In this document: positions 1 to 50,931 of the stretch, piece by piece | Layout: the number at the start of each line of letters is the position of its first letter | How positions within the stretch are numbered: position 1 is the first letter of the stretch | Virus record (IMG/VR): IMGVR_UViG_3300037247_000923 | Span: 1 to 50,931 of that record | Direction: 5' to 3' (one strand) | Source of the DNA: a virus | DNA: 50,931 nucleotides | The notes under the pieces: model-generated | Told to the model about the DNA's origin: nothing | Databases searched by the model: none | The model's input: only the letters and a program-made list of their open reading frames with translations | Position numbers and translations under genes: made by a program

Positions 1-20
1 TTGTAAACTGGAAGTTTTTT
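1..20. repeat. 20-base terminal overlap of the circular assembly (left copy)
   Basis: Bases 1-20 are identical to 50912-50931. A reading frame passes through the joint without shift once one copy is removed, so this is the overlap left when a circular molecule is written linearly. It is far shorter than the terminal repeats of T7-like phages, so it need not mark the physical genome ends. Confidence 0.9.
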
Positions 21-877
21 AGGGCCACAACTTCGACTACTTTAAAGGGATTTACCGTCGAATCGTTGTACATAGGCGTGGTAACTTGTGTACTATATTG
101 AGCAGTTCCTTCGACCATCCATTGAAATTCAAATGTTGAGGTCCCTGTTAGCGTCACGTCCTTTATGAGTGAACTAGTGATAGACGTAGTAGTGACTAAA
201 GTATCATTAATATAAACGTTAGTTACTCCGCCTCCGCTATCATCAACGCGAATTTCTACTGTTTGCCAGCCACCGAGTCCAACGTTTTCTGTTCCAATAA
301 TCAAAACGTAGGTATCATCGCTGTCCTGTTTATAGTACAAGCCGCCCTCATAGATGGCGAATTCCTTGCCAGTCCCTATGGCGCCTTGTCCGCGCACTAC
401 AAAGGTGTGTGGATCGGTATCGGAACCATTGTAGGTCGGAAGATTTGTACCTCGGAATAGAAAACGCAATGACCAGTCGTTACCCGTAGAGACTGTCCCT
501 ACGGCATAACTGAGAAGAAGATTGCCGGTTCCGGCATCATCTTGCACATTGGTGCGTAAGGCGCCTTTGTCTACCGCGGTCGTTACCTTGTCGCCACTGG
601 TATCAGTTTCGACAAAACCGGCTGTTCCAGTCAAGAAGTCAACAAATTGCTGAATCGTACTATCGGTGTCTAGTTCATTCGGCACCAGAAGTGTCTGGCC
701 CCACTGACGCAAACCGGGACGCTTGCTGATTAGGCCGTCCAACTCCGTCGTAATATTCTTTGCTTGCCATAGGGCCGTTTCAGGAATGGTGGTTTGACGC
801 CCAGCTGTTGCAAGACCATCGCGGTACGGGTGCAAGCGAATCGTTGTTTCAAGTCTACCAGTTCTCTTATTGCCCAT
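1..877 (-). CDS. Tail nozzle / tubular protein B-like, N-terminal part (gene continues across the joint at 49479-50911)
   Basis: First 292 codons of a 769-residue protein. The ATG at 877-875 overlaps the stop of the upstream adaptor gene (TAATG), and the frame runs off base 1 into 50911. Residues 1-70 (ETALWQAKNITTELDGLISK followed by RPG) resemble the start of T7 gp12/P22 gp10-type nozzle proteins. Residues about 72-288 form a beta-rich segment like a concanavalin/laminin-G fold (DWSLRFLFRG, FVVRGQG, WQTVEIRVDD, VYIND), which looks like an insertion. T7 gp12 has 794 residues, close to the total here. The role is closing the tail tube below the adaptor. Family assignment rests on gene order, length and pattern, not on a search. 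Confidence 0.8.
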   Translation of the reverse strand, partial: MGNKRTGRLETTIRLHPYRDGLATAGRQTTIPETALWQAKNITTELDGLISKRPGLRQWGQTLLVPNELDTDSTIQQFVDFLTGTAGFVETDTSGDKVTTAVDKGALRTNVQDDAGTGNLLLSYAVGTVSTGNDWSLRFLFRGTNLPTYNGSDTDPHTFVVRGQGAIGTGKEFAIYEGGLYYKQDSDDTYVLIIGTENVGLGGWQTVEIRVDDSGGGVTNVYINDTLVTTTSITSSLIKDVTLTGTSTFEFQWMVEGTAQYSTQVTTPMYNDSTVNPFKVVEVVALKNFQFT

Positions 878-1878
878 TAGTGATCCAAATTAAAATTGTC
901 AACCTTATCAAAATGGCTACCCCAATTTAGTCTATGCCCGCCAAATCCAAAAGACCTTTGAATACCTCGACGTATGCGACCAGTTTTGCGGATAATACTG
1001 CGCGACCCTGTTACGTCTGGATTGGCGACTTGTTGATTATACGTGTTAATCATGTCAACCAATGTACGCTCAACCTTGGCATCGTCCTCATAGTCGCGCT
1101 GTGCTAACTGTAAAACCATCTCCATGATGGGAGCAACATAACGATTTGGAAAGAGAATTTTGTCGTTATCCGAGTTAATCTCTCGGTGAAGGCGTTGATA
1201 CGGATATGCCAGAATTCGCTGGTCCTCTGGATATGGGTGAAAGTGTATAAGAAACGCTGTCTCATTATCATTCATCCCATAGATCGTATATCGCCGAGGT
1301 TCTCCCGTGGTAATTCCGCGCTCTCTACGCCTGATTTCTGAGAACTCATCCGGGGATATCGGAAGAATACTATAAGGAGCAAAGAAGCCTTGGATATCTG
1401 TCAGAGGCCGATCGAAGTTTACTGGTAGGGCATAACGATCCATGGCAATTGTATAGATTCGCTCGTCTCCGCTCACAATGCTATCGCTTACCCATGCTCG
1501 ATTCAATTGCAATTGCGTTGGCGCTGGGACGGCGATAATTCGATATACAACGTTATCGCCCGCTATCTGAAAGGCCCGCCCGATATAGGTCTGATCGAAC
1601 GTAGCGTTGTCAACGGTTATAACGTCGCTATTCAGAGTCGCGGTTACGTACTCTTCTGAACCATCGGTCAAATCGCTAGTCTCTTTAGCCAGCGTCACGA
1701 TTGTTCCATCGGCCCGTAGAAGAGGCCAATCATTAATCCCGGTGATGGTCTGTAATACTCGGTTCAGGAGACGGAGCAGTTTCCGGGTTTCCTTGGTCAG
1801 CGGCGGTTTATCGAGAGTCTCAATCTGTGGCCAGCCGAGGCGGTCAGCAATTTCGTTCAGTATTTCTAGGGCGTTCAT
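877..1878 (-). CDS. Head-tail adaptor / tail tubular protein A-like
   Basis: A 333-residue protein lying directly before the nozzle gene, the position of T7 gp11 and P22 gp4. The N-terminus is helical (MNALEILNEIADRLGWPQ, then LLRLLNRVLQTI), followed by a beta-rich middle and a basic, glycine-rich C-terminus (RKTGRIRRGIQRSFGFGGHR). It would form the ring joining portal to nozzle. The start overlaps the upstream stop (TAATG at 1878) and its own stop overlaps the nozzle start, so translation is probably coupled. It is longer than T7 gp11 (196 residues). The function is inferred mainly from synteny. Confidence 0.65.
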   Translation of the reverse strand: MNALEILNEIADRLGWPQIETLDKPPLTKETRKLLRLLNRVLQTITGINDWPLLRADGTIVTLAKETSDLTDGSEEYVTATLNSDVITVDNATFDQTYIGRAFQIAGDNVVYRIIAVPAPTQLQLNRAWVSDSIVSGDERIYTIAMDRYALPVNFDRPLTDIQGFFAPYSILPISPDEFSEIRRRERGITTGEPRRYTIYGMNDNETAFLIHFHPYPEDQRILAYPYQRLHREINSDNDKILFPNRYVAPIMEMVLQLAQRDYEDDAKVERTLVDMINTYNQQVANPDVTGSRSIIRKTGRIRRGIQRSFGFGGHRLNWGSHFDKVDNFNLDH

Positions 1879-2312
1879 TAGGTAACCCTTGTAGCAATAA
1901 CTTCAATTTCTAGTTTTTCACCAGTTGTAGCGCCACCTTTGGTTACCGAAAATTGGAATCCATGGGGTATTACCAATGGCGAGATGCCGGTATCGGCTGC
2001 TCCAGTAATATCAAAGACTCGAACCATCCGGACAGAAATTCCGGCAGCTAAAGTAATAGCTGTAATAAATGCGGCATCATCTTCTTCCAATATCTGCAAA
2101 TCAATGGCACTTACAACGGTCTGCCCACTATCCCCATATTTTACAATTGTATCGAGTACAGTCGTACCTCCGGTGACATTAGCATTTAGGACAATTAATA
2201 TATGATATGATCCGGCCGGTAAATTAACTGTGTAATCTGTACTTGCTGCTGGAACTATGCTAAGGCTTCTTATAACTAAAGTTTCTGGGCGAAACGAATT
2301 AGTCTTTCCCAT
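1878..2312 (-). CDS. Small beta-rich virion protein, unrecognised
   Basis: A 144-residue protein with alternating hydrophobic strands (SYHILIVLNANV, VRMVRVFDITG, EKLEIEVIATRVT) and no membrane segment or cysteine. It sits between the large surface protein and the tail adaptor, coupled to both by TAATG overlaps. The composition suits a small beta-sandwich head or tail decoration protein. I do not recognise a family. Confidence 0.6.
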   Translation of the reverse strand: MGKTNSFRPETLVIRSLSIVPAASTDYTVNLPAGSYHILIVLNANVTGGTTVLDTIVKYGDSGQTVVSAIDLQILEEDDAAFITAITLAAGISVRMVRVFDITGAADTGISPLVIPHGFQFSVTKGGATTGEKLEIEVIATRVT

Positions 2313-4309
2313 TAGTCTGTTACTCCTATAATAATCTCCGCCGTATCAGTAGACGAATTGTTCTGTATGGCGATACGCTCAAAAGTGCCGCCGCCAATAA
2401 ATAGAAACGTAGCGTCAGGCAAATAGTTATCGTCTGTACTGCCTTGACCTACGGATATGGCCACTACCTCAGTAGAATCTACCATTAGATAGTGCCCGGT
2501 TTTAATCCCGCCAATATTCAACTCTATTGTAGTTGACGGTGCCAAACTAATGCGCCGAAGGGAAATCTCCCTAATCAAACGCTCTTCCCGGTTTGATCGA
2601 AGTGCATGTTGTTGTATACGATTTTTGCTGGTTTTCATCCAGCTATTTATATCTATCGTCCAGACATCCGTGAAGATCGGGAATACATCGAGGAATGGGA
2701 TAGCCCCATCTCCGCCTGGATCGCCCGGATCACCCGCGTCCACAATGGACAATGTAACGGTATCTGTGTTGTCTCCGGGTACTGGATCAATCGACGGGCT
2801 TCCATCTGTTTGTGTGGCCGTAAAGTCAATACTGTTTCCAGCCTGATCGGCGTCGACTTGGACGTTGATAACCAAGGTTTCTGACGCGGCGTCCGCAAGA
2901 GTTGGTAGCGTCCAGAGTCCAGTTCCCGAAACATAGGTTCCAGCGGTCGGGCTATGACTAATATAAGCAAGGCCTGCAGGTATTGCTGCAGTAACTTCCA
3001 CACTCGTTGCAGATGTTCCACTATTTGCGATAATGATGGTAAGTTGGACATTATCCTCTGGTTCCGGGTTTAGGCTATCACTTGTTATAGTTACTGTATA
3101 ATCGGTTTCGCCGGACGGCAATGCGCCGGGTATACTGCTGCTCTCGCCTGCAGTACGGTGAATAATTGGACGTAGATCAGCTGGAACCGTTAAATCGTAT
3201 CCGGTCGAGTCTACGTCGTCCCACAAAAATGTAGTTGAGGGATCAAGGAACGGTACGGTATCCGCGACCTCGTAGGCCACGTTGTCTGTGCTCTTGGGAT
3301 CTTCGCCATCGTCCCACGGTGGCTCGTAAATATCTGCGACTTCTCCGGCAGATATACTCGGGCCGAATTGAATTACATTATAGCCGATGGTACCAATATT
3401 TGTCGCTGTGGAGCCGCCACTTATTCCTCCAAAAACCGAGGTTACCAGTGTTGCCGCCACAGAAGCAATTTCAATCCACATGAGATTACTGTGCCAATTG
3501 ACGGTGCCATAATCTCCGCTGGCCGGAGAGGCCTTTAAGATATGTGCGATTGTTCCGGTCGTATCAGTTAGATCGTAATAAAGTGTGTTATGGTAGAACT
3601 CTACAATGTTTCCGGCAGCTGCTGCTGCACTAAATGCCCAGGAATTAGATACCGTCCCGTTATAGTCATTCTTGATCCAGATAACATTGTGATGCGCACG
3701 TCCCTTTATAGTTGCTCCAGATTGAATCCAATCTACGGGCAATGCAACGTTCTCCAGTACGCAGTATGATAATTCTCCCCAATCGTTAGGAGCCGAAGAA
3801 TTGAACGCAAAAATATTCCGTACATCATCTGCGAAAGTGGCATCATTATCGTCATAACCCTTGATGCGGCAAGCCTTGACTCGTACCGGCCCGGCCGTAT
3901 TACCGCGTATACGCATTATCTCGGATACGTCTACACCAGCAGTACTCATGTCATAGTTAAGCCCCATGACACTTATGTACGCCACTCCATTGCGAATGTC
4001 CGCGAGGCGTCCTCCCGCAGATGCCGCACTCTCTATAGTCGTAAGCGCAGCTACACCAGCACTGTCCGTGCCCCGCATAACAAACCCAGGATCGGAGTCA
4101 TAATCAGTGCCAGCAAATGCAGTAGTTACTGCCGTTGGCGATGATGGGGCCGTATGCGTACCGTCATTAACGATATTAAGAATATCGCCCTTGGTGCCGC
4201 TGGCGTTCAAGTAGGCATACCAGTCGTTAATATCGCCCCATGCATTAGCGTAATCCGAGCCATTATCAAGTCCGCGCGGACTGCTACTTAACCATTTTGT
4301 TGCTGCCAC
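2312..4309 (-). CDS. Large virion surface protein with beta-helix-like region, DUF11-type Ig domain and C-terminal beta domain
   Basis: 665 residues. The first ~370 residues are rich in short Asn/Gly/Val strands with HHNVIW and FYHNTLYY turns, typical of right-handed beta-helices. Residues about 395-510 (YTVTITSDSLNPEPEDNVQL, later IPAGLAYISHSPTAGTYVSG) match the DUF11/CARDB-like immunoglobulin repeat of surface proteins. A short Pro-Gly-Asp linker (DAGDPGDPGGDG) follows. The last ~75 residues resemble the 126-residue protein encoded at 11565-11945 (FERIAIQNN versus FERLFFQNT, both ending in a short strand then TD). It is probably a capsid-bound or tail-bound adhesin. The start is an ATG with a GGAGAT site just upstream. 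Confidence 0.65.
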   Translation of the reverse strand: MAATKWLSSSPRGLDNGSDYANAWGDINDWYAYLNASGTKGDILNIVNDGTHTAPSSPTAVTTAFAGTDYDSDPGFVMRGTDSAGVAALTTIESAASAGGRLADIRNGVAYISVMGLNYDMSTAGVDVSEIMRIRGNTAGPVRVKACRIKGYDDNDATFADDVRNIFAFNSSAPNDWGELSYCVLENVALPVDWIQSGATIKGRAHHNVIWIKNDYNGTVSNSWAFSAAAAAGNIVEFYHNTLYYDLTDTTGTIAHILKASPASGDYGTVNWHSNLMWIEIASVAATLVTSVFGGISGGSTATNIGTIGYNVIQFGPSISAGEVADIYEPPWDDGEDPKSTDNVAYEVADTVPFLDPSTTFLWDDVDSTGYDLTVPADLRPIIHRTAGESSSIPGALPSGETDYTVTITSDSLNPEPEDNVQLTIIIANSGTSATSVEVTAAIPAGLAYISHSPTAGTYVSGTGLWTLPTLADAASETLVINVQVDADQAGNSIDFTATQTDGSPSIDPVPGDNTDTVTLSIVDAGDPGDPGGDGAIPFLDVFPIFTDVWTIDINSWMKTSKNRIQQHALRSNREERLIREISLRRISLAPSTTIELNIGGIKTGHYLMVDSTEVVAISVGQGSTDDNYLPDATFLFIGGGTFERIAIQNNSSTDTAEIIIGVTD

Positions 4310-4324
4310 GTAATCTCCAAAAGT

Positions 4325-4350
4325 GGGGCCGATCCTTATTGACCGGCCCC
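4325..4350 (-). terminator. Hairpin between surface-protein genes, terminator-like
   Basis: A perfect 7-bp stem, GGGGCCG (4325-4331) with CGGCCCC (4344-4350), and a 12-base loop. Reading leftwards the stem is followed by ACTTTT. It lies in the 54-base gap between the 335- and 665-residue genes, so it could lower expression of the distal virion genes. The T-run is short, so termination may be partial. Confidence 0.5.
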
Positions 4351-4363
4351 GATTACTTGTATA

Positions 4364-5371
4364 CTAGAGAATCGTACCCTCGCCACCGGATGCACTCGTA
4401 CCGGAGTCAGGGGCAGTATTTCTGATCGAACCTTCGCCCGCAGACCACTCACAACCATTATCATCAGTTGCATATCCGCAACCCATCAGGATAACGTGAC
4501 CCTGAGTAAGATTGGCTTTGAACTCCATGATATCGGCTTGAGGAGTTGCATTGTTCGCAGAAATTGAATAGAACATACAATTTTTGAACATCACATAGCG
4601 ATCAATTGCCGTGGCATCCTCAAAAACTACGTGCTCATACCCTGCGTTTGAGATGAATGCCGTAATTAGGCAGTCCTCAAAGATATTACGGGTAGCCGCT
4701 CCATCGAGCCAAATTTCACCCTCAGCGGATGCATCACGGGCAATCGTATCCAGCCCGATCGTACAATGCTTAAAGAAGTTCTCGGACCCACCATCAATTT
4801 TCAGTGATGTACCGCCCGCGCCTACTAGCGAGGAATGGCCCATACCTGCAATATGGCAATTGTCAAATACGTTCCTATTACCAGTGACCTGAATAGCCGG
4901 GCCAATGGAAGTTCCGTCGTTAATATCGCCATGAAAGAAGTGGATATTCTGAAACTTACAACCAGTACCAGTAACATTTATCAAACTTGTTACACCGGTA
5001 GCTGTTGATATTAGTCCGATTCGCTGTCGCTGTGAAACCATACTATCAGCGCCAAGACCAACCAAATGCGTGTTATTCTTGCTCCATGTGAGAGTCTCAG
5101 AGATCAGGCTCGTAGTATCACTTACCGAGGCGCCTGCGGCTTGAAGTACAACAATGTCGTTCTGCCCGGTAGTCGTTCGATTATAAGCCGCCGTAACGGT
5201 TTTCATCGGGCCGTCATTACGATCTCGTCCCGTACTTTGATTAGTAGGAGACTTACCGCTGTTGTTGTCTGAACCAGTTCGCGGATTGACGTAATATACA
5301 TTACCCTGTGTAGCAAACATGCCGCCCAAAAAGAGGTTGGCTTGTACAATATCAAAATTAGTTATACCCAT
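4364..5371 (-). CDS. Beta-helix (pectate-lyase-like) virion surface protein
   Basis: 335 residues. The pattern of repeated short strands with conserved Asn, Gly and Cys (VTGTGCKFQNIHFF, VTGNRNVFDNCHIAG, TRNIFEDCLIT, MFKNCMFYS) marks a right-handed parallel beta-helix. The N-terminus (GITNFDIVQANLFLGG, NVYYVNPRTGSDNNSGKSP) resembles proteins encoded beside capsid genes in other phages, suggesting a head-attached protein. The start chosen is the ATG at 5371, which has AAAGGT upstream; an in-frame TTG at 5395 would add eight residues. It lies beyond the capsid terminator, so it should be made in lower amount than capsid protein. Confidence 0.7.
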   Translation of the reverse strand: MGITNFDIVQANLFLGGMFATQGNVYYVNPRTGSDNNSGKSPTNQSTGRDRNDGPMKTVTAAYNRTTTGQNDIVVLQAAGASVSDTTSLISETLTWSKNNTHLVGLGADSMVSQRQRIGLISTATGVTSLINVTGTGCKFQNIHFFHGDINDGTSIGPAIQVTGNRNVFDNCHIAGMGHSSLVGAGGTSLKIDGGSENFFKHCTIGLDTIARDASAEGEIWLDGAATRNIFEDCLITAFISNAGYEHVVFEDATAIDRYVMFKNCMFYSISANNATPQADIMEFKANLTQGHVILMGCGYATDDNGCEWSAGEGSIRNTAPDSGTSASGGEGTIL

Positions 5372-5455
5372 TGGTATACCTTTCGTCTCTGTCAATCTAT
5401 CAGCTTGCGGCTTCCTTCACCCAAGGTAAGGTGAGTCTAAATGACAGATGGTTAG

Positions 5456-5477
5456 AAAAGGGGCGGTTATCCGCCCC
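5456..5477 (-). terminator. Intrinsic terminator after the capsid gene
   Basis: A perfect GGGGCGG / CCGCCCC stem (5460-5466 with 5471-5477) and a 4-base loop. Reading leftwards it is followed by TTTTCTAA (from 5459). It begins 8 bases after the capsid stop, a classic rho-independent terminator placed to separate the heavily expressed capsid gene from the genes beyond it. Confidence 0.85.
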
Positions 5478-5484
5478 ATTCTAA

Positions 5485-6399
5485 TTACGCGCCCTGTCCG
5501 CCAACCCAGCCGCGCCAATCGGCGGGACCGTGGCTCTGACGGTAGGTCATTTTCGTTTTCATGTTACCACTGTCGAAATCAAGCGTATGGTCAGAGACCG
5601 GCTCCATCCGCCAATAGAACATGAGGCGATGCCGCGAACTTTCACTACCCACAAACCAATCGTCCTCGCCCGTGAGGTACTTGGACATGAGCGGCCTAAT
5701 GCCGATCTGGTTCAGTGCGTTAGTGGCGTTGTTCGCCGTATCGGAACGAAGCTGACTTTGCAGGACTTCGTGAATAACCCACCGAAGTTTCGGAGGGTAA
5801 AGTAAAATAGCGGCATCCAGATCAACGAGCTGATTTCGCTCATCTCTCGTATCGTCGAAAATATTGATGGCCTGCTCAAGAGTACCCTGAGCAAAGTCAC
5901 CTGCGACGATATTACTGAATGTACCTCCGCCAACAAGCGGGTGCGCCGAGTTGAAAAACGACACGCCATCAGGAGTCGTGACCGACGAAAACCCGAGGTT
6001 GAAGTCACCGAATGCATCGGTTTCAATCGAGTTCTTGGCGATTCGGGCAAGCGCAGGGGCCGCGTCCGAGATCGCACCGTCAATGTCGTCGTCCATAGCT
6101 TCCAGAGAAATCTGGAAACCTTTGGCGTAAGTAAGGTGCTTAAAGCGTTTGTCATACGCCTGCAGCAACTTGTCATATTCAACACTATCGCCCTCAGACT
6201 TAATTGAGAACTGGTCGAACCCGGTGATTCCGGTGATTTCCTCAAAAGCCCGACGACTATCGCGCAGATTGAACACTTCCGTGTACGTCAGCGAGGGAGC
6301 GTCAAACAGCTCGTAGAGGATTTCGTCGAGAAACGGCAACCGACTCGTGAAGAGATCGGTATACTGATTTCTCAGCATAACAGTTCCGGCGTTAGCCAT
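5485..6399 (-). CDS. Major capsid protein
   Basis: 304 residues. The N-terminus (LRNQYTDLFTSRLPFLDEIL) and the central FFNSAHPLVGGGTFSN segment are typical of HK97-fold capsid proteins of the Mu gpT-like group; the C-terminal LMFYWRMEP and WRGWVGG segments fit too. A strong AAGGAGAT site lies 7 bases before the ATG, and an intrinsic terminator follows, both fitting high expression. Portal, scaffold and decoration genes precede it in the usual order. No protease gene is evident nearby, so maturation by cleavage is doubtful. Confidence 0.88.
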   Translation of the reverse strand: MANAGTVMLRNQYTDLFTSRLPFLDEILYELFDAPSLTYTEVFNLRDSRRAFEEITGITGFDQFSIKSEGDSVEYDKLLQAYDKRFKHLTYAKGFQISLEAMDDDIDGAISDAAPALARIAKNSIETDAFGDFNLGFSSVTTPDGVSFFNSAHPLVGGGTFSNIVAGDFAQGTLEQAINIFDDTRDERNQLVDLDAAILLYPPKLRWVIHEVLQSQLRSDTANNATNALNQIGIRPLMSKYLTGEDDWFVGSESSRHRLMFYWRMEPVSDHTLDFDSGNMKTKMTYRQSHGPADWRGWVGGQGA

Positions 6400-6417
6400 A
6401 ATTTAATCTCCTTTAGA

Positions 6418-6996
6418 TTAGTTACCGATGGTTTCCGTCGCACCGATACCGATAGTCGCAAGACCGCGCAGCATAACGCCGGGGATAAAGCGAACGATAT
6501 AGCGGGAAAACGCAACGTTTTTCTCGTTATTAATTTGCTCCGATTCACGCTCAATACGGACAGGTGTTACATCGCTATTTGTCACACCAGTAACCGAGGC
6601 ACCTGTATCGGCGTCGATTTCAGCGGTGGATTGTAGCGTGGTAGAGTTACCTGCTGCGGGATTCGTGAGTTGAAAAAGCCGACCAATACTATCTGCCTTA
6701 GAAGCAAGAGTAGCATCATCAACCTGGAGTTCATACTCCTGGTTTACATCTGTATAAACCTGGAGTTCTCGGTCAGTTTGGGTTCCACTCACATAGTGAG
6801 CGGCTACACCCATCACTTTGCCAGCAACCGCAAGAGTATCTGTGTACTCGATAATCTCGCCATCATCGTCAATGCAGACCGGAGCACCTTCATAAATTAC
6901 CTCTGTAGTGGCAACTACGAAAGTCTCCAACTTGGGTACCGTGCCATATTCGGGTCGAACTGCACGAAAGCCCAAGGCAATATCACTATTAGCCAT
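6418..6996 (-). CDS. Probable capsid decoration protein
   Basis: 192 residues immediately before the capsid gene (18-base gap). It is beta-rich with acidic turns (YEGAPVCIDDDGEIIEYTDT, VMGVAAHYVSG) resembling the DUF2190-like decoration or stabilisation proteins encoded beside many capsid genes. GAGGA lies about 9 bases before the ATG. No enzyme motif is visible. The decoration role is inferred from position and fold pattern. Confidence 0.6.
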   Translation of the reverse strand: MANSDIALGFRAVRPEYGTVPKLETFVVATTEVIYEGAPVCIDDDGEIIEYTDTLAVAGKVMGVAAHYVSGTQTDRELQVYTDVNQEYELQVDDATLASKADSIGRLFQLTNPAAGNSTTLQSTAEIDADTGASVTGVTNSDVTPVRIERESEQINNEKNVAFSRYIVRFIPGVMLRGLATIGIGATETIGN

Positions 6997-7001
6997 GAGA
7001 A

Positions 7002-7808
7002 TTAGTCCTCAGTGGTTTTGCGCAATACCGGAAATGCCGATCGAACCTTATCCACGTTGCCCTCGGGCGTAGTGTATGTAGGTATCGGCGCGGGAATATT
7101 AAATTCCCTCCGGGGATTATGAGACTTTGTGGCACCTTTGCCTACAATCTCAACACCATCGCGCAGGATTTCGGTTTTCCCCGATCCAGCTTGAAGTGTT
7201 CTTTTACGAGCAAGTAGTTCGCGCTTGTGCTGGCGTTCGCTCCAAATACGGGCATCAATCCAGGATAGCACCATATCGCCGCGCCGAATACAGTTATCCA
7301 AAACATCTGGACCAACCATTCGTTCGGGCGGATCGGAAATATAGTTGGCCAAAAACTGATCGTTTTCGCCTGCTACCGAGTCGCCGTGTTCAATAGGAAA
7401 CCAACCACGCCAACCACGTTTTTCCCTGTAACGCGGGCTTTTCCAGCCCAACGCACGACCTTCTGGATAATCATCCGAAGGTGGGATACTCGCTAAGATT
7501 CCAAATGGATCATGGGAGTCATATGGGTCATACACAATTTCCCCATCTCGCTCAATTACTTCGCCTTCCGCTTCCCGTTCCTCAAGACCGAGTTTCATTT
7601 CTACCAGCATTTCGCGGTATTCCAGATTCTCGATCTCTTTAGCCTCAAGGCGATTGACCAAAGTTTCCTGGCCTAATGCCAGTTCCTTGACCATCTTTTT
7701 GAGTTCGGTTAGCTCGTCGACTTTAGACTCGATTGCTGGGGTAGCAACCGACTTGGCCGCAGTGGCCTTTACCTTTGTCGTCTTGGCTGTCGTTTTCTTT
7801 GTACTCAT
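7002..7808 (-). CDS. Virion-associated protein with Lys/Ala-rich N-terminus and coiled coil, unrecognised
   Basis: 268 residues. Residues 1-25 are Lys/Thr/Ala-rich (MSTKKTTAKTTKVKATAAKS), and residues 28-80 form a charged coiled coil (VDELTELKKMVKELALGQE). The rest carries a Trp/Arg-rich patch (YREKRGWRGWFPIEHGD). It sits between scaffold and decoration genes with a good AAGGAGT site. It could be a minor capsid, DNA-binding or assembly protein. I do not recognise its family. Confidence 0.55.
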   Translation of the reverse strand: MSTKKTTAKTTKVKATAAKSVATPAIESKVDELTELKKMVKELALGQETLVNRLEAKEIENLEYREMLVEMKLGLEEREAEGEVIERDGEIVYDPYDSHDPFGILASIPPSDDYPEGRALGWKSPRYREKRGWRGWFPIEHGDSVAGENDQFLANYISDPPERMVGPDVLDNCIRRGDMVLSWIDARIWSERQHKRELLARKRTLQAGSGKTEILRDGVEIVGKGATKSHNPRREFNIPAPIPTYTTPEGNVDKVRSAFPVLRKTTED

Positions 7809-7818
7809 GAAGAACTCC

Positions 7819-8715
7819 TTACTTTACGAATAAGTCTTGGTTATCCCTGTAGAGTTTGTGACGCTCTTTGATTTTCTTAATATCGAATTTGACTCCGGGA
7901 ATGGAGCCTTCCAGTCGAGTTTTGATATCCATAGCCTGCTCATCGGACATAGTTTCTGTCTCCGTAACTTTCACCGGCCGTGCACCCTTTCGGGCATTTG
8001 GCAGATTAGGCGACGGACGTCGAGTCCGTATAGTGGCTTTGGCTTGAACTCCCATGTTAGAAGCGATTTCATTTGCTACATCCAACAACGAACTGGGGTT
8101 GGATTCAGCATATGATTTGCCGCCTCTGATTTGGAGTTCGGCTGCGACTGCATCTCGAAACTCTGATCCACGCTCTTTGAGTTGCGGATACCGATCAAGG
8201 GCCATTTGATTAGCTCTTGTTCGACTCGACTCAAATGTTTGAATCTTGGTGGCCTGCTGAGTACGCTGGTTCACCTGTTCCGAGATAATTCGCTCTGTAA
8301 GATAATCGCTAAACGCGTCTTTCTGCTCTTCTGGGACCTGACTTCTCATGTCTTTGAGTTGCTTCACGGACAAATTATCAAGCGAGTTACCGTCCTGCTG
8401 CTCCGGCTTACTGGGTTGGCTCGTAGCCTTCAATGCCAGTGTAAGTTCGCTCATTGCTTGAGAGAACTTCTCCGTCATTTCACGCTGGAACTTCTCCTGT
8501 TTGCGGGAGAACTCACGGTGTAGTTTGTTGAGATCACGGCCATCTTTCTCGTCGTCGTCCTCAGTGCCACTGGCATCAGCATCAGTACTTGCGTCCTCAT
8601 CCCGATCCAGATCTGCTTGAAGTTCTTCGTCGGTGAGATGTTCATCATCTTCACTACCGATTGGCGAGTTCGGCGTTACGCCATCAAGTTGACTACCAAT
8701 TAGGTCGTCAGTCAT
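7819..8715 (-). CDS. Capsid scaffolding protein
   Basis: 298 residues. The first 55 are very acidic (DDEHLTDEELQADLDRDEDA), followed by a long helical, Gln/Lys/Glu-rich middle (LHREFSRKQEKFQREMTEKF) and a basic C-terminal end (IKERHKLYRDNQDLFVK). This layout, with acidic N-terminus, coiled core and basic capsid-binding tail, is that of tailed-phage scaffolds. Its place between portal and capsid genes agrees. ACGGAGAT lies 5 bases before the ATG. There is no sign of a protease domain. Confidence 0.8.
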   Translation of the reverse strand: MTDDLIGSQLDGVTPNSPIGSEDDEHLTDEELQADLDRDEDASTDADASGTEDDDEKDGRDLNKLHREFSRKQEKFQREMTEKFSQAMSELTLALKATSQPSKPEQQDGNSLDNLSVKQLKDMRSQVPEEQKDAFSDYLTERIISEQVNQRTQQATKIQTFESSRTRANQMALDRYPQLKERGSEFRDAVAAELQIRGGKSYAESNPSSLLDVANEIASNMGVQAKATIRTRRPSPNLPNARKGARPVKVTETETMSDEQAMDIKTRLEGSIPGVKFDIKKIKERHKLYRDNQDLFVK

Positions 8716-8775
8716 AGTAATCTCCGTTCCAGATTACGCACTGGTACCGCGAATCCGAAGTTTACGTAGTTATTT

Positions 8776-8797
8776 GCTAGATTTCAAGGCATCTAGC
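8776..8797 (-). terminator. Weak hairpin after the 85-residue basic gene
   Basis: GCTAGAT (8776-8782) pairs perfectly with ATCTAGC (8791-8797) around an 8-base loop, overlapping the stop codon of the upstream gene. Reading leftwards it is followed by AAATAACT, without a real T-run. It may be an attenuator or a processing site. Confidence 0.35.
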
Positions 8798-9050
8798 GAA
8801 CCTGAAAAATACGCCGTCTAATTTCAGCCTTTGCAGTACCAGAAGTAATTGTCTTACGTTTCTTGCCGCCGCTTCTGACTGCATGCTTTTTAACGGATAG
8901 TTTTGGGGCTACACGTTGCGCTATATCGAGCGTTGTATCACTTAGTTTTCGTAAATTACCGGAAACACCTCGTTCTAGTAAACCACGAATTTTTAATTTA
9001 GCGCGGCTTATTCTAGCCTTGCGTTGCTCAGCTTTTGTGTGTTTAGGCAT
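8793..9050 (-). CDS. Small basic protein, paralogue of the 17134-17454 product
   Basis: 85 residues, strongly basic (MPKHTKAEQRKARISRAKLK; GGKKRKTITSG). It shares a pattern with the 106-residue protein at 17134-17454: MPK-x-T-K/R, then R-x-x-R-x-SR, a GV-x-x-N motif, K-x-S and a final A-x-x-R-V/I. Overlaps the previous gene by 8 bases. A nucleic-acid-binding or core protein is possible; the function is unknown. Confidence 0.55.
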   Translation of the reverse strand: MPKHTKAEQRKARISRAKLKIRGLLERGVSGNLRKLSDTTLDIAQRVAPKLSVKKHAVRSGGKKRKTITSGTAKAEIRRRIFQVR

Positions 9051-9249
9051 CTTTCTTCCTTAATGTGTTTATTAGACGGACTACACTGTTTAGACCCTCA
9101 ACACGACCAGCACGTTTACGAATTTCTCCTAAATCCGAATTCATAGTAGCCACATGTAAATCTGTAGTCATAGTATGACGAAGTTTATCTATCTCCGCCA
9201 CTAGTTCATCACCTGCGTCTGATCGAAGCAGTTCTTTCAATAGTTCCAT
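9043..9249 (-). CDS. Small helical protein between portal and scaffold, unrecognised
   Basis: 68 residues, predicted all-helical with heptad-like leucines (LLKELLRSDAGDELVAEIDK, VEGLNSVVRLINTLRKK). The start overlaps the portal stop (TAATG), and the end overlaps the next gene. Phages often carry a small coiled-coil protein here, but I cannot name it. Confidence 0.55.
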   Translation of the reverse strand: MELLKELLRSDAGDELVAEIDKLRHTMTTDLHVATMNSDLGEIRKRAGRVEGLNSVVRLINTLRKKDA

Positions 9250-11555
9250 TACTGAATTCCTCCCTCAAGGGCGTTCAGGTCCGTACCAGCGCCAATACCG
9301 GTCGGAATGTTATTACCCTGCGTACCTCCGGGCTGCACCTGACCCTCTTGCTGCTTAGTTTGCAGTTGTTGGATATGTTGGTTTCGATGCTGGGCAACGA
9401 GTGCAACCTGCCATTGCTCAAGCATGTCGAAAGGTTTAGATTGCGTGAACTGGTCGATCTCTTGAAGATGCTGTGCATCATCATCTATCGGCAGAACGTT
9501 AAGCGGAATCCCGCTCATCATAACTTGCAACTCAGCCCGCTGACTCATGGGCAGACGATTGCCACCCTGACCCGGCAGCTTCGGCAGCAACTTATCTACA
9601 TCTGTTCCCTCGCTGAACCAGCGCAGGAAGTCTTTGACTAAAGCCTGTCGAGCTATCGGGTCTTGTGCGAATAGGGGCTCTGCGGCCATTGTATTGTAAC
9701 GAATTTGGGCAATAGATCGAAGTACCTCTCGATTAGTGTTAACACTATTACCGGAAAATTTGTACTCGAAACGTCCTCGTAAATCCTTATTGGAGATACG
9801 ATGTGGCTTTTGTTCTCCCGTGACATAGAACCATTTTTCTTCTGGGCCGAACGATTCGTAGAGCGCATGAATCTGATGAATCAGTTCTTTCCAGCCGCCT
9901 CGTTGGGCCGCCGTAATCAGCATGTCCGTCTTAATGCCACCTTCACTGAGTAGCGCCAAGGTTCCACGCGCTGTACGTGGAGAGTTCCGGACTTGACTAG
10001 AACCCATCGACTGAGGGGAGATCGTCAACTGATCCGCAAAGAGCAAGAGCGAATCCATAGTTGACAGGTTCGCTAATGGGGTCTGCGGAAAATGTGGAAA
10101 CATAACCCCGTTGATATCGGCAATCGGAACGCCTTCACCGTAGTCGATTCCGCTCAATACTTCTGGGTCTACGGTCATAGCCGCAGGCACGTAGAAGAAC
10201 CACGGATGGTTAATTAGCTCTTGGGCCTCATTGACCTGCGTGATAATAGTGTTGACTTCAACGTTAATCGGGGCCAACAATTCTCCGTAGGACAAACTGT
10301 AGTATCGGTCACTAATCCGGATATTATGAATATCACAGAAGGGGCGTCGTCCATGAGGAAACAACTCCTCTAGGTAATTGGCCTTAACAACTTTCTCCAG
10401 TTTGTATGGTATCTGATAGACAACTTCTTCCCCGACACCATCGCCGGTTAGGTCATCCTTCGCATATACTTCATAGATCAGAATCTTAGAATCGAAATAC
10501 GGCTCTTCTCCTGTAGGATTATCGCCCGTATTGAACTCTCCAACCTGTCGATCCTTCTGGCGCTTAAGTGTTTGATTGTCAACATTCTGTTCGTGGCGTT
10601 CACCATCACCAGTTCGGGCCGTACCCCGTAGGGTAGATAACTCTTCGTCGTTAATCTCCCAGCCCTCAAAGTCAATTTTCGCCTTCAACTCGGCTATAGT
10701 AAGCCAGTATTGATGGGCGATGCGTTCGGCATCCTGGATGTTCTCGGTCCGAAATGGGACAATCAAATCTTCAAACTCGACAACTTCAACAACCGGATGA
10801 TTGGCAATAATGATTGGCCGGTAGATGTATAATTCGTATTCGTCAATATATTTGTTTGGATGTATCTCTACCAGTATATCCAGATACTCCATTCGATCCT
10901 CTACAAAAGAGATGCGAAACGAGGAACCGACGATTTCTGTAGTTAATTCAACTGATTCTACTGAAAGTAATCTATTCTGTAACGGAGACTGACCAAAAAT
11001 TTCAACTAGCAATTCCTCTGGCATCTTCGGACGATCTTCTGGAACCTCTAATTGGCTGAGATCCATCTCTCCTGCCCGCCAATTTTGCTTGACGGTTTCG
11101 ATAATTACAGTATTTCTAGTCTGAAACTTCCACCAGGATTTCACGACGGCAACGCCATCCAGAAACATATTACGAAACCACATTTCCGTGGACGAGTAGA
11201 AGTTCGGAATATCCGACTCGATGGCCCAGTTTATGAACAGTTCATTTAGATCCGTCTCGGCCTCATTAAACTCCTCGGCCACACGCCGGACATGAACGAT
11301 AGGTTCTGCGTTCCAGAAGGCATTAACAAACTTTGGGACAAGTCCTTCGATCCGCGACGTTAGGACGTGCAGATGAATATTGGACTCCCCAAAGTAGGTT
11401 AGTTTCCGATTTTGATCGCCAAAGTATACGGCGCGAATATAGGCCCTCTTATCTATATTCGGTTGTCGATCTTTAAGATCGGTCCGAATTAGCTGGATAA
11501 AATCTTTGCCCTTTTTATTCGCCACATCGGATTCAAATCTCAATGTTTCTGGCAT
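9249..11555 (-). CDS. Portal protein
   Basis: 768 residues, the size of P22-like portals (725). The early region has the portal-like LTSRIEGLVPKFVNAFWNAE, with a long central beta/alpha body. The C-terminal third holds a helical stem (QVRNSPRTARGTLALLSEGG) and a Gln/Gly-rich tail (QQEGQVQPGGTQGNNIPTG). It forms the 12-subunit DNA channel at one capsid vertex. A GGGAGT site precedes the ATG. The order terminase - small gene - portal - scaffold - capsid supports the call. Confidence 0.85.
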   Translation of the reverse strand: MPETLRFESDVANKKGKDFIQLIRTDLKDRQPNIDKRAYIRAVYFGDQNRKLTYFGESNIHLHVLTSRIEGLVPKFVNAFWNAEPIVHVRRVAEEFNEAETDLNELFINWAIESDIPNFYSSTEMWFRNMFLDGVAVVKSWWKFQTRNTVIIETVKQNWRAGEMDLSQLEVPEDRPKMPEELLVEIFGQSPLQNRLLSVESVELTTEIVGSSFRISFVEDRMEYLDILVEIHPNKYIDEYELYIYRPIIIANHPVVEVVEFEDLIVPFRTENIQDAERIAHQYWLTIAELKAKIDFEGWEINDEELSTLRGTARTGDGERHEQNVDNQTLKRQKDRQVGEFNTGDNPTGEEPYFDSKILIYEVYAKDDLTGDGVGEEVVYQIPYKLEKVVKANYLEELFPHGRRPFCDIHNIRISDRYYSLSYGELLAPINVEVNTIITQVNEAQELINHPWFFYVPAAMTVDPEVLSGIDYGEGVPIADINGVMFPHFPQTPLANLSTMDSLLLFADQLTISPQSMGSSQVRNSPRTARGTLALLSEGGIKTDMLITAAQRGGWKELIHQIHALYESFGPEEKWFYVTGEQKPHRISNKDLRGRFEYKFSGNSVNTNREVLRSIAQIRYNTMAAEPLFAQDPIARQALVKDFLRWFSEGTDVDKLLPKLPGQGGNRLPMSQRAELQVMMSGIPLNVLPIDDDAQHLQEIDQFTQSKPFDMLEQWQVALVAQHRNQHIQQLQTKQQEGQVQPGGTQGNNIPTGIGAGTDLNALEGGIQ

Positions 11556-11564
11556 AACTACTCC

Positions 11565-11945
11565 CTAGTCCGTCGCAATAAATTCAACTGTTACCGTATT
11601 ATTAGGATCAGTATTCTGGAAAAATAGACGTTCAAACGGCCCTTTTAACATAAAGACCTGATCGACCGCAACTAATTTGGTTGAATCATCAATCGCAAGA
11701 AAGAGCGTACCGGCCACACTAATATCGGCTACCTCAACCATTAGGCGTTGACCTGGATTAGAAGCCCCGAGATCCCCTAAACTGGCCTCCGCTACTGCGC
11801 CCATATTTGCGGGAAGAACTACTCGGTCTCCCGCATGAAGGGTATACGATTCCTCCTCCGGAGTGAATGGTTGGTCGTAGAAATCAACGCTGTTCCGCGT
11901 AATCTGGATTCGTGCCGATTGTGAGACTCTGAGCACGTCGGCCAT
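11565..11945 (-). CDS. Small beta-sandwich virion protein between terminase and portal
   Basis: 126 residues, beta-rich (SYTLHAGDRVVLPANMG; GTLFLAIDD). Its end (FERLFFQNT...NNTVTVEFIATD) is similar to the C-terminal domain of the 665-residue surface protein at 2312-4309, so the two probably share a fold. AGGAAGGA lies just before the ATG. Its first 127 bases overlap the 3' end of the terminase gene in another frame, which is unusually long. Confidence 0.6.
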   Translation of the reverse strand: MADVLRVSQSARIQITRNSVDFYDQPFTPEEESYTLHAGDRVVLPANMGAVAEASLGDLGASNPGQRLMVEVADISVAGTLFLAIDDSTKLVAVDQVFMLKGPFERLFFQNTDPNNTVTVEFIATD

Positions 11946-13507
11946 GGATTTTTCCTTCCTGACATCAGGTCGATGCCATTATACTTTTCATCCTTATCTC
12001 TGCTAGCCCGTTTGGCCTCACGTCGTAAGAGTTTGTAAGTTAAACTTGTTTGGTAAATATAGCGAATACAATCTATAAAATCGTCGTGGTTCTTCCGGAC
12101 ATCCTGCTTATCGCCCTTGAGTTCCCGCTGTTTACTGCTGGCCCAATCGTCCCAACAGAAGTTTAGAAAGTTCTGCTTAACATGGGCACAGGTATTAAAG
12201 ACAATCAAGCCGGGTTCGTCCCAGTCATACTTCATTTTAAGGGCTTCATGTATTGCATCGTATCCGGCTTCCGCATTACGTTTCTTGGCCATTTGCGTGT
12301 ATATGCCCTCGGAAGCAAATCGCTTCCAAATATTGTCGCCACTCGTTCGCTCGTCTTGCTTCGCAGAAGTATCTATCACACGAAACGAAACAGGTTCCGC
12401 ATCTTCTCCGCGTACCCATTGCTCCTTAGACTTACTCCACGACCAGCCTTCAAGTTCTTTCATCTTATCAGCCACATCTTTGACCGTTTTCAGGCGCGGG
12501 TTGAACAAATCTCGGTAAACGATAATTTGCTCGTCTGGACTGACGGCGGCCCATAGAACCGCTATAGGCTTTCGCGGGTGTGGGTCAATCACGCATACTC
12601 GCGGCCATGCCTCCGGAATAGTAAACTCATTAACCCAGTAAGGCGACTCCGGTTCCCACTCTTTATAGATGCGGCCTGCTAAGTGCAGGAAGTTGCCGTG
12701 GAGTCTGGCCTCTAGTTCGTCCTCTCGGAGATCGCTGAGAAACTCCTCAATATCTTCTCGGTGTAGATGGCCGCCATTCTCCACGCAATTATCCCATACA
12801 GAGAACTTGAAAAGCTTAACCCTGCCATCCGCGTCATTGGCTCGGCTGACAATTATATCGTGAATCCACGGTTGTGTCAGCGGAGTCATCGTCATCCACA
12901 TATGTCCTGAAAAGTCAACAAGACCACGTTTGAGTCCGACATACTTCTTATAATCTATAGGTTCATCTGCCCAAGCCCAATGCCCATTCGTACCCTCAAA
13001 TGCCATGTCGTCCTGATCGTTCGACATGAGATAAATAATGCTGCCATTCTTCCACCGGATTTCTGTTGGAATCCCGCGGTTATCGCGTTTGACTTTATAC
13101 CAACCCGCAGGTGCCCATTCTTGCAGTTTCGGAAAGATCGTCTGCTGGATGGCTTGCTGGTAGTTCTGGGCAATAATTCTTCCAATGTTCGGAACCGGAA
13201 TCGGTTCGCCATTGGCTAATCGTACAATTCGCTGGGGATGAGACTCTGGCAGCCACGGCCGGTATCCTAGTGAATGGGCAATCGCCTCATTGACACCCCA
13301 AACCGTCTTACCAGATCGGTTACTTCCAAGAACGAGGACAACAGACGTACCATCGTTCAATGCCTCTGTGGCTGCGCCCTGCTTGCCGATCGCCTCAAAG
13401 AAGCAGACCCTTTGTGTAGTGTAGGCCGCCTCAAGAACAGATAACTCTTCCCAGAGGGAGGTTAGTTCTTTAAGCGTCTGGTTCGTTGATATAAGTTCTT
13501 GGGTCAT
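11819..13507 (-). CDS. terL: Terminase large subunit (packaging ATPase-nuclease)
   Basis: 562 residues. Walker A is GSNRSGKT (61-68). The acidic motor residues are in HWAWADEP (D181/E182). A coupling motif MTMTP (205-209) follows. The C-terminal RNase H-like nuclease has D308 (CVIDPH), D379 (FRVIDTS) and NHDDFIDCIRYIY (473-485). It pumps DNA into the prohead and cuts it. Residues after about 521 lie over the next gene and are Arg/Ser-rich, unlike the rest, so the last 41 residues may be a read-on tail rather than conserved sequence. The start has only a weak Shine-Dalgarno match. Confidence 0.92.
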   Translation of the reverse strand: MTQELISTNQTLKELTSLWEELSVLEAAYTTQRVCFFEAIGKQGAATEALNDGTSVVLVLGSNRSGKTVWGVNEAIAHSLGYRPWLPESHPQRIVRLANGEPIPVPNIGRIIAQNYQQAIQQTIFPKLQEWAPAGWYKVKRDNRGIPTEIRWKNGSIIYLMSNDQDDMAFEGTNGHWAWADEPIDYKKYVGLKRGLVDFSGHMWMTMTPLTQPWIHDIIVSRANDADGRVKLFKFSVWDNCVENGGHLHREDIEEFLSDLREDELEARLHGNFLHLAGRIYKEWEPESPYWVNEFTIPEAWPRVCVIDPHPRKPIAVLWAAVSPDEQIIVYRDLFNPRLKTVKDVADKMKELEGWSWSKSKEQWVRGEDAEPVSFRVIDTSAKQDERTSGDNIWKRFASEGIYTQMAKKRNAEAGYDAIHEALKMKYDWDEPGLIVFNTCAHVKQNFLNFCWDDWASSKQRELKGDKQDVRKNHDDFIDCIRYIYQTSLTYKLLRREAKRASRDKDEKYNGIDLMSGRKNPWPTCSESHNRHESRLRGTALISTTNHSLRRRNRIPFMRETE

Positions 13508-13760
13508 GTACCAATCGTTCTACTTCAAGTTTATTAATCTTTATCCGAGATAACATCCGTGGCATAACATGAATATGTGGTTCTGTCCCGGTTTCAACTT
13601 TATATTGTTGCCATTGTTGCAGAGACTCCATGATAAACTCTCCGACTTGCAGATGTGCGGATTCAATTGTTTTCCCATCTCCCTTAACCTCGATCCAGAA
13701 CACAGTATCGTCGTTCGGATCACAGTTCTCCATCAACAGCACTGGAAACAATCTGTTCAT
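13470..13760 (-). CDS. Small protein between terminase subunits, unrecognised
   Basis: 96 residues from the ATG at 13760, which has GGAAGAG 7 bases upstream; an in-frame upstream start would add 13 residues. It overlaps both terS and terL. Acidic N-terminal part (MENCDPNDDTVFWIEVKGDG) and an alpha/beta pattern. Proteins in this position sometimes modulate packaging; no family was recognised. Confidence 0.55.
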   Translation of the reverse strand: MNRLFPVLLMENCDPNDDTVFWIEVKGDGKTIESAHLQVGEFIMESLQQWQQYKVETGTEPHIHVMPRMLSRIKINKLEVERLVHDPRTYINEPDA

Positions 13761-14409
13761 GTGTATTCTCTTCCGGATTATCGAAGTCAAGAATTTCAAC
13801 CTCAGCTTCGACGGCCATTTCGGCCCGTGTTAGTGTATCTTGAATCTGCTGTGAAAGGTCCGGATTGTCCTGTTCAAAGCGTACATTTAGAACGCTGAGA
13901 CTGGAAATCTTGCCTTTGATCCCAGCTACTAGTGCCTTAATATCACCGGGAATCAGCAACTCCCCATTCTCGGTTCCTATCTGCATGGCCCGCTCTACAT
14001 CATGTAGGACCTTGAGTTTATCTGCTAAGATCGCGTAGGACGTAACCTTCTGCATGATTGAGGGACCAAAGTATTTGTAGTCTACTATCTCCCCGTTCTT
14101 ATTGCGAATCGGGAAACGTCCCGCCTCTAAATCCTCTGGAGCGATTGACTCAATAATGCTGACTGCCGTATTATGGGCTTTGCCCGCTAGTTGCCTGATC
14201 GCGGAAAGTCTAGCCTCTTCCAACTCTGAGGGCGGCACCTGTTTAATATACTTGCGGGCTGTTTTCTCGGTAATTCGATTTCGCCGGGCCGTTTCTCGTA
14301 CATTATTAGTAACCGCAAAGGTTTGAATAATCGCCTCCTGTTGAGTGGGCGAAAGTTCTTTGCCGTGATTATTCCCCTTGGGCGCTATGCTGCGTCTTTT
14401 TCGCCGCAT
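13720..14409 (-). CDS. terS: Terminase small subunit
   Basis: 229 residues just upstream of terL. An N-terminal helix-turn-helix is visible at about residues 20-55 (LSPTQQEAIIQTFAVTNNVR then ETARRNRITEKTARKYIKQV), which would recognise the packaging site. A helical middle for oligomerisation and an acidic C-terminus (AEVEILDFDNPEENTHEQ) follow. It overlaps the preceding small gene by 41 bases. Confidence 0.8.
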   Translation of the reverse strand: MRRKRRSIAPKGNNHGKELSPTQQEAIIQTFAVTNNVRETARRNRITEKTARKYIKQVPPSELEEARLSAIRQLAGKAHNTAVSIIESIAPEDLEAGRFPIRNKNGEIVDYKYFGPSIMQKVTSYAILADKLKVLHDVERAMQIGTENGELLIPGDIKALVAGIKGKISSLSVLNVRFEQDNPDLSQQIQDTLTRAEMAVEAEVEILDFDNPEENTHEQIVSSAVDGEL

Positions 14410-14596
14410 TGTTAGTCCGTTTCTGTCCGAGCAGTCCGTCGATAGGTTGCTGCAAAAGACCTGCTACCCAAGTTTCTAATGGCATCGCATTTAATACGGC
14501 CGGTGATACTGGGTTTTTCTGATCTGCTAACCGTTGTAGTTTCCAATACTCAAATGCCTCTTGTAAATCTACCAAAAATGTTTCTGAAAATTCCAT
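14369..14596 (-). CDS. Small protein upstream of terS, unrecognised
   Basis: 75 residues from the second of two tandem ATGs (14599 and 14596), because the GGGAGGG site abuts the first. Helical, acidic N-terminus (EFSETFLVDLQEAFEYWKLQ). Its 3' end overlaps terS. The function is unknown. Confidence 0.5.
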   Translation of the reverse strand: MEFSETFLVDLQEAFEYWKLQRLADQKNPVSPAVLNAMPLETWVAGLLQQPIDGLLGQKRTNNAAKKTQHSAQGE

Positions 14597-14619
14597 CATC
14601 CCTCCCTAAGATTCTTCGG

Positions 14620-14642
14620 GGTCAGGGCCGGGAGGCCCGACC
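14620..14642 (-). terminator. GC-rich hairpin between the tail fibre gene and the terminase block
   Basis: GGTCAGGGCC (14620-14629) pairs with GGCCCGACC (14634-14642) with one bulged base and a 4-base loop. It lies just after the fibre stop codon on the transcribed minus strand. No T-run follows, so it may be a partial terminator or an RNA-stability element. Confidence 0.45.
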
Positions 14643-14649
14643 TTCCCCG

Positions 14650-16776
14650 CTATGCTAAAAGTCCCACGCCCGTTGCTGCGTCGAGTGCGGCTTCTAGTTC
14701 TCCTACACGTACCTGCAAATTCCGTATCACGGACATTGCGGTTTCAAATTCATCCTGTGTTGAAAAGCCCCACGTAGCCGCTACGTCACTGTCCACTGGT
14801 GTGGCTATTGCATAATCTGGAGTACCGGGTCCCGTGTGCGTAATCGTGGTCAAGGCGGCTGTTAAGACTGAGGCCTGGGACACGGGCGTAGTGCCGTAGA
14901 ATCCTGCGTTAGTACCGCCGTGGTTGAGGTCTCCATCCATGAACGTAGTGCCATCAACTTCCAGATCGCCCTCGAAATATCCATCACCGTTATTGGCTGT
15001 GTGTGTGAGATGGGTCGAGGCAAATGAACTTAGATCGGTCGTTGCGGTAGATCGCGCAAATAAACTACCTTGGTCAATAAGGATATGTCCTTTTTGACTT
15101 TTAAATCCAATAGTTTTATCTGCTCCCGGGCTAGTACCTAGTGCAATTGGTTGAGAGAGTACGCCTATAGTTCTGGCTGTGGTACTTACGTTTGCACAAA
15201 ATGCACTAAGGGCAATGGCCTCTCCGGTAAATACATTATCTCCGTCATAATAACCTTGGTAAGCGATATTAGATGCACCGGCAGACGCAGCTACTGTGTT
15301 AATTACCTGGGCTCGTAAACCAACTACGTTCGCTGTATTCGCGGCCGTAACTTTAAAAAGATATGCACCACTAGAAAAGGCACCAATATTCCCGGCAAAA
15401 GTTGCATCACAATCTATTACTTTAGTTGTAATTCCAGAATTGGCATCTACGTCATAGCGCAGGTAAAACGGCGTAATAGTTGCTAAACTAGTGCCAGTAC
15501 CGCTTTCAATGATATCTACGTCAATATCAATACCACGATATACGCCAATATTAAAATCAGCATTTACATCAAGATCCAAATCAACAAAAAGATTTCGCCA
15601 AATAGGGCCGTTGATAAAGATGTTGGTGGACTGGTTGATTTGGGCAAGTATCGTATCATAACTGGCAGCGAACCCTGTTTCGTTCACAATCAACTTCTGC
15701 GCCGTAATCTCGAAGTCGCCCGCATCCCAATCGCCGGTAAGCGGGATTGTGCCGTCTCGATCAATTAACCCGGCTGTCGCAAAGTCTCTGTCTACCCACT
15801 GCCCAGCGCCATCGTTCTGTAGAATCTCTCGATCTGCGGCGGCCGTAATGGTTACGTCTGTAAGTCCATCGAGATCGGTCGAAAATACAACGGCCTCATT
15901 AATCCAGTTAGCTCCGTCGTATCGTAAGAACTCGTCATCAGCAGGGCCGGAGATTACTACGTCTGAGAGATCATCGAGTGCTCCGACAAGAGATACGGCC
16001 TCATTAACCCAGTTTGCACCATCATATCGTAGAAATTCATCATCTACAGGGCCAGCGATTGTTACATCTGATAGATCGTCAAGGGTATCAACAAGAGATA
16101 CAGCCTCATTGATCCACGCTGCCCCGTCATAACGAAGGAACTCATCATCGCTTGGGGTTGTAATGGTTGTGTCGTTAAGATTTACTAACGTGTTACTAGC
16201 AAGTAATACCAGATCGCCAAGTTCAGTAGTAGATTCCTCAATTCCACCAGTACCAGATAATCCTATCAGAATTCCAGTTCCGCCAAGAAAAAAGGTATCT
16301 GTTGCAAATATAACTCTATTCTCTTGATTCGTCCATTTTCCAAGAGCAGCATCATAAATTAGTATATTCTCATTAATTGCCGGTAAGGTATCCTTAACAT
16401 CGCCCAAATTCGCAAGCATTAATACTTGTGCATCCCATTCAGTACCTTGCCATCGGAGTACCTCATCCGTATTTGTCGGCGCTAAACTATCAACTACATC
16501 TGATAGATGCGGAAGAGCAATTAATGCGTTGACCCAGTTGGTACCGTCGTAGCACAAATATTCCGGCGGAACCGGAGAATCAATCTCCACGTCCAGATGT
16601 GTGCCCAAGGCATGCGATTCAAAAACTCCGGCCTCAATAGCCTCCCTAATCCGCACAAGACGGGCCACGATACTGATATCTAGAAGTATGCTTTCATCTG
16701 GTGCAATGCCGGTCAAGTCCTCCAACTTGGTAGCAATATCATCCAGTAACTTAGTAACGGTGTTGTCGTTGGCCAT
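14650..16776 (-). CDS. Tail fibre with repeated DDEFLRYDGANW modules
   Basis: 708 residues. Residues about 75-330 carry several ~29-residue repeats of the form LDDLSDV...DDEFLRYDG-x-W-x-NEAV, a module common in phage fibre shafts. The middle is beta-rich (DLDLDVNADFNIGVYRGIDI), and the end has a short coiled coil (VIRNLQVRVGELEAALDAA) suited to trimerisation. It is not next to the nozzle but is transcribed early in the leftward unit. Host recognition or tail ornamentation is likely. The start directly follows the previous stop (TAAATG). Confidence 0.75.
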   Translation of the reverse strand: MANDNTVTKLLDDIATKLEDLTGIAPDESILLDISIVARLVRIREAIEAGVFESHALGTHLDVEIDSPVPPEYLCYDGTNWVNALIALPHLSDVVDSLAPTNTDEVLRWQGTEWDAQVLMLANLGDVKDTLPAINENILIYDAALGKWTNQENRVIFATDTFFLGGTGILIGLSGTGGIEESTTELGDLVLLASNTLVNLNDTTITTPSDDEFLRYDGAAWINEAVSLVDTLDDLSDVTIAGPVDDEFLRYDGANWVNEAVSLVGALDDLSDVVISGPADDEFLRYDGANWINEAVVFSTDLDGLTDVTITAAADREILQNDGAGQWVDRDFATAGLIDRDGTIPLTGDWDAGDFEITAQKLIVNETGFAASYDTILAQINQSTNIFINGPIWRNLFVDLDLDVNADFNIGVYRGIDIDVDIIESGTGTSLATITPFYLRYDVDANSGITTKVIDCDATFAGNIGAFSSGAYLFKVTAANTANVVGLRAQVINTVAASAGASNIAYQGYYDGDNVFTGEAIALSAFCANVSTTARTIGVLSQPIALGTSPGADKTIGFKSQKGHILIDQGSLFARSTATTDLSSFASTHLTHTANNGDGYFEGDLEVDGTTFMDGDLNHGGTNAGFYGTTPVSQASVLTAALTTITHTGPGTPDYAIATPVDSDVAATWGFSTQDEFETAMSVIRNLQVRVGELEAALDAATGVGLLA

Positions 16777-16938
16777 TTAGCGCTTTCGTCGTTTTGGAGT
16801 TGGGGCAGATGCCGGCAGCGGCGACAGTTTTATTTTGCGCCGCGGCAAACCGGGCGTGGTGAATGGCCCCTTGAGGCCCTTTGTTAGGTTCCGGGTGTCT
16901 CTGACCGGAAAGTTATCGAATTTCGGTTTGATGGCCAT
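16777..16938 (-). CDS. Small basic proline-rich protein
   Basis: 53 residues (starts MAIKPKFDNFPVRDT, ends TPKRRKR). ATG at 16938 immediately follows the upstream stop (TAAATG), and the stop at 16777 is immediately followed by the fibre ATG. Pro/Lys/Arg-rich with no secondary-structure signature. The tight abutment on both sides is the main evidence that it is translated. Confidence 0.6.
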   Translation of the reverse strand: MAIKPKFDNFPVRDTRNLTKGLKGPFTTPGLPRRKIKLSPLPASAPTPKRRKR

Positions 16939-17133
16939 TTATTCGTTCCTCTTATCGGCTGCTTCTTGTGCGGTTTCCTCAGATTCAAAAAGAAAGTCAG
17001 GAGATGTAACTGCCGGATGAGGTAAATCTAATTGAACTAAAGGTAAATCGTTAATATACTTAAGAATTTGAGTAGGCATTACGATCCAGTGATTATCTCC
17101 CCTATGAAATATAGCCCAGCATTGAGTAGCCAT
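16939..17133 (-). CDS. Small protein, unrecognised
   Basis: 64 residues (MATQCWAIFHRGDNHWIVMP ... ETAQEAADKRNE). The start abuts the upstream TAG and the stop abuts the next ATG. The pattern of one hydrophobic half and an acidic helical end resembles small hypothetical phage proteins. No function is assigned. Confidence 0.6.
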   Translation of the reverse strand: MATQCWAIFHRGDNHWIVMPTQILKYINDLPLVQLDLPHPAVTSPDFLFESEETAQEAADKRNE

Positions 17134-17454
17134 CTATTTGCGCCTTTTCTTATCTGCAGAACTACGCTGCCGTAGGTCTCGAAGTTCACGTGATGCCTTT
17201 TTGGCCTTTAACGACAAATTGATTCGCCCAAGTAGGGTTCTGCGCCCACTTAGCTCCTTCAGGGCCTTCTTACGCTGGAAACTGCCGGGTTTGAGGCTGC
17301 GCTCTCGGGTACCGGATACGTCTATGCGCTTTTTGGCTTGTTTCAAAGACATACTGGAGATTTTCGAGATATTGGCCGGAACGCCGCCCGCTATCAGGGC
17401 ACCCACTCGCCTACTCGCGCGCTCGATACGTTGTTTTCTGGTAAGTTTTGGCAT
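17134..17454 (-). CDS. First leftward gene: small, very basic protein (paralogue of 8793-9050)
   Basis: 106 residues with an extreme Lys/Arg content (MPKLTRKQRIERASRRVGAL; ends SSADKKRRK). The N-terminal half follows the same pattern as the 85-residue protein at 8793-9050, so the two are probably duplicates. The ATG has only a poor Shine-Dalgarno site after a ~300-base structured leader. A DNA/RNA-binding or virion core role is plausible but unproven. Confidence 0.6.
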   Translation of the reverse strand: MPKLTRKQRIERASRRVGALIAGGVPANISKISSMSLKQAKKRIDVSGTRERSLKPGSFQRKKALKELSGRRTLLGRINLSLKAKKASRELRDLRQRSSADKKRRK

Positions 17455-17458
17455 ATTT

Positions 17459-17613
17459 GGCCGCTTCTATGTCCGGACCTCTATCCGGCGTAACTGTGGT
17501 ACCGTAAGTACCTTACCTGCTATAGCAGTTAATACATGACCGCTAATATGGCCGGGCCGACTAGCCCTACCTAGCGACATAGCCGCTTATAGCGTAGCCG
17601 ACCCGTAGTCGGC
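17459..17613 (-). other. Structured 5' leader of the leftward (late) unit
   Basis: Non-coding. Visible elements: CCGGA/TCCGG hairpin (17472-17488), GGTAC/GTACC hairpin (17498-17512), the 12-base palindrome CTGCTATAGCAG (17517-17528), and CCGAC/GTCGG hairpin (17599-17613). They lie between the leader peptide and the first leftward gene, whose own ribosome site is weak. RNA folding may govern its translation or transcript processing. Confidence 0.45.
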
Positions 17614-17629
17614 GGGAGGGAACCGACTG

Positions 17630-17677
17630 TTAGCGCCGCAGCCACCAAAACAAATCAATCAGATTAATGCTTTTCAT
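17630..17677 (-). CDS. Possible 15-residue leader peptide
   Basis: ATG at 17677 with the strong site AAAGGAG and a 5-base spacer, coding MKSINLIDLFWWLRR then TAA. It is the first translatable frame after the putative late promoter (-10 at 17752-17757). It may be a leader peptide that primes or controls the structured leader. The strong ribosome site is the only support. Confidence 0.4.
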   Translation of the reverse strand: MKSINLIDLFWWLRR

Positions 17678-17751
17678 GGTACTCCTTTAGGTCGGTTTGG
17701 GTATATGTAATAACAAGCCGCCGTTCATAGTGGCAGGAGGCTGTACAGTAT

Positions 17752-17782
17752 ATTATACACCGGAGCCGGAAAAAAGTTCCAA
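17752..17782 (-). promoter_or_regulatory. Putative leftward (virion) promoter
   Basis: On the minus strand a perfect TATAAT (17757-17752) is preceded by TTGGAA (17782-17777) with a 19-base gap, or TGGAAC with 18. The -10 is ideal; the -35 is poor and wide. It is the only good -10 found between the control repeats and the leftward genes. A phage-encoded activator could compensate for the weak -35. Confidence 0.45.
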
Positions 17783-18002
17783 CTTACTAGGGTACTAGAC
17801 GGGCGCCAGAGGGGTTAACGCCTTTGGTAGTATGGGCTTAAAAAATCTTCACTATTTTCAATATGTCGGTACCTTGGTACCCTAGTATCCTAGATAGGGC
17901 CTTTTTATTTTCGAGTCGGCTCCCACCCAATCCTTCCTCGGGCGTATTGTGGTCCCCGGGCCCCCCTGGGGCCTCCTTCCTCAAAATTACCCTCCCGGCC
18001 CC

Positions 18003-18065
18003 CTAGGTGCTAGGGGCTAGGTGCTAGTCCCCAGATACTAGGTGCTTCGCTAGGCTCTAGGTGCT
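18003..18065. repeat. Four copies of CTAGGTGCT
   Basis: Copies start at 18003, 18017, 18038 and 18057. The first two extend to CTAGGTGCTAG. Spacing is irregular (14, 21 and 19 bases), which suggests binding sites rather than slippage-generated tandem copies. Confidence 0.8.
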
Positions 18066-18075
18066 CGTTGTCGAG

Positions 18076-18110
18076 GGTCTAGGGTCTATGGTCTATGGTC
18101 TATGGTTATT
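18076..18110. repeat. 7-base tandem repeat GGTCTAT
   Basis: Five consecutive 7-mers: GGTCTAG, then GGTCTAT three times, then a degenerate GGTTATT. This is a microsatellite-like array that could vary in copy number. Confidence 0.85.
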
Positions 18111-18116
18111 AGTGGT

Positions 18117-18178
18117 CTAGTACCCTAGTGTATGGCACCTAGTACCCTAGTGTATGGCACCTAGTACCTAGCACCTAG
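18117..18178. repeat. 22-base tandem repeat, two exact copies plus a partial
   Basis: 18117-18138 and 18139-18160 are identical and begin CTAGTACCCTAG; 18161-18178 is a shortened third copy. Each unit contains the TAGTACCCTA core twice seen elsewhere in the control region. There are no spacers, so it is not a CRISPR array. Confidence 0.9.
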
Positions 18179-18210
18179 TTTTATAGCAGATACCCTATCA
18201 CACGTAGACC

Positions 18211-18298
18211 CCATGTTAGGATACTAGGTGTTACTAACTAGGGTACTAAGTATCACTAGTTAGGGTACTAGGTATTACTAATTAGGGTACCACGCTCC
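18211..18298. repeat. Second 22-base-period repeat with TTAGGGTACTA core
   Basis: Units start at about 18211 (diverged), 18233, 18255 and 18277, each carrying a form of AACTAGGGTACTAAGT/TTAGGGTACTAGGT. A 22-base period is close to two helical turns, so proteins bound to successive units would line up on one face. This is the reverse-complement motif of the array at 18117-18178. Confidence 0.8.
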
Positions 18299-18424
18299 CA
18301 ATAGTCCATAGTTCTGCCTTACCGTACCTTATCCGGTATAGTTAGGGCTCATTGTTCCCTAGTATCCTAGTATCCTGGTATCCTAGTATTAGGGTACTAT
18401 ACTCTACAATGCGCCCCCATATAT

Positions 18425-18454
18425 TTCTACTTGTATCCTATTGTTCCTTATAAT
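18425..18454 (+). promoter_or_regulatory. Weak candidate for the rightward early promoter
   Basis: A perfect TATAAT at 18449-18454 lies 190 bases before the first rightward gene, in the most AT-rich part of the control region. No convincing -35 is present at 16-18 bases (best is TTCTAC at 18425-18430, 18-base gap). It is offered only as a candidate. Confidence 0.25.
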
Positions 18455-18583
18455 ATACTTAGAGTGCATAATAAGAATATAGTAATGCATAATGCAAAGA
18501 CAGTAACCCCCATTAGGAATGATAGGGTATTCTAGGGTACTATAAGGCATTGGCATAGAGGTTGCATTACCAGTAAACAGTAT

Positions 18584-18617
18584 CCCGGCGAACCGGGCAC
18601 TTGGCGAATCGCCAGTG
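18584..18617 (+). promoter_or_regulatory. Twin hairpins in the 5' leader of the first early gene
   Basis: CCCGG-CGAA-CCGGG (18584-18597) is followed at once by CACT-TGGCG-AAT-CGCCA-GTG (18598-18617, one bulge). They end 28 bases before the first rightward start codon. They could be RNA-stabilising 5' structures or a processing site. No T-run follows, so termination is unlikely. Confidence 0.55.
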
Positions 18618-18644
18618 AAGTAGACTAGCAAGAAAGGTCTAGCT

Positions 18645-18929
18645 ATGTCACGTAAAGAGAATAGACGCAAACGGGCTGCAATACATAGAGCCGCTATATT
18701 ATCGGATGTGACCAATGTAATACATACGGTCAAATCAGATGGTTATGGGTTCTGGTATCCTATTCCGTGCGGTACGGGCAAGCGCACAAGGAACACTAGT
18801 GCCGAGATACGTACTAAGGTAATATTGCAAAGGATAGATAGCGGCCGCCCAAAGGGCAAGCGTACTATTCGCTATACTACGTGTATAGCTTGGCAAGGTA
18901 GGCATCCGTTACTTAGTAAAAAGGGGTAA
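18645..18929 (+). CDS. First rightward gene: small basic early protein
   Basis: 94 residues, basic at both ends (MSRKENRRKRAAIHRAAILS; PKGKRTIRYTT). AAGAAAGG lies upstream of the ATG. As the first gene after the control region it is a good candidate for an immediate-early host-takeover or regulatory protein that may bind nucleic acid. No family was recognised. Confidence 0.6.
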   Translation: MSRKENRRKRAAIHRAAILSDVTNVIHTVKSDGYGFWYPIPCGTGKRTRNTSAEIRTKVILQRIDSGRPKGKRTIRYTTCIAWQGRHPLLSKKG

Positions 18930-18934
18930 ATACC

Positions 18935-19243
18935 ATGAGAATCAAGGACAATGGAAGCAATGTAACGATATGGGTATCAGCTAAGGATACCTATGAATGG
19001 GCAAATGAGATCAATAACGTATGGCCCTGTAGCGAGCTATCAGGTCATCGCTTTGTCGCTACCTTTGATAGTAATGGCCTACTTGACCTTACTGTAAACG
19101 GAAAAGAAGGCTCAGGAATCCCTAATAGTGGATATATCCCTGTCGATGAATTTAACGCTTGTTGCGCTGATATGCTGAAAGATAGAATAGACAAGGACCA
19201 TCCATGCTACTTCATCACAATTGGCCAGTTTAGCGAAAAGTAG
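18935..19243 (+). CDS. Early protein, unrecognised
   Basis: 102 residues; AAAGGGG about 8 bases before the ATG. Alternating strands at the N-terminus (NVTIWVSAKDTYEWANEINN, HRFVATFDSNGLLDLTVNG) suggest a small alpha/beta fold. It lies five bases after the previous stop in the same unit. No function is assigned. Confidence 0.6.
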   Translation: MRIKDNGSNVTIWVSAKDTYEWANEINNVWPCSELSGHRFVATFDSNGLLDLTVNGKEGSGIPNSGYIPVDEFNACCADMLKDRIDKDHPCYFITIGQFSEK

Positions 19244-19259
19244 AAAGGAATTGATTACC

Positions 19260-20432
19260 ATGCACAGTATCACTAGGGACAGGGTACGTCTAGTACGTGC
19301 GCTGGATTCTGCCGTCAATAGGGCTGCGTACGATAAAAACAAGTATTATCATTCCATGATGGAAATCGTGGAACGTATCCGGGCTGATAAGGACAGTCAT
19401 TATCTGTCATGGTCTCAAGAGGACGAAGGCAAGGTAAGCTATGCTAGTAGTACGGCTCAAAAGTACGATACAAAGCATAGGACAAAAACTACGCTTAGCC
19501 GCTACTTGCGACGGCGTATGAAGCTATCCGCCGAAACGGTACCGGATGCAGAACTCGCAAAAATAGCGGGCTATATATTTGGTGCATTGTCGGATTCGGA
19601 TAAACACATTGAAGTGATTTACGGTGAGGATATAGTCGATGCGTACCGGGATCATTTTGGGCAAAGTTCGTGCATGACGGGCGGTTGTTCCGAATATGTG
19701 CAAATCTATGCTGATAACCCTGATAAGATAGGTCTTATCAAATACACAAATGGCATAGACGCGCGCGCGGTACTTTGGCTTACGGATGAAGGCAAGGTAG
19801 TTATGGACAGAATCTATCCATGCGATGGCTATCACATCGACGCCTTAGTCAAGTGGGCCGAGAAAAACGACATTATTTGCCGAACACATCATAGCATACG
19901 CAGTCGACATGATGGCGATGGCGTTATGAGTGACGGCCAAGATCATGATGTTACCCTACGACAGTCGGATACGGATGTATGGCCATACATGGATTCATTC
20001 ATGTATGCCACATTGGTACGTGGTAATAAGGTTAAAGTATCTACCACTGCAAGCGGTGGATATGACCATTGTTTGGACTTTACGGACGGCACTATAGACG
20101 GCTCAGGGGATTGGTACTATTGCGCCCACTGTGAAGAGCGTGTGCACCCGGACGAAGCATTTACTACAGAGGATGATACATACTGTGAAAGCTGTTACGG
20201 ACTATACTTCACAAGCTGTGAACATTGTGAGGAGTCAACAGCACGGGACGACATAGCAGAAGTCTACAATTCTAGTGGACACCGTATAGAAGTATGTAGT
20301 TGCTGTGCTGAGAGTGATTATGCCGAATGTTATGAATGTGGTGATATACACCATGCCGACGCACTGGAAACAGTCGATGACGAATGTTACTGTGAAAGCT
20401 GCGTACCAGAGACAGAGGAAGTAGATAACTAA
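19260..20432 (+). CDS. 390-residue early protein with six CxxC pairs (zinc-binding C-terminus)
   Basis: The start chosen is the ATG at 19260 with AGAAAGGA upstream; an in-frame start at 19221 would overlap the previous gene. Residues about 115-210 hold a globular domain (SSCMTGGCSEYVQIYADN, then VLWLTDEGKVVMDRIYPCDG). The last ~105 residues are a run of CxxC pairs (CAHC, CESC, CEHC, CSCC, CYEC, CESC) with acidic spacers, resembling tandem zinc ribbons or LIM-like fingers. A protein- or nucleic-acid-binding early factor is likely; the exact role is unknown. Confidence 0.65.
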   Translation: MHSITRDRVRLVRALDSAVNRAAYDKNKYYHSMMEIVERIRADKDSHYLSWSQEDEGKVSYASSTAQKYDTKHRTKTTLSRYLRRRMKLSAETVPDAELAKIAGYIFGALSDSDKHIEVIYGEDIVDAYRDHFGQSSCMTGGCSEYVQIYADNPDKIGLIKYTNGIDARAVLWLTDEGKVVMDRIYPCDGYHIDALVKWAEKNDIICRTHHSIRSRHDGDGVMSDGQDHDVTLRQSDTDVWPYMDSFMYATLVRGNKVKVSTTASGGYDHCLDFTDGTIDGSGDWYYCAHCEERVHPDEAFTTEDDTYCESCYGLYFTSCEHCEESTARDDIAEVYNSSGHRIEVCSCCAESDYAECYECGDIHHADALETVDDECYCESCVPETEEVDN

Positions 20433-20443
20433 ACCTTAACAGA

Positions 20444-21430
20444 ATGGAGAATTTATTGATATATGCAAGCGCATACGCCAGTAAAAAGGCACATACGCTT
20501 TGTAAAGAGGATGCGGCAAGGCTAGAGCAATTAGTCCATGCCGTCGTGGAAAACTTTTCAATGGCTGACTTACAGCGGCGTTGTCAAATGTCGTTGCGCC
20601 GGTCATTCCGCGACCTACGAGCACAAGGCGGTATCACAAACGGACACCACAGGACAGGACGCCACGGTTTCAAAGACAATGGCGCGAACGTCCTGGCGGT
20701 AGCCCATTTGGATACAGTGCAAACAAGCAGTAGGTTCAACCGTGTAGCCTTCGACGACGAAACAATTGTCTATTGTCCTAAGCTGGATGATAGATTGGGG
20801 GTATACACAATACTAGACTTACTGCCAAAGCTAGGCGTCAAGGTCGATGTACTATTGACTGAAAATGAGGAAATCGGTCAGTCAACGGCATGCGACTTTG
20901 AGACTAGCAAGCATTACAACTGGATTGTTGAATTTGATAGATGCGGCAGTGATGCCGTAAGCTACGAATACGCATGGAACGAAGTCCTCCGCGAGTACTT
21001 CGATACTGGATGCGGCTCGTTTTCAGATATATGCTACCTTGACCACTTGGAATGTAAGGCTATGAACGTGGGGGTAGCGTATGAAAATGAGCACAATAAG
21101 CGGGCCTACTTTATCTTAGAAGATTATCTAGTCCAGGTTGCAAGGTGGCTGCTATTCTATGAGAAGTATGAGACGGTACGATTCCCACATACATATAGTG
21201 CGACGGCACACTACCCATACTACGGTTCGTGTACCGAAGGATTTGGCGAAAGCAATGATGTACCAGATTATCAAGACACCGGCGACAAAGACATTGCATG
21301 GTGTAGCGAGTGCCATGAGGATAAACAAGAACCGGACACCGTAGTACGTGGCAACAGCCGCCTTTGCGTAGAGTGCGGCACAGAGGTATTTGAATACTAT
21401 TCCCCTAAAGAATTGGAGGCGCGTAAATAA
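20444..21430 (+). CDS. Predicted M20/M42/M28-type zinc metallopeptidase with C-terminal zinc ribbon
   Basis: 328 residues. The metal-site order of the M20/M28/M42 clan is visible: HLDT (H88, D90), a bridging Asp in KLDDRLGV (D115/D116), the catalytic pair in TENEEIGQS (E142/E143), EFDRCGSD (D165), and a final His in NVGVAYENEHNK (H217). A zinc ribbon follows (C287, C290, C308, C311). Clan members are aminopeptidases or amidohydrolases acting on small peptides or amide bonds. A phage copy could act on a host peptide or metabolite. The ATG lacks a good ribosome site; an in-frame TTG at 20456 has GGAG six bases upstream. Confidence 0.7.
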   Translation: MENLLIYASAYASKKAHTLCKEDAARLEQLVHAVVENFSMADLQRRCQMSLRRSFRDLRAQGGITNGHHRTGRHGFKDNGANVLAVAHLDTVQTSSRFNRVAFDDETIVYCPKLDDRLGVYTILDLLPKLGVKVDVLLTENEEIGQSTACDFETSKHYNWIVEFDRCGSDAVSYEYAWNEVLREYFDTGCGSFSDICYLDHLECKAMNVGVAYENEHNKRAYFILEDYLVQVARWLLFYEKYETVRFPHTYSATAHYPYYGSCTEGFGESNDVPDYQDTGDKDIAWCSECHEDKQEPDTVVRGNSRLCVECGTEVFEYYSPKELEARK

Positions 21431-22008
21431 TGCTTCGACTAAACGTTACATACGATAGTCACCATGTAGCATTTAACTACTGGTGGTTATTTCATCCAGA
21501 CGATATTTTTGAGTACTGGTGGAATGATACAAGCTGGGACCGGGGCAGCTCTATGGCGCGGCCCATATTTGGAACACGACAGTGGCGCAAACAGTGGCGG
21601 AAGTGGAGAAAGGAACTGACAAGCAGCAGGCCGATACGAACATTGTACAACCTAGACCACATAACGGATGCGGCCCAAATAACCGGGCCTACCGTTGAAA
21701 TTCAGGACGTATACTGCGGACACCAACGTATCACTTGGGAATTCCCGGACGGGAAGCGCGAAGGTATGCTCACGGCCCGAGACATTCGAGACATACTGAT
21801 ACAACAAACGGACCCTACCTTACTCATATACGCGACTAGGGGCCGCATCTATGTGCCAAACCGATCGCGGCAGTATGCTACCCCCAAAGACTACCGCTGG
21901 AATCGGTGGGGCGCTGAGGTATACATGACTGGAAAGGAAGTACGAGCCTATGAGCAAGAAAGAAAAGACGGCACCTACCAAGAGTACGTGCCCTGCTGGC
22001 TGCCCTGA
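21430..22008 (+). CDS. Trp/Arg-rich early protein, unrecognised
   Basis: 192 residues starting in a TAATG overlap with the peptidase gene. Unusually rich in Trp and Arg (FNYWWLFHPDDIFEYWWNDT; RQWRKQWRKWRKEL). The second half looks beta-rich (VEIQDVYCGHQRITWEFPDG). Coupling suggests it works with or alongside the peptidase. No family was recognised. Confidence 0.6.
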   Translation: MLRLNVTYDSHHVAFNYWWLFHPDDIFEYWWNDTSWDRGSSMARPIFGTRQWRKQWRKWRKELTSSRPIRTLYNLDHITDAAQITGPTVEIQDVYCGHQRITWEFPDGKREGMLTARDIRDILIQQTDPTLLIYATRGRIYVPNRSRQYATPKDYRWNRWGAEVYMTGKEVRAYEQERKDGTYQEYVPCWLP

Positions 22009-22231
22009 AATCACGGAGCATAAGCAAAGCAGGGATGGTCCGGCAATTTGGAACCGAGTGACTCACGCCATGCGCTTCAACAGGGCCGTGACTCTGGACG
22101 AAGTAAAGAAAGCCGTGGCCGCCGAAAAGTGGTACGGATACAACCCGGCAGGCTACGGACCATGGGCGTTCCGCCGAGACAATAAGATAGGTACTCGGTG
22201 GCTTGGTACGCACTCGGCATCATGTGATTGA
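21950..22231 (+). CDS. Small early protein, unrecognised
   Basis: 93 residues with GGAAAGGAAG upstream of the ATG, overlapping the previous gene by 59 bases in another frame. Contains CPAGC near the N-terminus and a Trp/Tyr/Gly-rich middle (EKWYGYNPAGYGPWAFRRDN). No function is assigned. Confidence 0.5.
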   Translation: MSKKEKTAPTKSTCPAGCPEITEHKQSRDGPAIWNRVTHAMRFNRAVTLDEVKKAVAAEKWYGYNPAGYGPWAFRRDNKIGTRWLGTHSASCD

Positions 22232-22249
22232 GAGGACAGAAATTCTGCG

Positions 22250-22369
22250 ATGACTAACGAATACACAAGAATTAAATGTTGGGCTTGTTATATGTGGTAT
22301 TTTGTAACCATAGGTCACAAATGTCAAGTAGATACTTTGGGCAATGTTTCCCCTGTGAAAGAAAACTGA
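22250..22369 (+). CDS. 39-residue zinc-finger-like peptide
   Basis: ATG at 22250 with GAGAGGA 11 bases upstream. Contains C-x2-C-x10-H-x2-C (KCWACYM ... GHKC), enough for one zinc site. The stop overlaps the next start (TGATG). Confidence 0.5.
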   Translation: MTNEYTRIKCWACYMWYFVTIGHKCQVDTLGNVSPVKEN

Positions 22370-22704
22370 TGGAATGTAAAGCCACACTAGGGCACCACGG
22401 CCACATCCTAGTCTCTACCCCCACACACGGAACGGCCGTGTTCCAGCCCGGCAGGCGCACACTAACCGGTGCCCACCACCGTAATGGAAATCTAAGGTGC
22501 ATGACGGCGGCCGATTTGCGGCGGTATTTGAAGTTGGGGGTATTGAAAGAGCCTGGAGACTGGATTGTGGTGCCCGATGATAAGGGGATTTTCAACACAA
22601 TCACCTCAGTAGACCTTGACATGAACGCCAAAATGTGTTATAATTGTATACCACTGCCGCTCCGAGTATGGCGCGGGGCGTTCGCTTTGAATCAGAAAGG
22701 GTAA
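22369..22704 (+). CDS. Small early protein, unrecognised
   Basis: 111 residues from the ATG inside a TGATG overlap; the open frame extends upstream but that part shadows the 39-residue gene. His-rich N-terminus (MECKATLGHHGHILVSTPTH). Middle has LRCMTAADLRRYLKLGVL and PGDWIVVPDD. The perfect promoter at 22616-22644 lies inside its 3' end. The function is unknown. Confidence 0.55.
   Translation: MECKATLGHHGHILVSTPTHGTAVFQPGRRTLTGAHHRNGNLRCMTAADLRRYLKLGVLKEPGDWIVVPDDKGIFNTITSVDLDMNAKMCYNCIPLPLRVWRGAFALNQKG
22616..22644 (+). promoter_or_regulatory. Perfect consensus sigma-70 promoter P1
   Basis: TTGACA (22616-22621), 17-base spacer, TATAAT (22639-22644). It lies within the end of the upstream gene, about 60 bases before the ATG at 22707. 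It would restart or boost transcription of the middle genes by unmodified host RNA polymerase. Confidence 0.9.
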
Positions 22705-22706
22705 CA

Positions 22707-23201
22707 ATGAAACCAGATTGGATCACCGACAAGAATACCCGAGTATTCGCTATTCCGAAAGGGGCGATAGGCGAGGGCAATATCGTCAAAGGTGCAGTTA
22801 GGTCAGAAAACAACAAAGAACTTATATACCGATTAGAGGAATGGCGGGAAGCGTGGGAGCGGTCAACATCAGCGCCAGCTGGGGCATATGGTGGGCCTCG
22901 TAGAACACTGCCCGACGGCCACGTTTGGCTCGTGAAGCGGGAGTGTGAGCGATGCGAAGGAACATACTTCGGCTGCGGTGGCTGCAATGAAACCGGCTAC
23001 GTCCACGATCTTGTGCCGGAGGATGCGGAGGAAGTACGGGCATATGGTTTTGTGCTTGCTTACTGGCAAGATCACGGTAACCCATCAGGCTGGATGTTCG
23101 TCAAAGAAAAGATCGGCGTGAACCCGGAAGATATTGATGGCTTGCGCTTCGTCTCCGGCGACGGCACAAAACGACATGATAAATGGAAAGAGAAAGGATA
23201 A
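22707..23201 (+). CDS. Early protein with zinc-finger-like cysteines, unrecognised
   Basis: 164 residues; ATG at 22707 after AGAAAGGG. The stretch CERCEGTYFGCGGCNETG resembles the CxxCxGxG zinc module of DnaJ-type proteins. The N-terminus starts MKPDWITDKNTRVFAIPKGA. It is the first gene after promoter P1. No enzyme motif is visible. Confidence 0.6.
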   Translation: MKPDWITDKNTRVFAIPKGAIGEGNIVKGAVRSENNKELIYRLEEWREAWERSTSAPAGAYGGPRRTLPDGHVWLVKRECERCEGTYFGCGGCNETGYVHDLVPEDAEEVRAYGFVLAYWQDHGNPSGWMFVKEKIGVNPEDIDGLRFVSGDGTKRHDKWKEKG

Positions 23202-23203
23202 AC

Positions 23204-23515
23204 ATGGCTGACACATTAACATTTCTCAAACAGATACGGGATCACATCGCAAAGGGCGTGGGGATAGCATATCAACACGACTTCATTCATACCGTGGTTC
23301 CGAAAATACTGGACGTAGCAGACGCCGCAGTCGAGTACGAAGCGCAAGCGGGCCGCCTACAGGCGGAGAACGAGCGACTCTCAGGGTACATAGCCGACCT
23401 GCTATTGGACTCCGAATCTTCTCAAGAATCGGATGCGCCCGACGATTTACCAAGCGGGTTTTCGGAGGTGACTCTGAATGACGACAACGACGGCACCATT
23501 GACGGTGAATTTTAA
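23204..23515 (+). CDS. Small coiled-coil, acidic protein
   Basis: 103 residues; ATG at 23204 with AGAAAGGA upstream. Helical, with a leucine heptad stretch (AAVEYEAQAGRLQAENERLS) and a very acidic end (NDDNDGTIDGEF). The function is unknown. Confidence 0.6.
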   Translation: MADTLTFLKQIRDHIAKGVGIAYQHDFIHTVVPKILDVADAAVEYEAQAGRLQAENERLSGYIADLLLDSESSQESDAPDDLPSGFSEVTLNDDNDGTIDGEF

Positions 23516-23711
23516 GCTTTGCGATCCGAACACGTTGATGCGTCGTCTCAGTTGCTACGGTATTCCGGTACTTGAGCATGTCGAAGTGGGTCCAAACCAC
23601 TACGTCTGGGTACCGGACACGCCCGCAATACGCCAACGTCTAGACAGATGGAAACGCTATAGCGAGTACCCTATGCTAAGGTGGTGGGGCCTTGAACCAA
23701 TTGAAGCATGA
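23478..23711 (+). CDS. Small early protein, unrecognised
   Basis: 77 residues with GGAGGT nine bases before the ATG, overlapping the previous gene by 38 bases. Contains LMRRLSCYGIPVLEHVEVGP and a Trp-rich end (MLRWWGLEPIEA). No family was recognised. Confidence 0.55.
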   Translation: MTTTTAPLTVNFKLCDPNTLMRRLSCYGIPVLEHVEVGPNHYVWVPDTPAIRQRLDRWKRYSEYPMLRWWGLEPIEA

Positions 23712-23835
23712 CAACGGAGCAGCGGCCGCTTTCGCGGTCGGACTGATCTTTTGTGTAGGGGCATTTATCCTTGGGGGTTGGATACCTCTATCGCTGCTGG
23801 CGATGCTGTTGGCGGCACTTGCGGTACTATGGTAA
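23692..23835 (+). CDS. 47-residue two-helix membrane protein (TTG start)
   Basis: TTG at 23692 with AAGGTGG nine bases upstream; a second TTG at 23701 is possible. After a short polar start come two hydrophobic segments (AAFAVGLIFCVGAFIL and PLSLLAMLLAALAVLW) joined by GGWI, so it is a membrane hairpin. It lies in the early unit, so a holin acting late is less likely than an early membrane or superinfection factor. It has no ATG start. Confidence 0.45.
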   Translation: MNQLKHDNGAAAAFAVGLIFCVGAFILGGWIPLSLLAMLLAALAVLW

Positions 23836-23868
23836 TTAGTACCCTAGTATCCTAGAGTACTTAGGTAC
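23836..23868. repeat. Outlying copy of the control-region repeat
   Basis: Bases 23839-23856 are identical to 17877-17894 (GTACCCTAGTATCCTAGA), followed by GTACTTAGGTAC. It sits in a 51-base gap just before the gene at 23887. A regulator of the control region could also act here. Confidence 0.75.
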
Positions 23869-23886
23869 ATAATTGAAAGGATTTAT

Positions 23887-24141
23887 ATGGCTAGACAACC
23901 ACGTAAACTAATACCACTGAAAGCCGTACATCCCGGTCAGTATTTTGAACACTACCGGGATCAGTTTGTACGAGCTACAGAAGCAGAAATACCAAGGCAT
24001 CCTGGCAAGTCCTTGCTAGACGAGCGCGGGGTAGACAGAGTTATACTTACCTATATGCTGCCAGCTAAGGGACAGTCCGGTAGAACCCCGGTGTCCTTCA
24101 ATGCAGATGAAAAGGTACTTGTGAAAGCGGGAAAGAAATGA
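23887..24141 (+). CDS. Small basic protein upstream of the Tudor protein
   Basis: 84 residues; GAAAGGA eight bases before the ATG. Starts MARQPRKLIPLKAVHPGQYF and ends DEKVLVKAGKK. The stop overlaps the next start (ATGA). The control-region motif lies just upstream. No family was recognised. Confidence 0.6.
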   Translation: MARQPRKLIPLKAVHPGQYFEHYRDQFVRATEAEIPRHPGKSLLDERGVDRVILTYMLPAKGQSGRTPVSFNADEKVLVKAGKK

Positions 24142-24722
24142 AACCACGGAAACACTTTACCACATCACCGACAGCTACGAAGTTCAAGATCGGTGACCGA
24201 GTATCCACTCCGAATGATGGCTTTGGTACTGTCGAGAAACTTTCCCCATACAAGACAGATGTAGTAGTACAATTCGACACCGGAGCACATCTTATAATAC
24301 ACCAACGCAAGCTTACACTGGAATCGGCAACACTATCGCCGCCACCGACAGCTACGAAGTTCAAGATCGGTGACCGAGTGTCCCATCCGACCTACGGCTT
24401 TGGGGTTGTCCAGAGACTTTCCCCAAATAGAGTGAACGCAGGGGTATTATTTGATTGTGGAAATCTGCGTATGGTATTCCTAGATAAACTCACGCCGGAA
24501 GGTACTGAGCCTCCGCTGCGAAAACCGCCAACGGCAAAGGAGCACCAAGCTCTATTGGACGCGTACAGCGCACAAACCCGGCCCTCAGCCGAACCGGCCC
24601 TTGCTGAACCGACCCTTGCCGACCGCATCCGCGCTGAGTTCGGCCTTGACACACATATCCTGCCCAATCAGGACGAAGATGGTATGCTGATTGGATTGGA
24701 TGGAAAGAAAAGGTGGTTGTAA
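24138..24722 (+). CDS. Tandem Tudor/KOW-like protein resembling the UvrD/PcrA C-terminal domain
   Basis: 194 residues. Two copies of an SH3-like domain at residues 11-60 and 70-119: KFKIGDRVSTPNDGFGTVEK and KFKIGDRVSHPTYGFGVVQR, each ending VxFD..xL. This is the GDRVxHPxFGxGxV pattern of the UvrD/PcrA C-terminal Tudor domain, which in those helicases contacts RNA polymerase. A Pro/Ala linker (PSAEPALAEP) and a short acidic end (PNQDEDGMLIGLDGKK) follow. A 37-base DNA repeat shows that the duplication is recent or under conversion. An RNA-polymerase-binding role is an inference. Confidence 0.7.
   Translation: MKPRKHFTTSPTATKFKIGDRVSTPNDGFGTVEKLSPYKTDVVVQFDTGAHLIIHQRKLTLESATLSPPPTATKFKIGDRVSHPTYGFGVVQRLSPNRVNAGVLFDCGNLRMVFLDKLTPEGTEPPLRKPPTAKEHQALLDAYSAQTRPSAEPALAEPTLADRIRAEFGLDTHILPNQDEDGMLIGLDGKKRWL
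24166..24202 (+). repeat. 37-base direct repeat, copy 1 (copy 2 at 24343-24379)
   Basis: Bases 24166-24202 are identical to 24343-24379, 177 bases (59 codons) apart and in frame. Each encodes the start of one Tudor domain (PTATKFKIGDRV). Identity at third positions points to recent duplication or gene conversion. Confidence 0.9.
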
Positions 24723-25030
24723 TGTGGGTCTACAACGCAGGTGTAATAGCCTTGTTATATATCTCCGGCATTTACATATTCCTTGGTATCACAAAGGACG
24801 ACGGGCTTGCATGGGCTATCGGTCTGACTGGAATAGCCATCTTTGTCGGAGTCACGGCCTTCCTAAGACCAAGCCGCAAGATCAGGTGCCCTCAATGCTT
24901 GGGCCACGGGGAGTACGAAAAGACCATCGGCGGCGATGGGTACGGCGGCCGCTGTTGTGGGCTGATGGACGTACCCGTAGTATGCGATGCGTGCGAAGGC
25001 ACCGGAAAGGTACAAGCAGATGAAATTTGA
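24722..25030 (+). CDS. Membrane protein with DnaJ-type zinc module
   Basis: 102 residues from the ATG in a TAATG overlap. Two N-terminal membrane segments (VIALLYISGIYIFLGI and AIGLTGIAIFVGVTAFL) are followed by a cytosolic CPQCLGHGEYEK ... CDACEGTGK module, the CxxCxGxG signature of DnaJ zinc centres. It might tether or recruit a partner at the membrane. The function is unknown. Confidence 0.65.
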   Translation: MWVYNAGVIALLYISGIYIFLGITKDDGLAWAIGLTGIAIFVGVTAFLRPSRKIRCPQCLGHGEYEKTIGGDGYGGRCCGLMDVPVVCDACEGTGKVQADEI

Positions 25031-25042
25031 TAGGAGTGATAT

Positions 25043-25483
25043 ATGATGCTTATGATTTTTGTAGACTGTGAAGGCAGCGGTCCGGCCCCAACGCTGAATA
25101 ACGCTGAGAAATTCGAATTTGGTGCCGTGGAGTATGAAACACGCGAGACTTTTTACGGAAAGGGTGCAACAAAGAAAGTGTTCCAAGAGTTTGCCGATTG
25201 GCTTGGTCAGTTTTCCGGGAATCCGGTTTTTATTAGCGATAATCCCGCTTATGATTGGCAATTTATTAATTATTATTTTCACCTGCATCTAAAATTTAAT
25301 CCGTTCGGCCATTCGGCTCGTCGCATCGGAGATTATTATGCTGGACTTTGCCGCAATTGGCGGGCCACACAGAAGTGGAAGAAGTTTCGCCAAACACGAC
25401 ACGACCATAACCCAGTAAATGACGCTATGGGAAACGTTGAAGCATTTGAGATTATTCAGAAAGGGTCGGATAGTGAAATCTAA
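25043..25483 (+). CDS. DnaQ-like (DEDDh) 3'-5' exonuclease
   Basis: 146 residues. Exo I is IFVDCEGSGP (D8, E10), Exo II SDNPAYDW (D71), Exo III HNPVNDA (H122, D127), the full DEDDh set. It is a small single-domain nuclease that degrades RNA or ssDNA from the 3' end (compare DnaQ, oligoribonuclease). It could recycle host RNA/DNA or proofread. AGGAG precedes the ATG. Confidence 0.85.
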   Translation: MMLMIFVDCEGSGPAPTLNNAEKFEFGAVEYETRETFYGKGATKKVFQEFADWLGQFSGNPVFISDNPAYDWQFINYYFHLHLKFNPFGHSARRIGDYYAGLCRNWRATQKWKKFRQTRHDHNPVNDAMGNVEAFEIIQKGSDSEI

Positions 25484-25509
25484 ACAACTAACCATGATTA
25501 GGAGATAAA

Positions 25510-25692
25510 ATGAAAACAAATTTATGCGTCTTTCTGCCGTCCGGTAGAACGTATTCATTTAAGAACGTGATTATCGTTACCGATAATGAAACGGTGATAG
25601 TATTTAGCTATGCAGCTATGTCTGATGGCAAGACTAAACGGGCTACGTTTTACAAAAATATGGTAGCCGGAATTTCTACTTATATGGATTAG
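25510..25692 (+). CDS. Small protein, unrecognised
   Basis: 60 residues with AGGAGA seven bases before the ATG. Beta-rich start (KTNLCVFLPSGRTYSFKNVI) and a helical end (FYKNMVAGISTYMD). Its strong ribosome site supports expression. No family is known to me. Confidence 0.55.
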   Translation: MKTNLCVFLPSGRTYSFKNVIIVTDNETVIVFSYAAMSDGKTKRATFYKNMVAGISTYMD

Positions 25693-25699
25693 GAGAAAT

Positions 25700-25984
25700 A
25701 TGAAATTCATTATCGAGCAAAACGCCAACGGCATGTATCGAATAGCTAAGATTCACAAGGTTTTTGGACGAGATCGACAATTCTATATGACACGCGACTG
25801 CTATTGGGGAGAAAGTGACCACCTTTCTCTCGATGTATTTGATTCGGACCCACGAGACGCCCATCTATTTCCGACATATGGCAAAGCCGTTGATGCCGCG
25901 GCAGAATATGTGGACTGGTGCCAGAGACAAAATAAGGCAAAACAATGGTCCTTTGTACAGCAAATAGAGCTAAATATGCCTTGA
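25700..25984 (+). CDS. Small protein, unrecognised
   Basis: 94 residues, AGGAG upstream. Starts with strands (MKFIIEQNANGMYRIAKIHK), then an aromatic middle and a C-terminal helix (KAVDAAAEYVDWCQRQNKAK). Its last codons overlap the -35 box of promoter P2. The function is unknown. Confidence 0.6.
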   Translation: MKFIIEQNANGMYRIAKIHKVFGRDRQFYMTRDCYWGESDHLSLDVFDSDPRDAHLFPTYGKAVDAAAEYVDWCQRQNKAKQWSFVQQIELNMP

Positions 25985-26009
25985 CACCGGGCCGTGTTTG
26001 TGGTATAAT
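25981..26009 (+). promoter_or_regulatory. Perfect consensus sigma-70 promoter P2
   Basis: TTGACA (25981-25986), 17-base spacer, TATAAT (26004-26009), 50 bases before the ATG at 26059. Same geometry as P1 and P3. Confidence 0.92.
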
Positions 26010-26058
26010 TATAGATCAAGGGTTAGGTAGCATCAACCCAATTTTGAAAGGAATTAAT

Positions 26059-26247
26059 ATGAGTATGGTCTACTGCCATACGTGCGACCGGCACATTGAC
26101 ACGGACTACGAAGTAGAGCCGTGCGAACGGTGCCTTGAAGAAGGTAAGCTCTGGTGTTGGATGTGCAGCACCGGATACGAGACAGCAGGTCGGAAATGCC
26201 CGAAGTGCGGGGAAACCGACTGCGTAGAGAAGTGGGAGGATGATTAA
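26059..26247 (+). CDS. 62-residue zinc-ribbon protein
   Basis: ATG at 26059 with AAAGGA upstream. Four CxxC pairs (CHTC, CERC, CWMC, CPKC) plus a fifth cysteine in TDCVEKW suggest two zinc sites in a very small protein. First gene after P2. A role in binding nucleic acid or host protein is possible. Confidence 0.65.
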   Translation: MSMVYCHTCDRHIDTDYEVEPCERCLEEGKLWCWMCSTGYETAGRKCPKCGETDCVEKWEDD

Positions 26248-26542
26248 AAATATGTGGATAGCCATTCTAAGTACGCTACTGCTGGGCCTTACGATTCTGT
26301 ACGGCCTGCGCATGTACGCTGACACCCGCCTGCATGTTCTGTTGCGGACCTATTTGCGACAGGCCGACAAGTACAAGCCGGGCGGCAGAGACACCGTAGT
26401 AATACCATACAACGAGTTGGCCTCTAAGGTTAACTGGAAGTCGGACAATTACCCGATGCGTACTGACAAATTCACGTCCAAGCCGGGCAAGCATCCGGCC
26501 AGCGTGAGTCCGGTGCGGCGGGCAAAGATGAAAGGTATTTGA
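26240..26542 (+). CDS. Single-pass membrane protein
   Basis: 100 residues; an N-terminal membrane anchor (MWIAILSTLLLGLTILYGLR) is followed by a basic soluble part. Two starts are possible: 26240, where GGGAGG abuts the ATG, or 26252. The stop overlaps the next start (TGATG). The function is unknown. Confidence 0.6.
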   Translation: MIKNMWIAILSTLLLGLTILYGLRMYADTRLHVLLRTYLRQADKYKPGGRDTVVIPYNELASKVNWKSDNYPMRTDKFTSKPGKHPASVSPVRRAKMKGI

Positions 26543-26862
26543 TGGACGAGACACAGAACAATAACCCAGACGATCAGAGAGACGATTTCGGAGCATCCGG
26601 AACAGACGAAACGACGGAGATTCCGCCTCAAATTGTCTACGGTATATCTATCTTTATGATGGACAACAACAAACCACACGTTGAAGTAAACGGAACCCCT
26701 ACTGCCCTTGACTTACAGATGCTCCTGGCCCCTGCCCTTGCTAACGTAACCGGCAACATTACCGCCGAGAAAGTGGTACAGCTGATGAAAGCAGAGGCCC
26801 AATCACGGGCTTCAAATGCTGCAAGTGAGGCCGTTAGGCGGCGTCTTTTGGGCGGCGACTAA
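26542..26862 (+). CDS. Small acidic protein, unrecognised
   Basis: 106 residues from the ATG in a TGATG overlap. Acidic N-terminus (MDETQNNNPDDQRDDFGASG), one strand-rich segment (IVYGISIFMMDNNKPHVEV) and a helical end. It overlaps the nuclease start (TAATG). Confidence 0.55.
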   Translation: MDETQNNNPDDQRDDFGASGTDETTEIPPQIVYGISIFMMDNNKPHVEVNGTPTALDLQMLLAPALANVTGNITAEKVVQLMKAEAQSRASNAASEAVRRRLLGGD

Positions 26863-27218
26863 TGACTGCTGCAACACGCGGCATGGCCGCACAATTCCTG
26901 TTCATTGCGATGGCGCTTGAGTTTGGCTGGAACCCACAGATTCCTGCGTGTGATGATCTTGAGTACGATGTGCTTATTGAAGAATCTGACCGTAGCTTCA
27001 CGCGGGTGCAAGTCAAGCGTATCTATGAGAAGGACGGGCATCCGACCGTAAACATGACACGTCAAGATGGGAGTCGGTACGAGCGCAATGATGCCCAATG
27101 GTTAGCAGCCGTGGACATGCGGGCTCATAGGTTTTACCTGATTCCTTGGCACGAAGTATACACAGTAACCCGAAAGAGAATCACTGACGAACATGCACAC
27201 TACGCATACACCCTTTAG
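26862..27218 (+). CDS. PD-(D/E)xK endonuclease of the I-SspI-like type
   Basis: 118 residues. A helix (GMAAQFLFIAMALEFGWNPQ), then D36 in LEYDVLIEES and RVQVKR (Q50, K52), followed by WLAAVD and FYLIPW, is the pattern of the PDDEXK family related to cyanobacterial intron nuclease I-SspI. It cuts DNA, perhaps during recombination or host DNA degradation. There is no intron around it. Start TAATG; overlaps the primase start. Confidence 0.65.
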   Translation: MTAATRGMAAQFLFIAMALEFGWNPQIPACDDLEYDVLIEESDRSFTRVQVKRIYEKDGHPTVNMTRQDGSRYERNDAQWLAAVDMRAHRFYLIPWHEVYTVTRKRITDEHAHYAYTL

Positions 27219-28023
27219 GCCGACGAAGTTGGATGATTTCCGCGGAGACTGTAAGCCATCCGGAGATCAGATTAATTTCAAATACTGCCCCGTCTGTGGG
27301 CATGATGGCTGGAAGGCATACGTCAACCCACTAACTGGTGGATGGTTCTGCTTTGCGGGCATCCACAATCAAGGCGGCAAAGTAGAGGTCGGCCTGCCCG
27401 GCGATACTGCAGGCCAGTACTTACTAGACCTATTACACGCGCAGCCGCTCGGAATTCCTGAATGGTCGGAGACGGACTTGCCTCCGTGGGAACCGTTGTC
27501 GAAATCAGCACTCCGCTACCTTGCGAGTCGCCAGATAGACGAAGCGGCAGCTCGGCGCTACGGACTTGTCGAATGGACCGATCATTATCGGATAGTATTC
27601 CCGTATTTCAGCAACGCCGGGGATATGATCTTCTGGACCTCCCGCCGCTACTCCAAGGCGGTAGGTTATGGGCCCAAGTATCTCGCTGGACCGGGACCGA
27701 AGCCGCTGTATATGCGGCACGTTAATTCGGGGCACCTGGTTTTGGTAGAAGGCGTCTTTGACGCCCTATCCGTTGAGCGGGCGGGGTTCGCTGCGGCTGC
27801 ACTAGGCGGTAAGTCTTTGCCCCGCTATCTTGTAACTTTTCTCTTGACAAATGCCGAGAGATATGGTATAATTAATGTAATGTTAGACGCAGATGCGCTT
27901 GCTAAGTCGCTGGGCATCCGCTCACAACTAATGTCCAAACGGGTCGTCAAAATTTGTGCGTACCCGCCCGGACAAGACCCGGCTCAGATGGGGCCGGACA
28001 GAATACAGGAGCTAATCATATGA
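27193..28023 (+). CDS. Toprim-type DNA primase
   Basis: 276 residues. An N-terminal zinc-binding segment (FKYCPVCGHDGWKAY, then WFCFAG) is followed by a catalytic Toprim domain: VLVEGVFDALSVERAGF (Glu of the EGxxD motif) and MLDADA (DxD). It would make primers for the family A polymerase together with the helicase at 35083. In T7 primase and helicase are fused in gp4; here they are separate genes 7 kb apart. It overlaps the nuclease gene by 26 bases. Confidence 0.8.
   Translation: MHTTHTPFRPTKLDDFRGDCKPSGDQINFKYCPVCGHDGWKAYVNPLTGGWFCFAGIHNQGGKVEVGLPGDTAGQYLLDLLHAQPLGIPEWSETDLPPWEPLSKSALRYLASRQIDEAAARRYGLVEWTDHYRIVFPYFSNAGDMIFWTSRRYSKAVGYGPKYLAGPGPKPLYMRHVNSGHLVLVEGVFDALSVERAGFAAAALGGKSLPRYLVTFLLTNAERYGIINVMLDADALAKSLGIRSQLMSKRVVKICAYPPGQDPAQMGPDRIQELII
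27844..27872 (+). promoter_or_regulatory. Perfect consensus sigma-70 promoter P3, inside the primase gene
   Basis: TTGACA (27844-27849), 17-base spacer, TATAAT (27867-27872), 148 bases before the next gene and upstream of the DNA polymerase. The primase codons here must also satisfy the promoter sequence. Confidence 0.9.
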
Positions 28024-28253
28024 ATCCAGCAGTTGTAATTCCCAACAAAAATACGACCCTCCATGTGGACAGGCGCGGACGAGTACGCTTCTCATTTGGA
28101 GGCCATCGTTTTGAAATTACCAAGAGCACAGTTTCAGCCTACAACCGTATGTGGTACGGCGAACAGCGGACCCTCAAAATTCCTGTTCGATTCCTGAACA
28201 ATCGCCTGTTCATGCTCAAGCTGTGTCAGGCACAGGAAATCTTCGATGTATAG
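28020..28253 (+). CDS. Small basic protein between primase and polymerase
   Basis: 77 residues from an ATGA overlap with the primase stop. Strand-rich (TTLHVDRRGRVRFSFGGHRF) with basic patches, so nucleic-acid binding is possible. No family was recognised. Confidence 0.6.
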   Translation: MNPAVVIPNKNTTLHVDRRGRVRFSFGGHRFEITKSTVSAYNRMWYGEQRTLKIPVRFLNNRLFMLKLCQAQEIFDV

Positions 28254-28266
28254 GAAAGGATAAAGT

Positions 28267-28455
28267 ATGTTGGTCTGCCCTGAATGTGGCAAGGGTCCGG
28301 TGTTCGTTACACTTCTAGGCTACGGCAAAGAGAGTCGTGATGAGAACAGGGCTCGATGTGAAAATTGCGGTGCAATAGGTACCAAGTGTGACTGGGAATT
28401 GATTGAATGGCTACGTACTGCCGTTTTGAAGGCCAGGAGAAATGATAATGCCTAA
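28267..28455 (+). CDS. Zinc-ribbon protein
   Basis: 62 residues. CPECGKG and CENCGAIGTKC form a zinc ribbon like the Lar/restriction-alleviation or primase-type ribbons. GAAAGGA lies upstream. Its end overlaps the polymerase start. Confidence 0.6.
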   Translation: MLVCPECGKGPVFVTLLGYGKESRDENRARCENCGAIGTKCDWELIEWLRTAVLKARRNDNA

Positions 28456-30850
28456 GCCAACCACCGCCGTATTCGTACTGGGGTCGCTGGACTACACGGC
28501 TGCCCACAAGGGCGATGCCCTGGCCGCTGGCACTCTGGACCTACTGGACGAGATTGCCAAGCGGGCCAATGTACAGGCTGCCGTGGTCTTTGCCATCCAG
28601 GACTCCAAGCATGCCGGAAAGAACAAGTCCAAGATCGGTATAAAGGCCATCCGCGAAGAGCGCGGCCGCGTAATCAGTGAGATTGAGAACGCCAAGCCCG
28701 ACTTCGTAATGTGTTTTGGGCCGGTGGCTACGGCCAGCGTGTTCGGCAAAGGCAATCTTGTTGAAGGGGAGCTACTGCGGAAGGCGCACTATCCATTCTC
28801 TCGTGTTGTGGACTTTGACGGAGGCGGAGAGAAGGGCGAGGGCATTGAGCTAAGCGGCCCGCCCGTCTATGTCACCTTCGGCATGGAGAACGTGCGCTGG
28901 AAGGCAGGTCTCCGGAAGTGGCTGGTGTTGGACGTTGAGGCTGCGGTGAATGGGTGGACGGATACGGAGTGGGGCGATTACGTCGTCCTACAGCCGGGTA
29001 CAAAGGAATGGAATCAGTTGCCGCATCCATGGTTATTCTGTGGTCTGGGCTGGGGCGCAGGCAAAACTTCCCCAAAGGTCATAGGCTATGACCTTGAGAC
29101 GTATCCCGGCCTGTCTCCGTGGGATAAGGACGCCCGTATTCGGATGGCCGTTATCTCAGATCAGGTTGGGCGTGCATGGATTGTACAGGCCACACAGGAC
29201 AGTCGGTTTCCGCAGTGGCTCTACGATCTGATTGAGGACCCAAATACTATTAAGGCCGGGTCCAATATCAAGTTCGACTATCGGTGGCACCGACGCTTCG
29301 GCCACAAGATAGTGAATATGTACGACACGTCAACGCATGAGCATATTATCGACGAGAGTAACTCGAAAAAGGACTTAAAATCATTAACGTTTCTCTACGT
29401 CGAAAAACTAGGCGACTACTCCAGGGAACAACGCGACATGGTACGCAGTCGCGGAGGCTGGGAGTTTGTCGAAGATCACGAAATGTATCAGTACGCGGGC
29501 GGGGATGGAGAGGCCAGCATTGGCACCTATCACGGCCAGCAGCCGCTATTGAAGGGCAAAGAACGCGCGGCCCGGTTGTTCCGCGATTTGTATGCCGTCT
29601 TGGCAGAGATGGAACACAACGGTGCCTGCATTTCGATGCCAACCAACCGGCACCTGCACGAGCTATATGAGACGAAGCTGCGGGGATTACGGGAGGAAAT
29701 CGTGCAGGTGCTTGGTCCTATCAATCTGAACTCACCGACCCAATTGGCGAAGGCCTTGCAGAAAGCTGTGCCGCAAGTAAACTTGGCACTGAAAGACTGG
29801 AAGATCGTGGTTGGAGATGGTGAAGATTTGGAGACAAGCACCAAGCGGGAGGTACTTGAGCGTGAGTCGCACAAGCATCCCATCCTGAAAAAGGTACTAG
29901 AGTTTCGGAGCTATAGGACTAGGCACTCGACATTCATTAAGAGCGTGTACGAGAAGTACGCCGTGGAACACTATGGGTCATACTTTATTCACCCAACGTT
30001 CCGAAGCGACGTAACAGAAACGTACCGGCTCTCGTCACAGAGGCCCAACGGCCAGAATATTCCGCGAAAGGATAATGACGATGCGGAGCTGACCATTAAG
30101 AAGCAGTTTGTCTCCCGATTTAAGGGGGGCGAAATTCTCGACGCCGACCAATCGCAGATTGAAATTCGGTATGCGGCATGGTTGAGCCAGGACCCCAAGA
30201 TGATAGCAGCCGTCGAGTCAGGTGAAGATATTCATACAGCCATGGCGGCAATCATGTTGGACAAGCCAACCAGAGAGGTTACGGAACAGGAGAGGCAGGA
30301 TTGTAAAGCGCGGACGTTCCTTATCCTATATGGCGGCGGAGCGCGCAAGTTGTCGGCTGACCTGAAAATCAGTCGTCGGCGGGCACAGCGAATGATTGAC
30401 GAATATTTCTTGACGTTTAGCGGGCTTAAGCGTTTCATAGACGAGACGCACCTTAAAGCCAGACGTAACCTTTCGGTTACAACGGCCTTTGGGTTTACTC
30501 GCAACTTCCTGCAGCCGGACCATTGGGATTCGCCGGAAGGCTGGACCATCCAACGGCAGGCGTTCAACACCTTGGTGCAGAACGGTGCTGCGTGCGTGAC
30601 CTATTGCTCAATGATATGGCTGCAACGACAACTCGAAAAAGAGTGCTTGCAATCAAAGCTGATCCTGCAAGTTCACGACTCCATAGTGGTAGATGTATAC
30701 CCCGGAGAGCGTGACCGCATTGCGGAATTAGTTACGGCCTCAATGGAAGGTGCCCGCTCTATTACAACAGAGTACGGCGTTGACCTCGATATACCCCTGC
30801 GCTGTGATGTACAGGTAGGGCCGAACTGGGGTGAACTCAGTGGATTATGA
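28448..30850 (+). CDS. Family A DNA polymerase with N-terminal UDG-like domain and 3'-5' exonuclease
   Basis: 800 residues from the ATG at 28448 (AGGAG eight bases upstream). Residues ~5-185 resemble a degenerate family-4-type uracil-DNA glycosylase fold: PDFVMCFGPVATASVFGKG and VYVTFGMENVRWKAGL in the expected order. Residues ~210-385 are the proofreading domain (D215-L-E217; SNIKFDYRW; YAGGDGEAS). The polymerase has motif A DADQSQIEIR (565-574), motif B KARTFLILYGGG, and motif C QVHDS (H743, D744). It is the replicative enzyme. The catalytic residues of UDGs are not evident, so that domain is probably structural. Confidence 0.93.
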   Translation: MPKPTTAVFVLGSLDYTAAHKGDALAAGTLDLLDEIAKRANVQAAVVFAIQDSKHAGKNKSKIGIKAIREERGRVISEIENAKPDFVMCFGPVATASVFGKGNLVEGELLRKAHYPFSRVVDFDGGGEKGEGIELSGPPVYVTFGMENVRWKAGLRKWLVLDVEAAVNGWTDTEWGDYVVLQPGTKEWNQLPHPWLFCGLGWGAGKTSPKVIGYDLETYPGLSPWDKDARIRMAVISDQVGRAWIVQATQDSRFPQWLYDLIEDPNTIKAGSNIKFDYRWHRRFGHKIVNMYDTSTHEHIIDESNSKKDLKSLTFLYVEKLGDYSREQRDMVRSRGGWEFVEDHEMYQYAGGDGEASIGTYHGQQPLLKGKERAARLFRDLYAVLAEMEHNGACISMPTNRHLHELYETKLRGLREEIVQVLGPINLNSPTQLAKALQKAVPQVNLALKDWKIVVGDGEDLETSTKREVLERESHKHPILKKVLEFRSYRTRHSTFIKSVYEKYAVEHYGSYFIHPTFRSDVTETYRLSSQRPNGQNIPRKDNDDAELTIKKQFVSRFKGGEILDADQSQIEIRYAAWLSQDPKMIAAVESGEDIHTAMAAIMLDKPTREVTEQERQDCKARTFLILYGGGARKLSADLKISRRRAQRMIDEYFLTFSGLKRFIDETHLKARRNLSVTTAFGFTRNFLQPDHWDSPEGWTIQRQAFNTLVQNGAACVTYCSMIWLQRQLEKECLQSKLILQVHDSIVVDVYPGERDRIAELVTASMEGARSITTEYGVDLDIPLRCDVQVGPNWGELSGL

Positions 30851-31208
30851 AATTTGTATGAAACTCAAAGAGGCCGGATTTGAGCAAGATAAAAACAGGG
30901 GGGAGACCGCCTATTGGTGCCGATGGGAAGAGGAAAGAACAGGAATGTATTTAGTACAATGTCAAGTACTTGGTCCCGCAAAAAGACATCCTCATTATAA
31001 AGTACTTGTACGTTGCCCTACGTTACATGAGTTAATTGAAGCATGTATAACTCTTGAAGAAGATGGCGATTTTCATCTGGAACATCTTAATCATAACCAA
31101 TGGGGAGCAGGTACCTGCAAACACGAAGGGTGGCTCAGAGCAAGTACAGCTGCTGAGGCTGTAGCTAAATTATGGATAAAACTCAATGAAATTCGGAAGG
31201 CTGCATAG
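30831..31208 (+). CDS. Small protein after the polymerase, unrecognised
   Basis: 125 residues from a GTG at 30831 that overlaps the polymerase end; GTG 30840 or ATG 30858 are alternatives, and none has a strong ribosome site. Contains ETAYWCRWEEERTGMYLVQC and a C-terminal helix (AEAVAKLWIKLNEIRKAA). The function is unknown. Confidence 0.55.
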   Translation: MNSVDYEICMKLKEAGFEQDKNRGETAYWCRWEEERTGMYLVQCQVLGPAKRHPHYKVLVRCPTLHELIEACITLEEDGDFHLEHLNHNQWGAGTCKHEGWLRASTAAEAVAKLWIKLNEIRKAA

Positions 31209-31389
31209 AGAACCAGAGCTAATAACTTGTGCAGAATGTGGCGGTGATAAGTTTCAAATCGTCTTAAGTTTTTTCGTTTCGATCATCGGTTTCCGATGTA
31301 CGACGAAGGGCTGCAAGAACTTCATCCCAATTGAAGTGGTGAAGCCACCTGATAGCCCTCACCTTAACAATGGAGGTACCCCGCTATGA
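31186..31389 (+). CDS. Zinc-ribbon protein upstream of the ssDNA-binding protein
   Basis: 67 residues; CAECGGDKF and CTTKGCKNF make a four-cysteine ribbon around a hydrophobic segment (IVLSFFVSIIGF). It overlaps both neighbours by a few codons. Confidence 0.55.
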   Translation: MKFGRLHREPELITCAECGGDKFQIVLSFFVSIIGFRCTTKGCKNFIPIEVVKPPDSPHLNNGGTPL

Positions 31390-32144
31390 GTGGAGGTATT
31401 GACAGGACACAAGTGTTCCGCCCCAATATCAAGGCGAACACCGAGTCCACGAAGTTAGATAACTTGTTTGTGGATGTGCCGAAGGACGCTACAGTACGTG
31501 TGCGAATTTTGCCTATCCTGAGTGAGTCCAGTCTTATCTTTGTACGTGCCGAGCAGCACTACAAGATGAAGGCTACAACCGGCCGCGGTACGGCCCTTGC
31601 CTGCCTGAAAACCCATGGCACTGATGATACCGGCGACAACTGTTACCTGTGTGATTTGTCGCGGGTACTGGTCCGAGAGGGTGACGCAGCTGAGGTCCTG
31701 ATAGGCAAGGACATTTCTGTTTCTCCACGATGGTACACTCAAGTACTGCTGGCTGAGGAAGTCGGCCGTGACGAGAAGAACAAGCCGATTCTCAAGTACA
31801 ACGGCCCAAAGTTGCTCGGCCTGCCCAAGACCGGGGCCGATGGCGTCAACACGATTCTGAATAATATGGACGTGGCGGGTACACCGCTGTTCACAGAAAT
31901 CGACGATGGGCAGGATTTGCTTATTACTAGACACTCGGCTAGTCCATGGTACACAGTAGATCGTACTGGTATCGAAACCTCATTGGACGATATCTTCCCT
32001 GACTGGGAAAAGAAGATCATGCCCGATGTATACGCCGAGCTGGGCCTCAAGGTTGTTACGCGCGAAGAGCAGAAACAAGCTGCCATGCGTGCGTTCGGTG
32101 ACGAACTGGACTGGGTGGCCCTTGCGGAAGCGCATGGGCTTTAA
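31386..32144 (+). CDS. gp32-like single-stranded DNA-binding protein
   Basis: 252 residues. The pattern VPKDATVRVRILPILSES, then a zinc-type cluster in ALACLKTHG...NCYLCDLSR, then a beta-barrel body matches T4 gp32-like OB-fold proteins. The acidic C-terminal third would contact replication partners. It protects ssDNA in replication and recombination. It is paired here with a T7-like polymerase, so the replisome is mosaic. The ATG is preceded by GGAGGTACCCC. Confidence 0.7.
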   Translation: MSGGIDRTQVFRPNIKANTESTKLDNLFVDVPKDATVRVRILPILSESSLIFVRAEQHYKMKATTGRGTALACLKTHGTDDTGDNCYLCDLSRVLVREGDAAEVLIGKDISVSPRWYTQVLLAEEVGRDEKNKPILKYNGPKLLGLPKTGADGVNTILNNMDVAGTPLFTEIDDGQDLLITRHSASPWYTVDRTGIETSLDDIFPDWEKKIMPDVYAELGLKVVTREEQKQAAMRAFGDELDWVALAEAHGL

Positions 32145-32156
32145 GTAGACCGCAGG

Positions 32157-32345
32157 AAGGGGAGAGCGTTCAGGGATTTGCGCTTTACCCCGTGCGGGGC
32201 ACGACTGGTATAGCAGGTGAGACTTCGGTGGGGTAGGTGCAAGGCTTATACCCGTAGCCTACCCGACGAACAGCCCACACGCCAGTACGTTTCCGAGGAT
32301 CGTTGGCTGCGCCGGAGGCGTAGACAATCTGGCTCGTGCCCTGAC
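32157..32345 (+). ncRNA. Strongly structured non-coding RNA candidate
   Basis: The 219-base gap 32145-32363 has no credible frame but dense base-pairing. Stem A: GGGGAGAGCG (32159-32168) with CGCTTTACCCC (32181-32191), ten pairs and one bulged A. Stem B closes the rest: GGGCACGA (32197-32204) with TCGTGCCC (32334-32341), perfect over 130 bases. Inside, stem C GGGTAGG (32231-32237) with CCTACCC (32258-32264), with an alternative inner GGCT/AGCC pair; stem D CGCC-GGA-GGCG (32310-32320). It may be a free RNA or a leader element for the genes at 32364 onward. It matches no riboswitch or ribozyme I know. Confidence 0.65.
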
Positions 32346-32363
32346 TTCTTTAGGAGAACCTAC

Positions 32364-32642
32364 ATGAGTATTATTGAGATGGCAAAGTTAATGGACAAGA
32401 ATACCGCCCTCACGGAGCGCGTGCTGGAGTTGGAGCGGCAAGTTGATGAATTGGGCGATTCGTTTGGCGCTGACGTTACCGCTCTAATTGATTCCGCTGT
32501 AAAAACGGCCTTGACTGTCGAACGCGCCCGCGTCAAGCCGCTTGTGGAGGCGGTGCGGGAAGCACTAGCAATGAACGACGAAGCACACCGAACATCGTTA
32601 AGACGCGCCTTTGCCAAGTACGAGGAAGGGGCAAATCTATGA
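32364..32642 (+). CDS. Small coiled-coil protein before the RecB-like nuclease
   Basis: 92 residues; ATG at 32364 with TAGGAGA upstream (the open frame extends further 5' but only through the structured RNA). Helical with leucine heptads (NTALTERVLELERQVDELGD). The stop overlaps the nuclease start. No function is assigned. Confidence 0.6.
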   Translation: MSIIEMAKLMDKNTALTERVLELERQVDELGDSFGADVTALIDSAVKTALTVERARVKPLVEAVREALAMNDEAHRTSLRRAFAKYEEGANL

Positions 32643-33586
32643 CCCAATCAATTAAAGACCCCGTTCAAGCCCTGTACGACAACATGGAAGAACATGGGAT
32701 AGACATAGCCCGCGCACACCGGAATCCTGTTCAACGGTTCCGGGCTAGTGAAGCGGCCAACTGCCTTCGGCAGACTTGGTATCGGCTGTCCGGCTATCGC
32801 CCCGCACCCCGCGACGGCAACGGCCAGATATACGGTATCTGTGGAGATATAGACCACGACGTAACCCGACAGCTGTTTGAGAATTTTGGAGTAGAGATCG
32901 GCGGCGTACAGTATAACGATGATGGATCTGTCAAAGAACAGCTCTTTTTTACTGAGGAGTTTTCTGTAGAAACTCCGGCCGGTACCATCGAAGTTGTCTT
33001 GTCAACACGCGCAGACGGGGAGATTGACACGCCCCGTGGCAAGTCAGCTCTGCTTGAAATCAAAGGCAAGGGCTACTGGGTATTCGACTGGTTGCAGAAG
33101 GCCTTCACGCTGGGCTTCCGGAGCGCCGAACACGGGCAGATGGAAGCAGGCCATGAGGCCATGCTGCAGCGGGTTAAGGAAAAGGACAAGAACAGCTATT
33201 GGCAGACGCAAGTCACCATGAAGCTGTCAAAGAAAGATATCTGCTACCTACTCTACAAGGACCGCAGCAGCGGCCAGCTGGGAGTAGTGAACGACGAAAC
33301 AGGGGAACGGTCCGGTGTTTATGTAGAGTTTGACCCGGAGCTATTCCAGACAATTTTGGAAAGGTTTGCCTTTATCAAGCGCAAGCTAATGGAGGGCAAG
33401 CCGCCCGCGCCTGAGTTTTCGGCGGGCTCAAAAGAGTGCTCGTACTGTCCCTTTAACTATATGTGTCACGGTGCCGAAGAACGCCGAGTCAAGGGACTCA
33501 AGCCGGTAGTTCTGTACCCTGGCCCGCAGATGGAGATTCACTTGGAGGACAAAAATGACGACGACTACCAGGAAGAGCCGAACTAA
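32639..33586 (+). CDS. Cas4/RecB-like PD-(D/E)xK exonuclease with iron-sulfur cysteines
   Basis: 315 residues. C42 (RASEAANCLRQ) and C267, C270, C276 (CSYCPFNYMC) form the four-cysteine 4Fe-4S set of Cas4/AddB nucleases. The core holds D126/D130 (RADGEID), E140-x-K142 (LEIKG) and Q189 (YWQTQVTMKL). It resects DNA ends in recombination or degrades host DNA. There is no CRISPR array or cas gene nearby. The next gene starts inside its last codons. Confidence 0.85.
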   Translation: MTQSIKDPVQALYDNMEEHGIDIARAHRNPVQRFRASEAANCLRQTWYRLSGYRPAPRDGNGQIYGICGDIDHDVTRQLFENFGVEIGGVQYNDDGSVKEQLFFTEEFSVETPAGTIEVVLSTRADGEIDTPRGKSALLEIKGKGYWVFDWLQKAFTLGFRSAEHGQMEAGHEAMLQRVKEKDKNSYWQTQVTMKLSKKDICYLLYKDRSSGQLGVVNDETGERSGVYVEFDPELFQTILERFAFIKRKLMEGKPPAPEFSAGSKECSYCPFNYMCHGAEERRVKGLKPVVLYPGPQMEIHLEDKNDDDYQEEPN

Positions 33587-34019
33587 AGTTTATCTTGCCG
33601 GTCCTATGCGCGGGATACCGAATCACAATTTCCCCACCTTCTATAAAGCAGCAGCTATGCTTGAGATGTGGGGCTATGAAGTTGTGAATCCGGCCCGCTT
33701 GGACCTTGTGGAGAAACGAGCTGAGTTTAACTGGAATTTGCAGGAAGTTATTTTGGACAATAGTTTCACGATGGAGGACGCCTTGGCTAGAGACTACGAC
33801 GAAATTCGTACATGCGATGCTATCGTTTTACTTCCTGGCTGGCATGCTAGCCTAGGGGCGAGTAGAGAGATCGCGTTTGCGTCAAGTCGTGGGATTCCGT
33901 GTTACTCGTACTTTGAGGAAAGTCCGCTGAGTATGAGAAACCAGAAACCACTGACTATCACGGTAGAGGTGCTATGTAAAGTAGCTGAGGAAGGATGGGT
34001 AGCGAGTGAGAAAGTTTGA
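33555..34019 (+). CDS. DUF4406 / nucleoside deoxyribosyltransferase-like protein
   Basis: 154 residues. KVYLAGPMRGIPNHNFPTFY at the start and CDAIVLLPGWHASLGASREI later are the hallmark of DUF4406, a Rossmann-like relative of nucleoside 2-deoxyribosyltransferases. Probably acts in nucleotide salvage or base handling. GGAGG lies before the ATG. It overlaps the nuclease by 32 bases and is followed by a DUF5664 gene, a common phage pairing. Confidence 0.8.
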   Translation: MTTTTRKSRTKVYLAGPMRGIPNHNFPTFYKAAAMLEMWGYEVVNPARLDLVEKRAEFNWNLQEVILDNSFTMEDALARDYDEIRTCDAIVLLPGWHASLGASREIAFASSRGIPCYSYFEESPLSMRNQKPLTITVEVLCKVAEEGWVASEKV

Positions 34020-34428
34020 GACAGGGGCGACTAGAGATACGGAGGACGGTAAGCTGGACTATGAAGGCTTTTTATCCCCGACTGTTCTACAGGCGTATGC
34101 TGAGTATATGCACCAAAACCGAGTACAAGCAGACGGTAATCTGCGAGACTCAGACAACTGGCAAAAGGGTATCCCCATGTCGGCGTACATGAAGTCTGCG
34201 TTCAGGCATTTTATTGATTGGTGGACTTCCTATCGGAGGGGCACTCCCAATAAGGACGCGGCCTTGGCGCTGCTGTTTAATGTGATGGGCTTTCTGCATG
34301 AACAGGTCAGTTCCTCAACTCCATTAACGAATGATATTGTATGGATTGGTGCGGCTGAGTACAGAAAACTAAAAAAGAAGGGGCTTATTATAGATGGACC
34401 AGCAGCTAAAACGGATGATGCCTTATAG
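34006..34428 (+). CDS. DUF5664 protein (dATP/dGTP diphosphohydrolase N-terminal family)
   Basis: 140 residues from a GTG start overlapping the previous gene. RKFETGATRDTEDGKLDYEG, DNWQKGIPMSAYMKSAFRHF and ALALLFNVMGFLHEQ are typical of DUF5664, the family that includes the phiVC8-type dATP/dGTP pyrophosphohydrolase. It would remove dNTPs or shift pool balance. No PurZ-like or DatZ-like gene was found, so 2-aminoadenine DNA is not supported. Confidence 0.7.
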   Translation: MRKFETGATRDTEDGKLDYEGFLSPTVLQAYAEYMHQNRVQADGNLRDSDNWQKGIPMSAYMKSAFRHFIDWWTSYRRGTPNKDAALALLFNVMGFLHEQVSSSTPLTNDIVWIGAAEYRKLKKKGLIIDGPAAKTDDAL

Positions 34429-34439
34429 GGAGAATGAGG

Positions 34440-34919
34440 ATGATTGACTGCTCTAAGGCACAGGAGTTACTTAATGATATAGCAGAACGTCTTGTCCCCA
34501 ATCCAGATGACTGGTATTGGTTGGACGAGTATCTGCTGTACAGAGGGGAAGTAAAGAAAATGAAATGGCGACATTTGACATTCAACAAAGGCATTACCGT
34601 CAGCGACGAAGGCACTATTGAGAAGAAACCAAAACCAAAGCCGGAGCCACTGATCGCCAAGAGCCAATGGCGTCTGAACACCGGCAAAACCGTTGTCTTT
34701 TACAACGGACACCCGGAGTTTGATATCGTGGCCGGAGCCAAGGGCGAAGTGGTAGCGGAGTATTATGGACCGGCCTGTAATTTTTATAGCATGATGATGT
34801 TCGATTACAAGAAGCCTAGCTACCGTGGGCTGCTGGTCAAGGTCGGCGGAAAGATGCTCGAAGTCAACGAGAGCCTGGTTCGGGTTGTTGTGAAGGCGAA
34901 GAAGAAAAAGAGGAAATAG
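34440..34919 (+). CDS. Basic protein with Lys-Pro linker, unrecognised
   Basis: 159 residues from the ATG at 34440 (GGGAG seven bases upstream; ATG 34434 also possible). A helical N-terminal part, a KKPKPKPEP linker, then a beta-rich domain (WRLNTGKTVVFYNGHPEFDI) and a poly-Lys end (VVVKAKKKKRK). Probably nucleic-acid-binding; no family was recognised. Confidence 0.6.
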   Translation: MIDCSKAQELLNDIAERLVPNPDDWYWLDEYLLYRGEVKKMKWRHLTFNKGITVSDEGTIEKKPKPKPEPLIAKSQWRLNTGKTVVFYNGHPEFDIVAGAKGEVVAEYYGPACNFYSMMMFDYKKPSYRGLLVKVGGKMLEVNESLVRVVVKAKKKKRK

Positions 34920-35081
34920 ATGGAATACCCACGGATGGTACGGCATCTTAAAGAGATAGTGAACCGCTCTTACAGCGGAAAGAAGCAAGTCCGAGTTATG
35001 GATATTGAAGCCGTCAAAGAAGCACTTGAACGCTTTGAGGAAATAGTTCCTGATCCATCTAAGAAATCCATAGGTTTTTAA
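34920..35081 (+). CDS. 53-residue helical protein before the helicase
   Basis: ATG at 34920 directly follows the previous TAG; the stop ends one base before the helicase ATG. Basic, then acidic helix (VMDIEAVKEALERFEEIVPD). Its tight fit between two genes supports translation. The function is unknown. Confidence 0.6.
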   Translation: MEYPRMVRHLKEIVNRSYSGKKQVRVMDIEAVKEALERFEEIVPDPSKKSIGF

Positions 35082-35082
35082 T

Positions 35083-36387
35083 ATGGACCAACTACAAGCG
35101 ACAGCCCTGCGGGCCCTGCTGACTAAAGACGGTTGGATGGAGTTCGGCGGTAGGCTGGGAGAAGTATTCACAGATAACATAGCTCTTGCGCTGTACGGCC
35201 ATATAGAGAGCCTACACACTGCAGTAGACGGCGATTTCACCCTGCAAGATTTGCGGGTCAATGTGATTGGCCAGTACCGGCAGGGAGAGACACGCGCAGA
35301 CGAGCTATTGGAGGTAATAGATGGCATCGAAGAAACACCGGAAGTCAACTCCGGAGCCTTACGACACTCGGTCGATAAGTTCACAAAGAGGGAGTATCTT
35401 GCTAAAGCTGCACAGTACATTGCAACGAATCTTAGCGAAGATAATCTGGACGCCGGTATCGCTTATGATCTTGTGCAACGAGCAGTGGATATCGGCCAAG
35501 GTGTCAATTCAGAGATCATGGACCTTAGTGAATCGGGTGTTCCGGGAGAAGTTGACGATAGGTCAGCTATTTGTTCTCTCGGTATCTCGCCTGAACTTGA
35601 TAGCTGCCTTGGTGGTGGTGTTGCTAGTGGAGAGCTGCTTCTTTTTCTTGCTCCCCCTTGCCGTGGTAAGACTTCGTACCTCTGCGCAGTTGGTGCGAGA
35701 GCGGCAGCGCAAGGCCGAAAAGTCCTTCACGTCACCCTCGAAATAGCAGCCCGTCGAGTGGCTCGGCGCTACGATGCCACGCTCACAGGGCTAACCCGAG
35801 TGGAGATGATTGATAGGCCCCGCACAGTAGTAGCAGGGCGCACGCAGCTTACCAAGGCCGGTGGCTTCGTGAAGATCAAGGACTGGTCATATATGGACGT
35901 GTGCCCCAACGACGTGAAGGCTCTCGTCAAGAGGATGCGGGCCAAGGGCGATGAAGTAGATTTAGTCATTATCGACTATCTCGAACTCATGGTATCGAAT
36001 CCGAAGCAGCGATTTGCGCGGAGAGAGCAGCGCCATGAGTACGGTCAACTGGGTAAAGACATTAGGGCTGCCTCCGTTGAGCTGGATTTGCCAGTGATAA
36101 CGGCATGGCAGGTAAATAGACAGGGTTCCAATCTGGATGTAGTGAACCTTGAACACGTTTCGGAGTGCTGGGATATCATCAAGCATGCGGACATTATCTT
36201 GGGTATGAATCAATCAGCCGAAGAACTCCGTAATGCCCAGCTGAGGATGGGAGTCCTCAAGCAACGAGACGGCACGAATCGACCGACAGTGACGTTACAT
36301 AGTGACTTGGATAGGAACCAAGTGCGTGACCTACGAGATCGGGAGATAGTAACAGATATTACAATTGGAGGCTCTGATGGTACGTAG
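35083..36387 (+). CDS. DnaB-like replicative helicase
   Basis: 434 residues. Walker A APPCRGKT (190-197), VLHVTLE acidic strand, Walker B VDLVIIDYLELM (D298), then VITAWQVNRQG, giving the RecA-like core of DnaB/gp4-type helicases. The N-terminal ~150 residues are helical. It has no primase domain; the primase is the separate gene at 27193. It unwinds the fork with the polymerase and SSB encoded here. The start is two bases after the preceding stop. Confidence 0.85.
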   Translation: MDQLQATALRALLTKDGWMEFGGRLGEVFTDNIALALYGHIESLHTAVDGDFTLQDLRVNVIGQYRQGETRADELLEVIDGIEETPEVNSGALRHSVDKFTKREYLAKAAQYIATNLSEDNLDAGIAYDLVQRAVDIGQGVNSEIMDLSESGVPGEVDDRSAICSLGISPELDSCLGGGVASGELLLFLAPPCRGKTSYLCAVGARAAAQGRKVLHVTLEIAARRVARRYDATLTGLTRVEMIDRPRTVVAGRTQLTKAGGFVKIKDWSYMDVCPNDVKALVKRMRAKGDEVDLVIIDYLELMVSNPKQRFARREQRHEYGQLGKDIRAASVELDLPVITAWQVNRQGSNLDVVNLEHVSECWDIIKHADIILGMNQSAEELRNAQLRMGVLKQRDGTNRPTVTLHSDLDRNQVRDLRDREIVTDITIGGSDGT

Positions 36388-36724
36388 TCCGTGGCCACCA
36401 GTAATAGATAAGCGAAAGGATATGAGGATGAAGTGGGAGACAATAGGTAAAATACTGGGCGGATTTGTTGGGGCGGCTATTGCGCTGTCTATAGCGTGTT
36501 GCTTGCTTTTGAGTCAACCAACTGGTCACTATTATATGAATAACGGTGCAGGGGCTTTTAGTAATGCATCCAATGCCGCCTGCACCATTTACGAGGATGT
36601 TCGGTTTGGACCGGACAGATTGATGTATGCTGGTGACGCGGATCGGGCGTTTCAGTTTTATAAGTACTTGACTTCTCAGCCGGTTCCCCGAGAACAGCCG
36701 GGGAAATACCAGCTGACCAAATAG
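36377..36724 (+). CDS. Membrane-anchored small protein
   Basis: 115 residues from the ATG at 36377 (GGAGG upstream); a later ATG at 36428 with AAAGGA is also plausible. One membrane segment (GKILGGFVGAAIALSIACCL), then a polar domain with Asn/Tyr/Asp. No lipobox position fits clearly. The function is unknown. Confidence 0.55.
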   Translation: MVRSPWPPVIDKRKDMRMKWETIGKILGGFVGAAIALSIACCLLLSQPTGHYYMNNGAGAFSNASNAACTIYEDVRFGPDRLMYAGDADRAFQFYKYLTSQPVPREQPGKYQLTK

Positions 36725-36737
36725 GAAGGTTTAAGAC

Positions 36738-36908
36738 ATGAGACATATAATTTTTAGGGGCGGCCCGTTAGATAGGATAACTAGGTATAATGTTACAGGT
36801 TGGGCTGCTTTTCCATATCAAAGCCACGAAATGCCGGAAGCGGTTACCTACGTAAATTCCGGCCAAAAAGATAAAAGTGGTCTTGAGATTTGGATATTGA
36901 CTCAGTGA
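36738..36908 (+). CDS. 56-residue protein, unrecognised
   Basis: ATG at 36738 after AGGAAGG. Starts MRHIIFRGGPLDRITRYNVT and ends LEIWILTQ. The stop overlaps the GTG of the RuvC-like gene. Resembles the many small accessory frames of this operon; no function is assigned. Confidence 0.55.
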   Translation: MRHIIFRGGPLDRITRYNVTGWAAFPYQSHEMPEAVTYVNSGQKDKSGLEIWILTQ

Positions 36909-37504
36909 AAATAGGGATTGGCATTGACCCCGGCTTGACCGAGAGCGGAGCAGTCGTCATTGACGATAGGGACGAGAATGTGGCGCTGGCGTGGGCTACG
37001 TTCTCCTGCACCGATACCGCTGACCCGGATGTGACGCGGGTGCTGAGTTTAGCGGCAGCAATCATCGACGTACTCGTTGGATGGATTGATGCGCTTGGGG
37101 TTGAAGAAGTGGATATTAGTATTGAATTGCCGTTTCTTAGGAAGGGGCGGTATGGGAACCCGCAATCATTTGCCAAGCAGATGCGGCTGGTCCAAGAGAT
37201 CGAGTCTGGCATCTACTTCCGCGTAGCTGCGGACGTAAAGCAATGCTGGGTGACAGAGGTCTATCCAGCCACCAGTAAGGTGATGGCTACAAATGATGGC
37301 GGTGCTACGAAGGACGAGATACTTGCCGTGTCCCCGTTCAAGGACATGACAAAGGTGGCGCTTGAAACTAAGCGGACGCTGGCCGACGCGTGGGCGCACA
37401 GTCTGTGCTCATGGGGAGGCACGGCACACCCCGCTAACAGAATGAATTTCACAGAACTAAAAGCTGCGGAGGTAAAACGTGGAAAGATCGGAAGCCCGTT
37501 CTAA
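36905..37504 (+). CDS. RuvC-like Holliday-junction resolvase
   Basis: 199 residues from the GTG overlapping the previous stop (GTGA); a TTG at 36890 is the alternative. IGIGIDPGLTESG (D8), DISIELPF (E74) and TLADAWAHSL (D161) give the RNase-H-fold acidic triad of RuvC-type nucleases. Such enzymes resolve branched DNA before packaging. Confidence 0.8.
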   Translation: MKIGIGIDPGLTESGAVVIDDRDENVALAWATFSCTDTADPDVTRVLSLAAAIIDVLVGWIDALGVEEVDISIELPFLRKGRYGNPQSFAKQMRLVQEIESGIYFRVAADVKQCWVTEVYPATSKVMATNDGGATKDEILAVSPFKDMTKVALETKRTLADAWAHSLCSWGGTAHPANRMNFTELKAAEVKRGKIGSPF

Positions 37505-37853
37505 AGCAATGGGCATTGCCGCTGAGATAGCGGCCATGGGGTACAGGTTCCCCGGAGATAGAATTTTTATTGTACGAGATGGGGCAGCTGACAAATCTAC
37601 AGGGGGGATTATACTGCCGGACTCTGCAAAGAAAAAACCAATTCGCGGAACCGTTGTCGCATTGGGTGCCGGCTTACAATTAGAGGACGATGAATTCAAG
37701 AGTGATGCAGCGGTAAGATTAGGAGAGTTGAGTGTACTGGATGTGGCTATCTTTACCAAGTACAATCCGGTTCTTATCGAGCTGGCTGACAGCAAGGGCG
37801 AAATGATGATACTAGAGGTCATGCATCCGAATGACATTTATGTTATCCTATAG
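37479..37853 (+). CDS. GroES-like co-chaperonin
   Basis: 124 residues from a GTG with GGAGGTAAAAC upstream. The GroES mobile loop and following strand are plain: KSTGGIILPDSAKKKP, then IRGTVVALGAG. The beta-barrel order and the C-terminal strand (DIYVIL) fit; the N-terminus is about 15-20 residues longer than bacterial GroES. It would replace host GroES on GroEL to fold virion proteins, as T4 gp31 does. No GroEL gene is present. Confidence 0.85.
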   Translation: MERSEARSKAMGIAAEIAAMGYRFPGDRIFIVRDGAADKSTGGIILPDSAKKKPIRGTVVALGAGLQLEDDEFKSDAAVRLGELSVLDVAIFTKYNPVLIELADSKGEMMILEVMHPNDIYVIL

Positions 37854-37977
37854 GCAGTTGCATAGGACCTTTCAGACTAGTGACAGTATAGGGGCGGAAT
37901 GTACGATTCACCCCATATTAATTAATGCGTGGGATACTGCTATTGGCTATGTAGCTTGGGAATGTGCTACAATTAAT

Positions 37978-38376
37978 ATGGAGTCTGGTTCTGGACCCGA
38001 CCCACCAGAATATACGCCTTCACCAATCGAGGACATTGTGAGTGATAAACGTTGGATAGGCGTCGACCTTGATGGTACGCTGGCTGCGTATGACGGCTGG
38101 TCCGACGCCTCAAAGATTGGCAAGCCCATCAAGCCCATGATTACGCGCGTGCGAGAGTGGATTAGGAAGGGTATTATTGTCAAGTTGTTTACAGCGCGCG
38201 CAAACGACACGGAGAACCTGCATCACGTAGAGGCATGGCTTAAGAAGCATGGTATAGAGATGGAGATTACGGCGACGAAGGACAAGCATCTGATTGCCAT
38301 TTGGGATGATAGGGCTATACCAGTGGAGAGAAACACCGGCTATGTGAGGCTGGATAAATCGTTGAGGAAGATGTAA
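37978..38376 (+). CDS. HAD-family phosphatase/nucleotidase
   Basis: 132 residues from the ATG at 37978. HAD motif I WIGVDLDGTL (D30, D32), motif II KLFTAR, and motif III/IV KDKHLIAIWDD are present with a tiny cap. Similar small phage HAD proteins are thought to act on nucleotides. The open frame upstream of 37978 has no ribosome site and is excluded. The 124-base gap after GroES ends with TACAAT just before the ATG. Confidence 0.8.
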   Translation: MESGSGPDPPEYTPSPIEDIVSDKRWIGVDLDGTLAAYDGWSDASKIGKPIKPMITRVREWIRKGIIVKLFTARANDTENLHHVEAWLKKHGIEMEITATKDKHLIAIWDDRAIPVERNTGYVRLDKSLRKM

Positions 38377-38672
38377 TGGTAAGGAAATTAAAATCTATTC
38401 GTTGGTGGGACAATACACCAGAGCATATGAGGCCCGATAGATTAAGTCTATCGGTTCGTGAAAAGTTCGGCTACTGGTTTCTGCGTACTGTTTTGCGCTG
38501 TCCGTGGCACGGAATACAGGCCATGGGGATGTTGGCAGATATGGAACTTACTGCTGAAGCGCTTTATAGGGCCGGGTTACCGATCACTGAGACAATGCCC
38601 ATCAAAGAAGAGGGTGAGCCAGCAACTTATTTTCTGGTAAAGACTAAGGATAAGAAGAAGAAGAAACACTAG
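38376..38672 (+). CDS. Last sizeable rightward gene, unrecognised
   Basis: 98 residues from a TAATG overlap. Aromatic-rich (REKFGYWFLRTVLRCPWHGI), helical middle, poly-Lys end (KTKDKKKKKH). No family was recognised. Confidence 0.6.
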   Translation: MVRKLKSIRWWDNTPEHMRPDRLSLSVREKFGYWFLRTVLRCPWHGIQAMGMLADMELTAEALYRAGLPITETMPIKEEGEPATYFLVKTKDKKKKKH

Positions 38673-38729
38673 CCCGAAATACCGCGCAGGCTAAAACCCG
38701 TGGCGGGAGTTGTACACCGGAGTATCCGG
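38671..38729 (+). other. Run of small hairpins at the end of the rightward operon
   Basis: AGCC/GGCT (38671-38692), CCCG-TGG-CGGG (38697-38707) and CCGGA-GTA-TCCGG (38717-38729) follow one another, leading into the strong hairpin at 38759. The gap 38673-38809 has no other frame. It may be a 3' RNA structure or a small RNA. Confidence 0.4.
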
Positions 38730-38758
38730 AATTGGCCGGAGGCTGGTCGACATAATTA

Positions 38759-38786
38759 GGGCCGGGGTAGGAAAGAGTCCCGGCCC
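38759..38786. terminator. Strong hairpin between converging operons
   Basis: A perfect 8-bp stem GGGCCGGG (38759-38766) with CCCGGCCC (38779-38786), 12-base loop. Placed where rightward and leftward units converge. T-runs are poor on both sides, so it may act with other factors. A tiny gene with its own ribosome site follows it. Confidence 0.55.
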
Positions 38787-38809
38787 ATCTTACTTAGGAA
38801 GGACGCACT

Positions 38810-38878
38810 ATGGAAGCTGTACTTATTTTGATAGCTTTTTTCGTGATGCTTTACTTAATCGCTAGATTAAAGCCCTAG
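38810..38878 (+). CDS. 22-residue membrane peptide
   Basis: ATG at 38810 with TTAGGAAGGA upstream. Nearly the whole peptide is one hydrophobic helix (VLILIAFFVMLYLIA) ending RLKP. Its stop overlaps the end of the converging leftward gene. Possibly a regulator of the lysis proteins or a membrane-active peptide. The evidence is the ribosome site plus a perfect membrane helix. Confidence 0.4.
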   Translation: MEAVLILIAFFVMLYLIARLKP

Positions 38879-39037
38879 CCAATCACGAACCTTTTGCTTG
38901 AAACGCTCAACCACGGCTAGGTTCCACACAAAGGACATAGGCCATCGCGCTACCGTACCGAGAGCCGGGACGTAGGCGACGAGTGCCATGCCGATGAACA
39001 GACTAACTAGGTCGATGCCGATTCCGAGAACGGACAT
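38867..39037 (-). CDS. Small membrane protein, end of lysis cluster
   Basis: 56 residues from the ATG at 39037 (GAGGT five bases upstream). N-terminal hydrophobic stretch (LGIGIDLVSLFIGMALVAYV) with a second weaker one, basic amphipathic end (ERFKQKVRDWLGL). Holin-like or accessory membrane protein. It is the last leftward gene. Confidence 0.55.
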   Translation of the reverse strand: MSVLGIGIDLVSLFIGMALVAYVPALGTVARWPMSFVWNLAVVERFKQKVRDWLGL

Positions 39038-39039
39038 AT

Positions 39040-39444
39040 TTACCTCGCTGCTTGTAGTCCGGCATAAGCCCCTACCACAAACCAAAGGGCAGGCTGCTTT
39101 AGAAAGCGGACTATGATGTTGCCGCGGTCCTCTTTATAGACCGCGATGATTTGCTCGTACTGCTGTTCTTGGAGCTGCAGCATCCGAGCATAAAATAGAC
39201 TATCTTCTTTATTCTGCCAATGGGCAAGCCGTAAGTCGATAGTTAAAGTGTCAATCTGCAAGGCTTGGTCATCGACCAGATCAAGCAGACTATCTGCTTC
39301 GGCCACGGTTAGGTTTACGCCCACGCTGTCCGCGAATTCGTTTGAGTAGCTCATCTTTGCGGTTGGCACCAGGAGCAGGACGCTTGCTATCACGATTAGC
39401 GCGTGCTTCATCCTTCTCGGCATCCGCCTCAGTAATGCGTTCAT
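39040..39444 (-). CDS. Spanin-like protein with hydrophobic segments at both ends
   Basis: 134 residues from the ATG at 39444 (GAAGGA upstream; other in-frame starts at 39459 and 39408). Hydrophobic N-terminal segment (HALIVIASVLLLVPTA), a helical periplasmic-type middle (LQLQEQQYEQIIAVYKED), and a C-terminal membrane segment (QPALWFVVGAYAGL). The layout recalls single-gene u-spanins, but no lipobox cysteine is present. Confidence 0.55.
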   Translation of the reverse strand: MNALLRRMPRRMKHALIVIASVLLLVPTAKMSYSNEFADSVGVNLTVAEADSLLDLVDDQALQIDTLTIDLRLAHWQNKEDSLFYARMLQLQEQQYEQIIAVYKEDRGNIIVRFLKQPALWFVVGAYAGLQAAR

Positions 39445-39607
39445 CTTTCCTTCTCTCATGTTCTTTGCACGCGGTATCCGCCTCAACCTTATGGCCGCGG
39501 CGTATCACTTGTTCCTTCTTCTTTGTATCTCCCCGACCCCGAAGCCCCATCACTACCAACACCGCCATTATTACTGCCAGTATTACGCTTACCAATTGCT
39601 TGAGCAA
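39290..39607 (-). CDS. Inner-membrane spanin-like protein in an overlapping frame (TTG start)
   Basis: 105 residues from a TTG at 39607 with AGGAGG five bases upstream, an ideal site. One N-terminal membrane helix (LVSVILAVIMAVLVVMGLRG) and then an extremely charged helix (KEHERRKDERITEADAEKDE). It overlaps the 88-residue gene by 119 bases and the 134-residue gene by 155, leaving only 44 bases of its own. I-spanin-like, unproven. Confidence 0.5.
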   Translation of the reverse strand: MLKQLVSVILAVIMAVLVVMGLRGRGDTKKKEQVIRRGHKVEADTACKEHERRKDERITEADAEKDEARANRDSKRPAPGANRKDELLKRIRGQRGRKPNRGRSR

Positions 39608-39755
39608 TTTGGCCTCCTATATGAATAGCCGCATTTGAGCCAAGTGTAGCCCAGGTTACGGCCTCTAACACTCGTGCCTGAAATTCATTCAATGGCATGA
39701 AAGCTGCGGCCGCAATAACGACCACCGCTATGATTACTTTTCTGTATCCTCGCAT
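39489..39755 (-). CDS. Small membrane protein, possible holin
   Basis: 88 residues; AGAAAGA upstream of the ATG. N-terminal hydrophobic segment (VIIAVVVIAAAAFMPL), amphipathic middle and a Gly/Ser/Asn-rich polar tail. It follows the lysozyme and GNAT genes, a usual place for holin or accessory lysis genes. Confidence 0.5.
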   Translation of the reverse strand: MRGYRKVIIAVVVIAAAAFMPLNEFQARVLEAVTWATLGSNAAIHIGGQIAQAIGKRNTGSNNGGVGSDGASGSGRYKEEGTSDTPRP

Positions 39756-40198
39756 AGTGTCTTTCTAAAATATAAAACTTCTTCCCCGGCGTATTCATGT
39801 TCGGGAGGGTAAATCTCGTACCCTGCACTCAGCAAGGACTTGATGCTGGCAGCAACCAGCAGCGTGTAGGTGAATAAGTCCGTCAGACCCAACTCGCGGG
39901 CCTTAACCTCTCGTAGGATTAACAGCTGTTTCTGTAGACCACGACCTCGGTGGCCGGGAAGTACTCCCACCCGGCACATAAAACCCTCACCGTTGTCATA
40001 TGGCTTCAACCCGGCGAAGGCAATTGGCTTGGTGCCCTTGTAGACAATCCACCAGTAGCATTTTCGTTTCGAGTACAGATCGTCTCCGGGAAAGCATTGA
40101 AAGTCTAACCAGTCGAGCAAAACTCGAATAGCAAACGTTAATCTCTGCGGAGTGGCGACCTGTTTAATTGTTACCTTACCACTACCCTTCTTAGCCAT
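39734..40198 (-). CDS. GNAT-family acetyltransferase next to lysozyme
   Basis: 154 residues. MCRVGVLPGHRGRGLQKQLL is the acetyl-CoA-binding motif A (V-x-P-x-x-RGRG). The preceding KPIAFAGLKPYDNGEG is the usual beta4 strand region. Many virion-cluster phage GNATs occur; the substrate is unknown. It overlaps the lysozyme by 28 bases. Confidence 0.75.
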   Translation of the reverse strand: MAKKGSGKVTIKQVATPQRLTFAIRVLLDWLDFQCFPGDDLYSKRKCYWWIVYKGTKPIAFAGLKPYDNGEGFMCRVGVLPGHRGRGLQKQLLILREVKARELGLTDLFTYTLLVAASIKSLLSAGYEIYPPEHEYAGEEVLYFRKTLCEDTEK

Positions 40199-40746
40199 CC
40201 CCTTATGAACGCCTCCGATCGCTCTCGCTTTTCAACAAGGTCTATATAGAACGCCCCGCGCTGGATTACCAGTGCCTTGTGCAGAAACCCTGGCCCCTCT
40301 ACTTCTTCGTAAGCTTCAAGAGCCGCTAAGGTACGAATCCCCATGGCCCCATCTACTACGAGATCGGGGTAGAGCGTGCCCTGTCGGTTCAGAATGTTGA
40401 GGCCACGTTGCAGAAACGTTACTGCTTTCCAGACTCCGGTGTGTACGGCAATGTCGAACATTTCATTGGCAAGTAACTGATTTCCGTACATCGGCGCACC
40501 AACGGGGCTCCAATATAGAGCGAAATAGAATTCGGCAACACGTTTCTGCAGCTCACTATCTGCATCCAGAACCGTAGGAAATGCTGCACTGTCCCTATAT
40601 GAGCCAATACGTTCCCACCCACTCCAATGAGGATTTTTGGCGCGGGCGATACCTTTGTAGGTTTCCCCTCCGGGGTCGCTGGGGTGGTTGACGTAGCCGC
40701 CTTCGGTGCTCAGTGTCTTTTGTAATGCTAGATCAAATAATGCCAT
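40171..40746 (-). CDS. Endolysin, glycoside hydrolase family 108-like muramidase
   Basis: 191 residues. EGGYVNHPSDPGGETYKGI near the N-terminus carries the expected catalytic Glu (E15) of GH108 lysozymes. The C-terminal LVVDGAMGIRTLAALEAYEE resembles the associated peptidoglycan-binding-like domain. There is no signal peptide, so export needs a holin. The start overlaps the preceding small membrane gene (TAATG). Confidence 0.88.
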   Translation of the reverse strand: MALFDLALQKTLSTEGGYVNHPSDPGGETYKGIARAKNPHWSGWERIGSYRDSAAFPTVLDADSELQKRVAEFYFALYWSPVGAPMYGNQLLANEMFDIAVHTGVWKAVTFLQRGLNILNRQGTLYPDLVVDGAMGIRTLAALEAYEEVEGPGFLHKALVIQRGAFYIDLVEKRERSEAFIRGWLRRVVVR

Positions 40747-40946
40747 TACGGACCACCTGCGAAGAACATTTTAACCTTAGTCAGCAGGACTATAGCCGTC
40801 GCACTGAGCGCCCCTATGAATCCCGACTTCACTTCTACACGGGCCAGTCGACGATCAATGCGCTTTACGTCTTGTCGTGTCTCTACGATTTCGTCATAGA
40901 GCAGACGTTCGACACTGCTGAGATCGTCTGGATGTGCTTTCCTCAT
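40746..40946 (-). CDS. Holin-like protein with C-terminal membrane segment
   Basis: 66 residues: an N-terminal coiled coil (LLYDEIVETRQDVKRIDRRL) and one C-terminal membrane helix (FIGALSATAIVLLTKVKMFF). The layout resembles XhlA-type haemolysin/holin partners. Coupled by TAATG on both sides, directly before the endolysin. Confidence 0.6.
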   Translation of the reverse strand: MRKAHPDDLSSVERLLYDEIVETRQDVKRIDRRLARVEVKSGFIGALSATAIVLLTKVKMFFAGGP

Positions 40947-43900
40947 TATGGCTCCAATCCTATTCCCCGCTCTTGAATGATGCGCATGTATTCATCAATC
41001 AATTGCGGGTCGTGCTGTATGGCCCGCAGCATGTATGAAATATCGCGCGCTGACATGGCTTTCTCAATTCCCTTAGTGCCCGTGATGCGGACTCTATATG
41101 TGTTGGTCAACTCGGCTATGGCCTCGTCTACCTTCTTTTGGTTGTTGTCCTCTATGCCGTCGATTAGTTTCTGTGTAGCAACTCGCATATTGAAGTAGAA
41201 CTTTTGGCGCGTGCGTGTGATTGCCTTCTGGCCACCGCGAAAGATTTTATCTCGGATAGCTTGCTGCCCAAAAACAGTCGGTAGGAAGTCGCCGCCCAAT
41301 CCGGGCGCTGGCTCTCCCTCAATACCCTCTCCGGGCCGTATGGACTCACCTAGTCCTTGAAGAACTTGCTGCGGTGAATCGCCGGGCATGGGAAAGGTCG
41401 TTGCAAAGTCTAAGGGCCGAAGCCTTTCGCCGGTTCGCGTGACTTGTGCGCGCTTTTCAAGACGCTCAGCGGCTTTAGTCGCAGTACTGAAAGCAACAAA
41501 CATGGGGAGCAGGGTATCCAGCGCACCCAAGTAGGCCTCTGTAGCCCGCGATACCCGCTCGGGGTCACGGTCGCTGAGTGCCTGCATGAGGTCCATGCTC
41601 TTAATAAAGGCATCGACAGCTGGGGCTGAAACGTCTCGTGGTTCCTTGGGAATAAAGCCGAGTCCAACGTAATCAGTTACGTCAATACCCATTTCCTCCG
41701 CAGCGATCCGCGATATCCAACCTGAAACAGCCAGATAGGTTACGATATTACCCGGATTGCGGGTGAACTGAAACGCCAGTTCCTCAATCTGCTTTGGAAT
41801 AAAGCTAAGAAACTGAGTCGCTGCAACAGCTACCCCTTTCGATTGGAATATCGTTCGAGTAACCCATGGGCTTCTGCCCGCCGCTCCGAACATATGATTA
41901 ACTTCTTCGGCCGAACGCAGGGCTTCAAAGGCGATTCGCCGTTGAAACTTGGACCCTGACGCTACCACTTCATTCCACGATGAAAACCCAAACCGTGCTG
42001 CATGAACATCTACCGCCGCCATGGCAGTAGCTCCACGAATAAGTTCCTCCGTGGTAGCGGTTGAATGGATGCCAAGCGGGCTAACGGTGTAGCCATGCTT
42101 AGCAATAAAGGTGGAAAAGCGTCGAAAGAAGTCAGACTCAAAAATGTCGAGAAACGTATCGTATGTTCCTATCTGCTTGTTAAGAGCCTGCCCCTCAAGT
42201 GTTGCCATCTCAAATAAGCCGCGGGCTGTACGAAGCATCCCGAAACGCCCAGCGGATGTAGCAAGGCCGGTCGCAATCTGCATAACAGGGTAACGTGGAT
42301 TTCCCGGCAATGCTCCGGCCCACAAAAGACCAGACATACCTATGAGTGCTCTGTCCCATACCTGCGGAACCCAGCGCCGTGTACCGTCCTTATTGATGGC
42401 TGCACCAATCATCTCGTCAATTCGGTGGCCGAGCGGTGTTGGCTTGCCCTGCATGGTGGAAACCAGATCGTTCATGTAGGTTTGAAATGTTGGGTTCTTC
42501 CACCTAGCGGACATTTCTGCGCCCGTTTGGATCATGTCGTCGAAGAGCGGCTCCATAATACGTTTTCTGTTGAAGGCCCGCCCATAGAGGTCCAGCGCCA
42601 ACATAGCATCTCTCTGGTAGCCCTGTGCCCCTGTCCGGCTAAGTAAGTGACTGGCAAATACCTCTGCCTTCGCCGGAAGGCCAATGTACTCTAAGGGCCG
42701 CGCCCCGCCCGAGAACTGTGAGTGGTCGAATACGTGGCGAATGTAGCCCGTCAAGTAGCGCGGTGTATCTGTCAAGCCCTGTAGATTTGCCACATGGTCC
42801 AACAGTTTCCGAATCTGATCGTGAAATTTCATCAGTTCAGGGGTTGCCTTGGCGGAGGCCTCTACAAATTCTTCGCTTCCAACCTCACTGTCGAGTAAGT
42901 CAAATAGGATTCGATTCTTTTCCGGGTCAACCTTATATGGCGCAAAAGATTTCTTTGGGTTCCAATTGGTTCGGTTACGAATAACCCCGGCCTTCTCGGC
43001 GCCGTCTAGAATCTGATCGTACCAGACCCGAGTTTCCTGGTTATAGCGCAGGGTTTGGCTGCGGAATCTCTCCCACGCACCGGGCGAATAGGTTTCCAGG
43101 AATCGCTGTGGCTCTCGAAAGAGTTGAAACGTTTGGACTCCGCCGCGTTGGAGGATGAAGTCGGAATCTAAGATTCCACCACCCGGATACAGCGACCGAA
43201 TCATACGGTCATGTGCTGTAGACATCCAGCTATTAAGGCGTGCTGGCGTGCTCATAACCCCTTCGTCATGTGTGGGTGCCCAGATATCGTCGAACTTACG
43301 CGTCTTATCTGTAAACTTGCCCATTTTGCTAAGAGAAATTTGGTGCTTCTTAAGCGTGTTCAGTACTGCCTCTTGTACGTTGATGACCGCCTTGTCGCCC
43401 AACTCCCGGACCTTGCCGAGTTGCTTCTTGGCGACGAAGATGTGGTTGTCAAGCATCGTGGCCGTGCTGTTGAACAGTTCATCCCGTGACTTCTCGACAA
43501 CGCGTGCCGCTAGGGCAGCCTCGACAGCCTTGTTTGTTTTCTGAACCTGTCGCCAGTTAATCAAGGCCATTTGTGACTGAGGCAGGCCGCCGTATTCTGG
43601 CGTCATCGGGTAAACGTAAATATCGTCAACAGACGGAGCACCGGCACGAGCCATTAGATTGAGTCCATCACCTGCTGCCTCCGCATCATCTGGCCCCATA
43701 AGCTGTCGCCGCTGGAAGAGCGGCAGATCGTCAACGTTATTCCAATCCACCGGATTGTCCATTTCACGGAGCAGTTCCTTCTTGCGAAGCTCATGCATCT
43801 CTTTGGCGATGTCGTCCATATTAACCCTACGCGTAAAGCCCTCTTCCGGCGATACATCATCAAGATAACGTCTGGTCGTTGATAGATCAGGTAACTCGTC

Positions 43901-45271
43901 CGGGTGTCGGCGGGCTGTGCGGAGCATAATAATATTGTGTGGTCCGGCATCCGCGAATTGGTCAAGCCACTTTGTCTCGACTAATAGTTGTTTACGAGCT
44001 GCAACCAGTTTTCGAGCCGATACATCGGAGATCAGGGCTTCCCCTGTTGCTGCGCGCGCTGTTTCTATTTCGGCCTGCAGACCGGCTTCAACGTGTTTCA
44101 AATTCTTGTTGGCGGCGTCCCATGCAACCTTGGCATCCTCAAATCGGTAGGTCTTTCTTGCAATATCACCAAGAACGGTAGCCGTTTTACCGGGAGAAAC
44201 ACGTGCTGCCCCTTTACGGAGTAGACTCGGAATCCTTGCAGGTAAGCCGCCAACTAGCATTAACACGTCAGCAACTACCTCAGAGGCGGCATCGGCAAAT
44301 GCCATGTGGGCCATAACGGCGTTACCCTGATTGCCCATATCGTATAGGGTTTTATAGGTATCGTCCATGTCCACACCGGCTGCCTCCCAATTCGACTCAA
44401 TGACTTCTTGCCACGACAGGTTTTCTCCGAGCGAGGCTATCAGTGGAACCGCTTGCCCTTTGGCCGCTTCAATTTGCTTAATCCCGGCAACGCCCAATGC
44501 GGGTGCTCTAAGGAATTGTCCGGCCCAGAATTTGCTAAGACCAATGGCACGCTCTTTAAGTAGGTGCAGCGCAGCGGTAGTACCAAGGCTGAATTCTTTA
44601 TCCCCGTCTAGTCGAATTTTAGGAAGAACGCGTTGTTCAATGTCGGCGCGCTGAGACTTCGGTACTGCTAATAGGCGGACCCTCTTGTTGGCCCATGAGG
44701 CAAAGTCCAGCAGGGAGAGGCCCATGCTGACATTGATGGCGCCTTCATTTAGTACATCGCCCGTGGAATTTCCGATTTTACGGAGGCCTCGCTGCCACCA
44801 TTTTCGGGCTTCGGCGGCTTTGGCTACGTTACCTGCACCCCACCTATTCACCATCTCAAAGAGAGCGTCGAGATTCTCTCCATCGGCGGCTAGGCCTTCC
44901 TCCTTGAACTGCTGCGACAGACGCAGAACCAGCTCAGCCCCTTCTTTGTTCTGATCGAAAATAGGGCTAATGGTTTCATACATCTTGCCCAAATCGAGGT
45001 CGGCTATCTCTTGCGTGCTATCAGTGGTCAACGCAGAACGCACTGTTTCCGGAGAAAATCCCGCAGCTTCTAGGGCCATCCGACTTTCCCGAAGAAGTTG
45101 CTCAATGTCTTTTGCACCGGTATCTTTGACTTCGGTTTGTGGCGCATGTTCACGCAGCTGTCCGGCGTTCTTGGTGGCTATAGCGCGAATGGAATCGCGT
45201 TCTGCTTCCGTGATGCCTACTTGCAGCTGTTCTTTCGCGCGTGCTTTAAGTTTGTCTCGTAAGGACGCCAT
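40946..45271 (-). CDS. Giant internal virion (ejection) protein
   Basis: 1441 residues, comparable to T7 gp16 (1318). Mostly helical with charged N-terminus (MASLRDKLKARAKEQLQVGI). Position, the last and largest of three genes between tailspike and lysis, is that of ejected core proteins which extend the short tail through the cell envelope. I see no clear transglycosylase motif (T7 gp16 has one). GGAC close to the ATG gives a modest ribosome site. Confidence 0.75.
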   Translation of the reverse strand: MASLRDKLKARAKEQLQVGITEAERDSIRAIATKNAGQLREHAPQTEVKDTGAKDIEQLLRESRMALEAAGFSPETVRSALTTDSTQEIADLDLGKMYETISPIFDQNKEGAELVLRLSQQFKEEGLAADGENLDALFEMVNRWGAGNVAKAAEARKWWQRGLRKIGNSTGDVLNEGAINVSMGLSLLDFASWANKRVRLLAVPKSQRADIEQRVLPKIRLDGDKEFSLGTTAALHLLKERAIGLSKFWAGQFLRAPALGVAGIKQIEAAKGQAVPLIASLGENLSWQEVIESNWEAAGVDMDDTYKTLYDMGNQGNAVMAHMAFADAASEVVADVLMLVGGLPARIPSLLRKGAARVSPGKTATVLGDIARKTYRFEDAKVAWDAANKNLKHVEAGLQAEIETARAATGEALISDVSARKLVAARKQLLVETKWLDQFADAGPHNIIMLRTARRHPDELPDLSTTRRYLDDVSPEEGFTRRVNMDDIAKEMHELRKKELLREMDNPVDWNNVDDLPLFQRRQLMGPDDAEAAGDGLNLMARAGAPSVDDIYVYPMTPEYGGLPQSQMALINWRQVQKTNKAVEAALAARVVEKSRDELFNSTATMLDNHIFVAKKQLGKVRELGDKAVINVQEAVLNTLKKHQISLSKMGKFTDKTRKFDDIWAPTHDEGVMSTPARLNSWMSTAHDRMIRSLYPGGGILDSDFILQRGGVQTFQLFREPQRFLETYSPGAWERFRSQTLRYNQETRVWYDQILDGAEKAGVIRNRTNWNPKKSFAPYKVDPEKNRILFDLLDSEVGSEEFVEASAKATPELMKFHDQIRKLLDHVANLQGLTDTPRYLTGYIRHVFDHSQFSGGARPLEYIGLPAKAEVFASHLLSRTGAQGYQRDAMLALDLYGRAFNRKRIMEPLFDDMIQTGAEMSARWKNPTFQTYMNDLVSTMQGKPTPLGHRIDEMIGAAINKDGTRRWVPQVWDRALIGMSGLLWAGALPGNPRYPVMQIATGLATSAGRFGMLRTARGLFEMATLEGQALNKQIGTYDTFLDIFESDFFRRFSTFIAKHGYTVSPLGIHSTATTEELIRGATAMAAVDVHAARFGFSSWNEVVASGSKFQRRIAFEALRSAEEVNHMFGAAGRSPWVTRTIFQSKGVAVAATQFLSFIPKQIEELAFQFTRNPGNIVTYLAVSGWISRIAAEEMGIDVTDYVGLGFIPKEPRDVSAPAVDAFIKSMDLMQALSDRDPERVSRATEAYLGALDTLLPMFVAFSTATKAAERLEKRAQVTRTGERLRPLDFATTFPMPGDSPQQVLQGLGESIRPGEGIEGEPAPGLGGDFLPTVFGQQAIRDKIFRGGQKAITRTRQKFYFNMRVATQKLIDGIEDNNQKKVDEAIAELTNTYRVRITGTKGIEKAMSARDISYMLRAIQHDPQLIDEYMRIIQERGIGLEP

Positions 45272-45283
45272 GTCCTATCCCCT

Positions 45284-46786
45284 CTATTGAGGATTCGGCT
45301 GTACTTCTTGGTAAGTCTTAATCATATCTGGCAGCAAGCCGTCAATGATACGCTCCCAATCCGCTACATTTACCGAACCGTCTGGGTTCTTAGCCGCCCT
45401 ATCAAGGGCACCTTCCATCGTGATGTTCAGAATTAGACGAATCGTTTCGTCACTAGCACCGGGCAAGGCCTCGGCTATGACCATACGCTTCTTATTTCGC
45501 AGGGATGCCATCTGGCGGCCCACGTTTTCTTGGGCGGTCTGCTTGGCACTGTCCAGAAAGTCTACGGTGTTGTTCATTTTCCAATTCTTGAATTGCTCTG
45601 AGGTCATACCCTTTACAGCTTGAAGCTGTTCCTTTTGGGCTATCAAACTGGCCAAACTAGTCTCTTTGTCTATGATACCATAGGCCCGAAGCAATTCTTC
45701 AAGTGAGTGGTTGGCCGGAAGATTTGCCTTATCAAGAAAGACGGTCTTATCGCCAGTTCGGTCGCTGAATACTACGTCCGCCATTTGGCGAATACCCTCT
45801 TCCGGGGTATCGGCACCGTCTAAAATAGACTGGGCCTGTTCTGCGTTTTCTTTCTGCCACTCGTTAACTTCGGTCACAAGGCCTATATACTTGGACGTAA
45901 GCACCTGCGAAGGCTGCATGGAATCTTGGTTCGTGAACTTGACCTTACGCAGTACGTCCGGGTGTGTGAGAGGAAGCTGGTTCTCTGCTGCATGGCGCAT
46001 GGCTGTTAGGCCACTGTGCCCACCCCAACGCAACAGGGTACTAGCAAATGCTGTGTCGAATTTCGGGGTTCCGATAATCTTCGTCATATTGTCAATGACA
46101 CCAGCCGAGGCGTTATCCCAGCCAAGATGGCCGAAAAGCAGTTGAACGACTGGTTTGGCATCCTCAACAGTGGTTGCCTTCTGGAGCGTCTCCGTAAAGA
46201 ACTCCAACTGGGCATCCCACTTCTTGTCCCGGCGTTGTTCAAGTCTACGCGTCTGTGGATATATGCCCAGCTCTTCGCCAAAGATAAGCAGGCCCAAAGT
46301 TTCCGGGTCTGGTACGCTTCCGTCCGGGGCTTTGAAGAGTTCTGGGTTCGTATTGATTGCTGTTGCTAGGCGGTTACGTTTCTTCTCAAGAGACGTCTCA
46401 ATCTTATCCTGTTGATCCTGTAAATCGCTAACGGCCTTTTGTCGGTGTGCCTTCTCAAGTTCCTTGAATTTGGTCAGGTTATCGAGTCCGCCAAGAGCCA
46501 GTCCGCCACCAAATGCAGCTCCGCCCTTCCCGCCGAAGGCGGCAGCGGCCCCGCCACCCAGCAGGGGCAGCAGGACTTCTGGGCTGAGGATACGATCAAT
46601 GAGACTAGTGCCTTCAGCCCCTTCGATCTCCGCGATTTTCTCACCTAATAGCTTCGCCTTTGTAGCGTCACTGATGATGGAATTGCCCAGCAGTTCCGTA
46701 AGTACATCTTCGCTATCGTCCGCTACGCTGTTACTCTGTGAGTCGGCGGTCAAATTAAAGTCTGATAATCCGTTAAGGTTAGGCAT
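45284..46786 (-). CDS. Internal virion protein with Gly/Ala-rich hydrophobic segment
   Basis: 500 residues. A Gly/Ala segment (LLPLLGGGAAAAFGGKGGAA) around residue 75-95 could cross a membrane; long helices follow (ELEKAHRQKAVSDLQDQQDK). AAAGGAAAT lies before the ATG. By order this corresponds to the second ejection protein of T7/P22-like phages. Confidence 0.65.
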   Translation of the reverse strand: MPNLNGLSDFNLTADSQSNSVADDSEDVLTELLGNSIISDATKAKLLGEKIAEIEGAEGTSLIDRILSPEVLLPLLGGGAAAAFGGKGGAAFGGGLALGGLDNLTKFKELEKAHRQKAVSDLQDQQDKIETSLEKKRNRLATAINTNPELFKAPDGSVPDPETLGLLIFGEELGIYPQTRRLEQRRDKKWDAQLEFFTETLQKATTVEDAKPVVQLLFGHLGWDNASAGVIDNMTKIIGTPKFDTAFASTLLRWGGHSGLTAMRHAAENQLPLTHPDVLRKVKFTNQDSMQPSQVLTSKYIGLVTEVNEWQKENAEQAQSILDGADTPEEGIRQMADVVFSDRTGDKTVFLDKANLPANHSLEELLRAYGIIDKETSLASLIAQKEQLQAVKGMTSEQFKNWKMNNTVDFLDSAKQTAQENVGRQMASLRNKKRMVIAEALPGASDETIRLILNITMEGALDRAAKNPDGSVNVADWERIIDGLLPDMIKTYQEVQPNPQ

Positions 46787-46788
46787 TG

Positions 46789-47385
46789 TTATTTCCTTTT
46801 CGCAAAGCTGGCGCCAGCGCCCAGCAGATCACCGCCTGTGATAAACGGCTGAGTCGTAGTTTGGGTGCCCTGTGCTAAGCGTCCTTGAAGTAGACTCTGC
46901 AACGCCGGATTGGCCGCCCCACTGAGTTGCTGAAATAGCGATTGATTAGCTCCGAGAGCTACCTGTGCCCGTTGAAATGGCAGATTCATTAGGGCTTGGC
47001 CGCCAGCGATTCCCTGTTGGCTGATTAGATTTGCTAGTTGATCGCCCAGACTAGTCTCCATTAAGGCGCGTTTAACACTCTCGATACTGGCGTCTTGCTG
47101 TCCGGTAGCAGTCAATTGCTCCGTCAAATTGGCCTGCCCCTGAGACGACAGTCTCTCCAACTGGCGGGATGCCTGATCCCCGGCAAAGCCGAGACTCTGA
47201 GCTATCAAATCTTTGTCCTGTGACGTAGGGCCAAACGCACTAAGGTCGCCGCTAGCGAGACCCTGCAAGTCTCCGAGCTGGCCACCAGCCCTAGTCATTA
47301 GTTGTTGCAACAGTGCTAGGATGTCTTGCTCTTGCTGCCCTGCCTGTGGAACACTGCTCTCCACGGTCGTCTTTTGCTGTCCCAT
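46789..47385 (-). CDS. Small internal virion protein, Gln/Ala/Leu-rich
   Basis: 198 residues from the ATG at 47385 (AAGGAGAT upstream). Very Gln/Leu/Ala-rich helices (EQDILALLQQLMTRAGGQLG; QSLFQQLSGAANPALQSLLQ), the usual composition of the smallest ejection protein. It overlaps the previous gene by 95 bases in another frame. Confidence 0.65.
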   Translation of the reverse strand: MGQQKTTVESSVPQAGQQEQDILALLQQLMTRAGGQLGDLQGLASGDLSAFGPTSQDKDLIAQSLGFAGDQASRQLERLSSQGQANLTEQLTATGQQDASIESVKRALMETSLGDQLANLISQQGIAGGQALMNLPFQRAQVALGANQSLFQQLSGAANPALQSLLQGRLAQGTQTTTQPFITGGDLLGAGASFAKRK

Positions 47386-47758
47386 TAGCAATCTCCTTGA
47401 ATACTAAATTATATTTGTCTACGGTTAACATTCCGAGTCCCTCAGTGGCTAACCGAAGGGCCGAAGTATTGGCTGAGCGAATCATGCCACGTACATACTG
47501 GACTCCTGCCCGTTTGAGCATAGTCTCGGCAATTATCCCAAGTGTAGCGGCAGTTTTCCCGCGCCCCGCGAAGTAATCTAAATACGCGTGTGGTCGCTCG
47601 GTAAAGCACCAGATGGTTGCTAGGATATCCCCATCGTGCTCAGCGACTAGCCAATGGCCGCCGAGTGTTGCGCAGTCGATCGCTGTAAAGTAGTCGGTCT
47701 CTGCGAGAAATGTTTCTATCTTCGGCCAATCATCGGCCGTCCCGTCCCGATAGATCAT
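47291..47758 (-). CDS. GNAT-like protein between tailspike and ejection genes
   Basis: 155 residues. The N-terminus (MIYRDGTADDWPKIETFLAE) and strand pattern (GHWLVAEHDGDILATIWCFT) are GNAT-like; the acetyl-CoA loop (YFAGRGKTAATLGIIAETML) is recognisable. The last ~30 residues lie over the next gene and are low in structure. Start TAATG-coupled to the tailspike. Confidence 0.65.
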   Translation of the reverse strand: MIYRDGTADDWPKIETFLAETDYFTAIDCATLGGHWLVAEHDGDILATIWCFTERPHAYLDYFAGRGKTAATLGIIAETMLKRAGVQYVRGMIRSANTSALRLATEGLGMLTVDKYNLVFKEIANGTAKDDRGEQCSTGRAARARHPSTVATTND

Positions 47759-49479
47759 TATATTTGTTCTCCTCCGTAAAAGTCTACAGTTATCTTGTGT
47801 AGCGAAAACTCATTGGTATCGCCGGGATCGGCTTCGATTAGGAGAACTACGTCGGCTGTCCAGTCGATTGTATAAATTGCGCTGGCATCTATAACCCCGA
47901 TGGCAATCGGCGAAATCGTATTGTCTGTGTAGTATCCGACCTCAGTATTTGAGGCTGCGTCAGGTGCAAACCCGCCTGAATCTGTCCGCAGAATCACGTC
48001 CATCTCTACCCAGTACTGAAACGCTCCTAGTTCAGTGATCGTTGCAACTGTTGTGCCGTCTAGTTTGATCCTGAGCACACCCGGCGTTGCGGTTCCACTG
48101 GACTTACACCACAGACGTATGTAAAATCCGTTTCCGGCATTACTGATAAGTCCACCGGGAATCGTTTTCGTGTAGAGCGTTGTTAGGTCTCCGTCAACAG
48201 CCTGCGTGTTCGGGCTTTCATGGATATTCTGCCCGATTGATAGGCCGAATTCTCCGGGATTATGACCGCACTGTAGGTTCGTTGAGCCCAACTTTAAGAT
48301 GCCAGCCGTAAAGAAGTCGCGCACATCACAACCCTTAATAATACAATCGGTAGAGGCGGCAGCATCTATTCCGTATACCCCGGCATCCGTGAAACGACAG
48401 TCATAGACCGAGAGGCTATCGCTGGTCTTTAGGTCCGCCCCGCTAGTCGTAGCATCGTGCGCGTAACAGTCCGTCATTAGGCCGCTATCTATGCCAACAA
48501 CGAACCCATTATCACCAGAGGTATGCGCCGTACATCCAGTTAGGGTTACATGCTGTACAATCTTTAGGGCATTTCCTATTTCAAATGAATCTCCACCTGA
48601 GCCCGATACCTGACAGGCTGCTAGCCGGATTCGGCTTTGGTTGGCCGACACTAAGGCACCGCTGCCCAGAATCACTATACCTCGATCCGTAACCCCAGTC
48701 ACGCGAATATCGGTACCCTGGATGTCCCGAATGATTCCTGCTGTGGTTGTGGGTTCCAGCAGGATGGCATCAGTGGTCGCATCTTTAGAGACAATCTGCG
48801 TCATTTGTAGACCATCCACATCGTTGGATATAATGTGCGTCGTTACGCCACCATCGAAATGCAGGTCAACTAATCTGGCGTCTATGCAGGAGTTTCCATT
48901 AGATCCGTCATTGGTTAACTCTACAGCATCACCTGTGAAATCCTTGATCCAAACCCGGTGCATCTCAAAGCCCGTAACCTGCCGGGCAATAATGCCCTTT
49001 TGCAATGTCCCTTGGAGTGCTCCGTCCATCGTTAGGTTGGCGATCGTTATGTTATTTAGCCCAGTGGAGGTTCGCATCATCCAACCACTCGTAGAGCCAG
49101 CGGTCAGTTGTAGCACAGAACTCGACCCACAACCCATGATGGTTATATCTGAGCCGCCGATATCAATTCCATCAATCTTAATCGTCGTATGTGGCGGAAC
49201 TAGCACGCAACCTCCACTAGAGTCAATTGCCGCATTAATAGCCAGCTGAAAACCGGCCGTATCGAGTGTATATTCCCCGGCATTAACGATGTTCCAGAAA
49301 GTTTGCAGGTTGACAATGGAGAAGCCATTCATGTCAATATTGCCCTGCGCCACCAGCGGCCATGTCAAATCTGCGCCGGTAATTGCTGAGAACTTGTTTT
49401 CAATAGCATCGCGTAGCAGATTAAGCTTTCCAGCTGTTAGCTTTTCACGATCTTCAAAAGTTGGAAGGCTGACGGCCAT
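47758..49479 (-). CDS. Tailspike with right-handed beta-helix
   Basis: 573 residues. N-terminal part may bind the virion (PTFEDREKLTAGKLNLLRDA). Residues ~75-390 show beta-helix rungs (ITIMGCGSSSVLQL, ITIANLTMDGA, LTGCTAHTSGDNGFVVG, VYDCRFTDAGVYGID). The C-terminal ~150 residues form a jelly-roll-like domain (NGFYIRLWCKSSG, VLRIKLDGTTVATI). Such spikes bind and often cut surface polysaccharide. Coupled to the nozzle gene by TAATG. Confidence 0.8.
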   Translation of the reverse strand: MAVSLPTFEDREKLTAGKLNLLRDAIENKFSAITGADLTWPLVAQGNIDMNGFSIVNLQTFWNIVNAGEYTLDTAGFQLAINAAIDSSGGCVLVPPHTTIKIDGIDIGGSDITIMGCGSSSVLQLTAGSTSGWMMRTSTGLNNITIANLTMDGALQGTLQKGIIARQVTGFEMHRVWIKDFTGDAVELTNDGSNGNSCIDARLVDLHFDGGVTTHIISNDVDGLQMTQIVSKDATTDAILLEPTTTAGIIRDIQGTDIRVTGVTDRGIVILGSGALVSANQSRIRLAACQVSGSGGDSFEIGNALKIVQHVTLTGCTAHTSGDNGFVVGIDSGLMTDCYAHDATTSGADLKTSDSLSVYDCRFTDAGVYGIDAAASTDCIIKGCDVRDFFTAGILKLGSTNLQCGHNPGEFGLSIGQNIHESPNTQAVDGDLTTLYTKTIPGGLISNAGNGFYIRLWCKSSGTATPGVLRIKLDGTTVATITELGAFQYWVEMDVILRTDSGGFAPDAASNTEVGYYTDNTISPIAIGVIDASAIYTIDWTADVVLLIEADPGDTNEFSLHKITVDFYGGEQI

Positions 49480-50931
49480 TAATCTACCTCATGTTCCGTT
49501 TCGTAGCCATCGGCCAGAAACTCAAGTTCAATACCCTGAATTACCAAGTCCTGACCGGCTGCACTTTGTTCAATTATAAACGCCAACGCATATCCGCGTT
49601 GGTCAATATTCAGTTCAATAACTCCCATTTCTTCTCTGGATCGAAGGATAGCATCCGGTGTTAGATCAAGTCTGAAATCACCATTATCTGTAGCCGCATC
49701 CTTGCCAAGAAAGAAGGTTTCATTTGGAAAGACGTTCTGGCTAATATTCAGGTATTCCTCTTCGATTTGGGCATCCACCCGAATCTTCATACTAAAGTCC
49801 CAATCACCTCGCGGCAACACAAAGAGTCGCAATTTCTTAAATGTTTTCATCATACCGGGTAGAGCTGGATGGATGGAACGCCCGTCTAGGTACGCACTCT
49901 CAAGAAGCATGTCCACTGAGTCGGTCACGTAATCCGCCTTGAAACCTGGATCGGTATAGCCTATCTGTCCGCTGGCATTGCCGTGCATCATTACTTCAAA
50001 GACTGGGGAAGCTATTTCAACATTCTCCATGGCACGACTATCAATCGTCCACGGGCCGTACCATCTCTGCGTATTGATATTGTAGACATACACGTTCTCT
50101 GCCGCGGTATCCCCCGTCAAAGGTACGGCCACGTAGACCAGACCTTGCGGAGGATTGTACCGCAACTTTGCGTTGCCCAGGTATTCTCGACTAATTCTCT
50201 GCACAGTACTGGGGTTCTCGGTCCAGAGATTCTGGATTGGAGCACTGGGATACCGCGACTCCATGTTACCAAACTTATCTGTCGCTGCCAAAGAGTGAAC
50301 CCCTTGGCGACTGATGAACCAAAGATCGTTCGCAACTTGGGCTACTGCCTGTGCCGTCTCACAGCCAACGTCCTGATTAATGGCACTACGGCCGTAACTC
50401 TCCGGCCCTTGGCCATCAATGCGCCAAACCCCAGTACGCGTAAATACAATGCACACTCCATAATAGTCACCGAATAATGCCGTTACTTCGTCACCCTCTT
50501 TGCCGGGGATTTCTACGTATCCCGCATTGATAACAGTATCAAATTCAAATGATGTGTTTTTCGGTGTTGGGTTAAAATATAAGTTCGGTTGTCGATCACC
50601 TGAATAATAAATACGTAAGGGATTCTCTTTATCTCCTGCGCAAAAAATACGTTGCTGATGCTCAACAAAGAAGCGTACATTGGGTGCTTTGTCTAGTAAT
50701 TCTACCTCGTCGAACCCATTCCACTGCCAGAGAGATGCCCGCCGTCCTCCGTCGTTATTAGACCACGTAATTGTCTGACGAAATCCCGAAAAGAATACTG
50801 TTGAGTATTGCTTTGGATGTAGTGGTCGCCACGCGCCGAATAAACCATTATCATGATATATATAGTTTCCGGCTGCACACAATAGTGCTCGAATATTTGA
50901 ACCTGCCCGCGTTGTAAACTGGAAGTTTTTT
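49479..50931 (-). CDS. Tail nozzle / tubular protein B-like, C-terminal part (start at 877 across the joint)
   Basis: Residues 293-769 of the nozzle. From the joint the frame reads ...ALKNFQFT-TRAGSNIR without interruption once the duplicate 20 bases are dropped. The sequence has repeated beta-propeller-like blades (WSNNDGGRRASLWQWNGFDE, VCIVFTRTGVWRIDGQGPES, NDLWFISRQGVHSLAA, YVYNINTQRWYGPW) seen in gp12/gp10-type nozzles. It ends in a beta domain before the tailspike start. It needs to be annotated as one gene with 1-877. Confidence 0.8.
   Translation of the reverse strand, partial: KNFQFTTRAGSNIRALLCAAGNYIYHDNGLFGAWRPLHPKQYSTVFFSGFRQTITWSNNDGGRRASLWQWNGFDEVELLDKAPNVRFFVEHQQRIFCAGDKENPLRIYYSGDRQPNLYFNPTPKNTSFEFDTVINAGYVEIPGKEGDEVTALFGDYYGVCIVFTRTGVWRIDGQGPESYGRSAINQDVGCETAQAVAQVANDLWFISRQGVHSLAATDKFGNMESRYPSAPIQNLWTENPSTVQRISREYLGNAKLRYNPPQGLVYVAVPLTGDTAAENVYVYNINTQRWYGPWTIDSRAMENVEIASPVFEVMMHGNASGQIGYTDPGFKADYVTDSVDMLLESAYLDGRSIHPALPGMMKTFKKLRLFVLPRGDWDFSMKIRVDAQIEEEYLNISQNVFPNETFFLGKDAATDNGDFRLDLTPDAILRSREEMGVIELNIDQRGYALAFIIEQSAAGQDLVIQGIELEFLADGYETEHEVD
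50912..50931. repeat. 20-base terminal overlap of the circular assembly (right copy)
   Basis: Identical to bases 1-20; see the left copy. The frame of the nozzle gene runs from 1 to 50911. Confidence 0.9.

Follow-up and report, generated by a model that had tools for sequence, protein, structure and literature searches.

Predicted RNA structures 3' of gp32-like ssb genes in an uncultivated phage and its relatives

The replication locus and its intercistronic gap

The stretch of DNA that we analysed, hereafter called the window, comprises 50,931 nt of the IMG/VR virus record IMGVR_UViG_3300037247_000923. On its + strand, close to primase, polymerase and helicase genes, a gene for a T4 gp32-like single-stranded DNA-binding protein (ssb; 31386..32144) is followed by an intercistronic gap of 219 bases (32145..32363), by a gene for a predicted coiled-coil protein of 92 residues (32364..32642) and by a gene for a Cas4/RecB-like nuclease (cas4; 32639..33586; phrog_1990, E 2.9e-13). 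The ssb and cas4 genes are the upstream and downstream anchors of this junction in the relatives. All 11 aligned ssb members match phrog_1192, and nine of the 11 also match the Pfam gp32 family (PF08804; best E 1.9e-13). The window's own ssb protein is without a Pfam match, and the best PDB profile matches for ssb, which are weak (E 0.0085), correspond to gp32. As judged from these profiles, the protein encoded upstream of the gap is of the T4 gp32 kind. The gene after the gap starts with an ATG at 32364, preceded by its own Shine-Dalgarno sequence, AGGAG; its product has no tblastn match in any relative found and no significant match in phages. Two other small genes (125 and 67 aa; 30831-31389) lie between the polymerase and ssb genes of the window and have no match in the relatives, the nearest of which have polymerase and ssb adjacent to each other. 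Further along the window, a 1441-aa protein (40946-45271) has no PHROG match.

The first-pass annotation had described the gap as devoid of reading frames, in a genome that otherwise overlaps its genes. Codon use is indeed non-coding in every frame of the gap, which rules out hidden coding. However, one frame is open from GTG 32217 and continues into the downstream gene, with a codon-use score of -0.17 versus +0.41 for the 92-residue gene. Other non-coding stretches do exist in the genome, notably at 17.5-18.6 kb. There, a non-coding region of 380 bases (17940-18320) contains inverted and tandem CTAG-rich repeats, with units such as CTAGTACCCTAGTGTATGGCAC and TTAGGGTACTAGGTATTACTAA, and is predicted to form a single giant hairpin (-158.7 kcal/mol, z -4.6) that far exceeds the region behind ssb in strength. 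Located between divergent gene blocks, it is possibly an origin, a terminator or a packaging-related element.

Folding of the ssb gap predicts a hairpin and a closed multi-branch structure. The hairpin, H1 (32159..32191), begins 14 nt past the ssb stop codon and comprises 10 pairs plus a U-G pair, with a bulged A at 32187; the 10 pairs and the bulge had been recognized in the first-pass annotation. The closing stem P0 joins CGGGGCACGA (32195..32204) to UCGUGCCCUG (32334..32343) in 10 pairs, including one G-U, and thus extends the 8-pair core (32197-32204 with 32334-32341) noticed earlier. Its pairs have predicted probabilities of 0.84-1.0, and the stem taken alone has a p value of 0.02 against shuffles. 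Folding also predicts the further stems said to be enclosed by it, which form two domains in the minimum-energy fold. Domain A (32217..32279) includes the stem GGGGUAGG (32230-32237)/CCUACCC (32258-32264), also an inverted repeat (I2), and domain B (32280..32333) is a long interrupted helix, GCCAGUACGUUUCCG ... CGGAGGCGUA-GACAAU-CUGGC. The motif CGAACAGCC (32267..32275) is located 3' of an inner hairpin. Alternative pairings, GUGGG/CCCAC locally and GUGCGGGGC/GCCCACACG distally, fall short of the main fold of the window by 8-11 kcal/mol and were rejected.

We measured the folding excess against 200 dinucleotide shuffles. The region as trimmed in the first-pass annotation (32157-32345) has a z-score of -2.54, with two of the 200 shuffles as good. 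For the untrimmed region (32140-32363), which that annotation had proposed to fold, the excess is present but modest (z -1.69; 11/200 shuffles as good), and the p value of the exact gap is 0.06. The element ranks 29th among the 2538 GC-corrected 189-nt windows of the genome (about the top 1%), a scan in which coding windows attain similar values, and 0.3% of the 150-nt + strand windows across the 19-38.5 kb stretch fold better than that of the element. The - RNA (z -1.76) and the DNA (z -1.44) of the trimmed region have smaller excesses than its + RNA. The structure exceeds chance, though the excess is modest.

As in the first-pass annotation, no known class was recognized. Its multi-stem layout in a non-coding gap resembles that of riboswitches, self-cleaving ribozymes and large ornate RNAs, but neither the window nor ten relatives match an Rfam 15 family at the gathering threshold. 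Matches below the threshold are at chance level (best in the window region, E 6), and no Rfam ribozyme matches the window region. We found no tRNA or tmRNA with the ARAGORN model, no intrinsic terminator (hairpin and U-run) on the + strand at 31900-32700 and no + strand promoter pattern within the gap. Tandem repeats as in type III toxin-antitoxin RNAs are absent from 32100-32400, which contains a single pair of direct repeats of chance length. An autoregulatory operator of the T4 gp32 type would lie 5' of the ssb start, over the ribosome site, whereas the element is 3' of ssb.

The ssb junction in related phages

Close relatives of the window were retrieved neither by DNA similarity searches of phages and plasmids nor by single-protein searches (ssb, cas4) of viral contigs, and a degenerate polymerase DNA motif yielded no relatives. 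A polymerase profile identified the loci L009 to L012 and L089, with polymerases 57-64% identical, a Cas4 start motif identified L101, and a helicase profile identified L122 to L124, L126 and L127. In prokaryote genomes, polymerase, helicase and Cas4 profiles gave one helicase relative, L196, on a contig of a Phycisphaerae MAG whose stretch does not reach its ssb junction, and otherwise nothing useful. The gene order ssb-cas4-helicase is kept in ten distinct relatives, in most of them with the polymerase gene upstream too; the L126 locus has no polymerase match. In a six-member alignment of near relatives, the cas4 products are 50-53% identical.

The gaps at the junction range from 0 to about 195 nt in the relatives. 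L010 and L126 have none, despite similar replication genes, and hence the element is dispensable. In L122, the junction harbours instead a PDDEXK_5 (PD-(D/E)XK) endonuclease gene (L122 4069-4524, E 7e-12), which suggests that the site between ssb and cas4 is an insertion hotspot. L009/L011, L012 and L101 each have one strong hairpin (z -3.9, -3.1 and -2.5, respectively) that starts 3-14 nt past the ssb stop codon; the sequences are unrelated, and in L009/L011 and L012 the hairpin extends to 1 nt ahead of the next Shine-Dalgarno sequence. The junctions of L089, L123, L124 and L127 comprise 146-195 nt with no coding signal and multi-stem folds like that of the window. Closing helices stand out in L089 (CGAUGGUGACA/UGUCACCAUUG; p 0.003 versus shuffles), L127 (AGGUAACUCU/AGAGUUGCCU), L123 (GGCUAGC/GCUAGUC) and L124 (GGCGGC/GCCGCC). 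Altogether, stem structures can be folded at eight of the 11 distinct junctions, including the window's, from unrelated sequences, with L127 weak against shuffles (whole gap, no folding excess, z +0.1). A stable structure lies on the coding strand between the upstream stop codon and the next Shine-Dalgarno sequence in the window (32159-32343), L009, L012, L101 and L089. This recurrence supports the initial claim that the replication operon contains an RNA element that is structured and non-coding. The gene after the junction varies, being the 92-residue gene in the window and a 68-aa ORF or cas4 itself elsewhere, and the upstream ssb is constant. The gp32-like ssb gene, left unnamed in the first-pass annotation, is a better anchor for the element than the downstream genes.

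The best 150-nt windows of the five long junctions are in the top 0.3% (window), 1.1% (L089), 0.1% (L123), 2.8% (L124) and 1.5% (L127) of their loci, ranks that are somewhat flattering, since only the top-scoring window of each gap was taken. In L009 and L012, no other 45-nt structure of the locus is stronger than the junction hairpin. Other gap-like segments of these loci, which are arbitrary and based on crude gene calls, average about z -0.9; the contrast between them and the junctions is real but moderate. The + (mRNA) strand is stabler than its complement at all eight junctions by energy and at seven of the eight by z-score. L089 departs from this pattern, with a z-score of -3.99 for the - strand.

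Candidate roles of the junction structures

The combination of a constant upstream gene, a variable downstream gene, a favoured + strand and a structure that is present in some relatives and absent from others, with free sequence turnover, fits an intercistronic mRNA element. Our preferred interpretation, to which we give slightly less than an even chance, is that the structure is such an element of the replication mRNA rather than a separate gene, and that it would guard or process the 3' end of ssb and insulate it from its low-dose neighbours. On what we presume to be a single mRNA, the RNA would fold into the hairpin and the closed multi-branch structure once the ribosome leaves the ssb cistron. 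The fold could protect the 3' end of an ssb message in heavy demand or determine the position at which a host RNase cuts, and it might separate the translation of ssb from that of the next, low-dose cistrons, each with its own Shine-Dalgarno sequence. Stability and position would count more than sequence, allowing quick drift, and the relatives accordingly range from a single hairpin to a multi-stem domain. As the junction evidently accepts cargo, the enlarged form of the window perhaps came with the 92-residue gene. A plain hairpin would suffice for the proposed job, and the interpretation leaves the larger size of the window element unexplained.

Polycistronic mRNAs of bacteria and phages carry intercistronic stem-loops that serve in stabilization or processing. 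The window element is similar to them in that it is a strong structure between a stop codon and the next Shine-Dalgarno sequence, with no U-run and a variable sequence, but it is far larger (~190 nt, closed multi-branch) than the usual hairpin. As for gp32 itself, an RNase E processing site is located near the stop codon of T4 gene 32, whose mRNA is unusually stable, and the translational operator of gene 32, a short pseudoknot, lies 5' of the gene (PMC3014915). Both systems concern an ssb cistron of the gp32 family. In contrast with the T4 operator, the window element is located 3', is longer and multi-branched, and is known from a predicted fold. T4 is a precedent for a gp32 message receiving special treatment, with a processing site at the gene's end, albeit through different parts. 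If the structure is indeed intercistronic, RNA structure is placed at the gp32-like ssb cistron in a second phage clade, one without relation to T4, and here at the 3' junction. Its position would be kept while its sequence fully turns over, providing a usable case for mRNA architecture setting the dosage of SSB.

The long junctions might alternatively encode a trans-acting or ligand-binding phage RNA of ~140-190 nt, cut from the mRNA to act on host or phage machinery, with a closed multi-branch fold in which a conserved CGAACA joins the last hairpin to the closing strand. We consider this unlikely, although that length, a 5' hairpin and a closing stem are common to the window, L089 and L124 and, less clearly, to L123 and L127. 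In the first three of these, CGAACA(A/G)CC stands at comparable places on the 3' side of a hairpin, and this shared joining motif hints at a true RNA family, in a suggestive manner only: sharing of CGAACA arises in 5-12% of shuffled sets (p about 0.05-0.12, not significant), and the window's lowest-energy fold puts it away from the closing stem. A hand-made GAACA descriptor was set aside as no proof alone, since arbitrary 5-mers trigger it in about 1% of cases. In structure-profile alignments, the L089-L124 pair scores better than 120 of 120 shuffles and is the only pair clearly above chance, but the sum over five sequences is marginal, seven of the 120 shuffle sets doing equally well. The junction sequences cannot be aligned among relatives, and no homologous sequence was found. 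Between 121 and 183 of 500 shuffles, depending on the scoring, are as good as the window-L089 pairwise alignment, and a match spotted by eye between these two, AGUAC-n6-GAGGAU-...-GGCUG, was lost against shuffles. Covariance models R1 and R2, built from the window or L089 and of limited power as single-sequence models, found none of the other members. The discrete free regulator that the first-pass annotation had envisaged also fits poorly with a gap that has no + strand promoter or terminator pattern and with the conservation of neither sequence nor shape. It is rather unlikely, in our estimation, that these structures represent a new, fast-diverging family of phage non-coding RNAs, closed and multi-branched with a CGAACA joining motif, that is located behind the gp32-like ssb of an uncultivated clade and acts beyond mRNA protection. 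Were the family real, about five diverged members would now be listed as starting points for searches.

The other role first proposed, a leader for the coiled-coil gene, does not hold as a general one, given that this gene is absent from relatives with structured junctions. In the window, a 5' leader could regulate the 92-residue gene and the operon beyond, for instance by attenuation or by binding a protein, perhaps the ssb product. The structure ends ~10 nt before the downstream Shine-Dalgarno sequence, T4 gp32 binds an mRNA structure (PMC3014915), and the RNA region of L124 likewise precedes a small unrelated ORF. However, the downstream gene differs between carriers whereas the upstream one is constant, the minimum-energy fold of the gap pairs the Shine-Dalgarno region at its edges only, no terminator/antiterminator pair is seen in the gap, and the T4 operator sits 5' of gene 32, not 3'; we find such a leader doubtful. 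It also appears improbable that gene turnover at an insertion-prone junction left the gap behind as a G+C-rich spacer, with stems largely due to chance. The cargo does differ among relatives (the PDDEXK_5 gene in L122, nothing in L010 and L126), and the small excess of the window over shuffles, with coding windows reaching similar values, is compatible with a spacer. Chance stems are harder to reconcile with the ranks of all five long junctions (top 0.1-2.8% of their loci), with the L009 and L012 hairpins being the best of theirs and with the p values of the closing stems in the window and L089. Finally, the multi-hairpin layout is of fitting size and adjoins ssb in a neighbourhood of primase, polymerase and helicase genes, which evokes a structure formed by single-stranded DNA, such as a site of the G4 or n'-pas type, at which replication is initiated or a primosome loaded. 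Such a site is highly improbable, as the folding excess is small for DNA, the + RNA sense folds better, and L010 and L126 lack the element despite similar replication genes.

Downstream of cas4, the window codes for a 140-aa protein (34006-34428) with an N-terminus that weakly resembles dGTP diphosphohydrolase, at a score under the Pfam cut-off. It is 62% identical in L127 and in L196, and its match in the Phycisphaerae MAG is a possible clue to the host range.
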